Assembly: GCA_902628565.1 (NCBI GenBank)
Contig: CACONR010000003.1
Location: 30,722-94,721 of the forward strand
Length of the DNA: 64,000 nucleotides
DNA from: an uncultured Pelagibacteraceae bacterium
GTDB taxonomy: Bacteria; Pseudomonadota; Alphaproteobacteria; Pelagibacterales; Pelagibacteraceae
Reading direction: 5' to 3'
Made by a program: the position numbers and the translations under genes
The notes under the pieces: generated by a model
Database searches by the model: none
What the model was told of the DNA's origin: nothing
Seen by the model: only the letters and a program-made list of their open reading frames with translations
Part shown: positions 1-64,000 of the stretch, in pieces
Position numbering within the stretch: position 1 is the first letter of the stretch
Layout of the letters: each line of letters opens with the position of its first letter

Positions 1-881
1 TTTTTTACTCAATGTTTGGCTTTCAAAGAATTGGTGATTTTGCTTGGGCGGGTGCTGATAGCCAGTCCAGAGGGTTTTTGATTGGAGCAACCGCTGGAAG
101 AACAACTCTTGCTGGGGAAGGTTTACAACATCAAGACGGTCATAGCCATTTAATGGCTTCAACTATTCCTAATTGCAGATCTTATGATCCAACATTTCAC
201 TATGAGCTTGCAGTCATTTTTCGAGAAGGTTTAAGAAGAATGCATGAGAAAAAAGAGAATATTTTCTATTATATTACGACCATGAATGAAAATTACCCTC
301 ATCCAGAAATGCCAAAAGATAAATCATGTGAGGATGGTATTTTAAAAGGAATGTATAAAATAAAGGAGTTCAACAAGTATAAAAAAACTAAAATTCAATT
401 TCTTGGATCTGGCACAATCTTAAGAGAAATGATAGCTGCTGCGGAAATATTACAAAATGAGTATCAAATTGATAGTGAGATTTGGAGTGTAACAAGCTTT
501 AATGAATTAAGAAGAGATGGTCTTGAAGTAGAGAGATATAATCTTCTAAATCCTGATAAAGAGCCTAAAAAAAGTTATGTAGAAAAATGTTTGGGTAATA
601 CTGAAGGACCAATTTTAGCAGCTTCTGATTATATGAGAATGAATTCTGATCAGATTAGACCATATGTAAATAAAAGTTTTTATTCATTAGGGACTGATGG
701 ATTTGGTCGAAGTGATACAAGAAAGAAGTTAAGAAAATTTTTTGAGGTTGATAAAGAACATATCGCAACATATGGGTTGAGTATTTTAGCTAAGGAACAG
801 CTTATTGCATCAAAATATGCAAAAGAAGCAATCAAAAAGTATAAGATTGATATTGATAAACCTATGCCAACAAAATTATAG
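1..881 (+). CDS. aceE: Pyruvate dehydrogenase E1 component, C-terminal part (5' truncated by window)
   Basis: This is the last ~292 codons of the homodimeric-type E1, the thiamine-diphosphate enzyme that decarboxylates pyruvate and acetylates the lipoyl group of E2. The frame is open from base 3. The first visible residues, around MFGFQRIGDFAWAGADSQSR and then GRTTLAGEGLQHQDGHSH, match the conserved AceE transketolase-like central/C-terminal region, as does the later RPYVNKSFYSLGTDGFGRSD stretch. The ATG at 12 is internal to the family alignment and is not the real start; the gene begins outside the window. The stop TAG at 879-881 is followed one base later by the ATG of aceF, so the two are co-transcribed. 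Family assignment is secure. Confidence 0.95.
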   Translation, partial: FYSMFGFQRIGDFAWAGADSQSRGFLIGATAGRTTLAGEGLQHQDGHSHLMASTIPNCRSYDPTFHYELAVIFREGLRRMHEKKENIFYYITTMNENYPHPEMPKDKSCEDGILKGMYKIKEFNKYKKTKIQFLGSGTILREMIAAAEILQNEYQIDSEIWSVTSFNELRRDGLEVERYNLLNPDKEPKKSYVEKCLGNTEGPILAASDYMRMNSDQIRPYVNKSFYSLGTDGFGRSDTRKKLRKFFEVDKEHIATYGLSILAKEQLIASKYAKEAIKKYKIDIDKPMPTKL

Positions 882-882
882 A

Positions 883-2157
883 ATGCCCAAAAAAGATATA
901 AAAGTTCCAAATATTGGTGAATTTAAAGATGTAGAGGTTATTGAAATTATAGTCAAAAAAGGTCAAGAGATTAAAAAAAATGATCCTGTTGTTACTATTG
1001 AAAGTGATAAATCGAGTGTTGAAATACCCTCATTACATAATGGAATAGTTACAGAATTAAATTTAAATGTTGGGGATAAGGTTTCTGAAGGTGACAAAAT
1101 ATTAGAAATTGAATTAAAAGATAATCAAGCAGAAACTCAATTAAAAACTGAAGAAATTAAAACAATTAAAAAAGAAAATACTAAAGAAAAAAAAATAGAA
1201 ATTGAAAGAGAAGTTGGATCAGAAAATGTTATCATAAAAGATTTTTCTAAAAAAACTGCAGCCTCACCAAAAGTCAGAAAATTTGCAAGAGAGCTTGGTG
1301 TTGATATTAGTAAAGTTGAAGGTAGTGAAAGACTAGGAAGAGTAACTGAAAGTGATGTAAAGTCATTTGTCGCAAATAAACCTGAGAGAAATTATGAAAA
1401 AGAATTCAAAAAAGATGAAACGATAGAACTAGAATATCCTCACTCTGAATTTGGAAAAACAGAAATAAAGGATATTCCAAGAGTGAAGAGACTTTCGTCT
1501 AAATATCTTATGAATTCTTGGACCAATATTCCTCATGTGACCAATCATGATGAAGCAGATATAACTGAATTAGAGGAGTTTAGAACATCTCTTACAGATG
1601 TTTACACTGGAGAAAAAAAAAAAATTACTCCTTTAGCTTTTATAGTCAAAGCATTAACTGCATCACTTAAAAAATTTCCAAATTTTAATTCATCTATAGA
1701 TGAAATTGATAAAGGAAAAATGACCTTAAAAAAGTATTACCATATTGGAATTGCTGTAGATACGAAGCACGGGCTTATGGTCCCAAAACTAAGAAATGCT
1801 GATAATAAGAATATCTCATTAATTGGCAACGAACTTAAAAAATTAAGTGATCAATGTAGGAATCTTAAAATTGATAAAAAAGAATTATTTGGTGGTTCCA
1901 TGACAATAACAAGCCTAGGAGGTATTGGTGGTTCTTTTTTTACACCAATAATTAACTATCCTGAAGTTGCAATTTTGGGAGTTGGCAAATCTCAAAAAAA
2001 ACAAATTTTTATTGATGGAAAATTTATTACACGAACAATGTTACCTTTATCTTTATCATATGATCACAGAATAATTGATGGAGCTGAAGCAGCTCGATTT
2101 AATAACGATTTGAAAGATAATCTGGGAAAAAATTTTGCTTACAAATTAGCTGTGTAA
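883..2157 (+). CDS. aceF: Dihydrolipoyllysine-residue acetyltransferase (PDH E2)
   Basis: E2 core of the pyruvate dehydrogenase complex, transferring acetyl groups from lipoamide to CoA. The 424-aa product has one lipoyl domain (about residues 1-78, lipoyl lysine K43 in ESDKSSVEIPS), a charged linker (80-122), a peripheral subunit-binding domain (about 125-165, AASPKVRKFARELGV) and a catalytic domain (about 200-424) with the acyltransferase signature DHRIIDG near residue 394. A longer frame from 805 exists, but 883 is chosen because MPKKDIKVPNIGEF is the normal E2 N-terminus and the upstream part lies inside aceE. A single lipoyl domain is at the short end for this enzyme. The E3 gene (lpd) is not in view. 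Confidence 0.95.
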   Translation: MPKKDIKVPNIGEFKDVEVIEIIVKKGQEIKKNDPVVTIESDKSSVEIPSLHNGIVTELNLNVGDKVSEGDKILEIELKDNQAETQLKTEEIKTIKKENTKEKKIEIEREVGSENVIIKDFSKKTAASPKVRKFARELGVDISKVEGSERLGRVTESDVKSFVANKPERNYEKEFKKDETIELEYPHSEFGKTEIKDIPRVKRLSSKYLMNSWTNIPHVTNHDEADITELEEFRTSLTDVYTGEKKKITPLAFIVKALTASLKKFPNFNSSIDEIDKGKMTLKKYYHIGIAVDTKHGLMVPKLRNADNKNISLIGNELKKLSDQCRNLKIDKKELFGGSMTITSLGGIGGSFFTPIINYPEVAILGVGKSQKKQIFIDGKFITRTMLPLSLSYDHRIIDGAEAARFNNDLKDNLGKNFAYKLAV

Positions 2158-2161
2158 AAAT

Positions 2162-3052
2162 ATGTCAAAAACTCTCTCATTATTTAGTGCACTACTATGC
2201 ACTTTCATTTGGGGGACTACATTTATTGCGCAAGATACAGGCATGGACGAAATCGGCCCATTCACTTTTAATTCAGTAAGATTTTTTGTGGGTTTTTTAG
2301 CAATTGTTCCTTTAGCATTAATATTTGAAGCAAAAAAACTAAAAAAAGAATTTAGGTTTGATACAAAAACATTCGTTATCCTATCCTTTTTAATTGGACT
2401 ATCATTATTTTTGGGCTCAGCATTACAACAGGTTGCGTTGATTTACACTGATGTAGCAAATGCTGCTTTTTTTACAATTTTTTATGTGCCAATGGTCCCA
2501 ATTATTATTTTCATCTTTAAAAAAGATTTTTTACATTGGAGTGTATGGCCATCAGTAATTTTATGTTTAATTGGCGGATATTTATTAACAAATTTTCAAG
2601 ATGCAACTGTAAGATTAGGTGATACGCTTGTGGTATTAGGAGCTTTATTTTGGAGTGCACATATTATTTTTACTGGTATGATTGTCAAAAAGTACAATCT
2701 ACCATTGACCATTGGTGCAATTCAAACTCTGCTAGTTGCTCTATTCTCATTTATAATAGGTTTATTTTCCGAAGAATTTATAATCGATAATATATTAAAT
2801 GAAATAGACTCAATTTTATATGCTGGTATTTTATCAGGTGGTTTTGCATTTGTTTTACAAATATATGCTCAAAGAAATATAACTCCAGCACCAGCGGCAA
2901 TAATTTTTTCTTTGGAGGGTGTGTTTGCAACAATTGCTGCTTGGTTTCTTTTAAATCAAATATTAGGTATAAATAATTTACTTGGTTGTTTTTTTATATT
3001 GAGTGGAGTTTTATTATCTCAATTAGTTCCATTATTAAGGAAAGTAAATTAA
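2162..3052 (+). CDS. EamA/DMT-family membrane transporter
   Basis: A 296-aa integral membrane protein with about ten hydrophobic segments arranged as two EamA repeats, typical of drug/metabolite-superfamily exporters. The N-terminus (LLCTFIWGTTFIAQDTGMDE) and the second-half motif APAAIIFSLEGVFATIAAW are characteristic of the family. It starts 4 bases after aceF. The substrate cannot be told from sequence; members export amino acids, nucleosides or other small metabolites. It ends 4 bases into the convergent uppP gene. Confidence 0.85.
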   Translation: MSKTLSLFSALLCTFIWGTTFIAQDTGMDEIGPFTFNSVRFFVGFLAIVPLALIFEAKKLKKEFRFDTKTFVILSFLIGLSLFLGSALQQVALIYTDVANAAFFTIFYVPMVPIIIFIFKKDFLHWSVWPSVILCLIGGYLLTNFQDATVRLGDTLVVLGALFWSAHIIFTGMIVKKYNLPLTIGAIQTLLVALFSFIIGLFSEEFIIDNILNEIDSILYAGILSGGFAFVLQIYAQRNITPAPAAIIFSLEGVFATIAAWFLLNQILGINNLLGCFFILSGVLLSQLVPLLRKVN

Positions 3053-3816
3053 CTATATAAAATATAAAATAAAATTAAGCCAAGAATTATCCGATAAATT
3101 ACAAATACATTAAAAGAAATTTTACTTATAAATTTAAGAAAATACTTAATTGTAAAAAATGAAAACATAAATGATAAAAAAGTAGCAATTAATAATAAAT
3201 AATTTATTTCTATTGATTGTTCAAAAGCTTCTCTTAAACCTAGGAAGCTTGCTCCTGCTAATGCAGGTATAGATAATAAAAAAGAAATTTTAATAGCGTC
3301 TGTTCTATTGAAATTCAAAAATCTTGCTGCTGTAATCGTTATTCCAGCCCTACTAACACCTGGTATCAACGCTAATATTTGAAATAAACCAATTAATAAA
3401 ACTGATTTAATATTTAAATCTGTAGAAATATTTCGATCAATTTTTCTTTGATCAGCAAAGAAAAGTATGAATCCAAAAAATAGTGTTGTTGATGCAATTA
3501 CTTTTGTATTTCTTAAAAGATGAATAAATTCAGTGGAATATAAAATGTATCCAAAAAATATTAAAGGTAACGAGCCAATAATTATTAAACTTAATAACCT
3601 ATTATTATTTCTTAGATCAAATAGTTCTTTTCTAAAATAAAAAATTACTGCAATTAATGAGCCTAAATGTAGACTTATGTCTATTAATAAAGAACTTGTT
3701 TTTAAATCATAAAAATTTGATACCAATATTAAATGAGCTGACGAACTTATGGGTAAAAATTCAGAAATTCCTTGAACAGCAGAAAGAATGAAAATTTCTA
3801 TAAAATCTTGCAACAT
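3049..3816 (-). CDS. uppP: Undecaprenyl-diphosphatase
   Basis: A 255-aa polytopic membrane protein of the BacA/UppP family, which recycles undecaprenyl diphosphate to the monophosphate carrier used for peptidoglycan and surface-glycan export. Both family motifs are visible: the SEFLPISSSAHL box near residue 18 and the PGVSRAGITITAARF phosphate-binding loop near residue 155. It is convergent with the EamA gene (4-base overlap) and divergent from gltD across a 184-base spacer. Confidence 0.93.
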   Translation of the reverse strand: MLQDFIEIFILSAVQGISEFLPISSSAHLILVSNFYDLKTSSLLIDISLHLGSLIAVIFYFRKELFDLRNNNRLLSLIIIGSLPLIFFGYILYSTEFIHLLRNTKVIASTTLFFGFILFFADQRKIDRNISTDLNIKSVLLIGLFQILALIPGVSRAGITITAARFLNFNRTDAIKISFLLSIPALAGASFLGLREAFEQSIEINYLLLIATFLSFMFSFFTIKYFLKFISKISFNVFVIYRIILGLILFYILYS

Positions 3817-4000
3817 ACATGTGTCGTAGCTTAAAAAATATTCATTTTAAACAATTCGATTTAATCATATTAGGTATGCAAAAATCAGAATAAGTAGATT
3901 TTAAGCTAAATATTATTATAATTAGGTAATAATAACTGACCTATTTATTTCTTTTACTAATAAAAACTATGTATATTTTGCGGTAAATTTATAAAAATTT
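3817..4000. other. Divergent intergenic region between uppP and gltD
   Basis: 184 bases of AT-rich DNA that must carry promoters for uppP (leftward) and gltDB (rightward). I see no riboswitch-like structure or convincing -35/-10 pair; only weak TATA-like blocks stand out (for example near 3970-3990). The gltD start has no strong Shine-Dalgarno sequence. Confidence 0.4.
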
Positions 4001-5440
4001 ATGACTGATAAAATGCTAAAATTCGTAAAAATAGGTCAACAAACCCCACCTAAAAGAGGAGTTAATAATAGGAAAGATGATTTCAATGAAATCTATGATG
4101 AATTTATTACTCAAAAAGCACAAGAGCAGTCAAGTAGATGCTCTCAATGTGGAGTTCCTTTTTGCCAAGTCCATTGTCCTTTGAGTAACAACATTCCTGA
4201 TTGGCTCAAATTGACTGCTGAAGGTAGATTGAAGGAAGCTTATGAATTATCTCAAAGTACAAATAATATGCCTGAGGTTTGTGGCAGAATATGCCCTCAA
4301 GACAGATTATGTGAGGGTAATTGTGTTATTGAGCAGTCAGGTCATGGAACTGTAACAATTGGATCTGTCGAAAAATATATTACAGATAGTGCTTGGGAAA
4401 ACGGATGGGTAAAGCCTATATCAATCAAACACGAAAAAGACCAAAGTGTTGGAATAATTGGTGCTGGACCCGCTGGACTAGCAGCTGCTGAACAACTTAG
4501 GAAAAATGGATATCAAATTACTGTTTATGACAGATATGACAGAGCGGGCGGTTTGCTAATTTATGGAATTCCAAATTTTAAATTAGAAAAACATGTGGTC
4601 GAGAGAAGAACGAAACTGTTGAAAGATGGTGGAATTAAATTTGAACAAAATTTTGAGGTTGGTAAGGATGCAACTTTAGAGCAATTGAGAAAAAAACATG
4701 ATGCAATTTTAATTGCTACTGGAGTTTATAAACCAAGAGAAATTAATCTACCAGGTAATGATTTAGATAATATTTTTCCTGCTATGGAGTTTTTAACCGC
4801 ATCAAACAAAAAGGGGTTGGGAGACAAAGTTGATTTGTTCGATAAAGGTATATTAAACGCTGAGGGTAAAGATGTAGTTGTTATTGGAGGTGGAGATACC
4901 GCAATGGATTGTGTTCGAACATCAGTAAGACAAAAAGCTAATTCAGTTAAATGTTTATATAGAAGAGATAAAGATAACATGCCTGGATCTGCAAGAGAAG
5001 TGGCTAATGCAGAGGAAGAGGGTGTTGAATTTGTTTGGTTGTCTAGTCCAAAAGAATTTAAAGGAAAAAATAAAATCGAAAAATTAATTGTAGATCAAAT
5101 TCAACTTGGAGATCCAGATGACTCAGGTAGAAGAAGACCAGAAATTAAACAAGGCTCTGAATTTGAAATTAAAGCAGATATGGTAATAAAAGCTTTAGGA
5201 TTTGATCCAGAAAACTTGCCATTATTATTTGAAGCACAAGAATTACAAGTTACAAAATGGGGAACAATTAAAACTGACTTTGATACTATGGAAACTAATA
5301 TTAAAGGTGTCTTTGCTGCCGGAGATATTGTAAGAGGTGCATCTTTAGTTGTATGGGCAATTAAAGATGGTAGAGATGCTGCTTTATCAATCAAATCTTA
5401 TCTTGAAAATATCGAATTAAAAAAATCTAAAGTTGCATAA
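4001..5440 (+). CDS. gltD: Glutamate synthase (NADPH) small subunit
   Basis: The beta subunit feeds NADPH electrons to GltB for glutamate formation from glutamine and 2-oxoglutarate. The 479-aa protein has two N-terminal cysteine clusters for Fe-S binding (C47, C50, C55, C59 and C94, C98, C104, C108), an FAD-binding GAGPAGL loop near residue 154 and an NADPH-binding GGGDTAMD loop near residue 296. The stop overlaps the gltB start by one base (TAATG), indicating translational coupling. A second in-frame ATG four codons downstream (4013) is an alternative start. The gltD-gltB order is the reverse of the E. coli gltBD order. Confidence 0.95.
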   Translation: MTDKMLKFVKIGQQTPPKRGVNNRKDDFNEIYDEFITQKAQEQSSRCSQCGVPFCQVHCPLSNNIPDWLKLTAEGRLKEAYELSQSTNNMPEVCGRICPQDRLCEGNCVIEQSGHGTVTIGSVEKYITDSAWENGWVKPISIKHEKDQSVGIIGAGPAGLAAAEQLRKNGYQITVYDRYDRAGGLLIYGIPNFKLEKHVVERRTKLLKDGGIKFEQNFEVGKDATLEQLRKKHDAILIATGVYKPREINLPGNDLDNIFPAMEFLTASNKKGLGDKVDLFDKGILNAEGKDVVVIGGGDTAMDCVRTSVRQKANSVKCLYRRDKDNMPGSAREVANAEEEGVEFVWLSSPKEFKGKNKIEKLIVDQIQLGDPDDSGRRRPEIKQGSEFEIKADMVIKALGFDPENLPLLFEAQELQVTKWGTIKTDFDTMETNIKGVFAAGDIVRGASLVVWAIKDGRDAALSIKSYLENIELKKSKVA

Positions 5441-8400
5441 TGAGTATATATAAAAAAAATTTAAAATTACTAATTAGAAACAATGTTTATTCTAAAGAAA
5501 TGGAACATGATGCATGTGGAGTGGGGTTAATTGCATCAACAGAGGGAAAAAAATCAAGAGAGGTTGTAGAATATGGAATTGAAGCTTTAAAGGCTGTTTG
5601 GCATCGCGGAGCTGTTGATGCTGATGGAAAAACAGGTGATGGGGCAGGAATACATTTAGAAATTCCCAAAGATTTCTTTGTTGAAAAAATAGAGGTTACA
5701 GGACACACACATGATGGCTCTGATATTTGTGTTGGAATGATTTTTTTACCAAGAAATGATTACTCCTCACAAGAAAGCTGTAAAACGATTGTGGAAAGTG
5801 AGTTAACGAAAAACAATTTTAGTATCTATGGATGGAGACAGGTGCCTGTTAATCCAAAAGTTTTAGGAGAAAAAGCTTTCCAAACTATGCCAGAGATAAT
5901 TCAAGTGCTTTTTAAATCGAATGATAAAAATTTGCTTGATAAAGATCTTGAAAGAAAAATTTATGAAACAAGAAAAAAAATTGAGAATAAAGCTTTCAAT
6001 TTATCATTAAATAATTTTTATATTTGCTCAATAAGTTCTAAATCAATTATCTATAAGGGCATGTTTTTAGCTGAGGCTATCTCAGATTTTTTCTTAGATT
6101 TAAAAGACAAAAGATTTATTTCAAGATTTGCAATTTTTCATCAGAGATTTTCAACTAATACTGCTCCAAGCTGGAGTTTGGCACAACCATTTAGAGCAGT
6201 TGCCCATAATGGTGAAATTAATACTTACAAAGGAAACAAAAACTGGATGAGAGTTCATGAACAAGAGATGAGTAGCCCTCTCTTTGAAAATGTAGAAAAT
6301 TTAAAGCCAGTTATACAAAAAGGAGTTTCTGACTCTGCGGCACTAGATAATGTTTTTGAGTTACTAAATAAATCTGGCCAACCTGCACCTTTAGCAAAAT
6401 TAATGATGATCCCTGATGCTTGGTCAAAAAGAAATAAAACTCTTCCAAAAAGCCATCAACAATTGTTTAATTTTTTAAATAGTACTATGGAACCTTGGGA
6501 TGGTCCTGCCGCAATTGCCGCAACAGATAATGAATGGGTCATTGCAGCAAATGATCGTAATGGTTTAAGGCCTTTAAGATACGCAATAACAAAAGATAAA
6601 CTTCTTTTTGCCGGATCTGAAACTGGAATGATTGAATTAAATGAAAAAAGAATTCTATCAAAAGGAAGACTTGGCCCAGGGGAGATAATTGGTGTTAGAA
6701 TTGAAAAAGGCAAAGTGTTTACGAATAATCAAATTAAAGACTATTTGGCAAAAGAATATAAGCATTTCAATTCTCAGATAATAGATTTAGATGAAAAATT
6801 ATCCATTTCAAATGAGAAACATAATTTTGATGGTGAAGATCTAAGGAGACGACAACACTCTTTTGGAATAAGTTTAGAGGACTTAGAACTAATTTTACAT
6901 CCAATGGCTGAAGATGCAAAAGAAGCGACCGGTTCTATGGGCGATGATACACCTTTGGCAGTTCTATCAGACAAATACAGACCACTTTATCACTTTTTTA
7001 GACAAAACTTTAGCCAAGTGACGAATCCACCGATTGACTCTTTAAGAGAAAATAAAGTTATGAGTTTGAAAACAAGATTCGGTAATCTTGGGAATATTTT
7101 AGATTTTGATACTCTAACTAAAGAAAATATTTATGTTTTGAATAGTCCAATATTATCGAATTCACAATTTAATAAATTTATTAATTTTTTTGGAAAAAAC
7201 TCCGTCTCTATAGATTGTACTTTTTCGAATGATCAAAGTTTATTTGATAGTATCAAAAGGATCCAAAAAGAGTCGGAAGTTGCCGTTAGACAGGGTGTAA
7301 CACAATTAATTTTAAGCGATAAAGCTATTTCAGATACAAGGATGCCCATGCCAATGTTGTTATGCGTTGGTGCAATTAATACTTTTTTAATTGATAAAAA
7401 ATTAAGAGGATATGTTTCAATTAATGTTCAATCTGGTGAAGCTTTGGATACTCACTCTTTTGCAACATTGATAGGTGTTGGAGCAACAACAGTTAATCCA
7501 TATATAGCTTTTGATAGTTTATACCAAAGGCATGAGAAAAAGTTATTTGGCCAGTTTAGTTTTGATGAATGTGTTAAAAGGTATATCAAATCAGTGAATG
7601 CAGGATTATTAAAAATCATGTCAAAAATGGGTATATCCGTTTTAAGTTCGTATAGGGGTGGATGTAATTTTGAAACTGTTGGTCTAAGCAGATCAATAGT
7701 TGATGATTATTTTCCAGGAGTGACTTCAAAAATTTCTGGTATTGGATTGTCAGGAATAGAAAAAAAAATACGTTCAATACATAAAGAGGCATTTGAAAGC
7801 ACCGATACAGTTTTACCTATTGGTGGGATTTATAGATACAGAAAAAATGGAGAAACGCACCAATATCAGGGCAGATTAATCCACTTATTACAAAGTGCTG
7901 TAGGATCAAACTCGTATACAGCCTATAAAAAATATGCTGAGGGTATATATAACTTGCCACCAATTAACCTAAGGGATTTGATAGATTTTAGAAAAAAAAA
8001 ATTAGGACCATCTATTCAAATTTCTGAAGTTGAACCAATAGAAAAAATATTAAAAAGATTTGGTAGTGGAAGTATGTCTCACGGAGCATTATCCAAGGAG
8101 GCACACGAAACATTAGCTATTGGGATGAATAGAATTAAAGGTGCATCCTGTAGCGGTGAAGGTGGTGAAGATGCTAATAGATTTAAGATCATGGACTCTG
8201 GTGATAGTGCAAATTCGAGAGTAAAGCAAATTGCATCAGCAAGATTTGGCGTAACAATAAATTATTTAAACAATTGTAATGAAATTGAGATTAAAATTGC
8301 TCAAGGTGCGAAACCTGGTGAAGGTGGCCAATTACCAGGATTTAAAGTGACAGATGAGATTGCTAAGCTAAGACATTCAACCCCAGGTGTAACATTAATT

Positions 8401-9945
8401 TCCCCACCTCCGCATCATGATATTTATTCAATTGAAGATTTAGCGCAGCTTATTTATGATTTAAAACAAATCAATCCTAAGGCAAGAATTGGAGTTAAAT
8501 TAGTTGCATCTTCTGGCGTTGGTACTATTGCAGCCGGTGTTGCAAAAGCAAAAGCTGATATAATTTTAATTTCAGGACATAATGGAGGAACCGGAGCTAC
8601 ACCTCAAACAAGTGTAAAATACGTGGGTATTCCATGGGAGATGGGGCTAACGGAGGCCAATCAAGTTTTAACATTAAATAATCTAAGACATAAAGTTACT
8701 TTAAGAACCGATGGAGGTATTAAAACTGGAAGAGATGTTGTTATCGCAGCAATGATGGGTGCAGAGGAGTATGGTGTAGCAACTACCGCTCTAGTAGCGA
8801 TGGGTTGTATTATGGTAAGGCAATGTCATTCTAATACTTGTCCCGTAGGAGTATGTACACAAGATGAAAAATTAAGAGAAAAATTTACTGGAACTCCTGA
8901 TAAAGTTGTAAATTTATTTACATTTATTGCTACAGAAGTAAGAGAAATTTTAGCTTCACTTGGTTTTAAATCTTTAAATGAGGTTATCGGTCGAACTGAT
9001 TTATTAATGCAGGTAAGTAAAGCCTCGCCTAATCTAGATGATTTAGATCTTAATCCACTATTCGTTCAAGCAGACCCCGGCAATAATAAGAGGTATTGTG
9101 AGATATCAGAAATTAATCAAGTTCCTGATACGCTGGATCAAGAAATTTGGCCTCAGATAGAAAAAGCTTTAGATAACTCAGAAAAAATAAATAACGAGTT
9201 TTTAATTAAAAATACTAATAGAGCTGTAGGTACTAGAATTTCACATCACTTATACAAAAAATATGGTTATGAAAAACTTGAGGAAAATTTTTTAACTCTA
9301 AATTTTAAAGGTTCAGCTGGACAATCGTTTGGTGCATTTACAGCAAAAGGACTTAAACTTAATTTAAAAGGCGATGCAAATGATTATGTTGGGAAAGGTT
9401 TGTCGGGAGCAACCATTTCAATAAAACTTACTGATGAAAGCAATTTAATTTCGAATGAGAATACCATTATTGGGAACACAGTTCTTTATGGAGCAACGTC
9501 AGGTAAACTTTTTGCAGCTGGTCAAGCTGGGGATAGATTTGCAGTAAGAAATTCTGGCGCTATAACAGTTATCGAAGGCTGTGACTCAAATGGTTGTGAA
9601 TACATGACCGGTGGTACAGCAGTAATTCTTGGAGATGTCGGAGATAATTTTGCAGCTGGCATGACAGGGGGAATGGCTTTTATTTACGATAAATCAAAAG
9701 AATTTGAAAAAAAAGTTAATCCAGACTCAGTTGTATGGCAAAATGTTGAAACTGAGTATTGGTCAAAATTTTTAAAAGAACTGGTACTAGAACATAGTAA
9801 TGAAACAGAGTCCAGTTTATCAAAAAAAATAATTGATAACTTTGAAAACGAGTTAAAGAATTTTGTACAGGTCTGTCCAAAAGAAATGATAGATAAACTT
9901 AAAAATCCAATCTCTACAAAAACAAAAATACAAAAAGTCAGTTAA
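5440..9945 (+). CDS. gltB: Glutamate synthase (NADPH) large subunit
   Basis: The 1501-aa alpha subunit has the class-II glutamine amidotransferase domain at the N-terminus, a central domain, the FMN-binding synthase domain and a C-terminal beta-helix. Cys26 (in EHDACGVGL) is the expected nucleophile, so the first 25 residues should be a propeptide that is removed. The synthase domain carries the 3Fe-4S cluster motif with cysteines in CIMVRQCHSNTCPVGVC (about 1122-1138), and the C-terminal repeats have the GGTAVILGDVGDNFAAG glycine-rich pattern. Length is normal for the family. It overlaps the convergent hydrolase gene by 8 bases. Confidence 0.97.
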   Translation: MSIYKKNLKLLIRNNVYSKEMEHDACGVGLIASTEGKKSREVVEYGIEALKAVWHRGAVDADGKTGDGAGIHLEIPKDFFVEKIEVTGHTHDGSDICVGMIFLPRNDYSSQESCKTIVESELTKNNFSIYGWRQVPVNPKVLGEKAFQTMPEIIQVLFKSNDKNLLDKDLERKIYETRKKIENKAFNLSLNNFYICSISSKSIIYKGMFLAEAISDFFLDLKDKRFISRFAIFHQRFSTNTAPSWSLAQPFRAVAHNGEINTYKGNKNWMRVHEQEMSSPLFENVENLKPVIQKGVSDSAALDNVFELLNKSGQPAPLAKLMMIPDAWSKRNKTLPKSHQQLFNFLNSTMEPWDGPAAIAATDNEWVIAANDRNGLRPLRYAITKDKLLFAGSETGMIELNEKRILSKGRLGPGEIIGVRIEKGKVFTNNQIKDYLAKEYKHFNSQIIDLDEKLSISNEKHNFDGEDLRRRQHSFGISLEDLELILHPMAEDAKEATGSMGDDTPLAVLSDKYRPLYHFFRQNFSQVTNPPIDSLRENKVMSLKTRFGNLGNILDFDTLTKENIYVLNSPILSNSQFNKFINFFGKNSVSIDCTFSNDQSLFDSIKRIQKESEVAVRQGVTQLILSDKAISDTRMPMPMLLCVGAINTFLIDKKLRGYVSINVQSGEALDTHSFATLIGVGATTVNPYIAFDSLYQRHEKKLFGQFSFDECVKRYIKSVNAGLLKIMSKMGISVLSSYRGGCNFETVGLSRSIVDDYFPGVTSKISGIGLSGIEKKIRSIHKEAFESTDTVLPIGGIYRYRKNGETHQYQGRLIHLLQSAVGSNSYTAYKKYAEGIYNLPPINLRDLIDFRKKKLGPSIQISEVEPIEKILKRFGSGSMSHGALSKEAHETLAIGMNRIKGASCSGEGGEDANRFKIMDSGDSANSRVKQIASARFGVTINYLNNCNEIEIKIAQGAKPGEGGQLPGFKVTDEIAKLRHSTPGVTLISPPPHHDIYSIEDLAQLIYDLKQINPKARIGVKLVASSGVGTIAAGVAKAKADIILISGHNGGTGATPQTSVKYVGIPWEMGLTEANQVLTLNNLRHKVTLRTDGGIKTGRDVVIAAMMGAEEYGVATTALVAMGCIMVRQCHSNTCPVGVCTQDEKLREKFTGTPDKVVNLFTFIATEVREILASLGFKSLNEVIGRTDLLMQVSKASPNLDDLDLNPLFVQADPGNNKRYCEISEINQVPDTLDQEIWPQIEKALDNSEKINNEFLIKNTNRAVGTRISHHLYKKYGYEKLEENFLTLNFKGSAGQSFGAFTAKGLKLNLKGDANDYVGKGLSGATISIKLTDESNLISNENTIIGNTVLYGATSGKLFAAGQAGDRFAVRNSGAITVIEGCDSNGCEYMTGGTAVILGDVGDNFAAGMTGGMAFIYDKSKEFEKKVNPDSVVWQNVETEYWSKFLKELVLEHSNETESSLSKKIIDNFENELKNFVQVCPKEMIDKLKNPISTKTKIQKVS

Positions 9946-10684
9946 TTATTAATTTTAACTCTTTTTTCAATATCTTGAGCCATTTTGGTGAAGATAAACT
10001 ATGATCACCATTTTTTATAACTACTAATTTCTTTTTCTTAGATTGAAATATTTTCAAAACTTTTTTTGAGTAAATTACAGGTACAGATTTATCTTTACTC
10101 CCGTGAACCATTGTTACATTTATATTTTGATTTATTTTTTTATTTAAAATTTTATTTTTTTTTCCATCTTTTATCAATTGATAAGTGATTGGATATTCAT
10201 AATCGCCATGTTTTAAATTTATTAAACCTTTTTTTTTAATTTCTATCTTCATTTTATTAGAAAATTTATTCCACAATAGTTTATCTAAAAATTCTGGCGC
10301 TGAACCTATTCCTAAAAAACCTTTAATTTTGTTTTTGATAAGACTAAACTGGTTTAAAGAAATCCAAGCTCCCATACTTGATCCTATAAATATAATATCG
10401 TTTTTTTTTACAACTTTTTTAATTACTAAAGTAGTATCCCTAGTCCATTTTGAAATATTACCATTAATAAATTTTCCCGATGATTTGCCATGACCTGAAT
10501 ATTCTAAAGCAAGAAAACCCAGTTTATTTTTTTTTGCAAATTTTAAAAATGCTTGAGGTTTTTTACCTTCCAAATCTGACATAAAACCATGCAAAAAAAC
10601 AATGTAGGTGGCATTTTTTTGATGTAGTTTTAAATACCTTAATTTTCTGGAATCAGAAATTTTTAAGTAATTAAAATTTGTCAT
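9938..10684 (-). CDS. Alpha/beta hydrolase
   Basis: A 248-aa serine hydrolase fold protein. The oxyanion region is HGFMSDLEG (residues 32-40), the nucleophile elbow is GSSMG with S103, and likely acid/base residues are in GSKDKSVP (about 193) and GDHSLSS (about 226). This type resembles small cytosolic esterases/peptidase-like hydrolases; the substrate is unknown. It is transcribed toward gltB and divergently from the next glycosyltransferase. The protein is unusually lysine-rich and its gene is dense in poly-A/T runs. Confidence 0.8.
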   Translation of the reverse strand: MTNFNYLKISDSRKLRYLKLHQKNATYIVFLHGFMSDLEGKKPQAFLKFAKKNKLGFLALEYSGHGKSSGKFINGNISKWTRDTTLVIKKVVKKNDIIFIGSSMGAWISLNQFSLIKNKIKGFLGIGSAPEFLDKLLWNKFSNKMKIEIKKKGLINLKHGDYEYPITYQLIKDGKKNKILNKKINQNINVTMVHGSKDKSVPVIYSKKVLKIFQSKKKKLVVIKNGDHSLSSPKWLKILKKELKLIIN

Positions 10685-10726
10685 AAAAGTTTATTAGTTT
10701 TGTCTATTATTATATAATTATTTTAA

Positions 10727-11881
10727 ATGTCATCTAATTTAAATGTTTTGCAAGTAATCCCAAAATTAGGTTACGGAGGTGCAGAAACTGGTTGCTATGA
10801 TATTGCACATTTTTTACCTGAAAATAATTGTAAATCTTACATTGTTACAAGTGGTGGAGAGTTAACTAAATTTGTTGATAAAAAAAAAGTAAAATTAATA
10901 AGGCTTCCTGTTCATAGCAAAAATCCATTATTGATTTTGATAAATTCGATTATCTTAATAGCAATAATTTTGATTTTTAACATTTCAATTGTTCACGCAA
11001 GAAGTCGAGCACCAGCTTGGTCGTGTTTATTTGCAACAAAATTAACTAGAAGAAAGTTTGTTACTACATTTCATGGGACTTATAATTTTAGAGGTAGATT
11101 AAAAAAATTTTATAATTCAGTAATGGTAAGGTCAGATTTAGTAATAGCAGGATCAAACTTTATCTTTTCACATATTCAAGAGAATTATCAGGAATTCTTG
11201 AATTCTAAAAAAAAATTTTTAGTAATTTTTAGGGGCATAAATGTAGATTATTTTGATCCAACAACCAAAATTGAAGCTGATGAAAAAAAACTTTTAAATG
11301 AGTGGAATATTAGTGATGAAAAAAAAATAATTCTCATGCCAGGTCGACTTACGTCATGGAAAGGCCAAGAATTATTTATTGAGGCAATAAATTTAGTTAA
11401 AATTGAATTAGGATACGAAGCATTTCATGCTGTAATATTAGGCAGTGATCAGGGAAGAGATTCTTACAAAGAAAAACTTATCAAATTAACTGAAAGGTAT
11501 AATCTGACCAATCAAGTAAAATTTATTGAACATTGTAAGGATATGGCATTAGCTTATAGTGTTTCTGATTTTATAGTTTCAGCATCAATTGAACCCGAAG
11601 CTTTTGGAAGAGTTGCGGTAGAGGCACAATCTATGGAAAAAATAATCATTGCTAGTAATATTGGAGGATCAAATGAGACAATTTTAAACGAAAAAACTGG
11701 TTTATTATTTGAATCTGGTGACGCTGGCTCCTTAAGTAAAAAAATCATTCAAGCAATGACAATGGATGAAACTTCCTTAAAATTAATGGGTAAGGAGGGA
11801 AGAAAAAACATTATAAAAAAATTTAATGTTGAAAAAATGTGTTTTTCTACTTATTCAGAGTATAAGAGATTACTAAATTAA
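10727..11881 (+). CDS. Glycosyltransferase family 4 protein
   Basis: A 384-aa GT-B glycosyltransferase. The N-terminal half begins VLQVIPKLGYGGAETGCYD, the glycine-rich acceptor-side loop common in GT4 enzymes, and the C-terminal half has the donor-binding EPEAFGRVAVEAQSM (EX7E-type) motif near residue 290. It probably adds a sugar to a lipopolysaccharide or other glycan; the exact activity is not readable. The stop at 11879-11881 directly abuts the thrS ATG at 11882. A TATAAT box at 10713-10718 lies only 8 bases before the start codon, which would give a very short or absent leader. Confidence 0.85.
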   Translation: MSSNLNVLQVIPKLGYGGAETGCYDIAHFLPENNCKSYIVTSGGELTKFVDKKKVKLIRLPVHSKNPLLILINSIILIAIILIFNISIVHARSRAPAWSCLFATKLTRRKFVTTFHGTYNFRGRLKKFYNSVMVRSDLVIAGSNFIFSHIQENYQEFLNSKKKFLVIFRGINVDYFDPTTKIEADEKKLLNEWNISDEKKIILMPGRLTSWKGQELFIEAINLVKIELGYEAFHAVILGSDQGRDSYKEKLIKLTERYNLTNQVKFIEHCKDMALAYSVSDFIVSASIEPEAFGRVAVEAQSMEKIIIASNIGGSNETILNEKTGLLFESGDAGSLSKKIIQAMTMDETSLKLMGKEGRKNIIKKFNVEKMCFSTYSEYKRLLN

Positions 11882-13804
11882 ATGCCTATAATTACTTTAC
11901 CAGACGGAAACAATTTAGATTTTCCTAAAAAAGTTACAGGCCTAGAGATTGCTGAAAAAATTAGCAAATCATTAGCAAAACAAGCCTTAATAATGAGTGT
12001 GAATGGAGAATTAAAAGATTTATATTTTTCGATTGACAAAAATTGTTCCGTTAAAATTTTTACAGCAAAAGACCCAGAGGGTTTAGAGGTTATTAGACAT
12101 GACGCTGCACATATCATGGCTATGGCAGTTCAAGAATTATATCCAGGCACCCAAGTTACTATTGGACCAGTTATAGAAAATGGATTTTATTATGACTTTG
12201 CCAGACAGGAACCTTTTACAGATGACGATCTCAAAAAAATTGAAGAAAGGATGTCAGAAATAATTGATAAAGACTTAAAAACAAGACGAGAAGTATGGGA
12301 AAGAGATAAAGCAATTAAGCATTTTAAAAAAATTGGAGAAAAATATAAGGCTGAAATTATTGAGAGTATTCCGGAAACTGAGGAACTTTCAGTCTATCAT
12401 CATGGTGATACTTGGTATGATTTATGTAGAGGACCTCATTTAGTATCATCTAGTAAAATTGGTAAGGCCTTTAAACTCACAAAAGTTTCAGGCGCATATT
12501 GGCGAGGTGACTCAAAAAATGAAATGCTTCAAAGGATCTACGGAACAAGTTGGGCCTCCCAGAAAGATTTAGACGATTATTTAAAAAGAATTGAAGAGGC
12601 AGAAAAAAGAGATCATCGTAAATTGGGCAAAGAAATGGATTTGTTTCATTTTAGAGAAGAAAGTCCAGGATCTGTTTTTTGGCATGAGAAAGGTTGGACT
12701 TTATTTCAAAAATTAATTAATTACATGAGAGCTAAACAGGACTTAGCCGGATACAAAGAGGTGAATACACCAGAGGTATTAGACAGATTATTGTGGGAAA
12801 AATCAGGACATTGGGAAAAATATGGGGAAAATATGTATACCTCAGAAACTCCTGATGAAAAAGTTTTTGCAATTAAACCAATGAATTGCCCTGGACATAT
12901 ACAAGTTTTTAATCAAGGTCTTAAAAGTTATCGAGATTTACCTTTAAGAATTACTGAGTTTGGAAAAGTTCATAGATATGAACCATCTGGTGCTTTACAT
13001 GGATTATTAAGAGTAAGAGCATTCACTCAAGATGATGCTCATATTTTTTGCTCCGAAGATCAAATTACAAGTGAATGTTTAAATGTTACAAATTTGATAT
13101 TAGAAATTTATAAAGATCTAGGTTTCGAAAATGTAATTCTGAAATATGCCGATAGGCCAGAGGTAAGAGTTGGTGAGGATGAAATTTGGGACAAGGCTGA
13201 AGCATCTTTGTTAAAGGCAGTCAAAGCTTCTAAACTTGAGTATAGTATAAATAAAGGTGAGGGAGCATTTTATGGTCCAAAAATAGAATTTGTTTTAAGA
13301 GATGCAATAGGAAGAGATTGGCAATGTGGAACAGTTCAAGTTGATTTAAATTTACCAGGTAGACTAGATGCATCATACGTAGATAAAGATGGCACTAAGA
13401 AAGTTCCTGTTATGTTACATCGTGCATTATTTGGATCACTTGAGAGATTTATAGGTATACTGATTGAAAACTATGCTGGAAAATTTCCATTTTGGATATC
13501 TCCGCTACAAACAGTTGTTATACCTATTTCCGAAGACTTCGAAGAATACGCAAAAAAAGTTTCCAATAAGATAAGAGAAGTTGGTATTACATCAATGGTT
13601 GATTTAAAAAATCATAATTTAAATTATAAAATAAGAGATCATTCATTAGCAAAAATACCTCTTTTAATAATTTGTGGTAAAAAAGAAGTTGACAGTAACT
13701 CAGTAACCATTAGAAGGTTGGATTCAAATAAACAAGAAAATATGGAACTAAACTCATTTCTAAAAAAATTTTCTGCTTTAAATAAAGCACCTTCAAATAT
13801 TTAA
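11882..13804 (+). CDS. thrS: Threonyl-tRNA synthetase
   Basis: Class II synthetase of 640 aa charging tRNA-Thr. The domain order is TGS (1-60), the editing/SAD domain with HDAAHIMAMAV and YDLCRGPHL motifs (about 70-210), a catalytic core with motif 2/3 regions (FGKVHRYEPSGALHGLLRVR; MLHRALFGSLERFIGIL) and a C-terminal anticodon-binding domain (about 540-630). Full length for the family. It heads the thrS-infC-rpmI-rplT-pheST run and abuts infC with no spacer. Confidence 0.97.
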   Translation: MPIITLPDGNNLDFPKKVTGLEIAEKISKSLAKQALIMSVNGELKDLYFSIDKNCSVKIFTAKDPEGLEVIRHDAAHIMAMAVQELYPGTQVTIGPVIENGFYYDFARQEPFTDDDLKKIEERMSEIIDKDLKTRREVWERDKAIKHFKKIGEKYKAEIIESIPETEELSVYHHGDTWYDLCRGPHLVSSSKIGKAFKLTKVSGAYWRGDSKNEMLQRIYGTSWASQKDLDDYLKRIEEAEKRDHRKLGKEMDLFHFREESPGSVFWHEKGWTLFQKLINYMRAKQDLAGYKEVNTPEVLDRLLWEKSGHWEKYGENMYTSETPDEKVFAIKPMNCPGHIQVFNQGLKSYRDLPLRITEFGKVHRYEPSGALHGLLRVRAFTQDDAHIFCSEDQITSECLNVTNLILEIYKDLGFENVILKYADRPEVRVGEDEIWDKAEASLLKAVKASKLEYSINKGEGAFYGPKIEFVLRDAIGRDWQCGTVQVDLNLPGRLDASYVDKDGTKKVPVMLHRALFGSLERFIGILIENYAGKFPFWISPLQTVVIPISEDFEEYAKKVSNKIREVGITSMVDLKNHNLNYKIRDHSLAKIPLLIICGKKEVDSNSVTIRRLDSNKQENMELNSFLKKFSALNKAPSNI

Positions 13805-14350
13805 GTGGCAGATTTTAAGCAAAACTATTTTCAAAGAAGGACCAAGGATCGTGGACCTCGATCAAATAACAGAATCTCCTCACCTGAGGTTCAAGTTATC
13901 GCAAGCGATGGAGAAAATTTAGGTGTGTTAAATACTAATGAGGCAATCACAATGGCAAAAAATCAAGGATTGGATTTAATCGAAATTGCCCCAAATGCCA
14001 ATCCCCCAGTTTGTAAAATTATGGACATGGGAAAATATAAATATGATGCGCAAAAAAAAGCGAACCTTGCAAAAAAGAAACAAAAAATAATTGCTTTAAA
14101 AGAAATTAAAATGAGACCAGTAACTGAAACGCATGATTATGAATTTAAAGTAAAAAATGCTAAAAAATTTATTGCTAAAGGTGATAAGGTGAAGTTTACC
14201 ATTAGGTTTAAAGGACGTGAACTTCAACACTCTCATTTAGGGAATGAATTGATGGCCAAAATTAAAGAAGATATGAAAGATATTGGTAAAGTTGAATTGC
14301 ACCCCAAGTTTGATGGGAAGCAAATGATTATGGTAATTCAACCTTTATAG
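13805..14350 (+). CDS. infC: Translation initiation factor IF-3
   Basis: The 181-aa factor binds the 30S subunit and enforces start-codon and initiator-tRNA selection. The N-domain (about 20-85, with NEAITMAKNQGLDLIEIAPN) and C-domain (KEIKMRPVTETHDYEFKVKNAKKF, kinked by a linker) are both present. The start is GTG at 13805, immediately after the thrS TAA; no ATG occurs upstream in frame. infC is known in enterobacteria for an unusual autoregulated start codon, so the non-ATG start here may be functional, although GTG is a weaker discriminator than AUU. Confidence 0.95.
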   Translation: MADFKQNYFQRRTKDRGPRSNNRISSPEVQVIASDGENLGVLNTNEAITMAKNQGLDLIEIAPNANPPVCKIMDMGKYKYDAQKKANLAKKKQKIIALKEIKMRPVTETHDYEFKVKNAKKFIAKGDKVKFTIRFKGRELQHSHLGNELMAKIKEDMKDIGKVELHPKFDGKQMIMVIQPL

Positions 14351-14403
14351 GCTTTAATATAGGTTGTAAATTTTCAACATTCTTTGTATAACCTCGTCCA
14401 ATT

Positions 14404-14610
14404 ATGCCAAAATTAAAAACAAAAAGCTCAGCAAAAAAAAGATTTAAAATTTCAGCTAGAGGGAAAGTTATGATGGCTCAAGCTGGAAAGAGGCACGGCA
14501 TGATAAAAAGAACTAATTCTCAGATTAGAAAACTTAGGGGTACTACTGTGATGTCAAAACAAGATGGTAAGATTGTTAAATCGTATATGCCCTATAGCTT
14601 AAGAGGTTAA
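14404..14610 (+). CDS. rpmI: 50S ribosomal protein L35
   Basis: A 68-aa basic protein beginning [18 protein letters not shown], the signature of L35. It lies 53 bases after infC and one base before rplT. The 53-base gap is where L20-dependent control acts in other bacteria, but I see no convincing pseudoknot here. Confidence 0.96.
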
Positions 14611-14611
14611 A

Positions 14612-14968
14612 ATGGCAAGAGTCAAAAGAGGTGTAACAAGCAGAGCTAAACATAAAAAAGTTTTAAAAGCTGTAAAAGGTCAGTGGGGAAGAAGAAAAAA
14701 TACTATCAGAGTTGCAAAGCAAGCTATGGAAAAAGCTATGCAATATGCATATAGAGATCGAAGAAATAAGAAAAGAGATTTCAAATCATTGTGGATACAA
14801 AGAATCAACGCGGGTGTAAGAGCTGAAGGTTTGACATATTCCAAGTTTATTTATGGTCTAAATAAATGTGGAATTAAAATTGATAGAAAAATTTTAGCTG
14901 AGATAGCCTATGATAGCCCAGAAGCCTTTAAAACTATTGTCCAAAAAGCACAATCTGCTTTAAATTAA
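14612..14968 (+). CDS. rplT: 50S ribosomal protein L20
   Basis: A 118-aa rRNA-binding protein with the long basic N-terminal helix ([19 protein letters not shown]) and the conserved [20 protein letters not shown] core. It follows L35 in the standard infC-rpmI-rplT order and precedes pheS by 43 bases. Length is typical. Confidence 0.97.
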
Positions 14969-15011
14969 TCTTCACTATTGTTTTATTTCGCTGAAGAAAT
15001 AATCTGTAAAA

Positions 15012-16079
15012 ATGTCTGATCTAAAAAAAATAAGAGACGAGTTTATATCAAAATTAAAAGGTAAAATAGATCTAGCAGAACTAAATCAAATTAAATTAGA
15101 TCTATTTGGTAAAAACGGTTTGGTCTCATCTCAATTTAAAAAAATAGGTACTATTGATGTCTCAGAAAGAAAAAAATTTGCATCTGATTTGAATATAATT
15201 AAGGATGAACTTCAAGATCTTATTAATTTTAAAATAAACGAAATACAAAAAGCAAATATCAATGAAAAATTGGAAAAAGAAAAAATTGATGTTACTTTAC
15301 CAGAGCGATCATTTGTAAGGGGTAAAATTCATCCTGTATCACAAACAATTGATGAAATATCTTCTATATTTTCCGAAATAGGCTTCAGTGTAGAGGAAGG
15401 ACCGGATGTTGAAAATGAATATAACAATTTTACTGCTTTAAATACTCCAGACAATCATCCAGCAAGAGATATGCATGATACATTTTATCTTGATGATAAA
15501 AAAGAAAGATTGTTACGTACTCATACGTCTCCTGTTCAAATAAGAACAATGTTAAAAGACAAACCACCTTTTAAAATAATTGCACCTGGTAGAACATACA
15601 GATCAGATAGTGACCAAACACATTCACCAATGTTTCATCAAGTTGAAGGTCTTCATATAGACAAAAATATAAACATGGGTCATTTAAAAGGGTGTTTGAA
15701 TTATTTTATCAAAGAATTTTTTGAAGTTAAAAAAATAAAAATGAGATTTAGGCCAAGTCATTTTCCTTTCACAGAACCATCTGCCGAAGTTGATATTGGA
15801 TATGAAATCAAAGATGGAAAAATTGTTATAGGGGAAGGTGATCAGTGGCTAGAAATATTAGGTTGTGGGATGGTTCATCCAAATGTTTTAAAAAATGTAA
15901 AGGTAGATCCAACTAAGTTTCAAGGTTATGCGTTTGGAATAGGAATTGATAGACTGGCGATGTTAAAATATGGAATTAATGATCTTAGAGCTTTCTTTGA
16001 TTGTGATTATAGATGGTTAAATCATTTTGGATTTGATCCTTTGGACGTACCCACAAACTATAGAGGCTTAAGTAGATGA
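15012..16079 (+). CDS. pheS: Phenylalanyl-tRNA synthetase alpha subunit
   Basis: Catalytic subunit (355 aa) of the alpha2-beta2 class II synthetase. An N-terminal coiled coil (about 1-90) is followed by the core with motif 2 ([33 protein letters not shown]) and motif 3 ([15 protein letters not shown]). The stop overlaps the pheT start by four bases (ATGA), so the subunits should be translated in balance. Confidence 0.97.
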
Positions 16080-18481
16080 AAATCACATTTGATTGGTTAA
16101 AAGATCATTTAAAAACTAATTTGAAAGAAAAAAATCTTTTAGAAAAACTTACCAATATAGGACTAGAGGTAGAAAGTGTGGAAAGCCTTTCATCTGATAA
16201 TCAATTATTTAAAGTTGCAAAAATTATCAAGATAGAAAAACATCCAAACGCAGACCGACTTAAAGTTTGTGATGTAAACATCGGTGAGAAAGAGCTTAAA
16301 AAAGTTGTGTGTGGTGCCACCAATGCGAACGAAGGACTTATTACCATATACGCACCTCCAGGTGCAACTATCCCAAAAACTAACACAAAATTAGAAATAG
16401 TAAAAATTAGAGGCGTAACTTCTTACGGAATGCTTTGCTCTGAGTCTGAGTTAAATTTATCTGATGAAAGTGATGGTATTACCGAATTATCAAAAAAATA
16501 TGAAAAAAATATTGGTAAAAGTTATTTTTCAAAATCGAAATCTAATATTATTGATTTATCTATTACACCTAATCGACCAGATTGTCTTGGTGTAAAGGGA
16601 ATAGCTAGAGATCTTGCCGCTTCAGGTTTTGGACGGCTAATAGTATCTAAAGAAAAACAAATTAAATTAAAAACAAAACAAACTTTAAAAGTTAAGATTA
16701 ATAAGGAGAAAGGACAAGGATGTAGTGCTTTTGGAAGTTGTTTAATCAAAAATGTGAAAAATAATGAGAGTCCTCAATGGCTCAAAGATAAACTAATTTC
16801 AGTTGGTCAAAAACCTATTTCAGCTATTGTTGATGTAACAAATTATGTAATGCTTGATATTAATCGACCATTACACGCATATGATGCTGACAAAATTGAA
16901 AAAGGGATAATCGTAAGAAACTCAAAGTCTGGAGAAGAATTTACAGCACTGGACAATAAAATTTATAAGTTAGAAAAAGGTATGTGTGTCATTAGTGATA
17001 ACAAAGGAGTTTTAGGATTAGGTGGAATTATTGGAGGCACAAGAACAGCCACAGAATTTGATACAAAAAATATATTATTAGAGTCTGCTTATTTCGATCC
17101 AAGATCAATTAGAAATACGGCAAAAAAATTGAATTTAGATACAGATGCAAAATTTAGATTTGAAAGAGGAATTGATCCATTATCTATCGAAACTGGTTTA
17201 AAGAAAGCAGCATCACTAATTCAAGAAATTTGTGGTGGCGAGGTTAGTAAAATCGATATACAAAAAATTGAGTCTTATAAAACCAAAACTATAAACTTTG
17301 ATGTAAATTCTTTTGAAAATATAGTTGGATTTAAAATTTCTGAAAAGGAAATGAAAAGAATTTTGACTGATCTTGGTTTTATAATTAAAAAAGAAAAAAA
17401 TTTTTTAAAGTTGAAAGTTCCATCTTGGAGACCAGATATTTCACAGCAAATAGATATTATTGAAGAATTGGTAAGAATAAGTGGTTATGATAAAATAAAA
17501 ACATTAGATCCAATTAAGGAGAGATCTAAATCTACTTTAACTAAAACTCAAAGATTATTCCATTTCTTACAAAGAGCAATTGCTTCAAAGGGTTATTTAG
17601 AGACAATAACATGGTCATTTACAGATCAAAGTTATAACGATCACTTTAGAGAAACTAATAAAGAGGTAAAAATTGTAAACCCTATAAGTTCTGAATTGGG
17701 AGTTTTAAGAAATTCCATATTTTCAAATTTAATTATGTATATGAGTAAAAATTTAGATAGAGGCTTTAAAGATTTATCTATATTTGAGATAGGTCCTGTT
17801 TTTACTGGTTCAAATCCAGGTGAACAAAAGATAGTAGTTTGTGGTTTGTCAGCAGGAAAAAAATCAAGACTTTCTTGGATCGATAAAGAGAGAAATATTG
17901 ATTTATTTGATGCAAAAAGAGATGTGGTGCAAACTTTGAACGAAGCAGGTTATAATTCTGATCAATTTTTTATTGATAGCAAAACACCCAATTATTATCA
18001 TCCAGGGAAGTCTGGTAGAATTTTCTTAGATCATAGTAAAGATAAAGTTGCTGCTTGCTTTGGTGAAATTCATCCCAATATCCTGAAAAAAATTGATATT
18101 AAAACTGATAATTTAATTGGTTTTGAAATCTTTTTAGAAAATTTAAAACTTCCAAGACAAACATTTAAAGATCAAAAATTGAAGTTTTCTGTATCGGATT
18201 TTCAAAAATCAGAGCGAGATTTTGCATTTGTCGTTAATAAAGATGTAGAAGCACAAGAGTTAATAAGTGTAATTTCTAATGTGAATCCAAATCTTATTAG
18301 CAATATAAAAGTTTTTGATGTTTATGAAGGTGGAAATATCCCAGATAACCAAAAGTCTATAGCTATCAGCATCACAATTCAGTCATCAGAAAAAACTTTG
18401 AACGACAAGGATTTAGAGAAAATTAATAATTCAATCATCGAAGCAGTAGAAAATAAAACTGGTGCTAAAATTAGATCTTAA
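16076..18481 (+). CDS. pheT: Phenylalanyl-tRNA synthetase beta subunit
   Basis: The 801-aa partner of PheS has an N-terminal tRNA-binding domain (about 40-150, [15 protein letters not shown]), B3/B4 editing region (about 210-375), B5 domain (about 405-470), a degenerate synthetase fold and the C-terminal ferredoxin-fold anticodon-binding domain (about 705-800, [14 protein letters not shown]). Length and order are normal. It precedes lepA by 7 bases. Confidence 0.97.
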
Positions 18482-18488
18482 AATTTAA

Positions 18489-20297
18489 ATGAGCACAATC
18501 AATAATATAAGAAATTTTGCAATCATTGCTCATATTGATCATGGGAAATCTACAATAGCTGATAGAATAATTCATCAATGTGGTGGTTTGACAGAGAGAG
18601 AAATGAAATCGCAAGTACTTGATTCTATGGAAATAGAGAGAGAAAGAGGCATCACAATAAAAGCACAAACAGTAAAATTAAACTATAAAGCAAAAAATGG
18701 GAAAGATTATATTTTAAATATTATAGATACTCCTGGTCATGTAGATTTTAGTTATGAGGTAAGTAGATCTTTGTATGCCTGTGAAGGATCAATACTGATT
18801 GTAGATAGCACCCAAGGTGTTGAAGCTCAAACACTTGCTAATGTTTATCAGGCTTTAGACATTAATCATGAAATTATTCCTATCTTAAACAAAATAGATT
18901 TACCTGCTTCTGATTTAGATAGAACAAAAAAACAAATCGAAGATGTTATAGGAATTGATACTGAAAATGCAATTCCATGTTCAGGAAAGACAGGAGAAGG
19001 CATAAATAATATTCTAGAGCAAATTATTGATCAATTACCAAGCCCAAAAGGTGACTCTGATAAAGACTTAAAATGTTTATTAGTTGATAGTTGGTATGAC
19101 ACTTATTTAGGTGTCGTAATCTTAGTAAGAGTAATTAACGGTAAACTTTTAAAAAATATGAAAATTAAAATGCTTTCTACTAATCAAGATTATATAGTTG
19201 AAAAAGTTGGAGTTTTTACTCCAAAGGCAAAAGATATAGATGAATTAAATACTGGGGAAATAGGTTTTATTACTACAGGAATTAAAGTTCTTTCAGAGAC
19301 AAAAGTTGGTGACACTATCTGTGATGCAACGAAACCGCCTGTAAATGCATTGCCTGGGTTTAAACCAAGTAAACCTGTAGTTTTTTGTGGGTTGTTTCCT
19401 GTCGATAGTTCTGAGTATCAAAAATTAAAAGATGGGTTAGCTAAATTACAATTAAATGACGCAAGTTTTTCATATGAAGCAGAATCATCATCAGCTCTAG
19501 GATTAGGATTTAGATGTGGATTTTTAGGTCTCTTACATCTTGAAATCATCACTGAAAGATTAGAAAGAGAGTTTGACGTAAACTTATTAACAACCACGCC
19601 TGGAGTAGTTTATAAAGTTAAATTAAATAATGGTAAAAATATTGATTTACAAAATCCATCAACTCTTCCTGATCCAACAATTATTAGTTCAATTGAGGAG
19701 CCCTGGATCAAAGCAACCATAATTACTCCAGACGAATACCTGGGTTCAATAATCAAATTATGTCAGGATAAAAGAGGAATTCAAACTAATCTTTCATATT
19801 CAGGTAACAGAGCTGTATTAAATTATGAATTACCATTAAATGAAGTAGTTTTTGATTTTAATGACAGAATAAAATCTATGACTAGTGGTTATGCAAGTTT
19901 TGATTATGAAATTTTAGAGCATAGAGAGGGAGATTTGGTAAAGCTTAGCATTTTAGTTAATAGTGAACCAGTAGATGCACTGGCCATGATGATACATAAA
20001 GATTTTGCCCAAAAAACTGGAAGAGAAGTTTGTGAAAAATTAAAAGATTTGATACCTAGGCATAATTTTATGATTCCTGTACAAGCTGCAATTGGTGGTA
20101 AAATAATCGCAAGAGAGACAATTAAGGGATTTAAGAAAGATGTTTTGACAAAGATTCATGGTGGTGGAGCAACAGATAGAAAAAGAAAACTTTTAGAAAA
20201 ACAAAAAAAGGGAAAAGCAAGATCTAAACAATTTGGCAAAGTGGAAATCCCACAAGAAGCCTTTATAGGAGTTTTAAAAATAAAAGGCACCAAATGA
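18489..20297 (+). CDS. lepA: Elongation factor 4 (LepA GTPase)
   Basis: A 602-aa translational GTPase that acts on stalled or mistranslocated ribosomes. G1 is AHIDHGKST (residues 14-22), G2/G3 are [10 protein letters not shown] and DTPGHVDF, and G4 is NKID. The C-terminal LepA-specific domain ends with the [19 protein letters not shown]-type basic motif. The stop overlaps the following glycosyltransferase start by four bases (ATGA), an odd coupling between translation and glycan genes. Confidence 0.97.
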
Positions 20298-21100
20298 AAA
20301 TTTACGATTGTTTTATATTTTTTAATGAAAATTTATTAACTGAAATAAGATTTAACATATTGGATAAATATGTAGACTATTTTGTAATTTGTGAGTCTTA
20401 TTATGATCATAGAGGTAACATTAAGGGATATCTTTTTGATCATAAAAAATTTGAGAGTTTTAGTCATAAAATCATTTATTTAAAAATTGACAATTTTCCC
20501 AAAAGTTTAGGAATTTGGGAAAGGCAAGATTATCAAAGAAATTTTCTTATGAATGGATTAAAAGATACTCAGCCAGATGATTTAATAATATATTCAGATG
20601 CTGATGAAATTATTAATCCTGATGTCATAAGTGATATATCAAGTATTGGTGATAATATAGCTATTTGCGAACAATATTGTTTTTATTACAAATTAAATTT
20701 GTTGTCAGAGCAATATAAAGATGTTTGGGAAGGTAGTCGTGTTTCAAAATTTAAAAATTTGAAATCTTTTAGTTGGTTAAGACTTATTGCAAAAAAAAAT
20801 TTGAAATATAGCTTTTTAAGATTTGATAAATTTAAGAAAATAAAAGTAATTAATAAGGCTGGTTGGCATTTTTCATATTTAATGTCTGAGGAAGATATTC
20901 AGAAAAAGATTAAAGCATGGACACACTCCGAATTAGATACTATTGAAAATAATAATTTAGAGACAATAAGAAAAAGAGTAAAAGAAAAGAAAGATCTTTT
21001 TGGCAGGAATATTAAATTTTCAAAATTGGAGTTTAGTAAACAATTTTTTCCAGAATATTTAATAAAAAATCAAAATTTTTATAGAAATTGGATTATATAA
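20294..21100 (+). CDS. Glycosyltransferase, GT17-like
   Basis: A 268-aa protein resembling family 17 glycosyltransferases (beta-1,4-N-acetylglucosaminyltransferase type). It starts with [19 protein letters not shown], has the [10 protein letters not shown] segment and a DxD-like YSDADEI metal-binding site near residue 97, followed by AGWHFSYL. It begins the surface-glycan block that sits between lepA and tRNA-Ser, overlapping lepA by 4 bases and the convergent epimerase by 8. Acceptor and sugar are unknown. Confidence 0.75.
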
Positions 21101-22037
21101 CTTTTTTTTTAATACAACTTTTAACTATTTCATAAATGCTAAATTCGAAATTAAAATTTAATATTTTTCTTAGTCTTTGATTGTTACTTAAAGTATAGTT
21201 GTAGTTACCTAATTTATATAATTTTTTTTTGTAAAGAATTTTTTTTTTTGTTTGTTTTTCAAAGATTTTAATTATTTTATCCAAGTAGATTAACTCTCCT
21301 CTTCCTACATTCATAGTATATGTGCCAATATTGTTTTTTTTTAAAATCTTTAATACAATATTTAAAAAATCTTTTATATGAACAAAGTCTCTTCCAGGGA
21401 AAACTAACTTTTTTCTCTTCTTCACAAGATTTATTTTAAATAAAATTTTTTTTCTGGATGCTTCAGTTATTACGGGCATGATCCTTCTAAACTTGTTTTT
21501 AAATTCAAAAAATTCTTTTTTATTTATATAACCAGCTATATTAAATAATCTTAATATGTAACAAATTTTGAATTTATTTTTTAGATATTTTTCAATTATA
21601 GATTTTGTTTTACCGTAATAATTTCTTGGTTTATTTTTTTGTCTTTCAGATATTGCTTTAACTATATTTGAATTAAAGTTATAGACATTGGAACTTGATA
21701 AAAAAATAAATTTTTTTACTTTATTCTTAAAACAAATATCAATAAATTTTTTTGTTTTTTCAATATTATTTATAAAATAAATTTTTTTATTTTTTTCTGA
21801 TTCTGGTGGAAAGCTATAAGCTGCAGCATGTACAACAGTATGAATTTTTTTTGAAGAAATTAAAGATGAAACAACTTGTGAACTAATATCAGTTTTTAAA
21901 AATCTTTTTTTATTAATAATATTTTTTGAATGTGATCTAGAAAAATTGTCAATTCCAAAATAAGGTATTCTTTTTAACTCTAAAATTTCACAAATGTGGA
22001 ATCCTATATATCCAGTGCACCCTGTAACAAGTATCAT
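21093..22037 (-). CDS. NAD-dependent nucleotide-sugar epimerase/dehydratase
   Basis: A 314-aa extended short-chain dehydrogenase. The Rossmann motif is GCTGYIGFH (residues 6-14), the active-site YxxxK is in YYGKTKSII (about 142) and the preceding LSSSNVYN holds the usual Ser. Such enzymes interconvert UDP- or dTDP-sugars for surface polysaccharide. It is the only minus-strand gene of the glycan block. The protein is extremely rich in Lys, Asn and Ile and carries long A/T runs, suggesting relaxed or recently acquired DNA. Confidence 0.8.
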   Translation of the reverse strand: MILVTGCTGYIGFHICEILELKRIPYFGIDNFSRSHSKNIINKKRFLKTDISSQVVSSLISSKKIHTVVHAAAYSFPPESEKNKKIYFINNIEKTKKFIDICFKNKVKKFIFLSSSNVYNFNSNIVKAISERQKNKPRNYYGKTKSIIEKYLKNKFKICYILRLFNIAGYINKKEFFEFKNKFRRIMPVITEASRKKILFKINLVKKRKKLVFPGRDFVHIKDFLNIVLKILKKNNIGTYTMNVGRGELIYLDKIIKIFEKQTKKKILYKKKLYKLGNYNYTLSNNQRLRKILNFNFEFSIYEIVKSCIKKKVI

Positions 22038-22063
22038 TTTAATTTTAATATTTTTTTAATATA

Positions 22064-22753
22064 GTGATTCATATGTTTTTTTTGAAGCTAAAATATCTCA
22101 TACATTTCTATAAATCTAAAGTGCTTAAAAAAAGATGCAAAAAAAACTACGCTGATCAGAAAAAAAAATTTGAACAAGGATTGAATAAAAAAAAATTTTC
22201 ACAAAAATGGTTTCTAAATAATTTTGAAATTTTTAATTTTTTTTTACCAAAAGACAAGAATGCAGAATTTGATTACTTAGAAGTAGGCTGTTTCGAAGGA
22301 CTATCATCATTTTATATATTATCTGAATATAAATCTGTTAATGCTTTTTTTTTAGATATATGGGACATGCCAAATTCTAATAGCAAAACACTCTCACATA
22401 ATTTTGAGAAAATAGAAAAAACTTTTGATCAAAATCTTTTAGGATTTAATTTTAAAAAAATTAAAAATGATTCAGTAATTTCTATGAGAAATTTGTTAAA
22501 ACAAAATATTCAATTTGATTTTATTTATATTGATGGATCTCATAATGGTGAAGATATTTTATCAGATGCAATTGAAGCATTTAAGATACTTAAAGTTAAT
22601 GGACTTATATTCTTTGATGATTTTTTGCAACATGACGATAATAGAATTTTACAATCATATGAAGGTATTGAAAAATTTTTGTCACTATATTCTGACTATT
22701 TGATAATTGAATATTTTCAAAATAATCTAGTTGTAAGGAAAAAAGTTAACTAA
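22064..22753 (+). CDS. Class I SAM-dependent methyltransferase
   Basis: A 229-aa protein with a basic N-terminal tail (1-60) and a Rossmann methyltransferase core: motif I is YLEVGCFEGLSSF (about 78-90), then IYIDGSHNGEDIL and LIFFDDFL, the pattern of the Methyltransf_24 family. A second ATG three codons downstream is an equally possible start. Its glycan-gene neighbours suggest it methylates a sugar or a glycan precursor. Confidence 0.7.
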   Translation: MIHMFFLKLKYLIHFYKSKVLKKRCKKNYADQKKKFEQGLNKKKFSQKWFLNNFEIFNFFLPKDKNAEFDYLEVGCFEGLSSFYILSEYKSVNAFFLDIWDMPNSNSKTLSHNFEKIEKTFDQNLLGFNFKKIKNDSVISMRNLLKQNIQFDFIYIDGSHNGEDILSDAIEAFKILKVNGLIFFDDFLQHDDNRILQSYEGIEKFLSLYSDYLIIEYFQNNLVVRKKVN

Positions 22754-22760
22754 ATTTTAA

Positions 22761-23408
22761 ATGAAAAAAATTATAATAGAAACTATCAAGAAATTTATTT
22801 TTAATAACACTCCCTTTGGAGCTCCAAGTTATTCTTATAATTTAGAACCAATTCAACTTTCTGAAATAATTGTTTCAATAGAAAAAATTAAGGACTTAAA
22901 AGGATCAATATGTGAAATCGGTGTAGCACGTGGCATGACCTCAAGATTTATCTGTGAACATTTAGAAATACAAAATTATGAGGAAAAGTTGTATTGCATA
23001 GATACTTTCACATCTTTTGAAAAGGAAGATATTGAATTTGAAATAAAAAATAGAAAAAAAAATAAAAAAGATTTAATTGGATTTAGTTATAATAATTTTA
23101 AAAAATGGAAAAAAAATTTTGCAAAATTTGATTTTGTTAAACCAATAAAAACTGATGTTAAAAAATTTGATTTTAAATCTATCTCTCCAATAAAGCTCGT
23201 TATCTTAGATGTTGATCTCTACAAACCAACACTGATAGCACTTAATAATTTAAAAGAGTGCATGGTTTCAGGAGGAATAATAATGGTAGATGACGTAAAA
23301 GATAATAATATGTGGGATGGAGCTTATCAAGCTTTTAATGAATTTGTAAAATCCAACTCTTATGAATACAAAATTGTTGGAAACAAATGCGGGATAATTA
23401 ATTTTTAA
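22761..23408 (+). CDS. TylF/MycF-like O-methyltransferase
   Basis: A 215-aa SAM-dependent methyltransferase. The SAM loop EIGVARGMTSRF is at about residues 51-62, and LDVDLYKPTLIAL followed by GGIIMVDDV are hallmarks of the TylF/macrocin O-methyltransferase family, which methylates sugar hydroxyls. It shares its last base with the first base of the next glycosyltransferase (TAATG). It is probably a second decoration enzyme for the same glycan as its neighbours. Confidence 0.78.
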   Translation: MKKIIIETIKKFIFNNTPFGAPSYSYNLEPIQLSEIIVSIEKIKDLKGSICEIGVARGMTSRFICEHLEIQNYEEKLYCIDTFTSFEKEDIEFEIKNRKKNKKDLIGFSYNNFKKWKKNFAKFDFVKPIKTDVKKFDFKSISPIKLVILDVDLYKPTLIALNNLKECMVSGGIIMVDDVKDNNMWDGAYQAFNEFVKSNSYEYKIVGNKCGIINF

Positions 23409-24433
23409 TGAGTAAAAAAATGGTAATCATAACTAATGAAAAATTTTTTAATTTAGATGGTAAGTTTAGTTGTGATAATGTTGCGGAAAAGTCTTTACCA
23501 GATGAATTAAAAAATAATTTTAAAATTGAAATTATAGGTAGAAAAAGTCAAATTAAACAGGCTCATCAACTTGAAACAAAAAACATAAATGCTTGTTCTA
23601 ATATTTTTTCTTATATTCTAAGAATTTTTAAAGAAAGAAATGAAAACAATTCAGTTTACTTAATTTTATCAATTACTCCATTAACTTTTTTATCAGCTTG
23701 TATATTAAGTTTTTTCAAAAAAAAAATTTTTACGTATTTAAGAAGTAATGGTCATGAAGAATATAAAAAAATAATTGGTTCGATAGGGTCAAAAATTTAT
23801 AATATTATGTTCAATTATATTTCAAAAAAAAGTATTCTAATAAGTTGCCGTAAACATATTTTAATGGGAAAAAAAGGGTTTGTTGTTGAGCCATCTGAAC
23901 TTGATGAAAATTGGAATAAAAACACTTTTGAAAAAAATATTGATAAATTTAAATTATTATATGTTGGAAGAGTAAAAGTAGAAAAAGGTATATATTCGCT
24001 TGATAATCTTTTGTTATCTTTAAATAGTAATATATTTCTCACAATAGTTGGTTCTGATAAAAATCGTAAAAAATTAAAATATAATAAAATTAAGATGTAC
24101 CCCATAGAGTCAGATCAACAAAAGTTAATCAATTTTTATGATGAATGTGATATATTTATTCTACCATCATTTACGGAGGGGCATCCTATGGTATTACTAG
24201 AGGCATTATCTAGACTAAGACCCGTTATAATTTTTAGAGATATTGAACATATTGTTGGAAATAAAAAAGGAGTATTCGTGTCTGAAAGGAATGCAGAAAG
24301 TTTTTTTAAAATTTTAAATTTAATTAAGAAAAACTACAATTCTATTCAAAAAGAGATGAAACAAAATATTTTACCCAAAAAAAAAGATTTTATAGACGCA
24401 TTTTCCAGAATTGTTGTTAGTGAGATTTTATAG
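23408..24433 (+). CDS. Glycosyltransferase, GT4/GT1-like
   Basis: A 341-aa GT-B type enzyme. The donor half has LLYVGRVKVEKGIYS (about 180-195) and the EX7E-type motif LPSFTEGHPMVLLEALSRLRP near residue 255. The N-terminal half is less conserved. It closes the glycan block. Its TAG stop at 24431-24433 supplies the first nucleotide of tRNA-Ser, so the block ends exactly on the tRNA gene. Confidence 0.75.
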   Translation: MSKKMVIITNEKFFNLDGKFSCDNVAEKSLPDELKNNFKIEIIGRKSQIKQAHQLETKNINACSNIFSYILRIFKERNENNSVYLILSITPLTFLSACILSFFKKKIFTYLRSNGHEEYKKIIGSIGSKIYNIMFNYISKKSILISCRKHILMGKKGFVVEPSELDENWNKNTFEKNIDKFKLLYVGRVKVEKGIYSLDNLLLSLNSNIFLTIVGSDKNRKKLKYNKIKMYPIESDQQKLINFYDECDIFILPSFTEGHPMVLLEALSRLRPVIIFRDIEHIVGNKKGVFVSERNAESFFKILNLIKKNYNSIQKEMKQNILPKKKDFIDAFSRIVVSEIL

Positions 24434-24522
24434 GAGAGGTGGCCGAGCGGTTTAAGGCGCACGCTTGGAAAGCGTGTAAAGGGGCAACTCTTTCATGGGT
24501 TCGAATCCCATTCTCTCCACCA
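24433..24522 (+). tRNA. tRNA-Ser (GGA)
   Basis: A 90-nt class II tRNA with encoded CCA. Acceptor strand GGAGAGG pairs with TCTCTCC (one G-T), the D arm has the usual TGGCCGAGCGGTT, the anticodon stem ACGCT/AGCGT encloses loop TGGAAAG-like sequence with anticodon GGA, a long variable arm follows, and the T loop is TTCGAAT. G1 is also the last base of the upstream stop codon. Confidence 0.95.
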
Positions 24523-24608
24523 CAAATAATCTATATTTTATGCGGTCAATATGATATTTTTTACTAATTGATAAAATTATAAAATGAGCAATTTAGGTTA
24601 AAAAATGA

Positions 24609-24614
24609 TATAAT
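24609..24614 (+). promoter_or_regulatory. Possible -10 box of gyrB
   Basis: A consensus TATAAT lies 23 bases before the gyrB ATG in the 114-base gap after tRNA-Ser. No good -35 element is seen at the correct distance, so this is a weak call in AT-rich DNA. Confidence 0.3.
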
Positions 24615-24633
24615 TTAACTTTCCGTAAAATAA

Positions 24634-26697
<2,064 letters not shown>

Positions 26698-26699
26698 AA

Positions 26700-27968
26700 A
26701 TGAAGTTTTTTGAAACTTCTAAACAATATTCCTTAAAAAAATCAATTTATATAAATTTAAGGTGGATTGGTATTATAGGGCAATTAATATCTGTATATCT
26801 TGTATATTTCTATTTTAATTTTGACTTCGACTTCATTTTTGCAAATTTATTTATTTCTATTGGAGTAATTGGTAATTTATATTTAATTTTTATTTACAAA
26901 AAAACTCAATTAACAGATAGATCAGCATTTATTCATTTATTTATTGATATAATTCAATTAAGTGGACTAATTTATCTTACAGGAGGTGTAAAAAATCCAT
27001 TTGTTATTTTTTTAATAATACCAAGTGTATTTGCCTCCTCAAATTTGAGTTTCAAAACTAATTCATTGTTAGTATTATTAACTACTCTATCTATTTTGGG
27101 GTTAACTTTTATTTCAAAAGATCTACCCGGACCTTTGAATGATCACTTTCATGTTAGTAATTATTATATCTATGCGATACCTTTAGCCTTGATAATAGCT
27201 CTTCTTTTTTTGAATTATTTTGCAATTATATTTGGTGCAGAGAGCAAGTTAAGAAAAGATGCTTTGAATAAGATGGAAGAGATTATGGCTAAAGAGCATG
27301 AGATGTTATCTTTAGGTGGACAAGCTGCTGCTGCTGCACATTCATTAGGGACGCCCTTATCAACAATAAAAGTAATTACCCAGGAATTATCAAAACAATT
27401 AAAAGATCAAAAAGATGTTTCACAAGATATTGAACTCTTAGCAAGTCAGGTTGAAAGGTGTAATGAAATATTAAAAAGATTATCCTTAAATCCTGATCAG
27501 GAAGATGAATTTATTGATGAGGACTTATCAATGAGAGAATATTTAAGACAAATTATTTCATCATTTAAGGAAGCAAGTAAAAAAGAATTTAGTCTTAATT
27601 TAGAACAAGATCTTAATTCAAAAAAAATTTATAAATCGATCGAAATTGTTTATGGCTTAAGAAATTTTATAGGTAATGCAAATAAGTTTTGTAAAAATAA
27701 GGTTTTTATTACTTTGAAAAGTGATAATAATTTTACTGAAATAACTATAGAAGATGATGGCGATGGATATCCAAATGATATTTTATCAAAAATTGGAGAA
27801 CCTTATCTCAAATCATCTGATAAAAATAGTGGATTAGGTTTAGGATTATTTATAGGAAAGACTTTATTAGAAAAAAATTTTGCCACTGTTAATTGTTGGA
27901 ATTCTCAAACAAGAAGTGGAGCTGAAGTGACAATTAAGTGGAAAAATAAAGATTTATTTAATCTTTAA
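26700..27968 (+). CDS. regB: RegB/PrrB-type redox sensor histidine kinase
   Basis: A 422-aa membrane kinase with about six hydrophobic segments (residues 20-180), a dimerization/H-box [11 protein letters not shown] with H214, and an HATPase domain (about 300-415; [20 protein letters not shown]). The LTGGVKNPF segment (G95-F101) matches the quinone-sensing GGxxNPF heptapeptide of RegB, and C254 in VERCNEIL lies where the redox-active cysteine of RegB is expected. In proteobacteria RegB phosphorylates RegA to control respiration and carbon/nitrogen metabolism; no regA is present in this window. Confidence 0.88.
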
Positions 27969-29764
27969 TGTAAATTTTTTTTATTCTTAAAGAGTTCACT
28001 TAATTGAGAAATCATGACATCTCCTAATTCATTGACATCAGTAATTTTTATTGCGCGATTGTAGTATCTTGATACGTCATGACCTATTCCTATTGCTAAA
28101 ATTTCTGTTTCGGTTTTTTCCTCTATAAATTTTACAATTTTTTTTAGATGTTTCTCAAGAAAATCACCAGAGTTTACTGAAAGAGTTGAGTCATCAACCG
28201 GTGCGCCATCAGAAATTACCATCAATATTTTTCTTTCTTCTTTTCTTTTTTTTAATCTATTAAATGCCCAAGAAATAGCCTCTCCATCAATATTCTCTTT
28301 CAATAATCCCTCTTTTAACATTAAACCAAGATTATTCTTACATTGTCGCCAGTGAGTATCAGCCCCCTTATAAATTATATGTCTTAAGTCATTTAATCTT
28401 CCTGGTGTTTTTGGTTTGCCTTCTTTATTCCAAAATTCTCTGCTTTTTCCACCTTTCCAATTTTTTGTTGTGAAGCCTAATATTTCAACTTTGACAGAAC
28501 ATCTTTCCAATGTTCTCGATAAAATATCAGCACAAATCGCAGCAATCGTTATTGGTCTCCCTCTCATGGATCCTGAGTTATCAATTAGGAGAGTAACTAC
28601 TGTGTCTTTAAAATCTAAATCCTTTTCTTTTTTGAAAGATAATGAATTATAAGGATCCATAATTATTCTTGGTAGTTTTGAACTATCCAATAACCCTTCT
28701 TCTAAATCAAACTCCCATGACCTATTTTGTTTTGCCAGAAGTTGTCTTTGAAGTTTGTTTGCAAGTTTGGTGATGACATCCTGAAAACCTATTAACTGCT
28801 GATCTAGGGTTTTTCTTAATTTTGAAGCTTCATCAGAGTTTTCTAAATTTTCTGCTTTTGTTATTTCATCAAACTGGGTTGTAAAGATTTTATAGTCTGT
28901 ATTTAAATCATTAATTGATTTTTTTTGGATAACTTGTTCGTTATTTTTTTGATCAGATTCACTATCAATTAGTTGCTCATCAAGTTTGTATTCATCTATG
29001 TCATATTCAGAATCTAAGCTCGCTTCAGTCTCTTTATTATCATTTTCATCTCTAGAGTCATCTGAATTATTGTCTTGGTCATCATTAGAAGGATTATTTT
29101 GACCATCATCTTGGTTTTCTTCACTGTTTTCTTCATTGTCCTCATTTTTAAAAATATCCATTTCTTGTAATATTTCTGAAAACTTTGAGGAATATTCATT
29201 TTGATATTCTAAGTTTTCTTTTAAAAATTCGATGTGTTTGTTCATTACTTTATCGAAGTCTTTTTCCCAAAAATTTAACATATTATTAGTTAATGTATTT
29301 AATTTAACGTTTAAAAATTTTTTTAACATATACAATTCAAAAGCTTCCACCACCGGAACATCTTCTTTTGAATTTAATTGGTCTTTTCTTTTTAATTGGA
29401 TTATTTGATCATAATTTTCTGTAAGATTTTTTGCTATACCTTTCAACATTTTTGAGCCTAAGCATTCATACCTTACTTTTTCTGCGATAGAATAAAGAGA
29501 CTTATATGAGGAATTTAAAGGTAAATTCTTTTTATAAATCTCATCATTTGAAAACTTTTTTTTTAAAGCAGATGAGTCAGACTCTGCTCTAGCTTTGATA
29601 AAATCTCCTTTCGAGTTTAGATTTTCAATATCAACAAAATTCAAATCTTTCTTTTTTCTTTCATCAATAGTTTTTAGATGAATCTCATCAGAAATTACTC
29701 TTGCTGTTGAAGTTAAAGCTTGCTTAAGTTTTTCTCTTAAGTTTTCAGCCTTGTTATTTTTCAT
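27965..29764 (-). CDS. cobT: CobT-like cobaltochelatase subunit / VWA-domain protein
   Basis: A 599-aa protein with an N-terminal alpha-helical region (1-200), a long acidic linker rich in Asp/Asn/Glu (about 200-270) and a C-terminal von Willebrand A domain with the MIDAS sequence IDNSGSMRG near residue 395. This is the CobT architecture; with CobS and CobN it inserts cobalt in aerobic B12 synthesis. It sits directly after cobS. No cobN or other B12 gene is visible here, so a chaperone or other metal/AAA+ role is equally possible. Confidence 0.88.
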
Positions 29765-30739
29765 TTAAATTTGAATATTTGCGAGTGACTCAGGCAATTC
29801 TTCTCCGAAACATCTTTGATAGTATTCAGCAATTGTATTTTTTTCAATTTCATCACATTTATTTAGAAAAGTAACTCTAAATGCGTATCCTACATCTTTA
29901 AAAATTTCTGCATTTTCAGCCCAATGCAATACAGTTCTTGGACTCATTACAGTACTTATATCGCCTGCTATAAATCCTTTTCGAGTTAAGGATGCAACTT
30001 TTATCATATTTGAAACTTTCTCTTTTCCTTTTGGATTATTTAAAGATTTATTTTTAGCTAATATAATATCCATTTCTTTATCTAGACTAAGGTAATTTAG
30101 TGTTGTTACAATATTCCATCTATCCATTTGACCTTGATTGATTTGTTGTGTTCCATGATAAAGTCCAGTGGTATCTCCTAAACCAACTGTATTCGATGTT
30201 GCAAATAATCTAAAAAATTTATTTTGCTTTATGACCTTATTTTTATCTAAGAGGGTAAAGTTACCCTCAGCTTCAAGAACTCTTTGAATGACAAACATTA
30301 CATCAGGTCTCCCAGCGTCATACTCATCAAAAACTAAAGCTACTGGATTTTGAATTGACCATGGTAAAATACCCTCATTAAATTGTGTAACTTGTTTTCC
30401 TTCTTTAAGAACGATAGCATCTTTTCCAATTAGATCTATTCTGCTGATGTGGCTATCTAAGTTTACTCTAATACAGGGCCAATTTAATCTAGCAGCAATT
30501 TGTTCTATATGTGTAGATTTTCCTGTACCATGATAACCTTGCACCAGAACTCTTTTGTTGTGTGCAAATCCAGAGACAATTGCAAGTGTAGTATCTCTAT
30601 CAAATTTATAATTTTTATCTATTTCTGGAACATATTCGCTTTTTTCAGAGAATGCGTCTACTTCCATCTCAGAATCAATCCCAAATGATTGTTTTAATGA
30701 AATTTTAATATCTGGCTGAATGTTAAGATTGGGTGTCAA
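29765..30739 (-). CDS. cobS: CobS-like AAA+ ATPase
   Basis: A 324-aa MoxR-type AAA+ ATPase with Walker [10 protein letters not shown] (about residue 70), Walker [10 protein letters not shown] (about 135) and sensor-1 ATSNTVG (about 180). It pairs with CobT as the ATPase ring of aerobic cobaltochelatase. It is separated from cobT by no bases (stop 29765, cobT start 29764) and overlaps the upstream J-domain gene by 17 bases. Confidence 0.9.
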
Positions 30740-31256
30740 TTTTTTTCCTATATGTATTTTTTAGTTGCGTGTAAGCTAAAGTAATTAACTTTAGTTTTTC
30801 TTCATATTTTTTATTTCCGGCATTCATATCAGGGTGAAATTTTTTGACAAGTGTTTTGAATTTTTCTTGAACTTTTTGCCATTTTAAACCTACGGAAATA
30901 CCCAATATCCCAAAGGCTTTAATATCTTTATGGTCAAATTTAAATTGACGCATATGATTGAATTCACTTTTAAATTTATCATTATCCATTTCATCTTTTA
31001 AAGTGTTATTCCATAAAACTTTAAAAAAATTATCAGACGAACTAAAACTTTGAGTAGGTTTATGCCAAATCATATCTGATTTTAAAAAATTAATTATTTG
31101 ATCATCATTCATACCGGAAAAATAATTCCAATTTTTATTAAATTCTTTAACGTGTTCTAAACATAACATCCTATATTTTTTACTATTATCCTTTTCAATA
31201 GGTGCTTTATATTCACCAATTTCTTTACAATTATTCCAGTCGCAAATATTTTTCAT
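30723..31256 (-). CDS. J-domain (DnaJ-like) protein
   Basis: A 177-aa protein with a C-terminal J domain (about 115-172) containing the HPD tripeptide in [11 protein letters not shown], and an N-terminal region with Cys/His residues (C5, C10, C32, H35) that could bind a metal. Proteins of this layout are commonly encoded next to bolA and cobS in alphaproteobacteria. It likely recruits an Hsp70, with CobS/CobT as plausible clients by position only. Confidence 0.82.
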
Positions 31257-31274
31257 GATAATATAATTATACTT

Positions 31275-31535
31275 ATGAATATAAATGATTTAATTGCAAT
31301 CGTAAAAAAAAAATTACAAAATCAAATTGCTTTAGAGAGTATATTAATTGAAGATAAATCTTTTCTACATAAAAATCACGCTGGAAACCAGGCAGGTAAA
31401 TTTCATCTAAAAATTTCTTTAGTATCAAAGGAACTAAAGCAAATGAAAAGAATTGATAGTGATAAAAAAATTTACAAAATTTTAAATGAAGAATTAAAAA
31501 AATACATTCATTCTATTCAAATTTTAATCAATTAA
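31275..31535 (+). CDS. bolA: BolA family protein
   Basis: An 86-aa BolA-like protein with the NHAGNQAGKFHLKISLVS core (about 35-55), including the helix-turn and His residue used with monothiol glutaredoxins to bind [2Fe-2S] clusters. It is divergent from the J-domain gene with an 18-base gap and overlaps the convergent aroB gene by 12 bases. Confidence 0.88.
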   Translation: MNINDLIAIVKKKLQNQIALESILIEDKSFLHKNHAGNQAGKFHLKISLVSKELKQMKRIDSDKKIYKILNEELKKYIHSIQILIN

Positions 31536-32630
31536 TTCATTTTTTAAGAATCCATTTAAATTTTTTACTGAGTATTCTTGATTTAAAATTGTTTGGCCCA
31601 TTTTTTTTAATAATACCAACTTTATTTTATCAGAATTGTTTTTTTTATCAGTTTTCATAAATTTAATAATTTTATTAAGATCTTTACTTTTAAAATATTT
31701 TCTAATATCCGAGGGTAATTTTGAATTTTTGTAATGATCAGAAATCAATTTATAATCATTAATATTAAGGAATTTATTCTTTTTGCTAAATTTAAAAGCC
31801 ATCATCATTCCCAAAATAACAGCTTCACCATGATTTAATCTTTTAGAATATCCTAATGAAGCCTCAAATGAGTGACCAAAAGTGTGACCAAAATTTAATT
31901 TTTTTCTTAAGTTGCTCTCTTTTTCATCTTTTTCAACTACATCTTTTTTAATTTTACAACTCTCAAATATCGCCTTTTCTATATGCGGAGATTTAAGTTT
32001 AATAATGTCGTCAAAATTCTGATCTAAATATTTAAAGAATTTCTTTTTTGAGATTATAGAGTGTTTTAAAATTTCACCATACCCACAAACAATTTCCCTT
32101 CTTTTAAGTGTTTTTAAAGTATCTATATCACTTATGACTAATTTTGGTTGATAGAAGCTACCAATGAGATTTTTTCCATACTTAGAATTTACTCCAGTTT
32201 TGCCACCAATCGATGAGTCTACTTGAGCCAAAAGAGTTGTGGGAATATTTATAAAATGTAATCCTCTTTTAAATAAACTTGCAGCAAAACCACCAATGTC
32301 TCCAGTTATACCTCCCCCTATTGCTAATAAACTATCCTCTCTAGAAAAATTTTTATTCAGTAAAATTTCTAAAATTGAATTTATAGTAGTTTGGTTCTTA
32401 TTTTTTTCGTTGGCATTAAAATTGAATAAAAATATTTTTTTATTTCGTAGTTTTTTTTTAATTTCAGAAATAAATTTTTTAGGAACTTTTCTGTCAACTA
32501 CCAATAAACATTTTTTTGATTTAATGGAATTATTGACCATCAAACTTGATATTTTTGTAATAAGATTTTTTCCAATAAATATTGGATATTTTTCAGAATT
32601 AGTCTTAATTATCAATTTAATTGGTTTCAT
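31524..32630 (-). CDS. aroB: 3-dehydroquinate synthase
   Basis: The 368-aa NAD- and metal-dependent enzyme makes 3-dehydroquinate from DAHP in the shikimate pathway. The NAD loop GGGITGDIGGFAAS (about 103-116), PTTLLAQVDSSIGGKTGVN and metal-binding histidines in NFGHTFGHSFE (about 252) are present. Its start overlaps the aroK stop by four bases, giving an aroK-aroB unit. Confidence 0.96.
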   Translation of the reverse strand: MKPIKLIIKTNSEKYPIFIGKNLITKISSLMVNNSIKSKKCLLVVDRKVPKKFISEIKKKLRNKKIFLFNFNANEKNKNQTTINSILEILLNKNFSREDSLLAIGGGITGDIGGFAASLFKRGLHFINIPTTLLAQVDSSIGGKTGVNSKYGKNLIGSFYQPKLVISDIDTLKTLKRREIVCGYGEILKHSIISKKKFFKYLDQNFDDIIKLKSPHIEKAIFESCKIKKDVVEKDEKESNLRKKLNFGHTFGHSFEASLGYSKRLNHGEAVILGMMMAFKFSKKNKFLNINDYKLISDHYKNSKLPSDIRKYFKSKDLNKIIKFMKTDKKNNSDKIKLVLLKKMGQTILNQEYSVKNLNGFLKNELID

Positions 32631-33130
32631 ATAATATCTAAAATTCTATCTACAATTTCTTTTTTAGTTTTATTGTGACAATCAATTTTATTTTGCGCTT
32701 TTGCATAATATTTATTACGATTTTTTATCATATTTTGTAGATCACTATTAGAAACATTATAAGCTAATGGTCTTTTAGCACTTTTTCTTATTCTTTGGAT
32801 TAAAATATCATCCTTGGTTTTAAGCCAAAAAGATATGTGGTTCTTTAAAACTTCGTTTCTTATGTTTTTATTTAAAAAAGCGCCACCACCCAGAGACACT
32901 ACTATTCCCTTAATTTTCATAAGTTCTAAAGTAATTTTTTCCTCGTATTCTCTGAAAAATTTTTCACCTTTGTTTTTGAATATATTTGAAATTTTCATTT
33001 TAAGCTTATTTTCTATGTAATGGTCAACATCATAAAAATCTAATTTTAGTTTTTTTGAAACTAAAAATCCGATAGATGTTTTACCGGATCCCATCATACC
33101 TAAAAAAACAATATTTCTATCAGATTTCAT
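32627..33130 (-). CDS. aroK: Shikimate kinase
   Basis: A 167-aa P-loop kinase phosphorylating shikimate. Walker A is GMMGSGKTS (about residues 10-18), the shikimate-binding Asp lies in FYDVDHYIE and the Walker B-like GGG in VSLGGGAF. A longer frame reaches 33193, but the ATG at 33130 (MKSDRNIVFLG) places the P-loop at the normal distance from the N-terminus. Confidence 0.94.
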   Translation of the reverse strand: MKSDRNIVFLGMMGSGKTSIGFLVSKKLKLDFYDVDHYIENKLKMKISNIFKNKGEKFFREYEEKITLELMKIKGIVVSLGGGAFLNKNIRNEVLKNHISFWLKTKDDILIQRIRKSAKRPLAYNVSNSDLQNMIKNRNKYYAKAQNKIDCHNKTKKEIVDRILDII

Positions 33131-33187
33131 AATTTTCTTTATTGAAAAACCACAAATATGTCTTAATTTGAAATTAGTTAAAAGTAT

Positions 33188-33367
33188 ATGCAATTTATAA
33201 AAAAAACAAGTTCAAGCCGAAGTATTGTGGGTATTGTAACTAAATTAGTTTTACTTTTGCTTGTCTTTTTTTTAATTATTTTTTTACTGAACAAGATTGA
33301 TTTTCCAGCTCCTAAAAAAGATATAGATAAAACTATTCCTAATGAAAATTTTAAAATTGTTAAATAA
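33188..33367 (+). CDS. Small single-pass membrane protein
   Basis: A 59-aa reading frame divergent from aroK. A basic N-terminus (MQFIKKTSSSRS) precedes one strong hydrophobic helix (about residues 13-34) and a charged tail with DFPAPKKDIDKTIPNENFKI. The 3' end overlaps the start of the next gene by 26 bases, suggesting translational coupling. The clean type II membrane topology makes it a likely real gene; the family is not recognised. Confidence 0.6.
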   Translation: MQFIKKTSSSRSIVGIVTKLVLLLLVFFLIIFLLNKIDFPAPKKDIDKTIPNENFKIVK

Positions 33368-35117
33368 AAAAAATTTTTTAATTTTATTTTTTTTATTTTT
33401 CACTTCTATTTCTAATGCAGAGGAAAAACCAGTTGATATTTGGAATATAGATAAAAAAGAAATTGAAGAAAAAAATACAACTAACAATTCAGAAATTTCA
33501 AATGGGGAAAATATTTTACAAGAGAGTATTCAGCCAAGTGTATTTGGAATGCAAAATCAAAATCAAAAATCAATTATTAATCTTGATGAAAAGTTTGATA
33601 CAAAAGAAATTAAAATAATCGGATTATATGACCCTGAAGATTATGGTCTCAATGTAGATATGTGGGCTAATTCAGATGGAGACCAATTAGAAAATTTGCT
33701 TACAAAACTAAATAAGATGGATCTTTCAAATGATGCAATTGAAATCATTAATACTTCACTCTTAATTAATGCTCATAGTCCCAAAAAAAATATATCAGAT
33801 AACGAATTTCTAAAATTAAAGTCAGATTGGTTAATAAAAAACTCAAACCTAGATTTAATTGAAGAATATTTAATTCAAAATCAAATAATTAATTTACATC
33901 CAGAACTCACAAAACATCTTGTGGATGAACATCTCTCTAATTCAAAAATTGACAAAGCTTGCAGTGTTTTTTCAAAAAATAATGAATTAATTACAGATGA
34001 GTATTTATCTAAATTTAACATCTATTGTTTGATTAAAAATAATAAAAGAGAGGAAGCACAATTAATTTTAGATTTAAAAAAAGAAACAGGCTTTAAAGAT
34101 GAATATTTCGAAAAAAAAATAAATTATTTACTAAAATACACAAAAAAAATAGATGAATCAGTATCTGAAAAATCAATATTTGATTTTTTCTTAGCCCATC
34201 AAACAAATCCTAATTTTAATTTCGAACCTAACGATAAAACTAAAAAAATAATTTGGAAATATCTTTCATCTGCAAATTTACTAGGTTCATTTAAAAAAAT
34301 TGATGTTTCAGAAATTGAGAAAATAGGAACTATAGAAAAAGCTGTTCATGATAAAAATTATCCAGAAAAAGAATTATTTAATTTATATAAAAGATTTCAA
34401 TTTAATTTTAATCAACTTCTCAATGCTCAAAATGAATATAAAAAACTCTCCAAAATTGAAGGTAGGGCTCTTATTTATCAGAAAATTTTACTAGAGTCAG
34501 AAATGGTACAAAAATTAAAGTTATTAAGAGTATTAAAAAATTCCTTTAAAGATGATGATTTAGAAAAAGCGTTTGATTTAGAATTGAAAATCTTTCTCGA
34601 GAAAATTAATCCAGTGGATATACCAGATAATTTAACCAGTTTTTATTATACAAATATTCAAATTGAAAAGGATGAAGATAAAAAAATTAAGTTTAATAAT
34701 GATATAATGCATCAGTCAAAACTAATTAATTACTTTAACGGTGATTATGCTAGTTCCAAAATTTCTAAAGACACAAATAATTTTTTAAAAAAGATAAAAA
34801 AAAACAAAAAATATTTTCTATCTAAAAAAGATATTATATTTTTAGAGTCTTTAAGATATGATGGAATTGAAATTTCAGAAAAATACAATGATTTGTATCA
34901 AATTGATGAAAATGAAATTCCTACAGATATACAAATTATGATTAATAATAGTGAAACTGGTTTAGCACTTTTGAGAATTGCTGAAGTGATTGGACAAGAT
35001 GAAATTGACAGAATAGATGAAGATACAATTTATTTTATAATCACAGCTCTTAATAAGCTTAATATTGATTGGATGAGAAATAAGATATTGCTTAAAGTTC
35101 TTCCTTTAAAAGTCTAA
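33342..35117 (+). CDS. Secreted protein of unknown function
   Basis: A 591-aa protein with a clear signal peptide (basic start, hydrophobic core to about residue 22, then SNAEEKP, cleavage expected after the Ala). The mature part is acidic and mostly predicted helical, without cysteine-rich or catalytic motifs that I recognise. It is translationally linked to the small membrane protein upstream and lies 21 bases before def. Likely periplasmic and lineage-restricted. Confidence 0.75.
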   Translation: MKILKLLNKKNFLILFFLFFTSISNAEEKPVDIWNIDKKEIEEKNTTNNSEISNGENILQESIQPSVFGMQNQNQKSIINLDEKFDTKEIKIIGLYDPEDYGLNVDMWANSDGDQLENLLTKLNKMDLSNDAIEIINTSLLINAHSPKKNISDNEFLKLKSDWLIKNSNLDLIEEYLIQNQIINLHPELTKHLVDEHLSNSKIDKACSVFSKNNELITDEYLSKFNIYCLIKNNKREEAQLILDLKKETGFKDEYFEKKINYLLKYTKKIDESVSEKSIFDFFLAHQTNPNFNFEPNDKTKKIIWKYLSSANLLGSFKKIDVSEIEKIGTIEKAVHDKNYPEKELFNLYKRFQFNFNQLLNAQNEYKKLSKIEGRALIYQKILLESEMVQKLKLLRVLKNSFKDDDLEKAFDLELKIFLEKINPVDIPDNLTSFYYTNIQIEKDEDKKIKFNNDIMHQSKLINYFNGDYASSKISKDTNNFLKKIKKNKKYFLSKKDIIFLESLRYDGIEISEKYNDLYQIDENEIPTDIQIMINNSETGLALLRIAEVIGQDEIDRIDEDTIYFIITALNKLNIDWMRNKILLKVLPLKV

Positions 35118-35138
35118 AAATTAGTTTAATTATTCATT

Positions 35139-35660
35139 ATGCTTAAAGAAATTGTTACAGTTCCAGATGAAATATTAAAAAAGATATCTGATCCAATTGA
35201 AAAGGTTGGAGTTAATGAAAAAAAATTAATTGAAGATTTGTTTGAAACAATGTACCACTCCAATGGAATTGGTCTTGCAGCAGTTCAAGTAGGTATACTA
35301 AAAAGAGTTTTAGTAATTGACGTTTCAAATAAGGACGAAAAAAATCAACCAATTGCATTAATCAATCCTGTAATAAAAAACTTAAGCGAGGAGACATCGG
35401 TGTATGAAGAAGGTTGTCTATCAATACCTGAAACTTTTATTGAAATTGAGAGACCAAAAATTTGTGAGTTGGAATATATAAATGAAAAGGGAGAGAAGAA
35501 AAATCTTAAATGTGATGGACTTTTATCTACTTGTGTTCAACATGAAATAAATCATTTGGATGGAAAATTAATTATTGATCATTTATCAAAATTAAAGAAA
35601 GATTTTATTATAAAAAAAATTTCAAAAATTAAAAAAAATCCAGACAGAATAGTAGTTTAA
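35139..35660 (+). CDS. def: Peptide deformylase
   Basis: A 173-aa metalloenzyme removing the N-formyl group from nascent proteins. All three motifs are present: GIGLAAVQVG (about 45), EGCLSIPE (about 91) and the metal-binding HEINHLDG (about 133). Two bases separate it from fmt, the usual def-fmt pairing. Confidence 0.96.
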   Translation: MLKEIVTVPDEILKKISDPIEKVGVNEKKLIEDLFETMYHSNGIGLAAVQVGILKRVLVIDVSNKDEKNQPIALINPVIKNLSEETSVYEEGCLSIPETFIEIERPKICELEYINEKGEKKNLKCDGLLSTCVQHEINHLDGKLIIDHLSKLKKDFIIKKISKIKKNPDRIVV

Positions 35661-35662
35661 AG

Positions 35663-36595
35663 ATGGCAAATAAGATTATCTTTATGGGTACACCAATATT
35701 TTGTGTCCCTATTTTAAAATCTCTATATCAAAATGGTTATAATATTTCTGTGGTTTTTACTCAACCACCGCAAAAATCTCATAGAGGACAAAAAATTAAC
35801 AAAAGTCCAATTCAGGGTATCTCTGAAACTTTAAATATAAATTATAGAACACCTAAGACACTTAAGGATAATCAAGAAGAGTATGAATTTTTAAAAGAGT
35901 TAAATGCCGATCTTGCAATAGTGTGTGCATATGGACAAATTATTCCTGAAAATTTTTTAAACTTAACCAAAAAAGGTTTTATAAATATTCATGCCTCAAT
36001 TCTTCCTAGTTGGCGAGGGGCGGCGCCGATCCAGAGATCAATTATGAATTTAGATCGAGAAACTGGCATAAGTATTATGAAGATCAAAAAAGAATTGGAT
36101 AGCGGACCAGTTAGTAATATTTATAAAATCAAAATAGATCAAAACCAAAATGCTCAAGAAATTTCAGAAAAACTCTCCGCTTTAGCTGCTGAAAAAATCT
36201 TAGATAATGTGGATGATATATTTGAAGATAAGGCGAAGTTTATTGATCAAGATCATTCAAAAGCAACTTATGCAAAAAAAATTGATAAGGAGGAGTCTCA
36301 GATTAATTGGGACGAGGATGCTTCTAAAATTATTGGAAAAATAAATGGATTATTTCCCTCCCCAGGTGCTTCTTTTAGTTTTAATGGCGAAAGATATAAA
36401 ATTTTGAAAGCCGAAATTGGTAATGGCAAAGGTCAAGTTGGAGAAATAATTTCAAATCAGTTAGAAGTAGCATGTAATAACAACCAATCTATTAAGATTC
36501 TCGAAATTCAAAGACAAGGAAAAAGACCACAAAAAATTAGCGAATTCATGTTGGGCTCTCAAATTAAAAAGGGCTCAAAGTTATCAAATGTTTAG
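35663..36595 (+). CDS. fmt: Methionyl-tRNA formyltransferase
   Basis: A 310-aa enzyme formylating initiator Met-tRNA with 10-formyl-THF. The catalytic N-H-D set is in NIHASILPSWRGAAPIQRSI (about 108-127) and the following LDSGP. The C-terminal OB-like domain starts near 205. It overlaps truA by 8 bases. Confidence 0.96.
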   Translation: MANKIIFMGTPIFCVPILKSLYQNGYNISVVFTQPPQKSHRGQKINKSPIQGISETLNINYRTPKTLKDNQEEYEFLKELNADLAIVCAYGQIIPENFLNLTKKGFINIHASILPSWRGAAPIQRSIMNLDRETGISIMKIKKELDSGPVSNIYKIKIDQNQNAQEISEKLSALAAEKILDNVDDIFEDKAKFIDQDHSKATYAKKIDKEESQINWDEDASKIIGKINGLFPSPGASFSFNGERYKILKAEIGNGKGQVGEIISNQLEVACNNNQSIKILEIQRQGKRPQKISEFMLGSQIKKGSKLSNV

Positions 36596-37328
36596 ATATC
36601 AAATATTAATTGAATATGAGGGCACTAATTTTAGGGGGTGGCAAATTCAAAAAAAAGGAAAAACTGTCCAGGGGTTATTACAAGAGAAAATTTCAAAACT
36701 TTTAAAAGAAAAAATCATAATATGTGGGGCTGGAAGATTAGATGTTGGTGTACATGCCAAAGAACAGTCAGCACATTTTGATTGTAAAAATAAGATTATC
36801 AAAATTGATAGGTTTTTAAAATCAATCAATCATTTTTTAAATAAAGATGGAATAGCAATACTTAAAATTACAAAAAGAGGTAATAATTTTCATGCTAGAT
36901 TTTCAGCTAAAATGAGAGTTTATAATTATGTGATTATTAATCGGATTAGTGGACCAGTTTTAGATAAAAATAGAGGCTGGCATATTATAAAAGATCTTGA
37001 TTTAAAATTGATGAAAGGTGCTGCAAGAAAATTGATTGGTACTAAAGATTTCAGTACTTTTAGAAAATCGAGTTGTAGGGCTAAAAGTCCAATAAAGACT
37101 ATGAAATCTGTAAAAATTAGATCTACAAAAAATAAGATTGAAATAGAATTCAGATCTCAATCTTTCTTACAACAACAAGTTCGGTCTATGGTTGGTTGTT
37201 TAAAATATGTTGGGGAAGAAAAATGGACATTAAAAAGATTTGTAAATGTAATGCAGTCTAAAAAAAGAGAATTATGTGCTCCACCTGCACCACCTCAAGG
37301 TCTCTATTTAACGAAAGTTATTTATTAA
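36588..37328 (+). CDS. truA: tRNA pseudouridine(38-40) synthase
   Basis: A 246-aa pseudouridine synthase modifying the anticodon arm of tRNAs. The catalytic Asp is in GAGRLDVGVHAKEQSAHFD; most TruA proteins have GRTDAGVHA, so two flanking residues (T to L, A to V) differ while the Asp is kept. FLQQQVRSMVGCL near residue 197 is also typical. It ends 21 bases into the convergent SET-domain gene. Confidence 0.94.
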   Translation: MFRYQILIEYEGTNFRGWQIQKKGKTVQGLLQEKISKLLKEKIIICGAGRLDVGVHAKEQSAHFDCKNKIIKIDRFLKSINHFLNKDGIAILKITKRGNNFHARFSAKMRVYNYVIINRISGPVLDKNRGWHIIKDLDLKLMKGAARKLIGTKDFSTFRKSSCRAKSPIKTMKSVKIRSTKNKIEIEFRSQSFLQQQVRSMVGCLKYVGEEKWTLKRFVNVMQSKKRELCAPPAPPQGLYLTKVIY

Positions 37329-37802
37329 TTTTTTTTTATTACTCATCGCAAATTTACGGTGTATTCGCCATCTACTTTCCTCACGAATTATAAAACCACA
37401 ACAATTTTTTGATTTACATTTACAAGGAAATTGCTTGTAATCTTCTTTATCAAAACTAAAACCATAATCACAAGTTATCTCTTCGCCCTTTTTAATATCT
37501 CTATCAGCTGTTATCCAAATTTTTAAACCCTTACCATCATAACGTGCGTTTGCATCACAACTATGATTTACCAATCCAGCAATATTAAATGAGAAATCAC
37601 CATCTAAGGTATATTTTTTATTTAGAGTAAATAGATAAATAGGTTTTTTATTGTCATATTTATCTGACTCTTCAACTTCTTTATTTGTAATTATTTTTCC
37701 TAAGTAATTAATAATTTTTGTACCTTCTTTGATATTTTTAGTAGCATAAAGTCCACGACCTTTATTATCAATTTTTGATTTTCTTATTTTGTATAGTTTC
37801 AT
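37308..37802 (-). CDS. SET-domain protein (putative lysine methyltransferase)
   Basis: A 164-aa stand-alone SET domain. Visible motifs are GRGLYATKNIKEGTKI (about 15-30), the catalytic/SAM-binding GLVNHSCDANAR (about 86-97), EEITCDYGFSF and a cysteine-rich post-SET segment (CKCKSKNCCGFI, about 137-148). Such proteins methylate lysines, in bacteria sometimes of ribosomal or nucleoid proteins. It is the last gene of the dap/HDAC run, 30 bases after the HDAC-like gene. The target is unknown. Confidence 0.85.
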   Translation of the reverse strand: MKLYKIRKSKIDNKGRGLYATKNIKEGTKIINYLGKIITNKEVEESDKYDNKKPIYLFTLNKKYTLDGDFSFNIAGLVNHSCDANARYDGKGLKIWITADRDIKKGEEITCDYGFSFDKEDYKQFPCKCKSKNCCGFIIREESRWRIHRKFAMSNKKKLINNFR

Positions 37803-37832
37803 GAAGTTGATTTATGATGGGCTAGATATTTA

Positions 37833-38756
37833 TCAATTGTATTCTACCAATGCATTGACATGTTCGTTAGCGCTTTCTGCTAAAGCATTTAAATCATATC
37901 CACCTTCAAGTATAGAAACAACTTTACCTGCCGTAAACTCATTAGTAGCCGCTAATGTTCTTTTAGTAATTTCATAAAAATCTTTTGAACTAAGTTGAAA
38001 TTGAGCTAATGGATCATCTTTATGTGCATCAAAACCTGCTGAAAATATAAGAAAATCTGGTTTATATTGAACTAATCTTTCTAACACCCTATCAAATGCA
38101 TTAAAGTATTCTTCTGAGTTCGTCCCAGCGGGCAAAGGGATATTCAATGAATTATTAAAGTCCCCTTTATCTTTATCTGTTCCACCCCCAGGATAAAAAG
38201 GATATTGGTGCGTAGAAATATATAATGAATTTTTATTATTACGCATGACATCATAATTTCCATTACCCCAGTGCACGTCAAAATCTACACAGGCAATTCT
38301 TTTGTATTTATATTTTGACACTAAATAGTTTGTTGCTACTCCTGCGTTTGATATACAACAAAATCCCATAGCTTTATTTTTTTCAGCATGGTGCCCAGGT
38401 GGTCTAGCCAAACAAAATGCATTTTTAAATTGATTACTCTCTATTCCATCTATTGCTCTTATTGTTGAACCAGCAGCATCAAAAACTGCTTTTTTACTTT
38501 CAGGTGATACAACAGTATCGCCGTCTAGAAACTTAAGGCCTTTTTGAGGAAAAGAATCTTTTAAATTATTTATATAGTCTTTTGAATGTGTCATAGACAA
38601 TATATCATCAGGAACATTATCTGGCTTATCCCAGATTATGTCTTTTCTTTTTTTTAACTTTTCTTTTATAGCAATTACTCTTTTAGGCTGCTCAGGATGA
38701 CCATCGCCAGTCTTATGTTTCTCATAGGAGTCAGAATTTATGATCGCTGTTTTCAT
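37833..38756 (-). CDS. Histone-deacetylase-like amidohydrolase
   Basis: A 307-aa class II HDAC-type zinc amidohydrolase. Active-site elements are ARPPGHHAEKNKAMGFC (tandem His, about 119-135), CVDFDVHWGNG (zinc Asp/His, about 160) and SAGFDAHKDDP (second zinc Asp, about 245). Bacterial relatives deacetylate polyamines, acetoin-related compounds or proteins. It overlaps dapE by 4 bases, so a role in amine or acyl-lysine metabolism is suggested by position. Confidence 0.9.
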   Translation of the reverse strand: MKTAIINSDSYEKHKTGDGHPEQPKRVIAIKEKLKKRKDIIWDKPDNVPDDILSMTHSKDYINNLKDSFPQKGLKFLDGDTVVSPESKKAVFDAAGSTIRAIDGIESNQFKNAFCLARPPGHHAEKNKAMGFCCISNAGVATNYLVSKYKYKRIACVDFDVHWGNGNYDVMRNNKNSLYISTHQYPFYPGGGTDKDKGDFNNSLNIPLPAGTNSEEYFNAFDRVLERLVQYKPDFLIFSAGFDAHKDDPLAQFQLSSKDFYEITKRTLAATNEFTAGKVVSILEGGYDLNALAESANEHVNALVEYN

Positions 38757-39910
38757 TTAAAATAATTTATTAAAATGTTTTCATAAATTTTCTTAAGATT
38801 TTTCAAATCTTTTAAAGATACGGCTTCATCAACTTTATGCATTGTTTTTCCAACAAGCCCAAATTCTAATCCAGGTGATATTTTTCTTATGAATCTTAAA
38901 TCTGAGGTTCCACCTGTAGTAGATAGCTTTGGTTTAATTTTGGTAAATTTTTTTATGATATTTTGTATCATGTGCGTTGTTTCGTTTGGCTTTGTTAGAA
39001 ATGCCTCACCCGAAACTCTATAATCAATTTTAAATTTTGATTTATTTTTCTTGGTTATTTTTTTAAAAATTTTATTAAGTCTATTTTTAATAGAATTTGA
39101 CGAATGTTTATTATTAAACCTTATATTAAATGTTGCCTCAGCCATAGCCGGGATAACATTATCAGCGTTATTATTTATATTTATTTTTGTAACCTCTAAG
39201 TTTGTAGGTTGGAAGTTTTTTGATCCTTTATCAAATTTAATATCTTTTAATTCTTTTAAAATTTTTACAATTATAGTTGAGGGATTATTAGCTCTATGGG
39301 GATATGCAACATGGCCTTGCTGACCAAAAATATTTAATTTACCAGTTAAACTACCCCTACGTCCAATCTTTATCATTTCGCCTAATTTATTTGGATTTGT
39401 TGGTTCACCAACAAGACAAAAGTTAATTTTTTCTTTACTTTTTATTAAATAATCTACAACTTTTTTGGTGCCATTTACTGCATCACCTTCTTCATCCCCT
39501 GTAATAAGTAAACTTATCGACCCGTTGAATTTTCTATTTTTTGATAAAAAAGTGCTTACGGCAGACACAAAAGCTGCAACAGAGCTTTTCATATCATTTG
39601 CACCTCTCCCAATTAAATGGCCTTTTTTGATAGATGGTTTAAACGGATTTACTGTCCAATCCTTAATGTTTCCTGGAGGGACAATATCAACATGTCCTGC
39701 AAACATAAAATTCGGTTTCTTAGATCCTAATCTTGCATACAAGTTTTTCACAGGCTGAAATCCTCTTTCTTTAAATTCCAATATTTTTGTTTTGAAACCT
39801 AATTTTTTTAATTTTTTTTCTAAAAATTTCATTACTCCAGCATCAACTGGGGTGATGGAAGGAAATCTGATTAGCTCTTTAGCTAATTTTAACTCATTTA
39901 AAGTTTTCAT
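38753..39910 (-). CDS. dapE: Succinyl-diaminopimelate desuccinylase
   Basis: A 385-aa M20 metallopeptidase-type enzyme releasing LL-diaminopimelate from its N-succinyl form. Zinc ligands are in FAGHVDIVPPG (His, about 70), GRGANDMKSS (Asp), and GDEEGDA (Glu, about 135); a dimerization domain follows. It is 2 bases downstream of dapD. Confidence 0.94.
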   Translation of the reverse strand: MKTLNELKLAKELIRFPSITPVDAGVMKFLEKKLKKLGFKTKILEFKERGFQPVKNLYARLGSKKPNFMFAGHVDIVPPGNIKDWTVNPFKPSIKKGHLIGRGANDMKSSVAAFVSAVSTFLSKNRKFNGSISLLITGDEEGDAVNGTKKVVDYLIKSKEKINFCLVGEPTNPNKLGEMIKIGRRGSLTGKLNIFGQQGHVAYPHRANNPSTIIVKILKELKDIKFDKGSKNFQPTNLEVTKININNNADNVIPAMAEATFNIRFNNKHSSNSIKNRLNKIFKKITKKNKSKFKIDYRVSGEAFLTKPNETTHMIQNIIKKFTKIKPKLSTTGGTSDLRFIRKISPGLEFGLVGKTMHKVDEAVSLKDLKNLKKIYENILINYFK

Positions 39911-39912
39911 TT

Positions 39913-40740
39913 TTAGTCTCTTAAGAGGTCGTTAATAGAAGTTTTAGATCTTGTTTTTTCATCAACTTGTTTAATTATTACTGCACAATACAAGGAGGGT
40001 GCAGAAGAATTATTTTTATCAGGCAACGAGCCTGGAACTACAACTGAATAAGGTGGTATTTTACCATAAGAAATTTTCCCAGTTTTTCTTTCAACTATTT
40101 TTGTTGATTGACCGATATACATACCCATACTTAAAACTGAACCTTCTCCAACAATTACGCCCTCAACTACCTCTGACATCGCTCCAAGAAATACATTATC
40201 CTCTATGATTGTTGGTAAAGCTTGCGCAGGCTCTAGAACTCCACCAACACCCGAACCTGCAGAAATATGGCAATTCTTACCTATCTGACAACAACTACCA
40301 GCTCTTGCAAAAGTATCTATCATTGTTCCTTCGTCAATATATGCTCCAATGTTTACGTAACATGGCATAAGAACAGCATTTTTTCCGACAAATGAACCTT
40401 TTCTTACTGGTGAGTTCGGAACCATTCTAAAACCTGCTTTTTCATGATCAGCTTTGGTCCATCCTGCAGTTTTACCTTTCAATAAATGTGATTTATCGTA
40501 CCAACTACTATAAGGACCATTTAAATTTTCCATTGGGTAAATTCTAAAACTTAACATTATAGCTTTCTTAAGGTGCTGATGAGTTACCCATTCTCCATTT
40601 ATTTTCTCAGCAACTCTTGATTTACCACTATCTAAATCAGCAATAACTTGGTTAATAGCATCTTTTAAATTTTGATCAGAATTTTGGTTTACCTGATCTT
40701 TTTTTTCCCAAGCATCATTGATTATTTTTTCTAAAGACAT
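39913..40740 (-). CDS. dapD: 2,3,4,5-tetrahydropyridine-2,6-dicarboxylate N-succinyltransferase
   Basis: A 275-aa left-handed beta-helix acyltransferase of the lysine/diaminopimelate pathway. The hexapeptide-repeat region runs from about 105 to 210 ([35 protein letters not shown]), with the N-terminal helical domain and [10 protein letters not shown] linker before it. It acts just before dapC/dapE. Confidence 0.96.
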
Positions 40741-40742
40741 AA

Positions 40743-41432
40743 TTAATTACTTTTTAATAGCCTTATTTCTTTTAGAAATAAAGACAGATTTTCAATTTTG
40801 TGTGAAATAAAATCTTTGTCTGCATCCATTTTTCCAAAATGCTCATCATTAATTAACCAAACGGTTGTACAACCTCGTTCGTGACCTATACTTAAGTTTT
40901 TAGCTATATCTTCAATGTAAATAGTCTCTTTTGGATTTATACCAAATTTTTTTACCATTAAGTCGAAGGTTTCCGCTTCTGGTTTGGGTACATAACCAGC
41001 ATCTTTAATATCAAAAACCTTATCTCTTCCAAATAAATCATACACACCCAAGTGAGTTAAAATATTAGCAGCATGTTCAGCACTACCATTGGTAAAGATA
41101 AATTTTTCCATATCTAATTGTTTAAGCTCATTTCTCATAATTTTATCTTCTTTCATAAATGATAAATCAATTTCATGGACGTAAGATAAAAATTCATCTG
41201 GTGATATTCCATTATGAACCATTAATCCTCTTAATGATGTATTATATTTATAGAAATAATTTGTTTGTAATTCTTTAGCTTTATCCTTATCAATTTTAAG
41301 TTTTTCAGATATAAATTGAGTCATCCTCTTTGAAACTTGACCAAATACACGCTCTAAAGAATAGTTATTGTGCTTTCCATAACAAACACCATCAAGATCA
41401 AGTAGCAGATATTTTTTCTCTTTTAAGTTCAT
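40743..41432 (-). CDS. HAD-family hydrolase (pyrimidine 5'-nucleotidase-like)
   Basis: A 229-aa phosphatase. Motif I is [11 protein letters not shown] (nucleophile Asp about residue 10), motif [10 protein letters not shown], motif [11 protein letters not shown] and motif [10 protein letters not shown]. The SDT1/phosphatase pattern DLDGVCYG suggests nucleotide or small phosphoester substrates. A longer frame exists to 41483, but the ATG at 41432 overlaps the argB TGA as ATGA and gives the normal N-terminus. Confidence 0.85.
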
Positions 41433-42277
41433 TTTCTTATTAATGTACCTGATCCCTTGTCTGAGAAAATTTCCCATAAACAAGAATGCTGTTTTGTACC
41501 ATTAATTATACCCGCTGCTGTAACTCCATTATTAACAGCATCTAGACAAGCATTTATTTTGGGTATCATTCCTTCAGTAATTGTCTCATCTTTTACCATC
41601 TCTAATATTTCGGATGAGGATATTTCATCTATAAGTTTTTTTTCTTTATTTAAAACACCATCAACATTTGTCATCAATAGCAATCTCCTTGATTTGACAG
41701 ATTTGGCTACAGCCATTGCCGCAGTATCACCATTAATATTATGTGTTTGATTGTTTTTATCTAAGCCTAATGGTGAAATAATCGGTATTTTATTTTGTCG
41801 AATTATATCCAATAAAATATCGTTATTAATCTTATTTGGTAGACCAACAAAACCTAGTTCTTTTGCCTCTGGTACGACCTCAATAATATTATCTTTTTTA
41901 GTGTGGATGGAGACCGCTTTTGTATTTTTTTTGTTCAAAGAGCTTACAATATCATTGTTAAAATCTATTAAGACTGACTCAACAATGTTTATAATTTTTT
42001 CATCAGTGACTCTTAACCCTCTTATAAATTTTGATTGAATATTAGATTTATCTAATTCTCTCTTGATTCTTGGACCTCCACCATGAACTACAATAACTGA
42101 AAGACCTAATTTATTTAAGATACTTAAATCAGTAATAAAATTATCAAAGATATTTCTATCAATTAAAACATTTCCTCCATATTTAATAACAATCAAGTCA
42201 TTTTTATATTTTTCAATATATTTATTAACCTCGTTTATTGGAGGTCCGTTTTCAGGAAGAATTTTTTTTAAGTCCAT
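41429..42277 (-). CDS. argB: Acetylglutamate kinase
   Basis: A 282-aa amino-acid kinase of arginine synthesis. Motifs include VIKYGGNVL (about 31), VHGGGPRIKRELD (about 64) and the NINGDTAAMAVA loop (about 182). In many alphaproteobacteria argB follows the rnpA-yidC-engB cluster; here it follows yidC directly, without engB. Confidence 0.95.
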   Translation of the reverse strand: MDLKKILPENGPPINEVNKYIEKYKNDLIVIKYGGNVLIDRNIFDNFITDLSILNKLGLSVIVVHGGGPRIKRELDKSNIQSKFIRGLRVTDEKIINIVESVLIDFNNDIVSSLNKKNTKAVSIHTKKDNIIEVVPEAKELGFVGLPNKINNDILLDIIRQNKIPIISPLGLDKNNQTHNINGDTAAMAVAKSVKSRRLLLMTNVDGVLNKEKKLIDEISSSEILEMVKDETITEGMIPKINACLDAVNNGVTAAGIINGTKQHSCLWEIFSDKGSGTLIRK

Positions 42278-42297
42278 TAATTTATTTTAATTAAAAT

Positions 42298-43977
42298 TTA
42301 GGTTGTCGTTTTGACTGTTGTTCTTCTCATAATAAATACTTGCTGAGCCATTGTTAAAATATTATTAACAGTCCAGTAAATAACTAACCCACTTGGAAAT
42401 GGTGCGAGAATTACAGTTAAGAAAAGCGGGAAGAAAGCAAAAATTTTAGCCTGCATTGGATCAGTTGGTGCGGGATTTAATTTTTGTTGCACCCACATAG
42501 AAACTCCCATAGCTACTGGCCAAGCTCCAATAACTAAGAAACTTGGAACGTCGTAGGGTAGTAAACCAAAAATATTAAATATACTTGTAGGATCTCTCTC
42601 ACTTAAATCATGAATCCATCCATAGAATGGCATTTGTCTCATTTCAATAGTGACAAACAAAACTTTATATAATGCAAAAAATACAGGTATTTGAACAAGA
42701 ATTGGCAAACAACCTGACATAGGGTTTACTTTTTCCTTTTTGTAAAGAGCCATCATTTCTTGTTGAAGTTTCATTTTATCATTTTTGTGCAGCTCTTTTA
42801 AACGAACCATTTCTGGTTGAAGAACTTTCATTTTTGCCATGCTTTTAAATGAGAAATTAGCTAATGGGAAAAAAACTAAACGAATACAAATAGTGATAGC
42901 TATAATTGCCAAACCATAGTTTCCAAGTAGTTTAAAGAAATAATCAATTCCATAAAATAGAGGTTTGGTTATGAAGTATAAAAATCCCCAATCAATAACT
43001 AAATCAAATTTATCTATGTTGAGTTTTTCAGCATATCCGTCTATCACATCCACTCTTTTTGCAGCAACGATAATTTGTAATTCTTCTTCAATTGAACTTT
43101 TTTCATTTAATGCCAAAGGATCTGTAGAAATAAAATTTACTCTAAATTTATTTTTATAGTCGAATGTTGTTTTAAACTCTTTATCTTTTGGTGGTATTAA
43201 GGAAGTAATCCAATATTTATCACTTATACCTAACCACCCTTTATTAGCTACTTTAGTAAACTTTTTTTCTTGAATATCATCATAATCCTCCTCTATTAAT
43301 TCATCATCTAAAGTTGCAATGAGTCCTTCATGAAGAATTAAAAAGTCAATTATTTCCGGAATTTCATTTCTTATTATTTGTCCATATGAGTAAAAATCAT
43401 ATTTATTATTACTCTCATTAATTACTTTTTGTTTAACTGTAAAAAGATATTTATCATCTAACGATATTATTTTTTCAAATTTTAGGCCCTGTTCGTTGGA
43501 CCATGATAGTTTTATTGGAGACCCGTCTGTGAGTTTGTTGTTACCTTCTATTGACCAAATTGTATCTGAGTTAGGAACATCAATATTTTTATCAGAAGTA
43601 ACAAAACCACTATCTATTAGATACCCTTCTTTAATATTTCGAGGTCCTAATAAAGTTACTCTTTTTTCATTATCAAGGGTTACTTTATAATTCTTGAAAG
43701 TTAAATCATCTATTGATGCACCTTTTAATGATATTGAACCTATAATATTTTCATTTTCAAATTGAATTCTTTCACTTTGTTTTAATGCATCATCTCGTGA
43801 AATTGTAATTTGTGTTTCCTTTTGTTCTAAACTTGGTGCATCACCGCTTTGTTCAATTTTTTCTTTTTCAACAATATTTTGATCCACTGTTGATTTTTCT
43901 GGAACAAAGAATAATGCCCATAAAACAATTACAGCAGATGATAAAGCGATAGCTGCTATTGTATTTTTAGAGTCCAT
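42298..43977 (-). CDS. yidC: Membrane protein insertase YidC
   Basis: A 559-aa inner-membrane insertase. The N-terminal membrane anchor (5-25) is followed by the large periplasmic domain (about 50-330) and the conserved C-terminal core of five helices (about 345-545; FPLANFSFKSMAKMKVLQPE, NPMSGCLPILVQIPVFFALY). It overlaps yidD by one base in the rpmH-rnpA-yidD-yidC order. Confidence 0.96.
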   Translation of the reverse strand: MDSKNTIAAIALSSAVIVLWALFFVPEKSTVDQNIVEKEKIEQSGDAPSLEQKETQITISRDDALKQSERIQFENENIIGSISLKGASIDDLTFKNYKVTLDNEKRVTLLGPRNIKEGYLIDSGFVTSDKNIDVPNSDTIWSIEGNNKLTDGSPIKLSWSNEQGLKFEKIISLDDKYLFTVKQKVINESNNKYDFYSYGQIIRNEIPEIIDFLILHEGLIATLDDELIEEDYDDIQEKKFTKVANKGWLGISDKYWITSLIPPKDKEFKTTFDYKNKFRVNFISTDPLALNEKSSIEEELQIIVAAKRVDVIDGYAEKLNIDKFDLVIDWGFLYFITKPLFYGIDYFFKLLGNYGLAIIAITICIRLVFFPLANFSFKSMAKMKVLQPEMVRLKELHKNDKMKLQQEMMALYKKEKVNPMSGCLPILVQIPVFFALYKVLFVTIEMRQMPFYGWIHDLSERDPTSIFNIFGLLPYDVPSFLVIGAWPVAMGVSMWVQQKLNPAPTDPMQAKIFAFFPLFLTVILAPFPSGLVIYWTVNNILTMAQQVFIMRRTTVKTTT

Positions 43978-44216
43978 TATTTTTTAACTTTTATTTCTTT
44001 TTTTACAGGATCAATTCCACCTTCTTTAAAAGGGTGGCATGAAAGAATTCTTTTTAAACTTAAATATCCACCCTTAAAAAAACCATAAGTTTTTAATGCC
44101 TCAATGCTATAATCGGAACAAGATGGAAAGTACCTACAAGAGTTACCTAGTAATGGACTTATTAAGTATTTGTAAGCCTGAATTAATTTTATAAATATAA
44201 TTGTAAAAATTTTCAT
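43977..44216 (-). CDS. yidD: Membrane protein insertion efficiency factor
   Basis: A 79-aa YidD protein with the cysteine-bearing [16 protein letters not shown] and [13 protein letters not shown] motifs that define the family; an amphipathic N-terminal segment associates with the membrane. One-base overlaps with rnpA and yidC indicate tight coupling. Confidence 0.95.
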
Positions 44217-44557
44217 TATTTAATTTTTTTAAAATCCTGAAATAAGGTTTCTTTTATAATTTTAAATTCATTATTTAGCATAGTTGACTTAGCAATAACA
44301 AGATATGAATAGTGATATTTTAGAGATATTTCTTTAACAGCATCATTCATAATATTCCTTAGTCTCCTCTTTATCTTATTTCTCTTTACAGCATTTCCTA
44401 TCTTCTTCTTAGTTACAAAAGAAATATTAAGTTTCTGATTATTTTTTTTATTAATATTACCAAAAAAAATTGTTACATATCTGTTTGATACTTTTTTCTT
44501 TTTGAGCAAAAATTTAAAGTCTTCATTCTTTGAAAGAGCAACAATTTTGCTTTTCAT
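44216..44557 (-). CDS. rnpA: Ribonuclease P protein component
   Basis: A 113-aa basic protein with the signature [19 protein letters not shown] (about 50-68), the RNR motif that contacts RNase P RNA. It begins 10 bases after rpmH, as usual. Confidence 0.94.
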
Positions 44558-44567
44558 TGAGTTGGCT

Positions 44568-44729
44568 TTATTTTCTTCTTCTTTTAACAGTTGAGGATAC
44601 TGTTAAATTTTTTCTTCCTCTAGCTCTTCTTCTTTTTAAAAGTTTTCTGCCTCCCTTGGTTTTCATTTTTGATCTAAAACCATGGGTTCGGCTTCTTTTT
44701 TTCCTAGATGGTTGATATGTTCTTTTCAT
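44568..44729 (-). CDS. rpmH: 50S ribosomal protein L34
   Basis: A 53-aa gene. Translating leftward from the ATG at 44729 gives [20 protein letters not shown] followed by [20 protein letters not shown] and a short tail, ending at TAA (44568-44570). The motif order is diagnostic for L34. The tail of about eight extra residues is longer than the E. coli 46-aa protein. It opens the rnpA/yidC operon. Confidence 0.96.
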
Positions 44730-44817
44730 AAAAGCGGTTAAATTTATATAAAATTTCGCCCTTTATAATAATTAAATATATAAATAGCAAATAGAAGATT
44801 TATAAATACCATGAACC

Positions 44818-45543
44818 ATGATGGAAAAAGCTAAGAAAACTAAAATAATAATAGGTTTATCATACTTAGTTTTACTTACTATATTTGTGTTATTGTTTTT
44901 TTCAAAATTTAGTATCCAAGAAATAACTTCTTATGACTTCATTAAAGAAAACAGATTGTATTTTCTAAAATTAAAAAATTCTAATTTGTTTTTAATATCC
45001 ATAATTTTTTTAATTTTCACAATATTATGGGTTTTCCCATTTTTAGGTTTTGGTTCTCCAATTGCATTACTAGGAGGATTTATTTTTGGCAAATGGCTGG
45101 GTACTATAATTGTGGTCATAGGTATGAGTGTTGGTGCAACATTTCTATATATTTTTGGAAACTATTTTTTAAAAGATCTAATTAGAGATAAATTTTTAAA
45201 TAGATATCAAAATCTAGAGAGAAAATTTAAAAAATCTGAATTTTATTATCTATTAATATATAGATTTATTGGAGGAATACCCTGGCAACTTAGCTGCATT
45301 TTGCCTACAATTTTTGATGTTAGGGTAAAAAATTTTTTTTTCGCATCATTAATAGGAATTATACCTCAAATTTTTTTAGCTGTTTCTTTAGGTAGTGGTC
45401 TGGAAAAAGTAATAGAACAAAATTCACAAGTTCCTAAAATTACAGATATAATTTTTTCACCTGAAATATATATTCCAATTTTAGCCTTTTTTAGTTTAGT
45501 CTTGATTACAATTTTTCTTAGAAAGTCTTTTTATAAAAATTAG
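44818..45543 (+). CDS. TVP38/TMEM64-family (VTT domain) membrane protein
   Basis: A 241-aa polytopic membrane protein with the VTT/SNARE-associated core: GFGSPIALLGGFIFGKWLG (about 76-94), then a GASLLFLLGRY-like segment (VGATFLYIFGNYFLKD) and YRFIGGIPWQLSC. DedA/TVP38 proteins act in lipid scrambling or undecaprenyl-phosphate recycling. Its stop abuts the 3' end of the opposite-strand tRNA-Thr. Confidence 0.85.
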   Translation: MMEKAKKTKIIIGLSYLVLLTIFVLLFFSKFSIQEITSYDFIKENRLYFLKLKNSNLFLISIIFLIFTILWVFPFLGFGSPIALLGGFIFGKWLGTIIVVIGMSVGATFLYIFGNYFLKDLIRDKFLNRYQNLERKFKKSEFYYLLIYRFIGGIPWQLSCILPTIFDVRVKNFFFASLIGIIPQIFLAVSLGSGLEKVIEQNSQVPKITDIIFSPEIYIPILAFFSLVLITIFLRKSFYKN

Positions 45544-45617
45544 TGGTGCTCCCACCAAGAATCGAACTTGGAATTTATCCTTACCATGGACACGTTATGC
45601 CATTTAACTATAGGAGC
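45544..45617 (-). tRNA. tRNA-Thr (GGT)
   Basis: A 74-nt tRNA with encoded CCA. GCTCCTA pairs with TGGGAGC, the D stem is GTTA/TAAC, the anticodon stem TGTCC/GGATA surrounds loop ATGGTAA (anticodon GGT), and the T arm CCAAG/CTTGG has loop TTCGATT. Discriminator A73. Its 3' end is immediately adjacent to the stop codon of the convergent VTT gene. Confidence 0.92.
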
Positions 45618-45717
45618 ATTTGGATCAATTCTATTTTTATTGATAATAGAGCATTTTTTCCAAATTATTGCCTTAATTTTTTGATTAATATGATTTATAT
45701 CTTACCAAGGAAATTTT

Positions 45718-45918
45718 ATGGGTATTCATTACGATTATAAATCAACCAAAAGTGCCAAGCTCATGGAAAAGCAAGCGAAAAGGGAAAGAAAACTTGCTGA
45801 AAAAAAAGCAAAAAGATTAGCAAAAGAAGGCCCAAAAAAAGATGATAATAAGGATAAAGCTTTAGATGCATCTAAACCAATAACTTTAGATTTCCTTACC
45901 AATCCAAATAAAGAATGA
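45718..45918 (+). CDS. Small Lys-rich hypothetical protein
   Basis: A 66-aa highly charged protein (MGIHYDYKSTKSAK, then a Lys/Glu/Arg helix, ending [12 protein letters not shown]). A good Shine-Dalgarno (AAGGAA) precedes the ATG by 6 bases. Its stop overlaps the ATG of the 33-codon gene downstream (ATGA). No known domain; possibly nucleic-acid or ribosome associated given its charge. Confidence 0.65.
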   Translation: MGIHYDYKSTKSAKLMEKQAKRERKLAEKKAKRLAKEGPKKDDNKDKALDASKPITLDFLTNPNKE

Positions 45919-46016
45919 TTACTAAAAATAAAAATGAGCGCTTGAGCATTGCGCTTAGGAAAAATTTAAAAAAAAGAAAAATTTTTCAAAAAAAAAATAA
46001 AAAGAAAACAAAATAA
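45915..46016 (+). CDS. 33-aa basic microprotein (ALRxNLxxRK motif)
   Basis: A very short gene coding for 33 residues with [16 protein letters not shown] in the middle. It is coupled on both sides: ATGA with the upstream gene and TAATG with dcd. The RLxxALRxNLxxRK pattern resembles very small proteins that I recall near similar genes in other alphaproteobacteria, which argues for a real gene despite its length. Function unknown. Confidence 0.6.
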
Positions 46017-46576
46017 TGTCCATTCAGCCAGACTCTTGGATAAAAAAAATGTGTAAAGAGCATAAAATGATCGAACCATTTTTGGATCATCAAGTCTCTG
46101 AGGGGAAAATATCATATGGACTAAGTAGCATGGGTTACGATGTCAGAATTTCTGACGAGTATAGAATATTTACAAATGTTAATAGTTCTCTAGTGGATCC
46201 AAAAAACTTTTCTGATGAAAACTTTATTGAGCGAAAGGGGCCATACTGTATAATTCCACCAAATTCATTTGTTTTGGCAAAAACCATTGAATATTTTAGA
46301 ATTCCTAAGGATGTCCTTTGTATTTGTGTTGGAAAAAGTACTTATGCGAGAACAGGAATTATTTGCAATGTAACGCCAATTGAAAATGAATTTGAAGGTA
46401 ATATTGTTATCGAATTAAGCAACACAACTCCTAATCCCGCAAAGATTTATTCAAACGAGGGTATTGCTCAATTTTTATTTTTCAAATCAGATACCCAGCC
46501 AGAAACCACATATAAATCAAAAAACGGTAAATATCAGGGACAAACCACCATACAGGTTGCTAAAATAAAAAAGTAA
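46016..46576 (+). CDS. dcd: dCTP deaminase
   Basis: A 186-aa trimeric nucleotide deaminase producing dUTP from dCTP. Conserved elements are [10 protein letters not shown] (about 37), GKSTYARTG(I) (about 110) and [13 protein letters not shown] (about 125, catalytic Glu), with [13 protein letters not shown] at the C-terminus. Normal length. Starts on the last base of the microprotein stop. Confidence 0.95.
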
Positions 46577-46579
46577 TTT

Positions 46580-47839
46580 ATGGATAAATTTCTGATCAAT
46601 GGTCCTTGTAAAATCAAGGGTAAAGTCTCGATTTCGGGTTCTAAAAATGCATCTCTACCAATTCTTGCAGCAACTTTATTATTTGACAAACCAGTAATTA
46701 TTAAAAATTTACCTAGAGTAAGAGATATAGATACTATGCTTAATTTATTAAAATCTCTTGGATCAAAAATAATTTTATCTAAAGACAGAAAAACTGCAAA
46801 AATTATTAATAAAAAGAATATGAAAACTTTTGCAAGTTATTCACTTGTAAAAACAATGAGAGGTTCAATATTAGTGTTGGGTCCATTAATTTCTAAATTT
46901 CATAAATCTAAAACATCTTTGCCTGGTGGATGTCTTATAGGTGCAAGACCTGTAAATTATCACCTTAGTGCATTAAAGAAGTTGGGAATGGAATATAAAA
47001 TACGAGATGGTTATATTTTAGCCAAATCAAATGGAAGACTTAAAGGCAAAAAAATAAATTTTCCTAAAATTAGTGTAGGCGCTACAGAAAATTCTATAAT
47101 AGCTGCATGTTTAGCTAGAGGTAAAACAATTTTAAAAAATTGTGCCGTGGAACCTGAAATTAAAGATTTAACAAAATTCTTAAGTCAAGCAGGTGCAAAT
47201 ATAAAATGGTCTGGAAGAACCTGCACCATCATAGGAGTTAATTCTCTCAATCAAACAAGTCACACAGTTATGGCTGATAGAATAGAGGCGGGAACTTTTT
47301 GTGTAGCGGCAACGCTTGCTAAAGGCAATCTACAAATTAAAAATTTAGACCCAAATATAATTAATACCGAAATTGAACTATTAAAAAAAGTCGGGGCAAA
47401 GATTAAAACTTCGGATAACAAAATTTTTATAAAAGGACCTGACAAAATCAAGCCTATTCAAAATATAAAAACTAAAGAATTTCCAGGCATTCCAACAGAT
47501 CTTCAAGCTCAATTAATGGTGTTAATGTGCAAAAGCGTTGGGAAAAGTTCCATAACTGAAAGTATTTTTGAGAATAGATTTATGCATGTTGCTGAGTTGC
47601 AAAGACTAGGTGCGAAAATAAATATTCAAAATAATAAAGCATTGATTGAGGGCAATACCAAATTTATTGGTGCTGAATTAATGTCTAGTGACTTAAGAGC
47701 CAGTGTTGCTTTAGTATTAGCCGCAATAGTGGCGAATGGTAAAAGTATTGTTGGAAGAGTTTATCACTTGGAAAGAGGATATGAAAATATTGAAAATAAA
47801 TTACAAAAAATTGGTGTTAAAATCAAAAGATTGAAATAA
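46580..47839 (+). CDS. murA: UDP-N-acetylglucosamine 1-carboxyvinyltransferase
   Basis: The 419-aa enolpyruvyl transferase catalyses the first committed step of peptidoglycan synthesis. The active-site loop SLPGGCLIGARPV carries Cys118, so the enzyme should be fosfomycin-reactive. SGSKNASLPILAA (about 19-31) and the C-terminal DLRASVALVLAA are also typical. It overlaps the DUF2948 gene by one base. Confidence 0.96.
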   Translation: MDKFLINGPCKIKGKVSISGSKNASLPILAATLLFDKPVIIKNLPRVRDIDTMLNLLKSLGSKIILSKDRKTAKIINKKNMKTFASYSLVKTMRGSILVLGPLISKFHKSKTSLPGGCLIGARPVNYHLSALKKLGMEYKIRDGYILAKSNGRLKGKKINFPKISVGATENSIIAACLARGKTILKNCAVEPEIKDLTKFLSQAGANIKWSGRTCTIIGVNSLNQTSHTVMADRIEAGTFCVAATLAKGNLQIKNLDPNIINTEIELLKKVGAKIKTSDNKIFIKGPDKIKPIQNIKTKEFPGIPTDLQAQLMVLMCKSVGKSSITESIFENRFMHVAELQRLGAKINIQNNKALIEGNTKFIGAELMSSDLRASVALVLAAIVANGKSIVGRVYHLERGYENIENKLQKIGVKIKRLK

Positions 47840-48231
47840 TGAGTAAATATTTAGCAAAAATAATTGCAAATGATCAAGAGGGGCTTCAAATGATTTCTGC
47901 TTGTAGTTCTGGCGCAAAAGTTAAAGTGACAGATATAAAGTATCTGGCATCTAATAAGGTTTTTTTGTTATCAATTGAAAGAACTAAAATTGAAACTGAT
48001 CAAGAGGGTAAGAAAATCAATAGTATCTGTCGATTTGATTTTGTTGATAAAGTGAGATCAAAAAATATTAATCAATCAAACAAAGATTTAGTTTTAGAAT
48101 TAATTGGAATTGATTATTTGAAAAATAATGATGATTATGAAATAAATCTTATTTTTAATAATAATGCCCACATAGCTTTGACGACAGAAACTATCGAAGC
48201 GCGGCTTGAGGATCAAAACGAAATTAAGTAG
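47839..48231 (+). CDS. DUF2948 family protein
   Basis: A 130-aa protein of the alphaproteobacterial DUF2948 family, with the pattern IIANDQEGLQMISACSSGAK, KYLASNKVFLLSIERTK and RFDFVDKVRSKNI. In many alphaproteobacteria it lies between murA and hisD, as here. Function unknown. Confidence 0.82.
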   Translation: MSKYLAKIIANDQEGLQMISACSSGAKVKVTDIKYLASNKVFLLSIERTKIETDQEGKKINSICRFDFVDKVRSKNINQSNKDLVLELIGIDYLKNNDDYEINLIFNNNAHIALTTETIEARLEDQNEIK

Positions 48232-48233
48232 TT

Positions 48234-49517
48234 ATGAAAATATTAAATAGTAAAACTAAGAATTTTGATAAAAATTTGGATTATTTACTTTTTAAAAGGA
48301 GAAAAAGTATAAAATCTGACAAAGTTTCTGTTACTAATATTATTAATGACGTAAAAAAGAATGGTGATAGAGCATTAATTAAATATGAAAGGAAATTTAA
48401 TCGAAATACTACAATTATTCCTAGTGCTACAAAAATTAATAAATTAATAAAGTCTTTAAATCCTAAAGTTAAGAAAGCAATCGACACAGCCTATAATCGA
48501 ATTTACAAATTTCATTCTTTGCAAAAATTTAAGAATATTTCTTATACAGATAAATTTAAAAATAAACTTGAATATAAATACTTACCTTTAGAGTCTGTTG
48601 CAATTTATGTTCCTGGTTCACTTGTCTCTTATCCATCAAGTGTGCTTATGAATGCTATACCAGCAATTGTTGCGGGAGTTAAAAGAATTGTAATGATAAA
48701 CCCAGGTTTCAAGGGAAACCAAAATCCGGCTGTTTTATACGCAGCAAGAAAATGTAAAATTAAAGAAATTTACTCTATTGGTGGTCCATCTGCTATAGCA
48801 GCTGTATCTTATGGAACTAAAAAAATTAAAAGAGTTGATAAAATAGTTGGACCCGGGAATTCATATGTAGCAGCGGCAAAAAAAGAAGTTTTTGGGGATG
48901 TTGGTATCGAAGGTATGACCGCAGGGCCCTCTGAAATAACTATTGTCTGTGATAAATTCTCAAATCCTGAGTGGACCGCAAGTGATTTAATCGGCCAAGC
49001 AGAACATGATCCTCAAGCACAATGTATATTGATTTCAAAAGATAAAAAACTAATTAGTAAAGTCCAGATAGAAGTTTCAAAACAATTAAAAAGTATTCCA
49101 AGAGAGTCTGTGGCAAAAAAAAGTTTAAAGAGAAATGGAATTTTAATGTATGTAGCCAAAGATAGTAAAATAATTAATATCGTAAATAAAATCGCACCTG
49201 AACACTTGGAATTAAACGTAAAAAACTACAAATCCTTTTTACCAAAAATTAAAAATTCTGGTTCGATTTGCTTAGGAAAATATGCTGTTATGGCAATGAC
49301 AGATTATAACATTGGATCAAATCATATATTGCCAACTAATGGGTCAGCAAAATATTCTAGCGGTATTAGTGTTAATGAATTTTATAAAAGAATTTCTTAC
49401 ATAAACTTATCAAAAAAGGGTATTGAAAGTCTTGGGCCATCAGTTATAACTCTTGCAAATTATGAAGGGTTAGCAGGACATGCTCAATCTGTAAAAAAAA
49501 GAATAAGGAGAAAATAA
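48234..49517 (+). CDS. hisD: Histidinol dehydrogenase
   Basis: A 427-aa zinc enzyme performing the last two oxidations of histidine synthesis. [19 protein letters not shown] (about 202-220), [11 protein letters not shown] and the zinc-ligand region [17 protein letters not shown] (about 250) are conserved. It is one of four histidine genes in the window; hisZ and hisG are about 3 kb away in a second unit. Confidence 0.96.
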
Positions 49518-49519
49518 AT

Positions 49520-49735
49520 TTGTCAAAACAAGACTTACTTGAATTCAAAGGCAAGGTAACTGATTTACTTCCAAATGCCATGTTTAGAGTTCAACTGGAA
49601 AATGGTCATGTTGTAACAGCACATACAGCGGGCAAATTAAGAAAAAACAGAATTAGAGTATTACAAGGTGATAATGTGACAGTCGAAATGACTCCTTATG
49701 ACCTCACGAAAGGCAGAATAATCTTTAGGGGTTGA
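49520..49735 (+). CDS. infA: Translation initiation factor IF-1
   Basis: A 71-aa S1-fold factor ([40 protein letters not shown]). It starts with TTG at 49520, two bases after hisD, with AAGGAG upstream; no in-frame ATG gives the proper N-terminus. It joins IF-3 (GTG start) as a second initiation factor here with a non-ATG start. Confidence 0.94.
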
Positions 49736-49741
49736 CCTTTT

Positions 49742-49816
49742 GCCTCGGTAGCTCAGGAGTAGAGCAGAGCCCTGAAAAGGCTTGTGTCGGAGGTGCGAAT
49801 CCTTCCCGAGGCACCA
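49742..49816 (+). tRNA. tRNA-Phe (GAA)
   Basis: A 75-nt tRNA with encoded CCA, 6 bases after infA. GCCTCGG pairs with CCGAGGC, D stem GCTC/GAGC, the anticodon loop CTGAAAA sits in stem GAGCC/GGCTT and the T loop is TGCGAAT. Position 55 is G rather than the usual T; the same change occurs in the Leu-like RNA at 59639. Confidence 0.94.
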
Positions 49817-49856
49817 TCAAAACATCTTGAAATTAATTTAAAAGAACCTAACCTTG

Positions 49857-49862
49857 TATAAT
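49857..49862 (+). promoter_or_regulatory. Likely -10 box of the cold-shock gene
   Basis: A consensus TATAAT 30 bases before the cold-shock ATG, preceded by TTG. A TTGAAA at 49827-49832 is too far for a normal spacer, so the -35 is uncertain. The leader would be about 25 nt and contains the Shine-Dalgarno AAAGGA. Confidence 0.4.
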
Positions 49863-49891
49863 AATAAATAACTAAAGGACGAGTAAATAAG

Positions 49892-50104
49892 ATGAGTACA
49901 ATACAAGGAAAAGTAAAGTGGTTTAACGGCAAAAAGGGTTACGGCTTTATCGAAAGAGATGATAAAGAAAAAGATGCGTTTGTACATGCAAGTGCAGTTA
50001 AAGCAGCGGGCATGAGATATCTAAATGAGGGTGATAAAATAGAATTTACACTAGAAGATGGTCCCAAAGGCCCTTCAGCAGTAAATTTAAAAAAATTAGA
50101 CTAA
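49892..50104 (+). CDS. cspA: Cold-shock domain protein
   Basis: A 70-aa single cold-shock domain, an RNA/ssDNA chaperone. RNP1 is KGYGFI (residues 15-20) and RNP2 is DAFVHASAV. It has its own -10 box and a downstream hairpin terminator, so it is probably monocistronic. The leader is short, unlike the long thermoregulated leader of E. coli cspA. Confidence 0.93.
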
Positions 50105-50117
50105 TTTTCTAAAATTA

Positions 50118-50163
50118 CAAAAAGGGCGATATATCCTTTAGTGGATATACGTCCTTTTCTTTT
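50118..50163 (+). terminator. Rho-independent terminator after the cold-shock gene
   Basis: AAAGGGCG-A-TATATCC pairs with GGATATA-CGTCCTTT through about 15 pairs (one G-T, one bulged A) around a short loop, followed by a T-rich tract. It begins about 15 bases after the cold-shock stop codon. It is the clearest terminator in the window. Confidence 0.75.
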
Positions 50164-50203
50164 AGGGGTTGCATTATCATTTTTTTTGTCTAAAAAGCAC
50201 TCA

Positions 50204-50305
50204 ATGAAAAAAACTGAGTTAAATAAATTAGCGATCAAAAGTACTTTAAGAATAACTCTTGAAGGAACTAGTAGAGTTGCGCACGCTCACTTCCATGCTG
50301 GCTAA
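50204..50305 (+). CDS. Possible 33-aa microprotein
   Basis: In the 270-base gap between the terminator and tRNA-His, an ATG frame codes for 33 residues beginning MKKTELNKLAIKSTLRITLE and ending VAHAHFHAG. Its 3' part is much less AT-rich than the surroundings, and its stop lies in a small hairpin (GCTGGC/GCTAGC). No convincing ribosome-binding site is seen. It could instead be part of a non-coding RNA. The remaining sequence of the gap shows nothing else. Confidence 0.3.
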   Translation: MKKTELNKLAIKSTLRITLEGTSRVAHAHFHAG

Positions 50306-50374
50306 AGCTAGCGAATAATCATTTATATTATAATTTTAAATAACAACAAAATAAGATAAAACAAAAAAGGATAT

Positions 50375-50448
50375 GCCTTGATGGTGAAATAGTATCACGT
50401 CGGTTTGTGGATCCGAAGTCGTAGGAGCGTAACCTACTCAAGGTACCA
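50375..50448 (+). tRNA. tRNA-His (GTG), divergent
   Basis: A 74-nt tRNA with encoded CCA and anticodon GTG. GCCTTGA pairs with TCAAGGT (first pair G-T), D stem GTGA/TCAC, T stem GTAGG/CCTAC. The T loop is AGCGTAA rather than a TTC-type loop, the D loop lacks GG, and 31-39 is T-T. There is no paired G-1 with C73: the discriminator is A, a state known from part of the alphaproteobacteria. It ends 4 bases before hisS. Confidence 0.8.
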
Positions 50449-50452
50449 AAAA

Positions 50453-51850
50453 ATGAGTGAAAAAAATAAATTAATTCCTGGATTACCTTCAGGTTTTGAA
50501 GACAGATGGAATAAAACATTAATTCTCAAAAAAAGACTATTAAAAGTCATTGAGAATAATTTTATTAAATATGGTTTCGATCCTTTAGAAACCCCATCAT
50601 TTGAAATTGCAGAAAATATCGGATCCTTTCTTGCAGAGGATGATAGTAATCCTATGTCTGATGTTTTTTCTTTTAAAGATGGTGAAAAAAATATTACTCT
50701 TCGATATGATCTTTCCAGTCCTTTAGCAAGATTTGTTGCTCAAAATAATCAAGAACTTCCGTCTATATATAAAAGATATGCTATTCAAAATGTATTTAGA
50801 AATGAAAAGTCTGGAAATGCACGTTTCAGAGAATTTACTCAAGCTGATTGTGATATTGTAGGTAATGTTAATTCAGCTCAGGCAAACGCTGAATTGTGCA
50901 ATCTTGTTGCAAGTACTCTAATTGAATGTGGTTTAAATAAAGATCAGTTTACTATCAATGTTAGTAATAGAAAAATTATTCAAGGTTTAATTCAAGATTT
51001 AAAAGTTCCTGAGGATAAAACAATAAAAGTAATGAGAGCTATTGATAAATTAGACAAACCTGGTTTTGGTTTAAAAGGAGTTGAAGATCTTTTAAAAAAA
51101 GAGAGGAAAGATAAAAGTGGTGCTATTACCAAAGGTGCTAATTTAAATGACGACCAAGTTTCACAAATATTAGATTTTCTGAAGATTCAAGACTTAAACC
51201 AATTAAAAAAGAATTTCAAAAATCCATTAACTCTGGAGGGAATTAAAGAATTAGAGGAGTTATTTGAAGTTTTAAATTTTGGGAAATATGCTAACCAAGT
51301 AAGGACTAATTTTACAATTGTAAGAGGTCTAGATTACTATGATGGTTTTTGTGTTGAGACCAACTTAAATTTCAAAGCAAAAAATAATAAAGGTAAAGAA
51401 GTTGATATTGGAAGTATCTGCTCGGGTGGACAATACAATAAATTAATTTCAAGATTTAAAGGTGTCGATATACCAGGCACTGGTGTCAGTATTGGTGTTG
51501 ATAGATTGTTATTTGCAATGACACAATTAGATCAAGTAGAAATCGATCAACAGAAACCTGTAATTGTATGTGTGATGGATGAAAAATATTTAAAAAATTA
51601 CTACGAAATTTTAGAAACTTTAAGAAAAAATAATATCAATTCTGAGATTTTTTTAGATAGTAAAAAAAATCTTGGCAAACAATTAACTTATGCAAATAAA
51701 AGACAATGTCCCGTTGCAGTAATTTGTGGTGAAAATGAATTCAAAGATAATAAAATTACATTAAAGAATCTCCTTGGGATTAAAGGAGAAAATAATCAGA
51801 GTACATTTCCAAAGGAAGATCTTATCAATGAAATCAAAAAATATATCTGA
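50453..51850 (+). CDS. hisS: Histidyl-tRNA synthetase
   Basis: Class IIa synthetase of 465 aa. Motif 2 region is YAIQNVFRNEKSGNARFREF (about 106-125), the HisA-type motifs are VRGLDYYDGF (about 301) and GGQYNKLISRF (about 329), and an anticodon-binding domain closes the protein. The frame extends upstream to 50405, but that lies within tRNA-His; the ATG at 50453 gives the natural N-terminus MSEKNKLIPGLPSGFEDR. The gene is preceded by its own cognate tRNA and overlaps hisZ by 23 bases. Confidence 0.94.
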   Translation: MSEKNKLIPGLPSGFEDRWNKTLILKKRLLKVIENNFIKYGFDPLETPSFEIAENIGSFLAEDDSNPMSDVFSFKDGEKNITLRYDLSSPLARFVAQNNQELPSIYKRYAIQNVFRNEKSGNARFREFTQADCDIVGNVNSAQANAELCNLVASTLIECGLNKDQFTINVSNRKIIQGLIQDLKVPEDKTIKVMRAIDKLDKPGFGLKGVEDLLKKERKDKSGAITKGANLNDDQVSQILDFLKIQDLNQLKKNFKNPLTLEGIKELEELFEVLNFGKYANQVRTNFTIVRGLDYYDGFCVETNLNFKAKNNKGKEVDIGSICSGGQYNKLISRFKGVDIPGTGVSIGVDRLLFAMTQLDQVEIDQQKPVIVCVMDEKYLKNYYEILETLRKNNINSEIFLDSKKNLGKQLTYANKRQCPVAVICGENEFKDNKITLKNLLGIKGENNQSTFPKEDLINEIKKYI

Positions 51851-52880
51851 TAAGATTTTTAGGTCGGTTAAGTCCAGAGGATTTAAACACATCGAATTAC
51901 CTTCGGTTATTGAGGCTAATCACATTGTACAAAGATCTGGTGAGAGTTTTCGGAAATTTATATTTTCATTTATAGATAATACAGGTAATGAATTATGTCT
52001 TAGACCTGATCTCACAATCGTCTCATGTCTAAGATATTTAGAAAACAATTTAAAAGGTAAAGAGAAAATATTTTATAATGGTCAAGCCTTCAGAAAGTCT
52101 CAAAATAAAAAAGACTCAATAATTAGAAATCAAGTTGGTTTTGAAATTATTGGATCTCAAGATGAGAAAAATGATGACAAAGAAATAATAAATACATCTC
52201 TTAAATCTCTTCAAAATTTACAGTTTTCATCAGGCACTCTTACACTCGGCAACGTTGAAATCTTTAATCTTTTAATTTCAAAACTAGATATACCAAAAAG
52301 ATGGAAATTGAGACTCTCAAGACATTTTTGGAGAGAAGACTATTTTAATGATTTGCTTAAAAGATTAGAAACTAATTCTGATGTAGACCCAACAATTGTT
52401 GAGATAGATAAAAAACGTTATCTCAAAATGTTAAAAAATGATCAATCAATTATTGTTGCTAACAGAACAATAAAAGAAATTTTAGAGAGATTTGATAAAA
52501 AAATCAGAGATCCGAGAAGGGCCCGTGAAGGAAGAAATATTTCAAAAATTATTAAGGAATTTTTAAGAATTAAATGTCCAATTAATAAAGCTGCTTATGA
52601 ACTGAATAAATTTTTTAAGAAGAATAAAATTAATCTTATTGTTGATCAAAAATATTTTCCAATTTCAAAAAATAAGATTTCCAAACTTAATGTAGTTTTC
52701 TCAACAGCTTTTGGTAGGCAATTAGAATATTATACAGGAATGGTCTTTAAAATAGATATTAAATCCAATTCAAAAATTATTAATTGTTGTAATGGCGGTC
52801 GTTACGACAGGTTAATTTCTGATCTTGGTTCCAAAAAACAAATACCAGCAGTTGGTGCTGCTTTAAATCTTAATTATTAA
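51828..52880 (+). CDS. hisZ: ATP phosphoribosyltransferase regulatory subunit
   Basis: A 350-aa HisS-like paralogue lacking the anticodon domain. It has LRPDLTIVSCLRYLENN and FSTAFGRQLEYYTGMVFKI and CNGGRYDRLISDLG, the class II fold remnants found in HisZ. It is required by the short form of HisG, encoded 2 bases later. The start at 51828, with an AAGGAAG sequence nearby, is preferred over 51774, which is deep in hisS. Confidence 0.9.
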   Translation: MKSKNISDKIFRSVKSRGFKHIELPSVIEANHIVQRSGESFRKFIFSFIDNTGNELCLRPDLTIVSCLRYLENNLKGKEKIFYNGQAFRKSQNKKDSIIRNQVGFEIIGSQDEKNDDKEIINTSLKSLQNLQFSSGTLTLGNVEIFNLLISKLDIPKRWKLRLSRHFWREDYFNDLLKRLETNSDVDPTIVEIDKKRYLKMLKNDQSIIVANRTIKEILERFDKKIRDPRRAREGRNISKIIKEFLRIKCPINKAAYELNKFFKKNKINLIVDQKYFPISKNKISKLNVVFSTAFGRQLEYYTGMVFKIDIKSNSKIINCCNGGRYDRLISDLGSKKQIPAVGAALNLNY

Positions 52881-52882
52881 TT

Positions 52883-53569
52883 ATGAAGAATTTTATAAAT
52901 ATAGGAATTCCCAGTAAAGGACGATTAAGAAAAGATGTTTTGAAAATTTTTAATAAAAAAAAATTGAGACTTATTTCTGAAAGAGGAGAAAGGGACTTAA
53001 TTGGATCAATTAAGAATAAACGAAATATAAAAATTCTATATTTGCATGCGCGAGAGATTATTGAGAGATTAGGAGATGGCTCTTTAGATATTGGTTTCTC
53101 TGGTTTTGATTTACTTAAAGAAAGTGAAATTAATGTACAAAGTAAAATTAATGTAATCAAAAAATTTGATTTTGGAAAAGCTAATTTAGTAGTGGCAATA
53201 CCCGACCCTTGGATTGACGTTCAAACTATAGCTGATCTTGAGGAAATTGCTTTTGAATTCAGAGATAAAAAGAAAAAGAGGTTAAGAGTTGCAACTAAAT
53301 ACCCAAATTTAACTAGAGATTTTTTATTTTCAAAAGGGGTTACGCAATTTAAGCTAGTAGATAGTTTAGGTGCTACAGAATCTTATCCTTTCACAGGTTC
53401 AGCTGAACTCATTACTGATATAACCTCTACAGGTGAAACTCTTAAAGCAAACAATTTGCGTATTTTGAAAGATGGAGAAATTTTGAGATCTCAAGCCTGT
53501 ATCTTTATCTCAAAAAAAAATAGTAAAAAAAAAGGATTAAAAAATTTTATAAGATTACTTTCCAAGTAA
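52883..53569 (+). CDS. hisG: ATP phosphoribosyltransferase, short form
   Basis: A 228-aa catalytic subunit without the C-terminal regulatory domain, the form that works with HisZ in the first step of histidine synthesis. GIPSKGRLRKD (about 7-17), LDIGFSGFDLL and the PRPP loop DITSTGETLKANNL (about 183) are present. It overlaps the 3' end of a possible small convergent gene by 15 bases. Confidence 0.95.
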   Translation: MKNFINIGIPSKGRLRKDVLKIFNKKKLRLISERGERDLIGSIKNKRNIKILYLHAREIIERLGDGSLDIGFSGFDLLKESEINVQSKINVIKKFDFGKANLVVAIPDPWIDVQTIADLEEIAFEFRDKKKKRLRVATKYPNLTRDFLFSKGVTQFKLVDSLGATESYPFTGSAELITDITSTGETLKANNLRILKDGEILRSQACIFISKKNSKKKGLKNFIRLLSK

Positions 53570-53683
53570 TTTATCTTTAAAATAAATAAGAATAATTTTA
53601 ATTATATCTAAATTTCTTATTACTGCGTAAAAAGTGATTATTATAATCAATACAAAAAAAATTTTAATTAAGCTAATTTCCAT
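53555..53683 (-). CDS. Possible 42-aa membrane protein
   Basis: A frame of 42 codons on the minus strand: MEISLIKIFFVLIIIITFYA then a basic C-terminal part ending KDKLLGK. One membrane helix spans about residues 5-22. It overlaps the end of the DUF4338 gene by 11 bases and would be the last gene of that operon. No ribosome-binding site is evident and hydrophobic frames are common in AT-rich DNA, so it is only a candidate. Confidence 0.35.
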   Translation of the reverse strand: MEISLIKIFFVLIIIITFYAVIRNLDIIKIILIYFKDKLLGK

Positions 53684-55790
53684 AAATTGTTTTTAATTTC
53701 TTTAAATTATTTTTTTTGTTATCTTTATCAAAAAATAGTTGATTATGAATATATTCAGGACCAAGTGAAATTAATTTTTTGAGAGTTTCCTCTCTTTTAA
53801 TTCTTTTTATTAGCCATCTATTAATCCATGCCTTTGTAATCTCTTTGACGTTTGCAGTCTCGATAGAATTATAAGGTTTCGAGAATTTCATCAAGGAATT
53901 CAAAATATCGTTTTTATAAAACATAATATAATTTTTTCTTTTAATATTGTGTGCAAAAAAATCATCTATTTGAATATTTGATTTTTTTTTGTCTTTTAAT
54001 AATTCAATTCCTTTACGTATGTTTCTGAGTTTTGGTGAAGTTCCTTCACCAAATTTGTAATTTACCTCAACACGACCTAATGTTTTTCTAGTTAAAATGC
54101 TCAATAATTTATTTGTGTAATTGTGAAAATGATATACTCCCTGTCCTTTTGTCTTTTGTGACTTGTTATCTTTATGAACTTCTTGCCAAATAATATCATT
54201 TTTTAAATATGGATAATCTTTTTTTAAAAACTTAATTCTATTATATTGGCTTGAGGATACACCGTAGAGGCTAGTAGTTGTTAAACACATCAAATTAGCA
54301 TCTCGATAGACAGGCTCACCTTTATTACTAGAGGCAATTATTGCAGGCTTTTTGTATTTTTTTGAATTGTATCTGGTTCTAAAACATTCTCTTACCTCCG
54401 TTGATGCCATAAGAGTGGCTATTAATTTTCCTCCAATTAATTCAGAATAAGGAGCCACTGAACCACAAACAGAAACATCCATTATATTTTCAGCCAGAGC
54501 CTTCATTCTTATCTCTCTTAAAACTCTAGAAATCATTTCATTGCCCTTTTTATTTTTTGGGTGAATTAATGATGCATAGCCTCTTGAAGGATTTTCTTTG
54601 AGATTTACCTCGTTGAAATATTTTCTTGTTTCCAATAATCTTGCTAATTTTATAGCTCTTTTCTTTTTAAAAAGAGACTTTTCCGACTCTCTAGCAAAAT
54701 CTATATTTTCTAAATTATGGGTTTTGTAAGTTTCATCCTTTTCATTATCTAGATCTCTATGTCTTTTTTCTAAATTTTCTTGATAAAGGTCATTTAGTCT
54801 AACAATAACTTCATTGTTTGGAAATTTAATCAATTCACTATTTAAAAAATCAATATCATCTTTCCTTAGAGAGTTGATCTGTTCTTCTAAACTTTTGAGC
54901 ATTGACTCAACAACAAATTCAACTTTAATTTCTTTTTTATAAATTCTGTCTCTTATAATTTTCTCATCGGTCCAACCTATAGCGTCGTCTCTTGCTTGGT
55001 CAGCTAATGCTGCACTCCTTAACATTGCTATACCTATGATGGGTTTGTTGGGTCTTGCCGCATTTCTAATCAATAAAGGAAAACTCTTACCTGGGACAGT
55101 TTTATACTCACTAGACCATGTAAGTCTAAAATACTTCCAAATATCTGTTAATCTTAAGCCAGTGTAAGGACACTTGAGTTCTTCCTCTTTAAACAAAGGA
55201 TCATCTGGAAAGCACACCACTATCTCGGGTTGAATTATTTTCTCGAGGAGAGATATTTTTTTTTGGCTCTCTAGAGAGGAGATATCTTTAAAGATTTCAG
55301 ATAATTCCTTCCCGTTATCAATAAGATTTAGGATTGATTTTTTCTCATTCCCAACACTCTTTGGTCTTTCCATTCGCTCTATAAAATGTTGAACTTCATA
55401 ACTTTCGACCTGTTTATTTCTATTTATCAATTGAACTTTTCTCATTTGGTCTTTTATTTCATCAGTTGAATTACCCTGAAATGTTTTGTCATATTCAGGT
55501 TTAGCTATAACAAAACCCATATCTTCAAGTGAAATACTTACATTCCATCTAGCTTCAACTAAATCAGCTATTAAAGAGCAGGCTGCCTGAAATCTTATTT
55601 TCTCTGCATTATGATGACAAAATGTTTTTACGTGATCACCCATATTACTAGGATTAACAATATCTATTTGTTCTCTAAGACTATTAATTAAATTTTCTTT
55701 AGAACTTAGGTTATCGACAAATATTTTCCTCAATAACCTAAGTTTATGTATTGATAGTCTAGGTACAAATTTAAGAGGTTTAAGCACCAC
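53673..55790 (-). CDS. DUF4338 (DruA-family) protein
   Basis: A 705-aa protein. Three blocks match the DUF4338/DruA family as I know it: KCPYTGLRLTDIWKYFRLTW (about 220), IRNAARPNKPIIGIAMLRSA and RDDAIGWTDE (about 250-285), and CGSVAPYSELIGGKLIATLM plus LTTTSLYGVSSSQYNRIKF (about 455-545). A charged helical insert lies at about 300-400. DruA is a component of Druantia anti-phage systems with unknown biochemical activity. The gene is 9 bases after the GHKL ATPase and its length exceeds typical DruA. No Druantia helicase or other Dru gene is seen. Confidence 0.75.
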   Translation of the reverse strand: MVLKPLKFVPRLSIHKLRLLRKIFVDNLSSKENLINSLREQIDIVNPSNMGDHVKTFCHHNAEKIRFQAACSLIADLVEARWNVSISLEDMGFVIAKPEYDKTFQGNSTDEIKDQMRKVQLINRNKQVESYEVQHFIERMERPKSVGNEKKSILNLIDNGKELSEIFKDISSLESQKKISLLEKIIQPEIVVCFPDDPLFKEEELKCPYTGLRLTDIWKYFRLTWSSEYKTVPGKSFPLLIRNAARPNKPIIGIAMLRSAALADQARDDAIGWTDEKIIRDRIYKKEIKVEFVVESMLKSLEEQINSLRKDDIDFLNSELIKFPNNEVIVRLNDLYQENLEKRHRDLDNEKDETYKTHNLENIDFARESEKSLFKKKRAIKLARLLETRKYFNEVNLKENPSRGYASLIHPKNKKGNEMISRVLREIRMKALAENIMDVSVCGSVAPYSELIGGKLIATLMASTEVRECFRTRYNSKKYKKPAIIASSNKGEPVYRDANLMCLTTTSLYGVSSSQYNRIKFLKKDYPYLKNDIIWQEVHKDNKSQKTKGQGVYHFHNYTNKLLSILTRKTLGRVEVNYKFGEGTSPKLRNIRKGIELLKDKKKSNIQIDDFFAHNIKRKNYIMFYKNDILNSLMKFSKPYNSIETANVKEITKAWINRWLIKRIKREETLKKLISLGPEYIHNQLFFDKDNKKNNLKKLKTIYGN

Positions 55791-55799
55791 TGTTTTAAT

Positions 55800-57719
55800 C
55801 TAATTTATTTTATTATTCTCTTCTTCATTATCAATAGGCAATGGATCATCCATGTCATTTGAATTGTTTTCATCCTCTTGGTCTCTTTTCTTTTTAAATC
55901 GAGCTTTAATAGATATCTGTTCACTGATTTGAGCAAGAAATGTTGATAGAAAATCTCTTTCCCCCTCTGTTCTAGTGAAATAAATATCAGCCCAAGATAA
56001 CCAAAAATCATCCCAATGTTTTTCTGACTCTTCATTGCTCTTGGAAGAAGCATAAACATTTTTAAAGTATCTATGATCCTCGTTTAAATAAACCTCGATA
56101 GTTCTACCATGCTCTTCAAACTCAACCATAGGGCCCTTTTGGCCTTTGTTAACTCTAGTTATTATATAAGGTCTATCTCTATATTTTTCTACATAACGTG
56201 TCTTTGCTTGTTCAAGTGTGATATCTTCATCTGCAGCTATCTGTTTTTCTTTTTCCTCTTGTTTCTTTTTAGCTAGATCTGTTCTATCTTGAAACTCACT
56301 AGTTGCAGTGTCAGCACCTTGATTAAGTCTTGCCTGCTCTTGATCAATTTCTGCTTGGGTTTTTTGATCAATACCGTCTTCAGCTTGCTGTTTTGCAAAA
56401 GTCTTTATTTCTTTTGACAATAATTCACCTTCATCTTCAACAGCATTTTCAAATTCTCTCATTTTTTGAAAGACGTTGTTTTTTTCAAGTGCCTTCATTA
56501 TATCACTGCTAGGCTGAACATATTGTTTGGTTGTATTTACGTCAAAGTGTTCGTCTAATACTGGGTGAAAGTCTATTTCGCATTTAACATATCTAGTATT
56601 GTTTTGGAAATTGTAACCCATTCTTTTCACATCCATTTTTCTACCAAGTCTTCTAAATATTAAACCATTATTTGATTTAATAGATTTAAAACGAAAACTT
56701 TTTTCATCTAGTTTAGCTTTACCTTCAACAGCAGCTTTCCAGGTAGGCATGCTGGGTTTTGCAGGTTTACCATCCTCATCTTTTTCACAAAAAGCGAACA
56801 CTCGAGGTAATCTAGAAATTCTAATTTTCAAGTTAGCTCTTTTTTCTCCACCGTGCTCTTCCTCTAGTGGGATAGTATCTTCGTAATAATGACTTGCATC
56901 AGATGGGCAAACTATATCATTAAATTTCCAAGAGTATTCTTTCATTCCTGTAGATACAAATAATGGATCACATGGAGTCACCTTTGTGTCATTCACATAA
57001 ATATTCGTAGCTTGTAAGAAGCTTGTGTAAGTCTCACCGAAATCAGATAGTAAATCATTTGTTAATTTATCTAAAGCAACAGGCTTTATTCTATCTAATT
57101 CCTCAAGATGAATTATTGTTCCACTTTTCATTTTGCTTACATCAATACTTCCCAATCTACTTCTGCTTTGAAGCACATCAGGTAACTTTGTTTTTTCAGG
57201 TTTAGATAATAATTTAGACAAATCAGGTTCACTTGAGCCTTCTATCGAAGTAAAATCAAATGTAACTTTATGCCAATCTCCATCTGACGCCTTTGAGTAT
57301 AAATGATATTTCTTTGACATACTTATACAAGCCGTCGGTAGTCCAAAACCATATTTACCAAAACCTTTTCTGCTATCTTGTCTATGGGTACCGCCCCATG
57401 TCACTGCCACAGTTAACATGTCAGGTATCATTCCGTGACCATCATCAATTATAAAAACATCACTAACTCTATTTTTTTTCTCTAAATCCATCAGTGCATA
57501 ATAAATATTTCTTGCACCTGCTTGCATTGAATTATCATTTAATTCGTTGAAAGCATAGGCACAACTCTTGTATTTTATGTCTCTCATGCCTGACACTAAT
57601 GCATCTACAAATACTGGGCCGCTTAGATTACGCATTTTTCCTGATTTTAAAAAATCTAGTTGGCTCTTTAATTCAGGGTTTTCAATAAAGTCTTTTTGTA
57701 TTTCTAATTCAGTTTTCAT
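55800..57719 (-). CDS. GHKL-superfamily ATPase (Hsp90/MutL-like)
   Basis: A 639-aa protein with an N-terminal Bergerat-fold ATP-binding domain: N-box ELNDNSMQAGA (E59, N63), G1 IDDGHGM (92-97) and lid GKGFGKYGFGLPTA (118-130). A transducer-like middle domain follows (about 150-420), then a Gln/Glu-rich coiled coil (about 430-500) and an acidic tail. All catalytic positions are kept. It resembles MORC-like or Hsp90-like ATPases rather than a histidine kinase. A good Shine-Dalgarno (AAAGGA) precedes it. The partner is likely the DUF4338 protein downstream. Confidence 0.8.
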   Translation of the reverse strand: MKTELEIQKDFIENPELKSQLDFLKSGKMRNLSGPVFVDALVSGMRDIKYKSCAYAFNELNDNSMQAGARNIYYALMDLEKKNRVSDVFIIDDGHGMIPDMLTVAVTWGGTHRQDSRKGFGKYGFGLPTACISMSKKYHLYSKASDGDWHKVTFDFTSIEGSSEPDLSKLLSKPEKTKLPDVLQSRSRLGSIDVSKMKSGTIIHLEELDRIKPVALDKLTNDLLSDFGETYTSFLQATNIYVNDTKVTPCDPLFVSTGMKEYSWKFNDIVCPSDASHYYEDTIPLEEEHGGEKRANLKIRISRLPRVFAFCEKDEDGKPAKPSMPTWKAAVEGKAKLDEKSFRFKSIKSNNGLIFRRLGRKMDVKRMGYNFQNNTRYVKCEIDFHPVLDEHFDVNTTKQYVQPSSDIMKALEKNNVFQKMREFENAVEDEGELLSKEIKTFAKQQAEDGIDQKTQAEIDQEQARLNQGADTATSEFQDRTDLAKKKQEEKEKQIAADEDITLEQAKTRYVEKYRDRPYIITRVNKGQKGPMVEFEEHGRTIEVYLNEDHRYFKNVYASSKSNEESEKHWDDFWLSWADIYFTRTEGERDFLSTFLAQISEQISIKARFKKKRDQEDENNSNDMDDPLPIDNEEENNKIN

Positions 57720-57736
57720 TTTTTTTCCTTTCTTAA

Positions 57737-57758
57737 GAGTGGCTCATTTGAGCCACTC
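57737..57758 (-). other. Perfect hairpin between sigma-like and GHKL genes
   Basis: GAGTGGCTC and GAGCCACTC form a 9-bp perfect stem around a 4-base loop in the 54-base gap. No T tract follows in the direction of transcription, so it is unlikely to be an efficient terminator. It may be a processing or stability element, or a partial attenuator setting the ratio of the regulator to the two large proteins. Confidence 0.6.
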
Positions 57759-57773
57759 ATTGTTTAAGTTTTT

Positions 57774-58385
57774 TTAAAAGTTCATGTTACCAGAGTAATA
57801 TCCCTCTAGAACCTTCTGAGCTTTATTATAAATGGAGTCTTTTAACAAAAAAGCTGTTCCAACACTTACTCCAAGTGTAGTTGCAGCTTTTTTAATTGAG
57901 TGATTATTATACATAAATAATCCCCAAGCCTTCTTTTCTAAAAGATTAAAAGTTTTAAAGAGAGCTTTGTGTAACTTTCTTTTTACATCGTAGCAAAATT
58001 CAAAATTTTGAATATAGCCACTACCCTTGATCTTATTTTGCTCCATTATATTTTCTTTAACCGAAGTTTCTCTAATATCTGCGGTTCTTTTTGATGCATA
58101 AAAGTTCCTAAGATGATTCTTGAGATAGGTTAAAATAGGATCACTGGATTTTTTAGATCTCTCTAAATCAAATCCTTGCATCCATTTTTTTGCCCATACT
58201 TCTGTAAAGAAGCCTTGAGCTAGATCTTCGACACCATCTACAGTCCTTTTATAGCCTGCATAAGCATCAAGTTTTCTTATGCTTTTTTTAATTTTAGGCA
58301 AATATTGATTATACAATAGCCCAAAATTTGAACTCAGCAATTCACACTGAGAAGCACTTATTTTTGCGTTCGATGATTGTGTCAT
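57774..58385 (-). CDS. Sigma-70-like (ECF type) protein
   Basis: A 203-aa protein with a region-2-like helical block (about 25-105; VEDLAQGFFTEVWAKKW, ILTYLKNHLRNFYASKRTAD) and a C-terminal helix-turn-helix (about 160-180; SIKKAATTLGVSVGTAFLL) that resembles region 4. It starts 7 bases after a strong AAAGGAG. It heads the unit with the GHKL and DUF4338 genes and may drive them, or may be a DNA-binding factor that has lost RNA-polymerase function. Confidence 0.7.
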   Translation of the reverse strand: MTQSSNAKISASQCELLSSNFGLLYNQYLPKIKKSIRKLDAYAGYKRTVDGVEDLAQGFFTEVWAKKWMQGFDLERSKKSSDPILTYLKNHLRNFYASKRTADIRETSVKENIMEQNKIKGSGYIQNFEFCYDVKRKLHKALFKTFNLLEKKAWGLFMYNNHSIKKAATTLGVSVGTAFLLKDSIYNKAQKVLEGYYSGNMNF

Positions 58386-58401
58386 CGTAACTCCTTTCTA
58401 T

Positions 58402-58482
58402 TTAATGGGTCACGAGACAAAGAATTCTGTATTCATAAACTGATCTACTGGGGTCACTGTAGGATCCCCATTCAAAGTCCAT
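58402..58482 (-). CDS. Possible 26-aa leader peptide
   Basis: Upstream of the sigma-like gene, an ATG frame codes for MDFEWGSYSDPSRSVYEYRI then LCLVTH and stops 16 bases before the sigma-like ATG. The stretch is much richer in G and C than the surroundings, which suggests selection on the peptide or on RNA structure. AAGG lies just before the ATG but too close for an optimal ribosome-binding site. Confidence 0.3.
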   Translation of the reverse strand: MDFEWGSYSDPSRSVYEYRILCLVTH

Positions 58483-58494
58483 GACCTTGTTTTT

Positions 58495-58521
58495 TATTAA
58501 TATAAACAATTTATATTAATA
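58495..58521. promoter_or_regulatory. 12-bp palindrome upstream of the sigma-like operon
   Basis: TATTAATATAAA and TTTATATTAATA form a perfect inverted repeat around CAA. It lies 110 bases upstream of the sigma-like start codon and could be an operator or a terminator for the upstream nuclease-like gene (an A/T run follows on the leftward strand). Confidence 0.5.
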
Positions 58522-58550
58522 GGTAAAGCAGATTAACCTGAATTACCTAT
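58519..58550. promoter_or_regulatory. 8-bp inverted repeat next to the palindrome
   Basis: ATAGGTAA (58519-58526) and TTACCTAT (58543-58550) form an inverted repeat with a 16-base spacer, directly adjoining the palindrome. The geometry fits a dimeric regulator binding site. The rest of the 58386-58590 gap shows only A/T runs and the possible leader peptide. Confidence 0.4.
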
Positions 58551-58590
58551 TTATATATGTAAGATTTTTCTGAAAATGTTCGATTTTTTA

Positions 58591-59142
58591 TTATTTTTTT
58601 TTAACAATATAGAGAACTGCTTTTGCTTGAAAAACGGGATGTTTTGAGCCTATTTTGCTGAATACTAAATAAATTAATATAACAGGCTTTCTACTATTGA
58701 TTGTATAATTATAACACTGAGATGCATGTTTTTTTAAAAGTGATTTTTTAATTTGATTTGTAACTTTCAATTCTACACAACAATTTTTAAAACATTCATC
58801 ATTAATGTTCAATTTATTAACTTTAAAGTCAGGGTAAACAACAGTTTTAATATGATCTTTTTTAATTTTTAAGCTTTTTAAATTAATGATTTTTTTTATC
58901 ATTAGAGAATTAAAGGTTTTAATGCCAATTTTAACAAGAGAATTTATTGGCTTTGCATTAAACTTGACAATTTTTCCAGGTAAATCTTTAGTTTTTAAAT
59001 AATAAAGATCATTAGCATAAGTTTCAATAGAAGTAATTGATAAATCTTTATCTTTATTCTCTAGATAAAATCTCAGAGCTTCCTCAATTACTTTACCCCT
59101 AATCATACAAGCACGAGAATTTTTATTAATATACCAACTCAT
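58591..59142 (-). CDS. PD-(D/E)XK nuclease-like protein
   Basis: A 183-aa protein with the ordered motifs of RecB-type nucleases: a basic RGKVIEEAL region (15-23), YPDF with D105, CVELKV with E124 and K126, and QCYNY (Q142, Y146). These match PD, ExK and QxxxY. Small phage and defence exonucleases share this layout. It is lysine-rich and begins 72 bases from the divergent micro-gene cluster. The exact substrate is unknown. Confidence 0.65.
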   Translation of the reverse strand: MSWYINKNSRACMIRGKVIEEALRFYLENKDKDLSITSIETYANDLYYLKTKDLPGKIVKFNAKPINSLVKIGIKTFNSLMIKKIINLKSLKIKKDHIKTVVYPDFKVNKLNINDECFKNCCVELKVTNQIKKSLLKKHASQCYNYTINSRKPVILIYLVFSKIGSKHPVFQAKAVLYIVKKK

Positions 59143-59214
59143 TATTTATTTATGTGAATTAAAATTAATTTTATTCAAATTGAATTTTTTTTTTAAAAGT
59201 TCACATAGATAGGT

Positions 59215-59316
59215 ATGAGCAGTCACATGTTTATTTTATTATGTCTCCTTTCTTTGTTGTTGGTTAATGTGGCTGCTCAAATAATCAAAAAAGAAAAATT
59301 TTTTAAAAAGAAGTAA
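59215..59316 (+). CDS. 33-aa signal-peptide-like or membrane microprotein
   Basis: A 33-codon frame: a short hydrophobic core (MFILLCLLSLLLVNVAA) followed by a basic tail rich in Lys. Its stop is one base before the ATG of the zinc-ribbon gene. Upstream AGATAGGT is a weak ribosome-binding site. It starts the plus-strand chain of small genes. Confidence 0.4.
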   Translation: MSSHMFILLCLLSLLLVNVAAQIIKKEKFFKKK

Positions 59317-59317
59317 A

Positions 59318-59518
59318 ATGAAAAAAAAATATTGTTCAAATCCAATATGTAATAATGAAATTGAGGGAATGGGTAACAACCCACAACCTCTTTTAGATTT
59401 AAAAGTCACAGACTCTGTATGTGACACATGTAATGAGGAATTTGTTATTCCTGCAAGATTAGGTGAACCAGTTTCTGAATTTATAAGATTGATGATTTTA
59501 GGATTTCAAAAAAATTAA
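59318..59518 (+). CDS. Small zinc-ribbon protein
   Basis: A 66-aa protein with two cysteine pairs, C6-x4-C11 near the N-terminus and C35-x2-C38 in VCDTCNEEF, which can form one zinc-ribbon site. The rest (PARLGEPVSEFIRLMILGF) is probably helical. It may bind nucleic acid or protein. No close family is recognised. Confidence 0.55.
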   Translation: MKKKYCSNPICNNEIEGMGNNPQPLLDLKVTDSVCDTCNEEFVIPARLGEPVSEFIRLMILGFQKN

Positions 59519-59522
59519 TTTA

Positions 59523-59621
59523 ATGTTTAGTTTTATATGGCAAATTTTGACGAGTATAATTTTGGTAACAATTTTAGGATTTGGAATATTTTATTTAGGA
59601 AAATTATTTTTAGGAGTTTAA
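59523..59621 (+). CDS. 32-aa membrane microprotein
   Basis: A frame coding for MFSFIWQILTSIILVTILGF then GIFYLGKLFLGV, almost entirely hydrophobic. It begins 4 bases after the zinc-ribbon stop and ends in TAATG with the next ATG. Membrane-type microproteins are plausible here but could arise by chance in AT-rich DNA. Confidence 0.35.
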   Translation: MFSFIWQILTSIILVTILGFGIFYLGKLFLGV

Positions 59622-59797
59622 TGAAAAAAAATTTATATGCTCAAATGGCGAAACAGTTAGACGCGACAAGAAAAACTTGTTCCACTGCGGTGGGTACCAG
59701 TGCAAATCTGGTTTTGGGCACTATAGATGACTATGTCTTGCGGGGAGAGATAGCTCCTCTTCCTGCAAAAAAAGGATTAGATGAAAAAAATAGATAA
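59621..59797 (+). CDS. Alternative 58-aa frame across the tRNA-like RNA
   Basis: An ATG frame begins on the last base of the preceding microprotein stop and reads MKKNLYAQMAKQLDATRKT onward to a lysine-rich end. Since bases 59639-59720 fold as a tRNA, coding is doubtful; it is recorded because the overlaps (TAATG) match the style of its neighbours, and the 59781 gene starts within it. Confidence 0.2.
   Translation: MKKNLYAQMAKQLDATRKTCSTAVGTSANLVLGTIDDYVLRGEIAPLPAKKGLDEKNR
59639..59720 (+). ncRNA. tRNA-Leu-like RNA with abnormal anticodon loop
   Basis: An 82-nt class II tRNA-like fold. Acceptor GCTCAAA/TTTGGGC (7 bp, one T-G), TGGCG...TAGACGC D arm as in tRNA-Leu, stem ACAAG/CTTGT closing a 5-base loop AAAAA, variable arm CCAC/GTGG, T arm ACCAG/CTGGT with loop TGCAAAT, discriminator A followed by CTA instead of CCA. 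U33 and a 7-base anticodon loop are absent. A 58-codon frame (59621-59797) runs through it, but its base composition fits a structured RNA better. It may be a decayed tRNA or a mimic. Confidence 0.6.
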
Positions 59798-59948
59798 AAT
59801 TACTGAAATAAGAATTGAAGAAGTAATAGATGAAGAAAATAATGAGAATTATTACTGGGTTTATTTTGTTCGAAATGGGAAAATAGAAATTATAGGTAAG
59901 TCGTCTGAAAAACCGCAGTGTTACAGACAGATAGCAATATATCAATGA
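59781..59948 (+). CDS. 55-aa protein of unknown function
   Basis: A frame of 55 codons starting MKKIDKITEIRIEEVIDEEN, followed by YYWVYFVRNGKIEIIGKS and a short tail, a beta-strand-rich pattern. Its stop overlaps the next ATG as ATGA (59945-59948), which supports both genes. No known family. Confidence 0.5.
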   Translation: MKKIDKITEIRIEEVIDEENNENYYWVYFVRNGKIEIIGKSSEKPQCYRQIAIYQ

Positions 59949-60223
59949 ACTATTTAATTAAAGAAAAGCTTAAGGATCGATTAGAATATTGTTTGGATTG
60001 GAGAAGAGATACAGAGTTATACTTAGTATCTGTAGATCTAACTGACACAGTAAATAATAGATATTACGAGAGAAGACCTTTATTGCGTTTTTTATTAAGA
60101 ATTTTTAACTTGCCAATAAGCACTTATTATTTTTTTAAATTTCTAAGAATAAGAAGAGATCTAGAAAAAAATGCTATTGAGATAGACTATATTCACAGTC
60201 AATTAGAAAAAAGAGAAGATTAA
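59945..60223 (+). CDS. Hypothetical protein, 92 aa
   Basis: The start at 59945 is preferred to 59918 because it overlaps the upstream stop as ATGA. The product is basic and mostly helical, with a moderately hydrophobic middle (LLRFLLRIFNLPISTYYFFKF, given here as the 42-62 region) and a charged end. It may associate with the membrane. Function unknown. Confidence 0.55.
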   Translation: MNYLIKEKLKDRLEYCLDWRRDTELYLVSVDLTDTVNNRYYERRPLLRFLLRIFNLPISTYYFFKFLRIRRDLEKNAIEIDYIHSQLEKRED

Positions 60224-60224
60224 T

Positions 60225-60431
60225 ATGAAAAAAAGCAATGTAATTATTTTTTCTGAACACTTTATTAATAGAAGAATTATCAAAGAGGGAAAGATTTATA
60301 GTAATGAAATTGTTGGTGAATGTTGTGAGTGTAGCGGACTGGGCATCAGCACTGAAACTGGTTCAGAGATGATATGCATCGGCTGTGATGGCACCGGTAT
60401 AATTTATTACGGTAAAGAAAATATAAATTGA
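60225..60431 (+). CDS. DnaJ-type zinc-finger protein
   Basis: A 68-aa protein with two CxxCxGxG repeats: CCECSGLGIS (about 33-42) and CIGCDGTGII (about 51-60), the half-site pattern of the DnaJ central zinc domain, here without a J domain. One zinc could be bound. It starts one base after the 92-aa gene. Confidence 0.65.
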   Translation: MKKSNVIIFSEHFINRRIIKEGKIYSNEIVGECCECSGLGISTETGSEMICIGCDGTGIIYYGKENIN

Positions 60432-60463
60432 AATATAAAAATAGGAGTATAACGTAGAGAATC

Positions 60464-61519
60464 ATGGATGTAATAATAGTAGGATTAGTAGTAGTTGTTT
60501 TATTGGTAAATATAGCTTTATTTCTAAAGTTCAAAAGCAAACCTAATGATGAGGATAATAAAGATCAAGAAGTCCTTAAAATTAAGGACGATATTAATAG
60601 TCTTAAAAATTCATTAGGTGAATCATTTAATAGTATGAGCAAAGAGGTTGCTAAAGATATGACAGCAGCCCTAACTAAAGTAGATGAAAAAGTTGGTAAT
60701 TTTAATCAACAAGTTCAATTACTAAATCAAAGCCAAGAGGGGATTACCAAAATTTTAGCTGGGGTTAAAAAATATGGAACTTTAGCAGAGTATTCTTTGG
60801 GAGCTCTTATGAAAGATTTGCTACCTACTTCTCAATTTATGACCAATGTAAAGATGAAAGAGGACACTAGTGAAAATGTTGAATTTGCAATTAAACTTCA
60901 AGGAGATGTTCTGGTACCAGTGGACTCGCATTTTCCTGCTGAAAAGTTTAAAGCTATCACTGATGCCCATGAGGCAGATGATAAAAAGGCAGCAGCAGAT
61001 GCTAGGACTAAATTAGCAAGCGCATTTAAAGCAAAAGCAAAAAGTGTTAATGAAAAATATATCGTTCCACCAAAGACCACTGATTTTGCAATTGTCTATG
61101 CACCAACTGAGAGTCTTTATAAAGAATTAACAGAATATCAAGATCCCAGCACAAAGGAATTATTAACCCAAGAATTAATGAAAAAGTATAAAATTGTAAT
61201 TTGTGGTCCTAATACTCTATCAGCTTACTTGCAATCTTTACATATGGGCTTTCAATCATTGAAAGTGCAAAAAGGCGCTACAGAGATTTATAATCATCTA
61301 AAAACAATCACCACTAGATTTGGTAAGCATTTTGATAATATTATTGTGCTTAGAAAAAAACTAGAAGAGGCCATGAGTGTGGTTGATAAGTTTGGAACTG
61401 ATGCAAGATCAATTAGTAGAACTTTAGAAAATATCAAAGATCCCGAACAGGTTGAGAAAGCTGTTCAAACTGAAAACGTAGAAAAATTTGTCGAAAGAAA
61501 TAAACAAGCAAAAAATTAA
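60464..61519 (+). CDS. rmuC: RmuC family DNA recombination protein
   Basis: A 351-aa protein with an N-terminal membrane helix (about 2-20), a coiled coil (about 35-105) and the RmuC domain (about 115-310; YGTLAEYSLGALMKDLLP, DVLVPVDSHFPAEKFKA, KYIVPPKTTDFAIVYAPTES). RmuC limits recombination and inversion at repeats and is built on a PD-(D/E)XK-like nuclease fold. It precedes two more DNA-processing genes on the same strand. Confidence 0.88.
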   Translation: MDVIIVGLVVVVLLVNIALFLKFKSKPNDEDNKDQEVLKIKDDINSLKNSLGESFNSMSKEVAKDMTAALTKVDEKVGNFNQQVQLLNQSQEGITKILAGVKKYGTLAEYSLGALMKDLLPTSQFMTNVKMKEDTSENVEFAIKLQGDVLVPVDSHFPAEKFKAITDAHEADDKKAAADARTKLASAFKAKAKSVNEKYIVPPKTTDFAIVYAPTESLYKELTEYQDPSTKELLTQELMKKYKIVICGPNTLSAYLQSLHMGFQSLKVQKGATEIYNHLKTITTRFGKHFDNIIVLRKKLEEAMSVVDKFGTDARSISRTLENIKDPEQVEKAVQTENVEKFVERNKQAKN

Positions 61520-61556
61520 TTTCTTTTTTCCAAAAATACAGATTATAAGAAATCAC

Positions 61557-62243
61557 ATGCGTTGGAATAAGAAATACAACTATCCTACATCATCAAGAGC
61601 TACTGAAGATGGAATAAGAAGATATGTTTTGGGAGAAACAAAATTACCAAGCGTGACATCAATACTTGATGCAACTAAGTCTGAGGAAGATAAAGCGGCG
61701 TTAGCGAATTGGCGTGAAAGAACAGGTTATAAAGAAGCAGAGGCAATAACTAAAGCAGCTAGCAGCCGAGGTTCTCAGATGCATAGTTATTTGGAGTCTT
61801 TTCTTTTGGGCAGAGAAAATTTGAGCTTCTTTGAAGACAATGAACAGTATAAAAAAATGGCAAAAGAAATCATAGATAAAGGGCTTATGAATAGACTAGA
61901 GGAAGTATATGGCGTCGAATGCACAATGCATTATCCTGAAAAATATGCCGGCACAGCAGATTGTGTTGGGTTATACGAGGGAAAAGAAACAATTATTGAT
62001 TTTAAACAATCTAATAAACCCAAAAAAGTTGAATATATAGACTCATGGTTTTTACAAACAGCAGCTTATTCTCTAGCACACAATGTGGTTTATAATTCAA
62101 ATATCAATGCTTGCGTTATTCTTGTTTGCACAGTAGATAATTTGTTTCAGGAATTCAAAATTCAGGGCCCTGAATTAGTCACTTATCAAAATTTATTTTT
62201 GGGTAGATTAAAAAGATTTAATGAAATGAGTAATATAAGTTAG
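61557..62243 (+). CDS. RecB/MGME1-type PD-(D/E)XK exonuclease
   Basis: A 228-aa nuclease. LPSVTSILD (30-38) and RGSQMHSYLE (71-80) precede the catalytic AGTADCVG (D135), IIDFKQS (D148, K150) and LQTAAY (Q167, Y171). This order is that of mitochondrial-genome-maintenance exonuclease 1 and phage ssDNA exonucleases. A frame from 61488 overlaps rmuC; 61557 is the likelier start. It is five bases before the exonuclease I gene. Confidence 0.78.
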   Translation: MRWNKKYNYPTSSRATEDGIRRYVLGETKLPSVTSILDATKSEEDKAALANWRERTGYKEAEAITKAASSRGSQMHSYLESFLLGRENLSFFEDNEQYKKMAKEIIDKGLMNRLEEVYGVECTMHYPEKYAGTADCVGLYEGKETIIDFKQSNKPKKVEYIDSWFLQTAAYSLAHNVVYNSNINACVILVCTVDNLFQEFKIQGPELVTYQNLFLGRLKRFNEMSNIS

Positions 62244-62248
62244 CAAAA

Positions 62249-63685
62249 ATGGATAAAATTGTAATTTACGATACAGAAACAACTAATAGTACTATTTGGG
62301 GATCAATAATTGAAGTAGGTGCTGTCGTTGTTGATAAAAACCTTAAAGAGATTGGAAAATTGAATATTAGGGGTCGAATGCCAGAAGGAGAGGTTCCCAG
62401 TGCCAAGGCTTTACTTGTTAATTCAACTAGTATTGATTTATTAACCAAAGGTAATTATTCACATTATGAATTTTTAGGTGCTGTTGAAAATTTTTTTACA
62501 AAATGTGCTCCAGCGGTATTTATGGGTTGGTCAAATCTTAATTTTGATAGAAGAATGTTTCACTTTAATTTCTTTAAAGGTAATCGGTATCCTTATGCTA
62601 CACACTCATCACCGAATAGTGAACATGACGGTTTGCACATAGCTAGAGCAGCCCAAACATTAAACTCAGAGACCTTAAAAACAGAACTAACAGAGGCAGG
62701 AAATCCAAGCCTTGCCTTAGAATCTTTGTCAAGAATGCAAGGTTTTGACACTTCAGCTAGCCACACAGCTTACGTAGATGCACAAAACTCACTAAAGGTT
62801 CTTAGAATTATAAAAGATAAGCATAAAGAAAATTGGGATACATTTCTAAAAACATCAACAAAAACCAGCGTAGAGACATTTTTAAAAAATGAAGGTATCT
62901 ACTCAATATTTGAAAATGTGAAAGGTAGAAACATGATGTATCTTACTAGTACGTTGCATCCAAATCATTGCTTTCATCCATCTTATGCATCTTGGGGATA
63001 TGTTTGGGACTTAAGAAGAGATCCAGAACCATTATTAAATCTACCAGTAAATCAATTACGAGACGTATTAAAAAAATATAGCCCTAAGGCTTTAAGAGTT
63101 TTAAAAACAAATAAAGCTCCAGTAATTTTAGATAAACAATTTGCTCTTAAGCAAAAACCCTATTCAGATTTGGATTTAGCAACAATTCAAAAAAGAGCTA
63201 AACTTGTTAGAGAAAACGAAAATTTTTGTAAAAATATTCAAGTTATAAATAGAGAAGCTGCAGAGGAAAAGGAGCAAACAAAAACTCAAGAAGATTTATT
63301 ACCAGAGGAAACTCTTTATGAAAAATTTATTCCAAATAAAGATACTGCATTATTTAAAACTTGGCATAGCTCATCTTGGGAAGACAAATTGAGATTATTA
63401 GATAAGTTTACAGATAAAAGATGTAGTTGGTTTGGCCAAAAAATTATTTATCAAGAGGCACCACAAATTTTACCACCTGATCTTTACAAAAATATCAAAA
63501 GTGAAATTGCCAGAAGAATTTTAAGTAAAAATAAAGAAAAGTGGCAAACAATTAATATGGCTTATACTGAAATTGATTATTTAAGAGATCAAGCCTCAAA
63601 TAGAGATGATGAGGAAGAACTAAAAAAACTAGATGAAATAAACGAATTTATAATGTCAATTGAAAAAAAATATGAAATTGCCTAG
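62249..63685 (+). CDS. sbcB: Exonuclease I-like 3'-5' ssDNA exonuclease
   Basis: A 478-aa DEDDh exonuclease. Exo I is IYDTETT (D8, E10), Exo II NLNFDRRMF (about 100), and Exo III SHTAYVDA with the His/Asp pair (about 171-176). The C-terminal part has YVWDLRRDPEPLLNLPV and LKTNKAPVIL, as in the SH3-like/helical extension of SbcB. It degrades single strands during repair and recombination. Confidence 0.85.
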   Translation: MDKIVIYDTETTNSTIWGSIIEVGAVVVDKNLKEIGKLNIRGRMPEGEVPSAKALLVNSTSIDLLTKGNYSHYEFLGAVENFFTKCAPAVFMGWSNLNFDRRMFHFNFFKGNRYPYATHSSPNSEHDGLHIARAAQTLNSETLKTELTEAGNPSLALESLSRMQGFDTSASHTAYVDAQNSLKVLRIIKDKHKENWDTFLKTSTKTSVETFLKNEGIYSIFENVKGRNMMYLTSTLHPNHCFHPSYASWGYVWDLRRDPEPLLNLPVNQLRDVLKKYSPKALRVLKTNKAPVILDKQFALKQKPYSDLDLATIQKRAKLVRENENFCKNIQVINREAAEEKEQTKTQEDLLPEETLYEKFIPNKDTALFKTWHSSSWEDKLRLLDKFTDKRCSWFGQKIIYQEAPQILPPDLYKNIKSEIARRILSKNKEKWQTINMAYTEIDYLRDQASNRDDEEELKKLDEINEFIMSIEKKYEIA

Positions 63686-63719
63686 TTGACTTTGTATTTG
63701 TAATTTATAGAAAGAATGG

Positions 63720-64000
63720 ATGCTAACAGATTTTAAAGACGAAGATTTTGATAACAAAATTAAAAACGAAGATATTTCTGTAATTCAATTTTCAGCTGCG
63801 TGGTGTGGACCATGTAAAGCCTTAAAACCAATTATGGATAAACTCGCTGTTGAGTATAAAGATAAAGCAGGATTTTATTACGCTGATATTGAAGAAGGTG
63901 GAATTAATACTGGGAGTGCCGCTGGAATAAGAGGGGTGCCCACTGTCATTATTTATAAAAAAGGTGTTGAAGTAGACAGAAAAGTTGGTGGTGTACCCGA
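63720..64000 (+). CDS. Thioredoxin family protein (3' truncated by window)
   Basis: The first ~93 codons of a thioredoxin-fold protein. The active site WCGPCK has C29 and C32, and the cis-proline loop RGVPTVIIYK follows near residue 75. The ATG at 63720 is used because an ATG at 63716 is in another frame and soon stops. It is 34 bases after the exonuclease I gene; the stop is outside the window. Confidence 0.88.
   Translation, partial: MLTDFKDEDFDNKIKNEDISVIQFSAAWCGPCKALKPIMDKLAVEYKDKAGFYYADIEEGGINTGSAAGIRGVPTVIIYKKGVEVDRKVGGVP

Follow-up and report, generated by a model that had tools for sequence, protein, structure and literature searches.

A SAR11 tRNA-His with an elbow probably built from compensated contacts between the D and T loops

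The contacts 18-55 and 54-58 of the tRNA elbow, together with pseudouridine 55 (Psi55), are regarded as near-universal in tRNA. Of all tRNA modifications, Psi55 has been described as the one that is most universally conserved (PMC7912444). What, then, is to be made of a tRNA-His gene whose loops lack the usual motifs? Such a gene, with a GUG anticodon, lies at 50375..50448 (+ strand) of a 64,000-nucleotide stretch of DNA from an uncultured Pelagibacteraceae (SAR11) bacterium, hereafter called the window. The original prediction had listed (i) a T loop AGCGTAA; (ii) a D loop without GG; and (iii) a T31-T39 mismatch. All three are indeed present, within a core common to 96 GTDB genomes. The full layout is GCCTTGA-TG-GTGA-AATAGTA-TCAC-G-TCGGT-TTGTGGA-TCCGA-AGTC-GTAGG-AGCGTAA-CCTAC-TCAAGGT-A-CCA, all on the + strand: the D loop AATAGTA occupies 50388..50394 (A18 at 50391, G19 at 50392), the anticodon GTG 50407..50409 (T31 at 50404 facing T39 at 50412), and the T loop 50426..50432 (A54 G55 C56 G57 U58 A59 A60).

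The gene folds into a clean cloverleaf with a GUG anticodon and an encoded 3' CCA, and scores 50.6 bits against the Rfam tRNA model (cut-off 29), while an ARAGORN run made no call for it. Its acceptor end carries G1.U72 and A73 and lacks G-1, the preceding base being T; as predicted, the missing G-1:C73 corresponds to a known alphaproteobacterial type with A73 and no G-1 (PMC3937112). Regarding the elbow, G19 and C56 are retained and, of the two classical D/T contacts, 18-55 alone is altered (A18/G55). The intraloop pair 54-58 is changed as well (A54/U58), and the 15-48 pair is also unusual (A15/C48). The claim that both partners of a contact are altered together is supported, with the refinement that 19-56 keeps its usual bases.

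The reading preferred here is that this is very probably a working SAR11 tRNA-His, probably the only one of its organism, with an elbow built from compensated contacts. It draws on the sequence itself, its conservation, the covariation of the elbow bases, the sole copy in complete relatives and the absence of matches to certain modification enzymes. Among the points against it, an A54-U58 pair is non-isosteric with U54-A58, and A15/C48 is a further oddity.

A scan of GTDB genomes with a sequence pattern of the tRNA-His core gave 113 matches. A full tRNA fold is found in 96 of them, all in SAR11 genomes (independent single cells and MAGs, from Pelagibacteraceae and Candidatus Pelagibacter) and all upstream of hisS; the other 17 lie outside SAR11, show no tRNA fold and were set aside as chance matches (about 30 expected by our own estimate). 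The comparison with relatives that the original prediction had called for thus returned the same tRNA, in 96 genomes and only seven sequence variants, with odd bases that covary. Compensated pair changes in the acceptor stem, one such change in the T stem and a single D-loop base account for the differences among the variants; the anticodon arm with its T31/T39 mismatch is constant, as are the T loop and the other D-loop bases. The gap between the gene and the ATG of hisS is mostly 4-6 bases across SAR11 loci; in three loci (L103, L041 and L161) it reaches some 20-30 bases and contains a small inverted repeat.

As for copy number, two single-contig relatives of about 99% completeness that carry the window type (G063 and G123) have GTG in one tRNA gene only, all their Rfam tRNA hits having been read except one unparsed hit at a contig end of G123 (L295). 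The window's own genome (891,781 bases in 29 contigs, 73.6% complete) has GTG in no other of its 24 Rfam hits; the GC skew of the window was uninformative. The conditional claim that this might be the only tRNA-His gene is borne out in the complete relatives, from which it is taken for the window's organism, and the second canonical tRNA-His that might have undermined it was found neither there nor in the incomplete genome. Furthermore, the bases by which HisRS identifies its tRNA stay constant while the tRNA body changes: among 38 distinct SAR11 tRNA-His, G1.U72 is present in all 38 and A73 in 37.

The tRNA-His types do not follow their neighbors. There is strong disagreement between type and HisRS phylogeny, a single clade for the AGCGTAA type being rejected (p 4e-45, quick tree). 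When two genomes with unrelated tRNA-His genes (G022 and G234) are compared over about 4 kb on each side, the flank towards hisS shows 96% identity and the opposite flank 90.5%; between them lie about 240 unalignable bases that include the tRNA-His gene. Judging from these alignments and trees, the gene upstream of hisS has been replaced repeatedly in place. Four exact-pattern scans of IMG/VR viral contigs (two patterns for the window type, one for several U55 types and one for the canonical SAR11 type) gave no match, and phage vectors for the tRNA-His types, as far as exact patterns reach, were left without support and set aside.

A different origin can be considered, in which each tRNA-His type was remolded by an anticodon change from another tRNA of the same genome rather than exchanged between lineages. 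This proposal concerns origin and is compatible with the function argued for here. Two observations speak for it: tRNA-Val(GAC) has both loops in common with the window tRNA-His, and unrelated tRNA-His genes occupy the same locus in closely related genomes. Nevertheless, the window type hardly differs between lineages that share only 57% identity in HisRS, and these do not form one HisRS clade; such near-identity favors exchange for the window type, and remolding is thus a possibility that we regard as rather unlikely.

Whether the elbow was rewired or lost can be judged from the 38 distinct SAR11 tRNA-His. Positions 18 and 55 occur as G18/U55 in 21 of them and as A18/G55 in 16, with no mixed case; positions 54 and 58 occur as U54/A58 (26), A54/U58 (10) or G54/G58 (2), the first being retained in the T-loop types TGCGAAT, TGCGATT and TGCAACT; and 19-56 is G-C except in one tRNA-His (L245), which has U19/A56. 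This last tRNA, from genome G232, has a D loop AAAATTA (no G), a T loop AGAGTTA and G73, and the adjoining HisRS sits on a very long branch. On the HisRS tree, all 11 independent pairs for 18/55 and all 9 for 54/58 change in concert. These need not all be separate mutations, however: if whole tRNA types pass from one lineage to another, the tree counts too many independent events. The tRNA-Phe genes of the same loci behave in the same way (25 distinct sequences: 14 G18/U55, 11 A18/G55, none mixed), so that 18=A goes with 55=G and 18=G with 55=U in 62/62 classifiable distinct tRNA-His and tRNA-Phe.

It is very unlikely, on these data, that the elbow was lost in the manner of metazoan mitochondrial type II tRNAs, with loops that merely drift. 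The absence of both the GG and the TTC motif, in a small and A+T-rich genome, would agree with such a loss; against it stand the near-invariance of the loops across 96 genomes, the covariation of 18/55 and 54/58 without exception, and a 19-56 pair that stays G-C or swaps to U-A. Mitochondrial type II tRNAs resemble the window tRNA-His in having neither the GG nor the T-Psi-C motif, but they lose the D/T interaction (PMC7609411), whereas in SAR11 the 18-55 and 19-56 contacts covary; the description "mitochondria-like" therefore does not fit. Since 18-55 and 54-58 covary and 19-56 is kept or exchanged, the elbow of the SAR11 tRNA-His would have been rewired by compensation, and we read the matched loop changes as a single alternative mode of D/T-loop docking, arrived at more than once.

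With regard to geometry, an A18-G55 contact would replace G18-Psi55 and an A54-U58 pair would replace T54-A58, the standard G19-C56 being kept, and the rewired tRNA-His would still fold as an L. As for charging, HisRS would read this tRNA via the acceptor end (G1.U72 and A73) and the GUG anticodon, which remain constant while the elbow varies.

Altered loops are also found in other tRNAs. In the window, tRNA-Phe (GAA) at 49742..49816 (+ strand) has A18/G55, with a D loop AGGAGTA and a T loop TGCGAAT. The tRNA-Val(GAC) of G063 and G123 has D and T loops identical to those of the window tRNA-His, and the same loop pair occurs in tRNA-Thr(GGU) of four genomes from another alphaproteobacterial family (f10), a tally that is a lower bound because the gap allowed in that class-pattern search was too short for tRNA-Val. 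A tRNA-Thr(GGU) of G123 (L313) shows yet another T loop, GTCAGTA (G54/G58), together with a normal G18/U55; its counterpart in the window's genome has TTCGATT. Finally, a Leu-like tRNA remnant at 59639-59721, which ARAGORN calls tRNA-Phe(aaa), scores 33.5 bits, lacks U33 and CCA, and is probably a pseudogene.

The loops might have been freed to change by the loss of the enzymes that modify them. Matches to TruB, the Psi55 synthase, occur in 28/397 genomes of the SAR11 family, all in four genera (g8, g10, g12 and g15), and in 14/14 controls. In the window's genus (g1) no TruB was detected, not even in seven single-contig genomes that are 99-100% complete, nor was it detected in several other SAR11 genera; likewise, neither TrmA nor TrmFO scored above the cut-off in any of 12 SAR11 genomes. 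TruB is reported to require a T arm with GUUYRANYC (PMC7912444), a motif that the window tRNA-His does not have. Because TruB and the enzymes for m5U54 appear to be missing, the loop need not be their substrate, and the change of the elbow was probably eased in this way. In any case, genus g12 has TruB and yet its tRNA-His is already A18/G55, whereas in g6 and g9 no TruB was found and yet the canonical loops are retained; hence, altered loops do not require the loss of the enzyme, nor does that loss suffice to produce them. It may plausibly be a permissive factor that relaxes the loops, rather than a strict cause.

The surroundings of the gene bear on a further claim of the original prediction, namely that it might be a tRNA mimic controlling hisS. 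The tRNA is followed by (i) hisS (50453..51850, its ATG four bases after the CCA); (ii) hisZ (51774..52880, with the true start inside the ORF); and (iii) hisG (52883..53569, by family assignment), and is preceded by a short ORF, MKKTELNKLAIKSTLRITLEGTSRVAHAHFHAG (50204..50305), all on the + strand. This ORF ends in VAHAHFHAG, with its His codons just before the stop, and a six-pair hairpin GCTGGC-TAAA-GCTAGC (50297..50312, + strand) overlaps the stop codon. Equivalent ORFs with clustered His codons (HxHFHAG-stop, THRNCFHS-stop, HRHHFHAGC... and others) occur in nearly all SAR11 loci: at least three His in the last 14 residues are found in 139/175 loci, compared with 0/175 on the other strand and 3/1750 shuffles, and both His codons occur at each His position. 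Rfam gave no match for the leader region and, apart from the hairpin at the stop codon, a scan of it found no U run and no terminator. The ORF resembles a His leader peptide that would serve a putative tRNA-His-hisS-hisZ-hisG unit. Histidine leader-peptide attenuators, some of which precede hisS paralogues in bacilli (PMC2965389), likewise have a short ORF in which His codons cluster, located upstream of hisS; the SAR11 locus differs in that tRNA-His separates the leader from hisS and that no classical terminator could be found. Two further features were observed nearby. A related family (f2) has, as read by eye, a run of His codons before hisS with no tRNA between. A block conserved in relatives between leader and tRNA-His (50313-50374) contains ATCCACA, which in some genomes looks like a DnaA box, and the -10-like TAGTATAAAA/TAAGATAAAA.

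A tRNA mimic in the hisS leader, controlling hisS and playing no role in translation, would account for a tRNA end only four bases before the hisS start codon. It would leave the complete relatives with no tRNA-His that could be found, and it agrees poorly with the canonical tRNA-His genes at the same site in other SAR11 and with the retained CCA and identity bases; the separate His-rich leader ORF upstream is, moreover, a better candidate regulator. The mimic was rejected as highly improbable, given the conservation in 96 genomes and the sole tRNA-His of complete relatives. On the same grounds, a sequencing or assembly error (proposed for the T loop as a possible refutation) or a pseudogene, for which the missing ARAGORN call might speak, can practically be dismissed, the same sequence recurring in 96 genomes, which derive from separate single cells and MAGs, and being identical in dozens of them.

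Returning to the working tRNA-His with compensated contacts, a close precedent reportedly comes from suppressor tRNAs selected in E. coli by Doyon, Zagryadskaya and Steinberg (2004), in which a specific purine trap is said to match U55 with G18 and G55 with A18. The likeness to SAR11 extends to the 18-55 rule, a purine at 57 and a seven-base T loop. By contrast, those tRNAs came from a laboratory library with U54-A58, whereas the SAR11 ones are natural sole tRNAs, and the window type inverts 54-58 to A-U; the U54-A58 reverse Hoogsteen pair of the trap is absent from it. The SAR11 tRNA-His is thus novel as a natural, multi-lineage elbow variant, its 18-55 rule having been seen before, reportedly, in engineered suppressor tRNAs. 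The alphaproteobacterial tRNA-His described earlier shares A73, the lack of G-1 and G1.U72, while altered loops are not described in the part of that source consulted and the SAR11 elbow is changed too (PMC3937112). Eukaryotic tRNA-Ala and initiator tRNA also vary naturally at the 54-58 pair, but with a purine-purine A54/A58 (PMC7566577), in contrast to the A54/U58 or G54/G58 of SAR11, which mostly go with A18/G55.

A wider reading, which we hold to be fairly probable, is that SAR11 contains a major clade without Psi55 and m5U54 enzymes in which tRNA-His, -Phe, -Val and -Thr use alternative, compensated D/T chemistries (A18-G55, A54-U58, G54-G58 and U19-A56), and in which tRNA-His is a cassette repeatedly replaced between a His leader ORF and hisS. 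If true, nature would here have tried out, at the scale of populations, which tRNA elbows work. From a practical standpoint, ARAGORN, a common tRNA finder, misses an essential tRNA in SAR11 genomes of this type. Elbow variation in essential natural tRNAs, together with the lack of TruB and repeated gene replacement, merits follow-up, and the dozens of natural variants allow the rules by which elbows assemble to be tested directly. Near-universal contacts are replaced here in what is probably the sole histidine tRNA of highly abundant ocean bacteria. This suggests that even a component of translation believed to be fixed can be rewired without ceasing to function.
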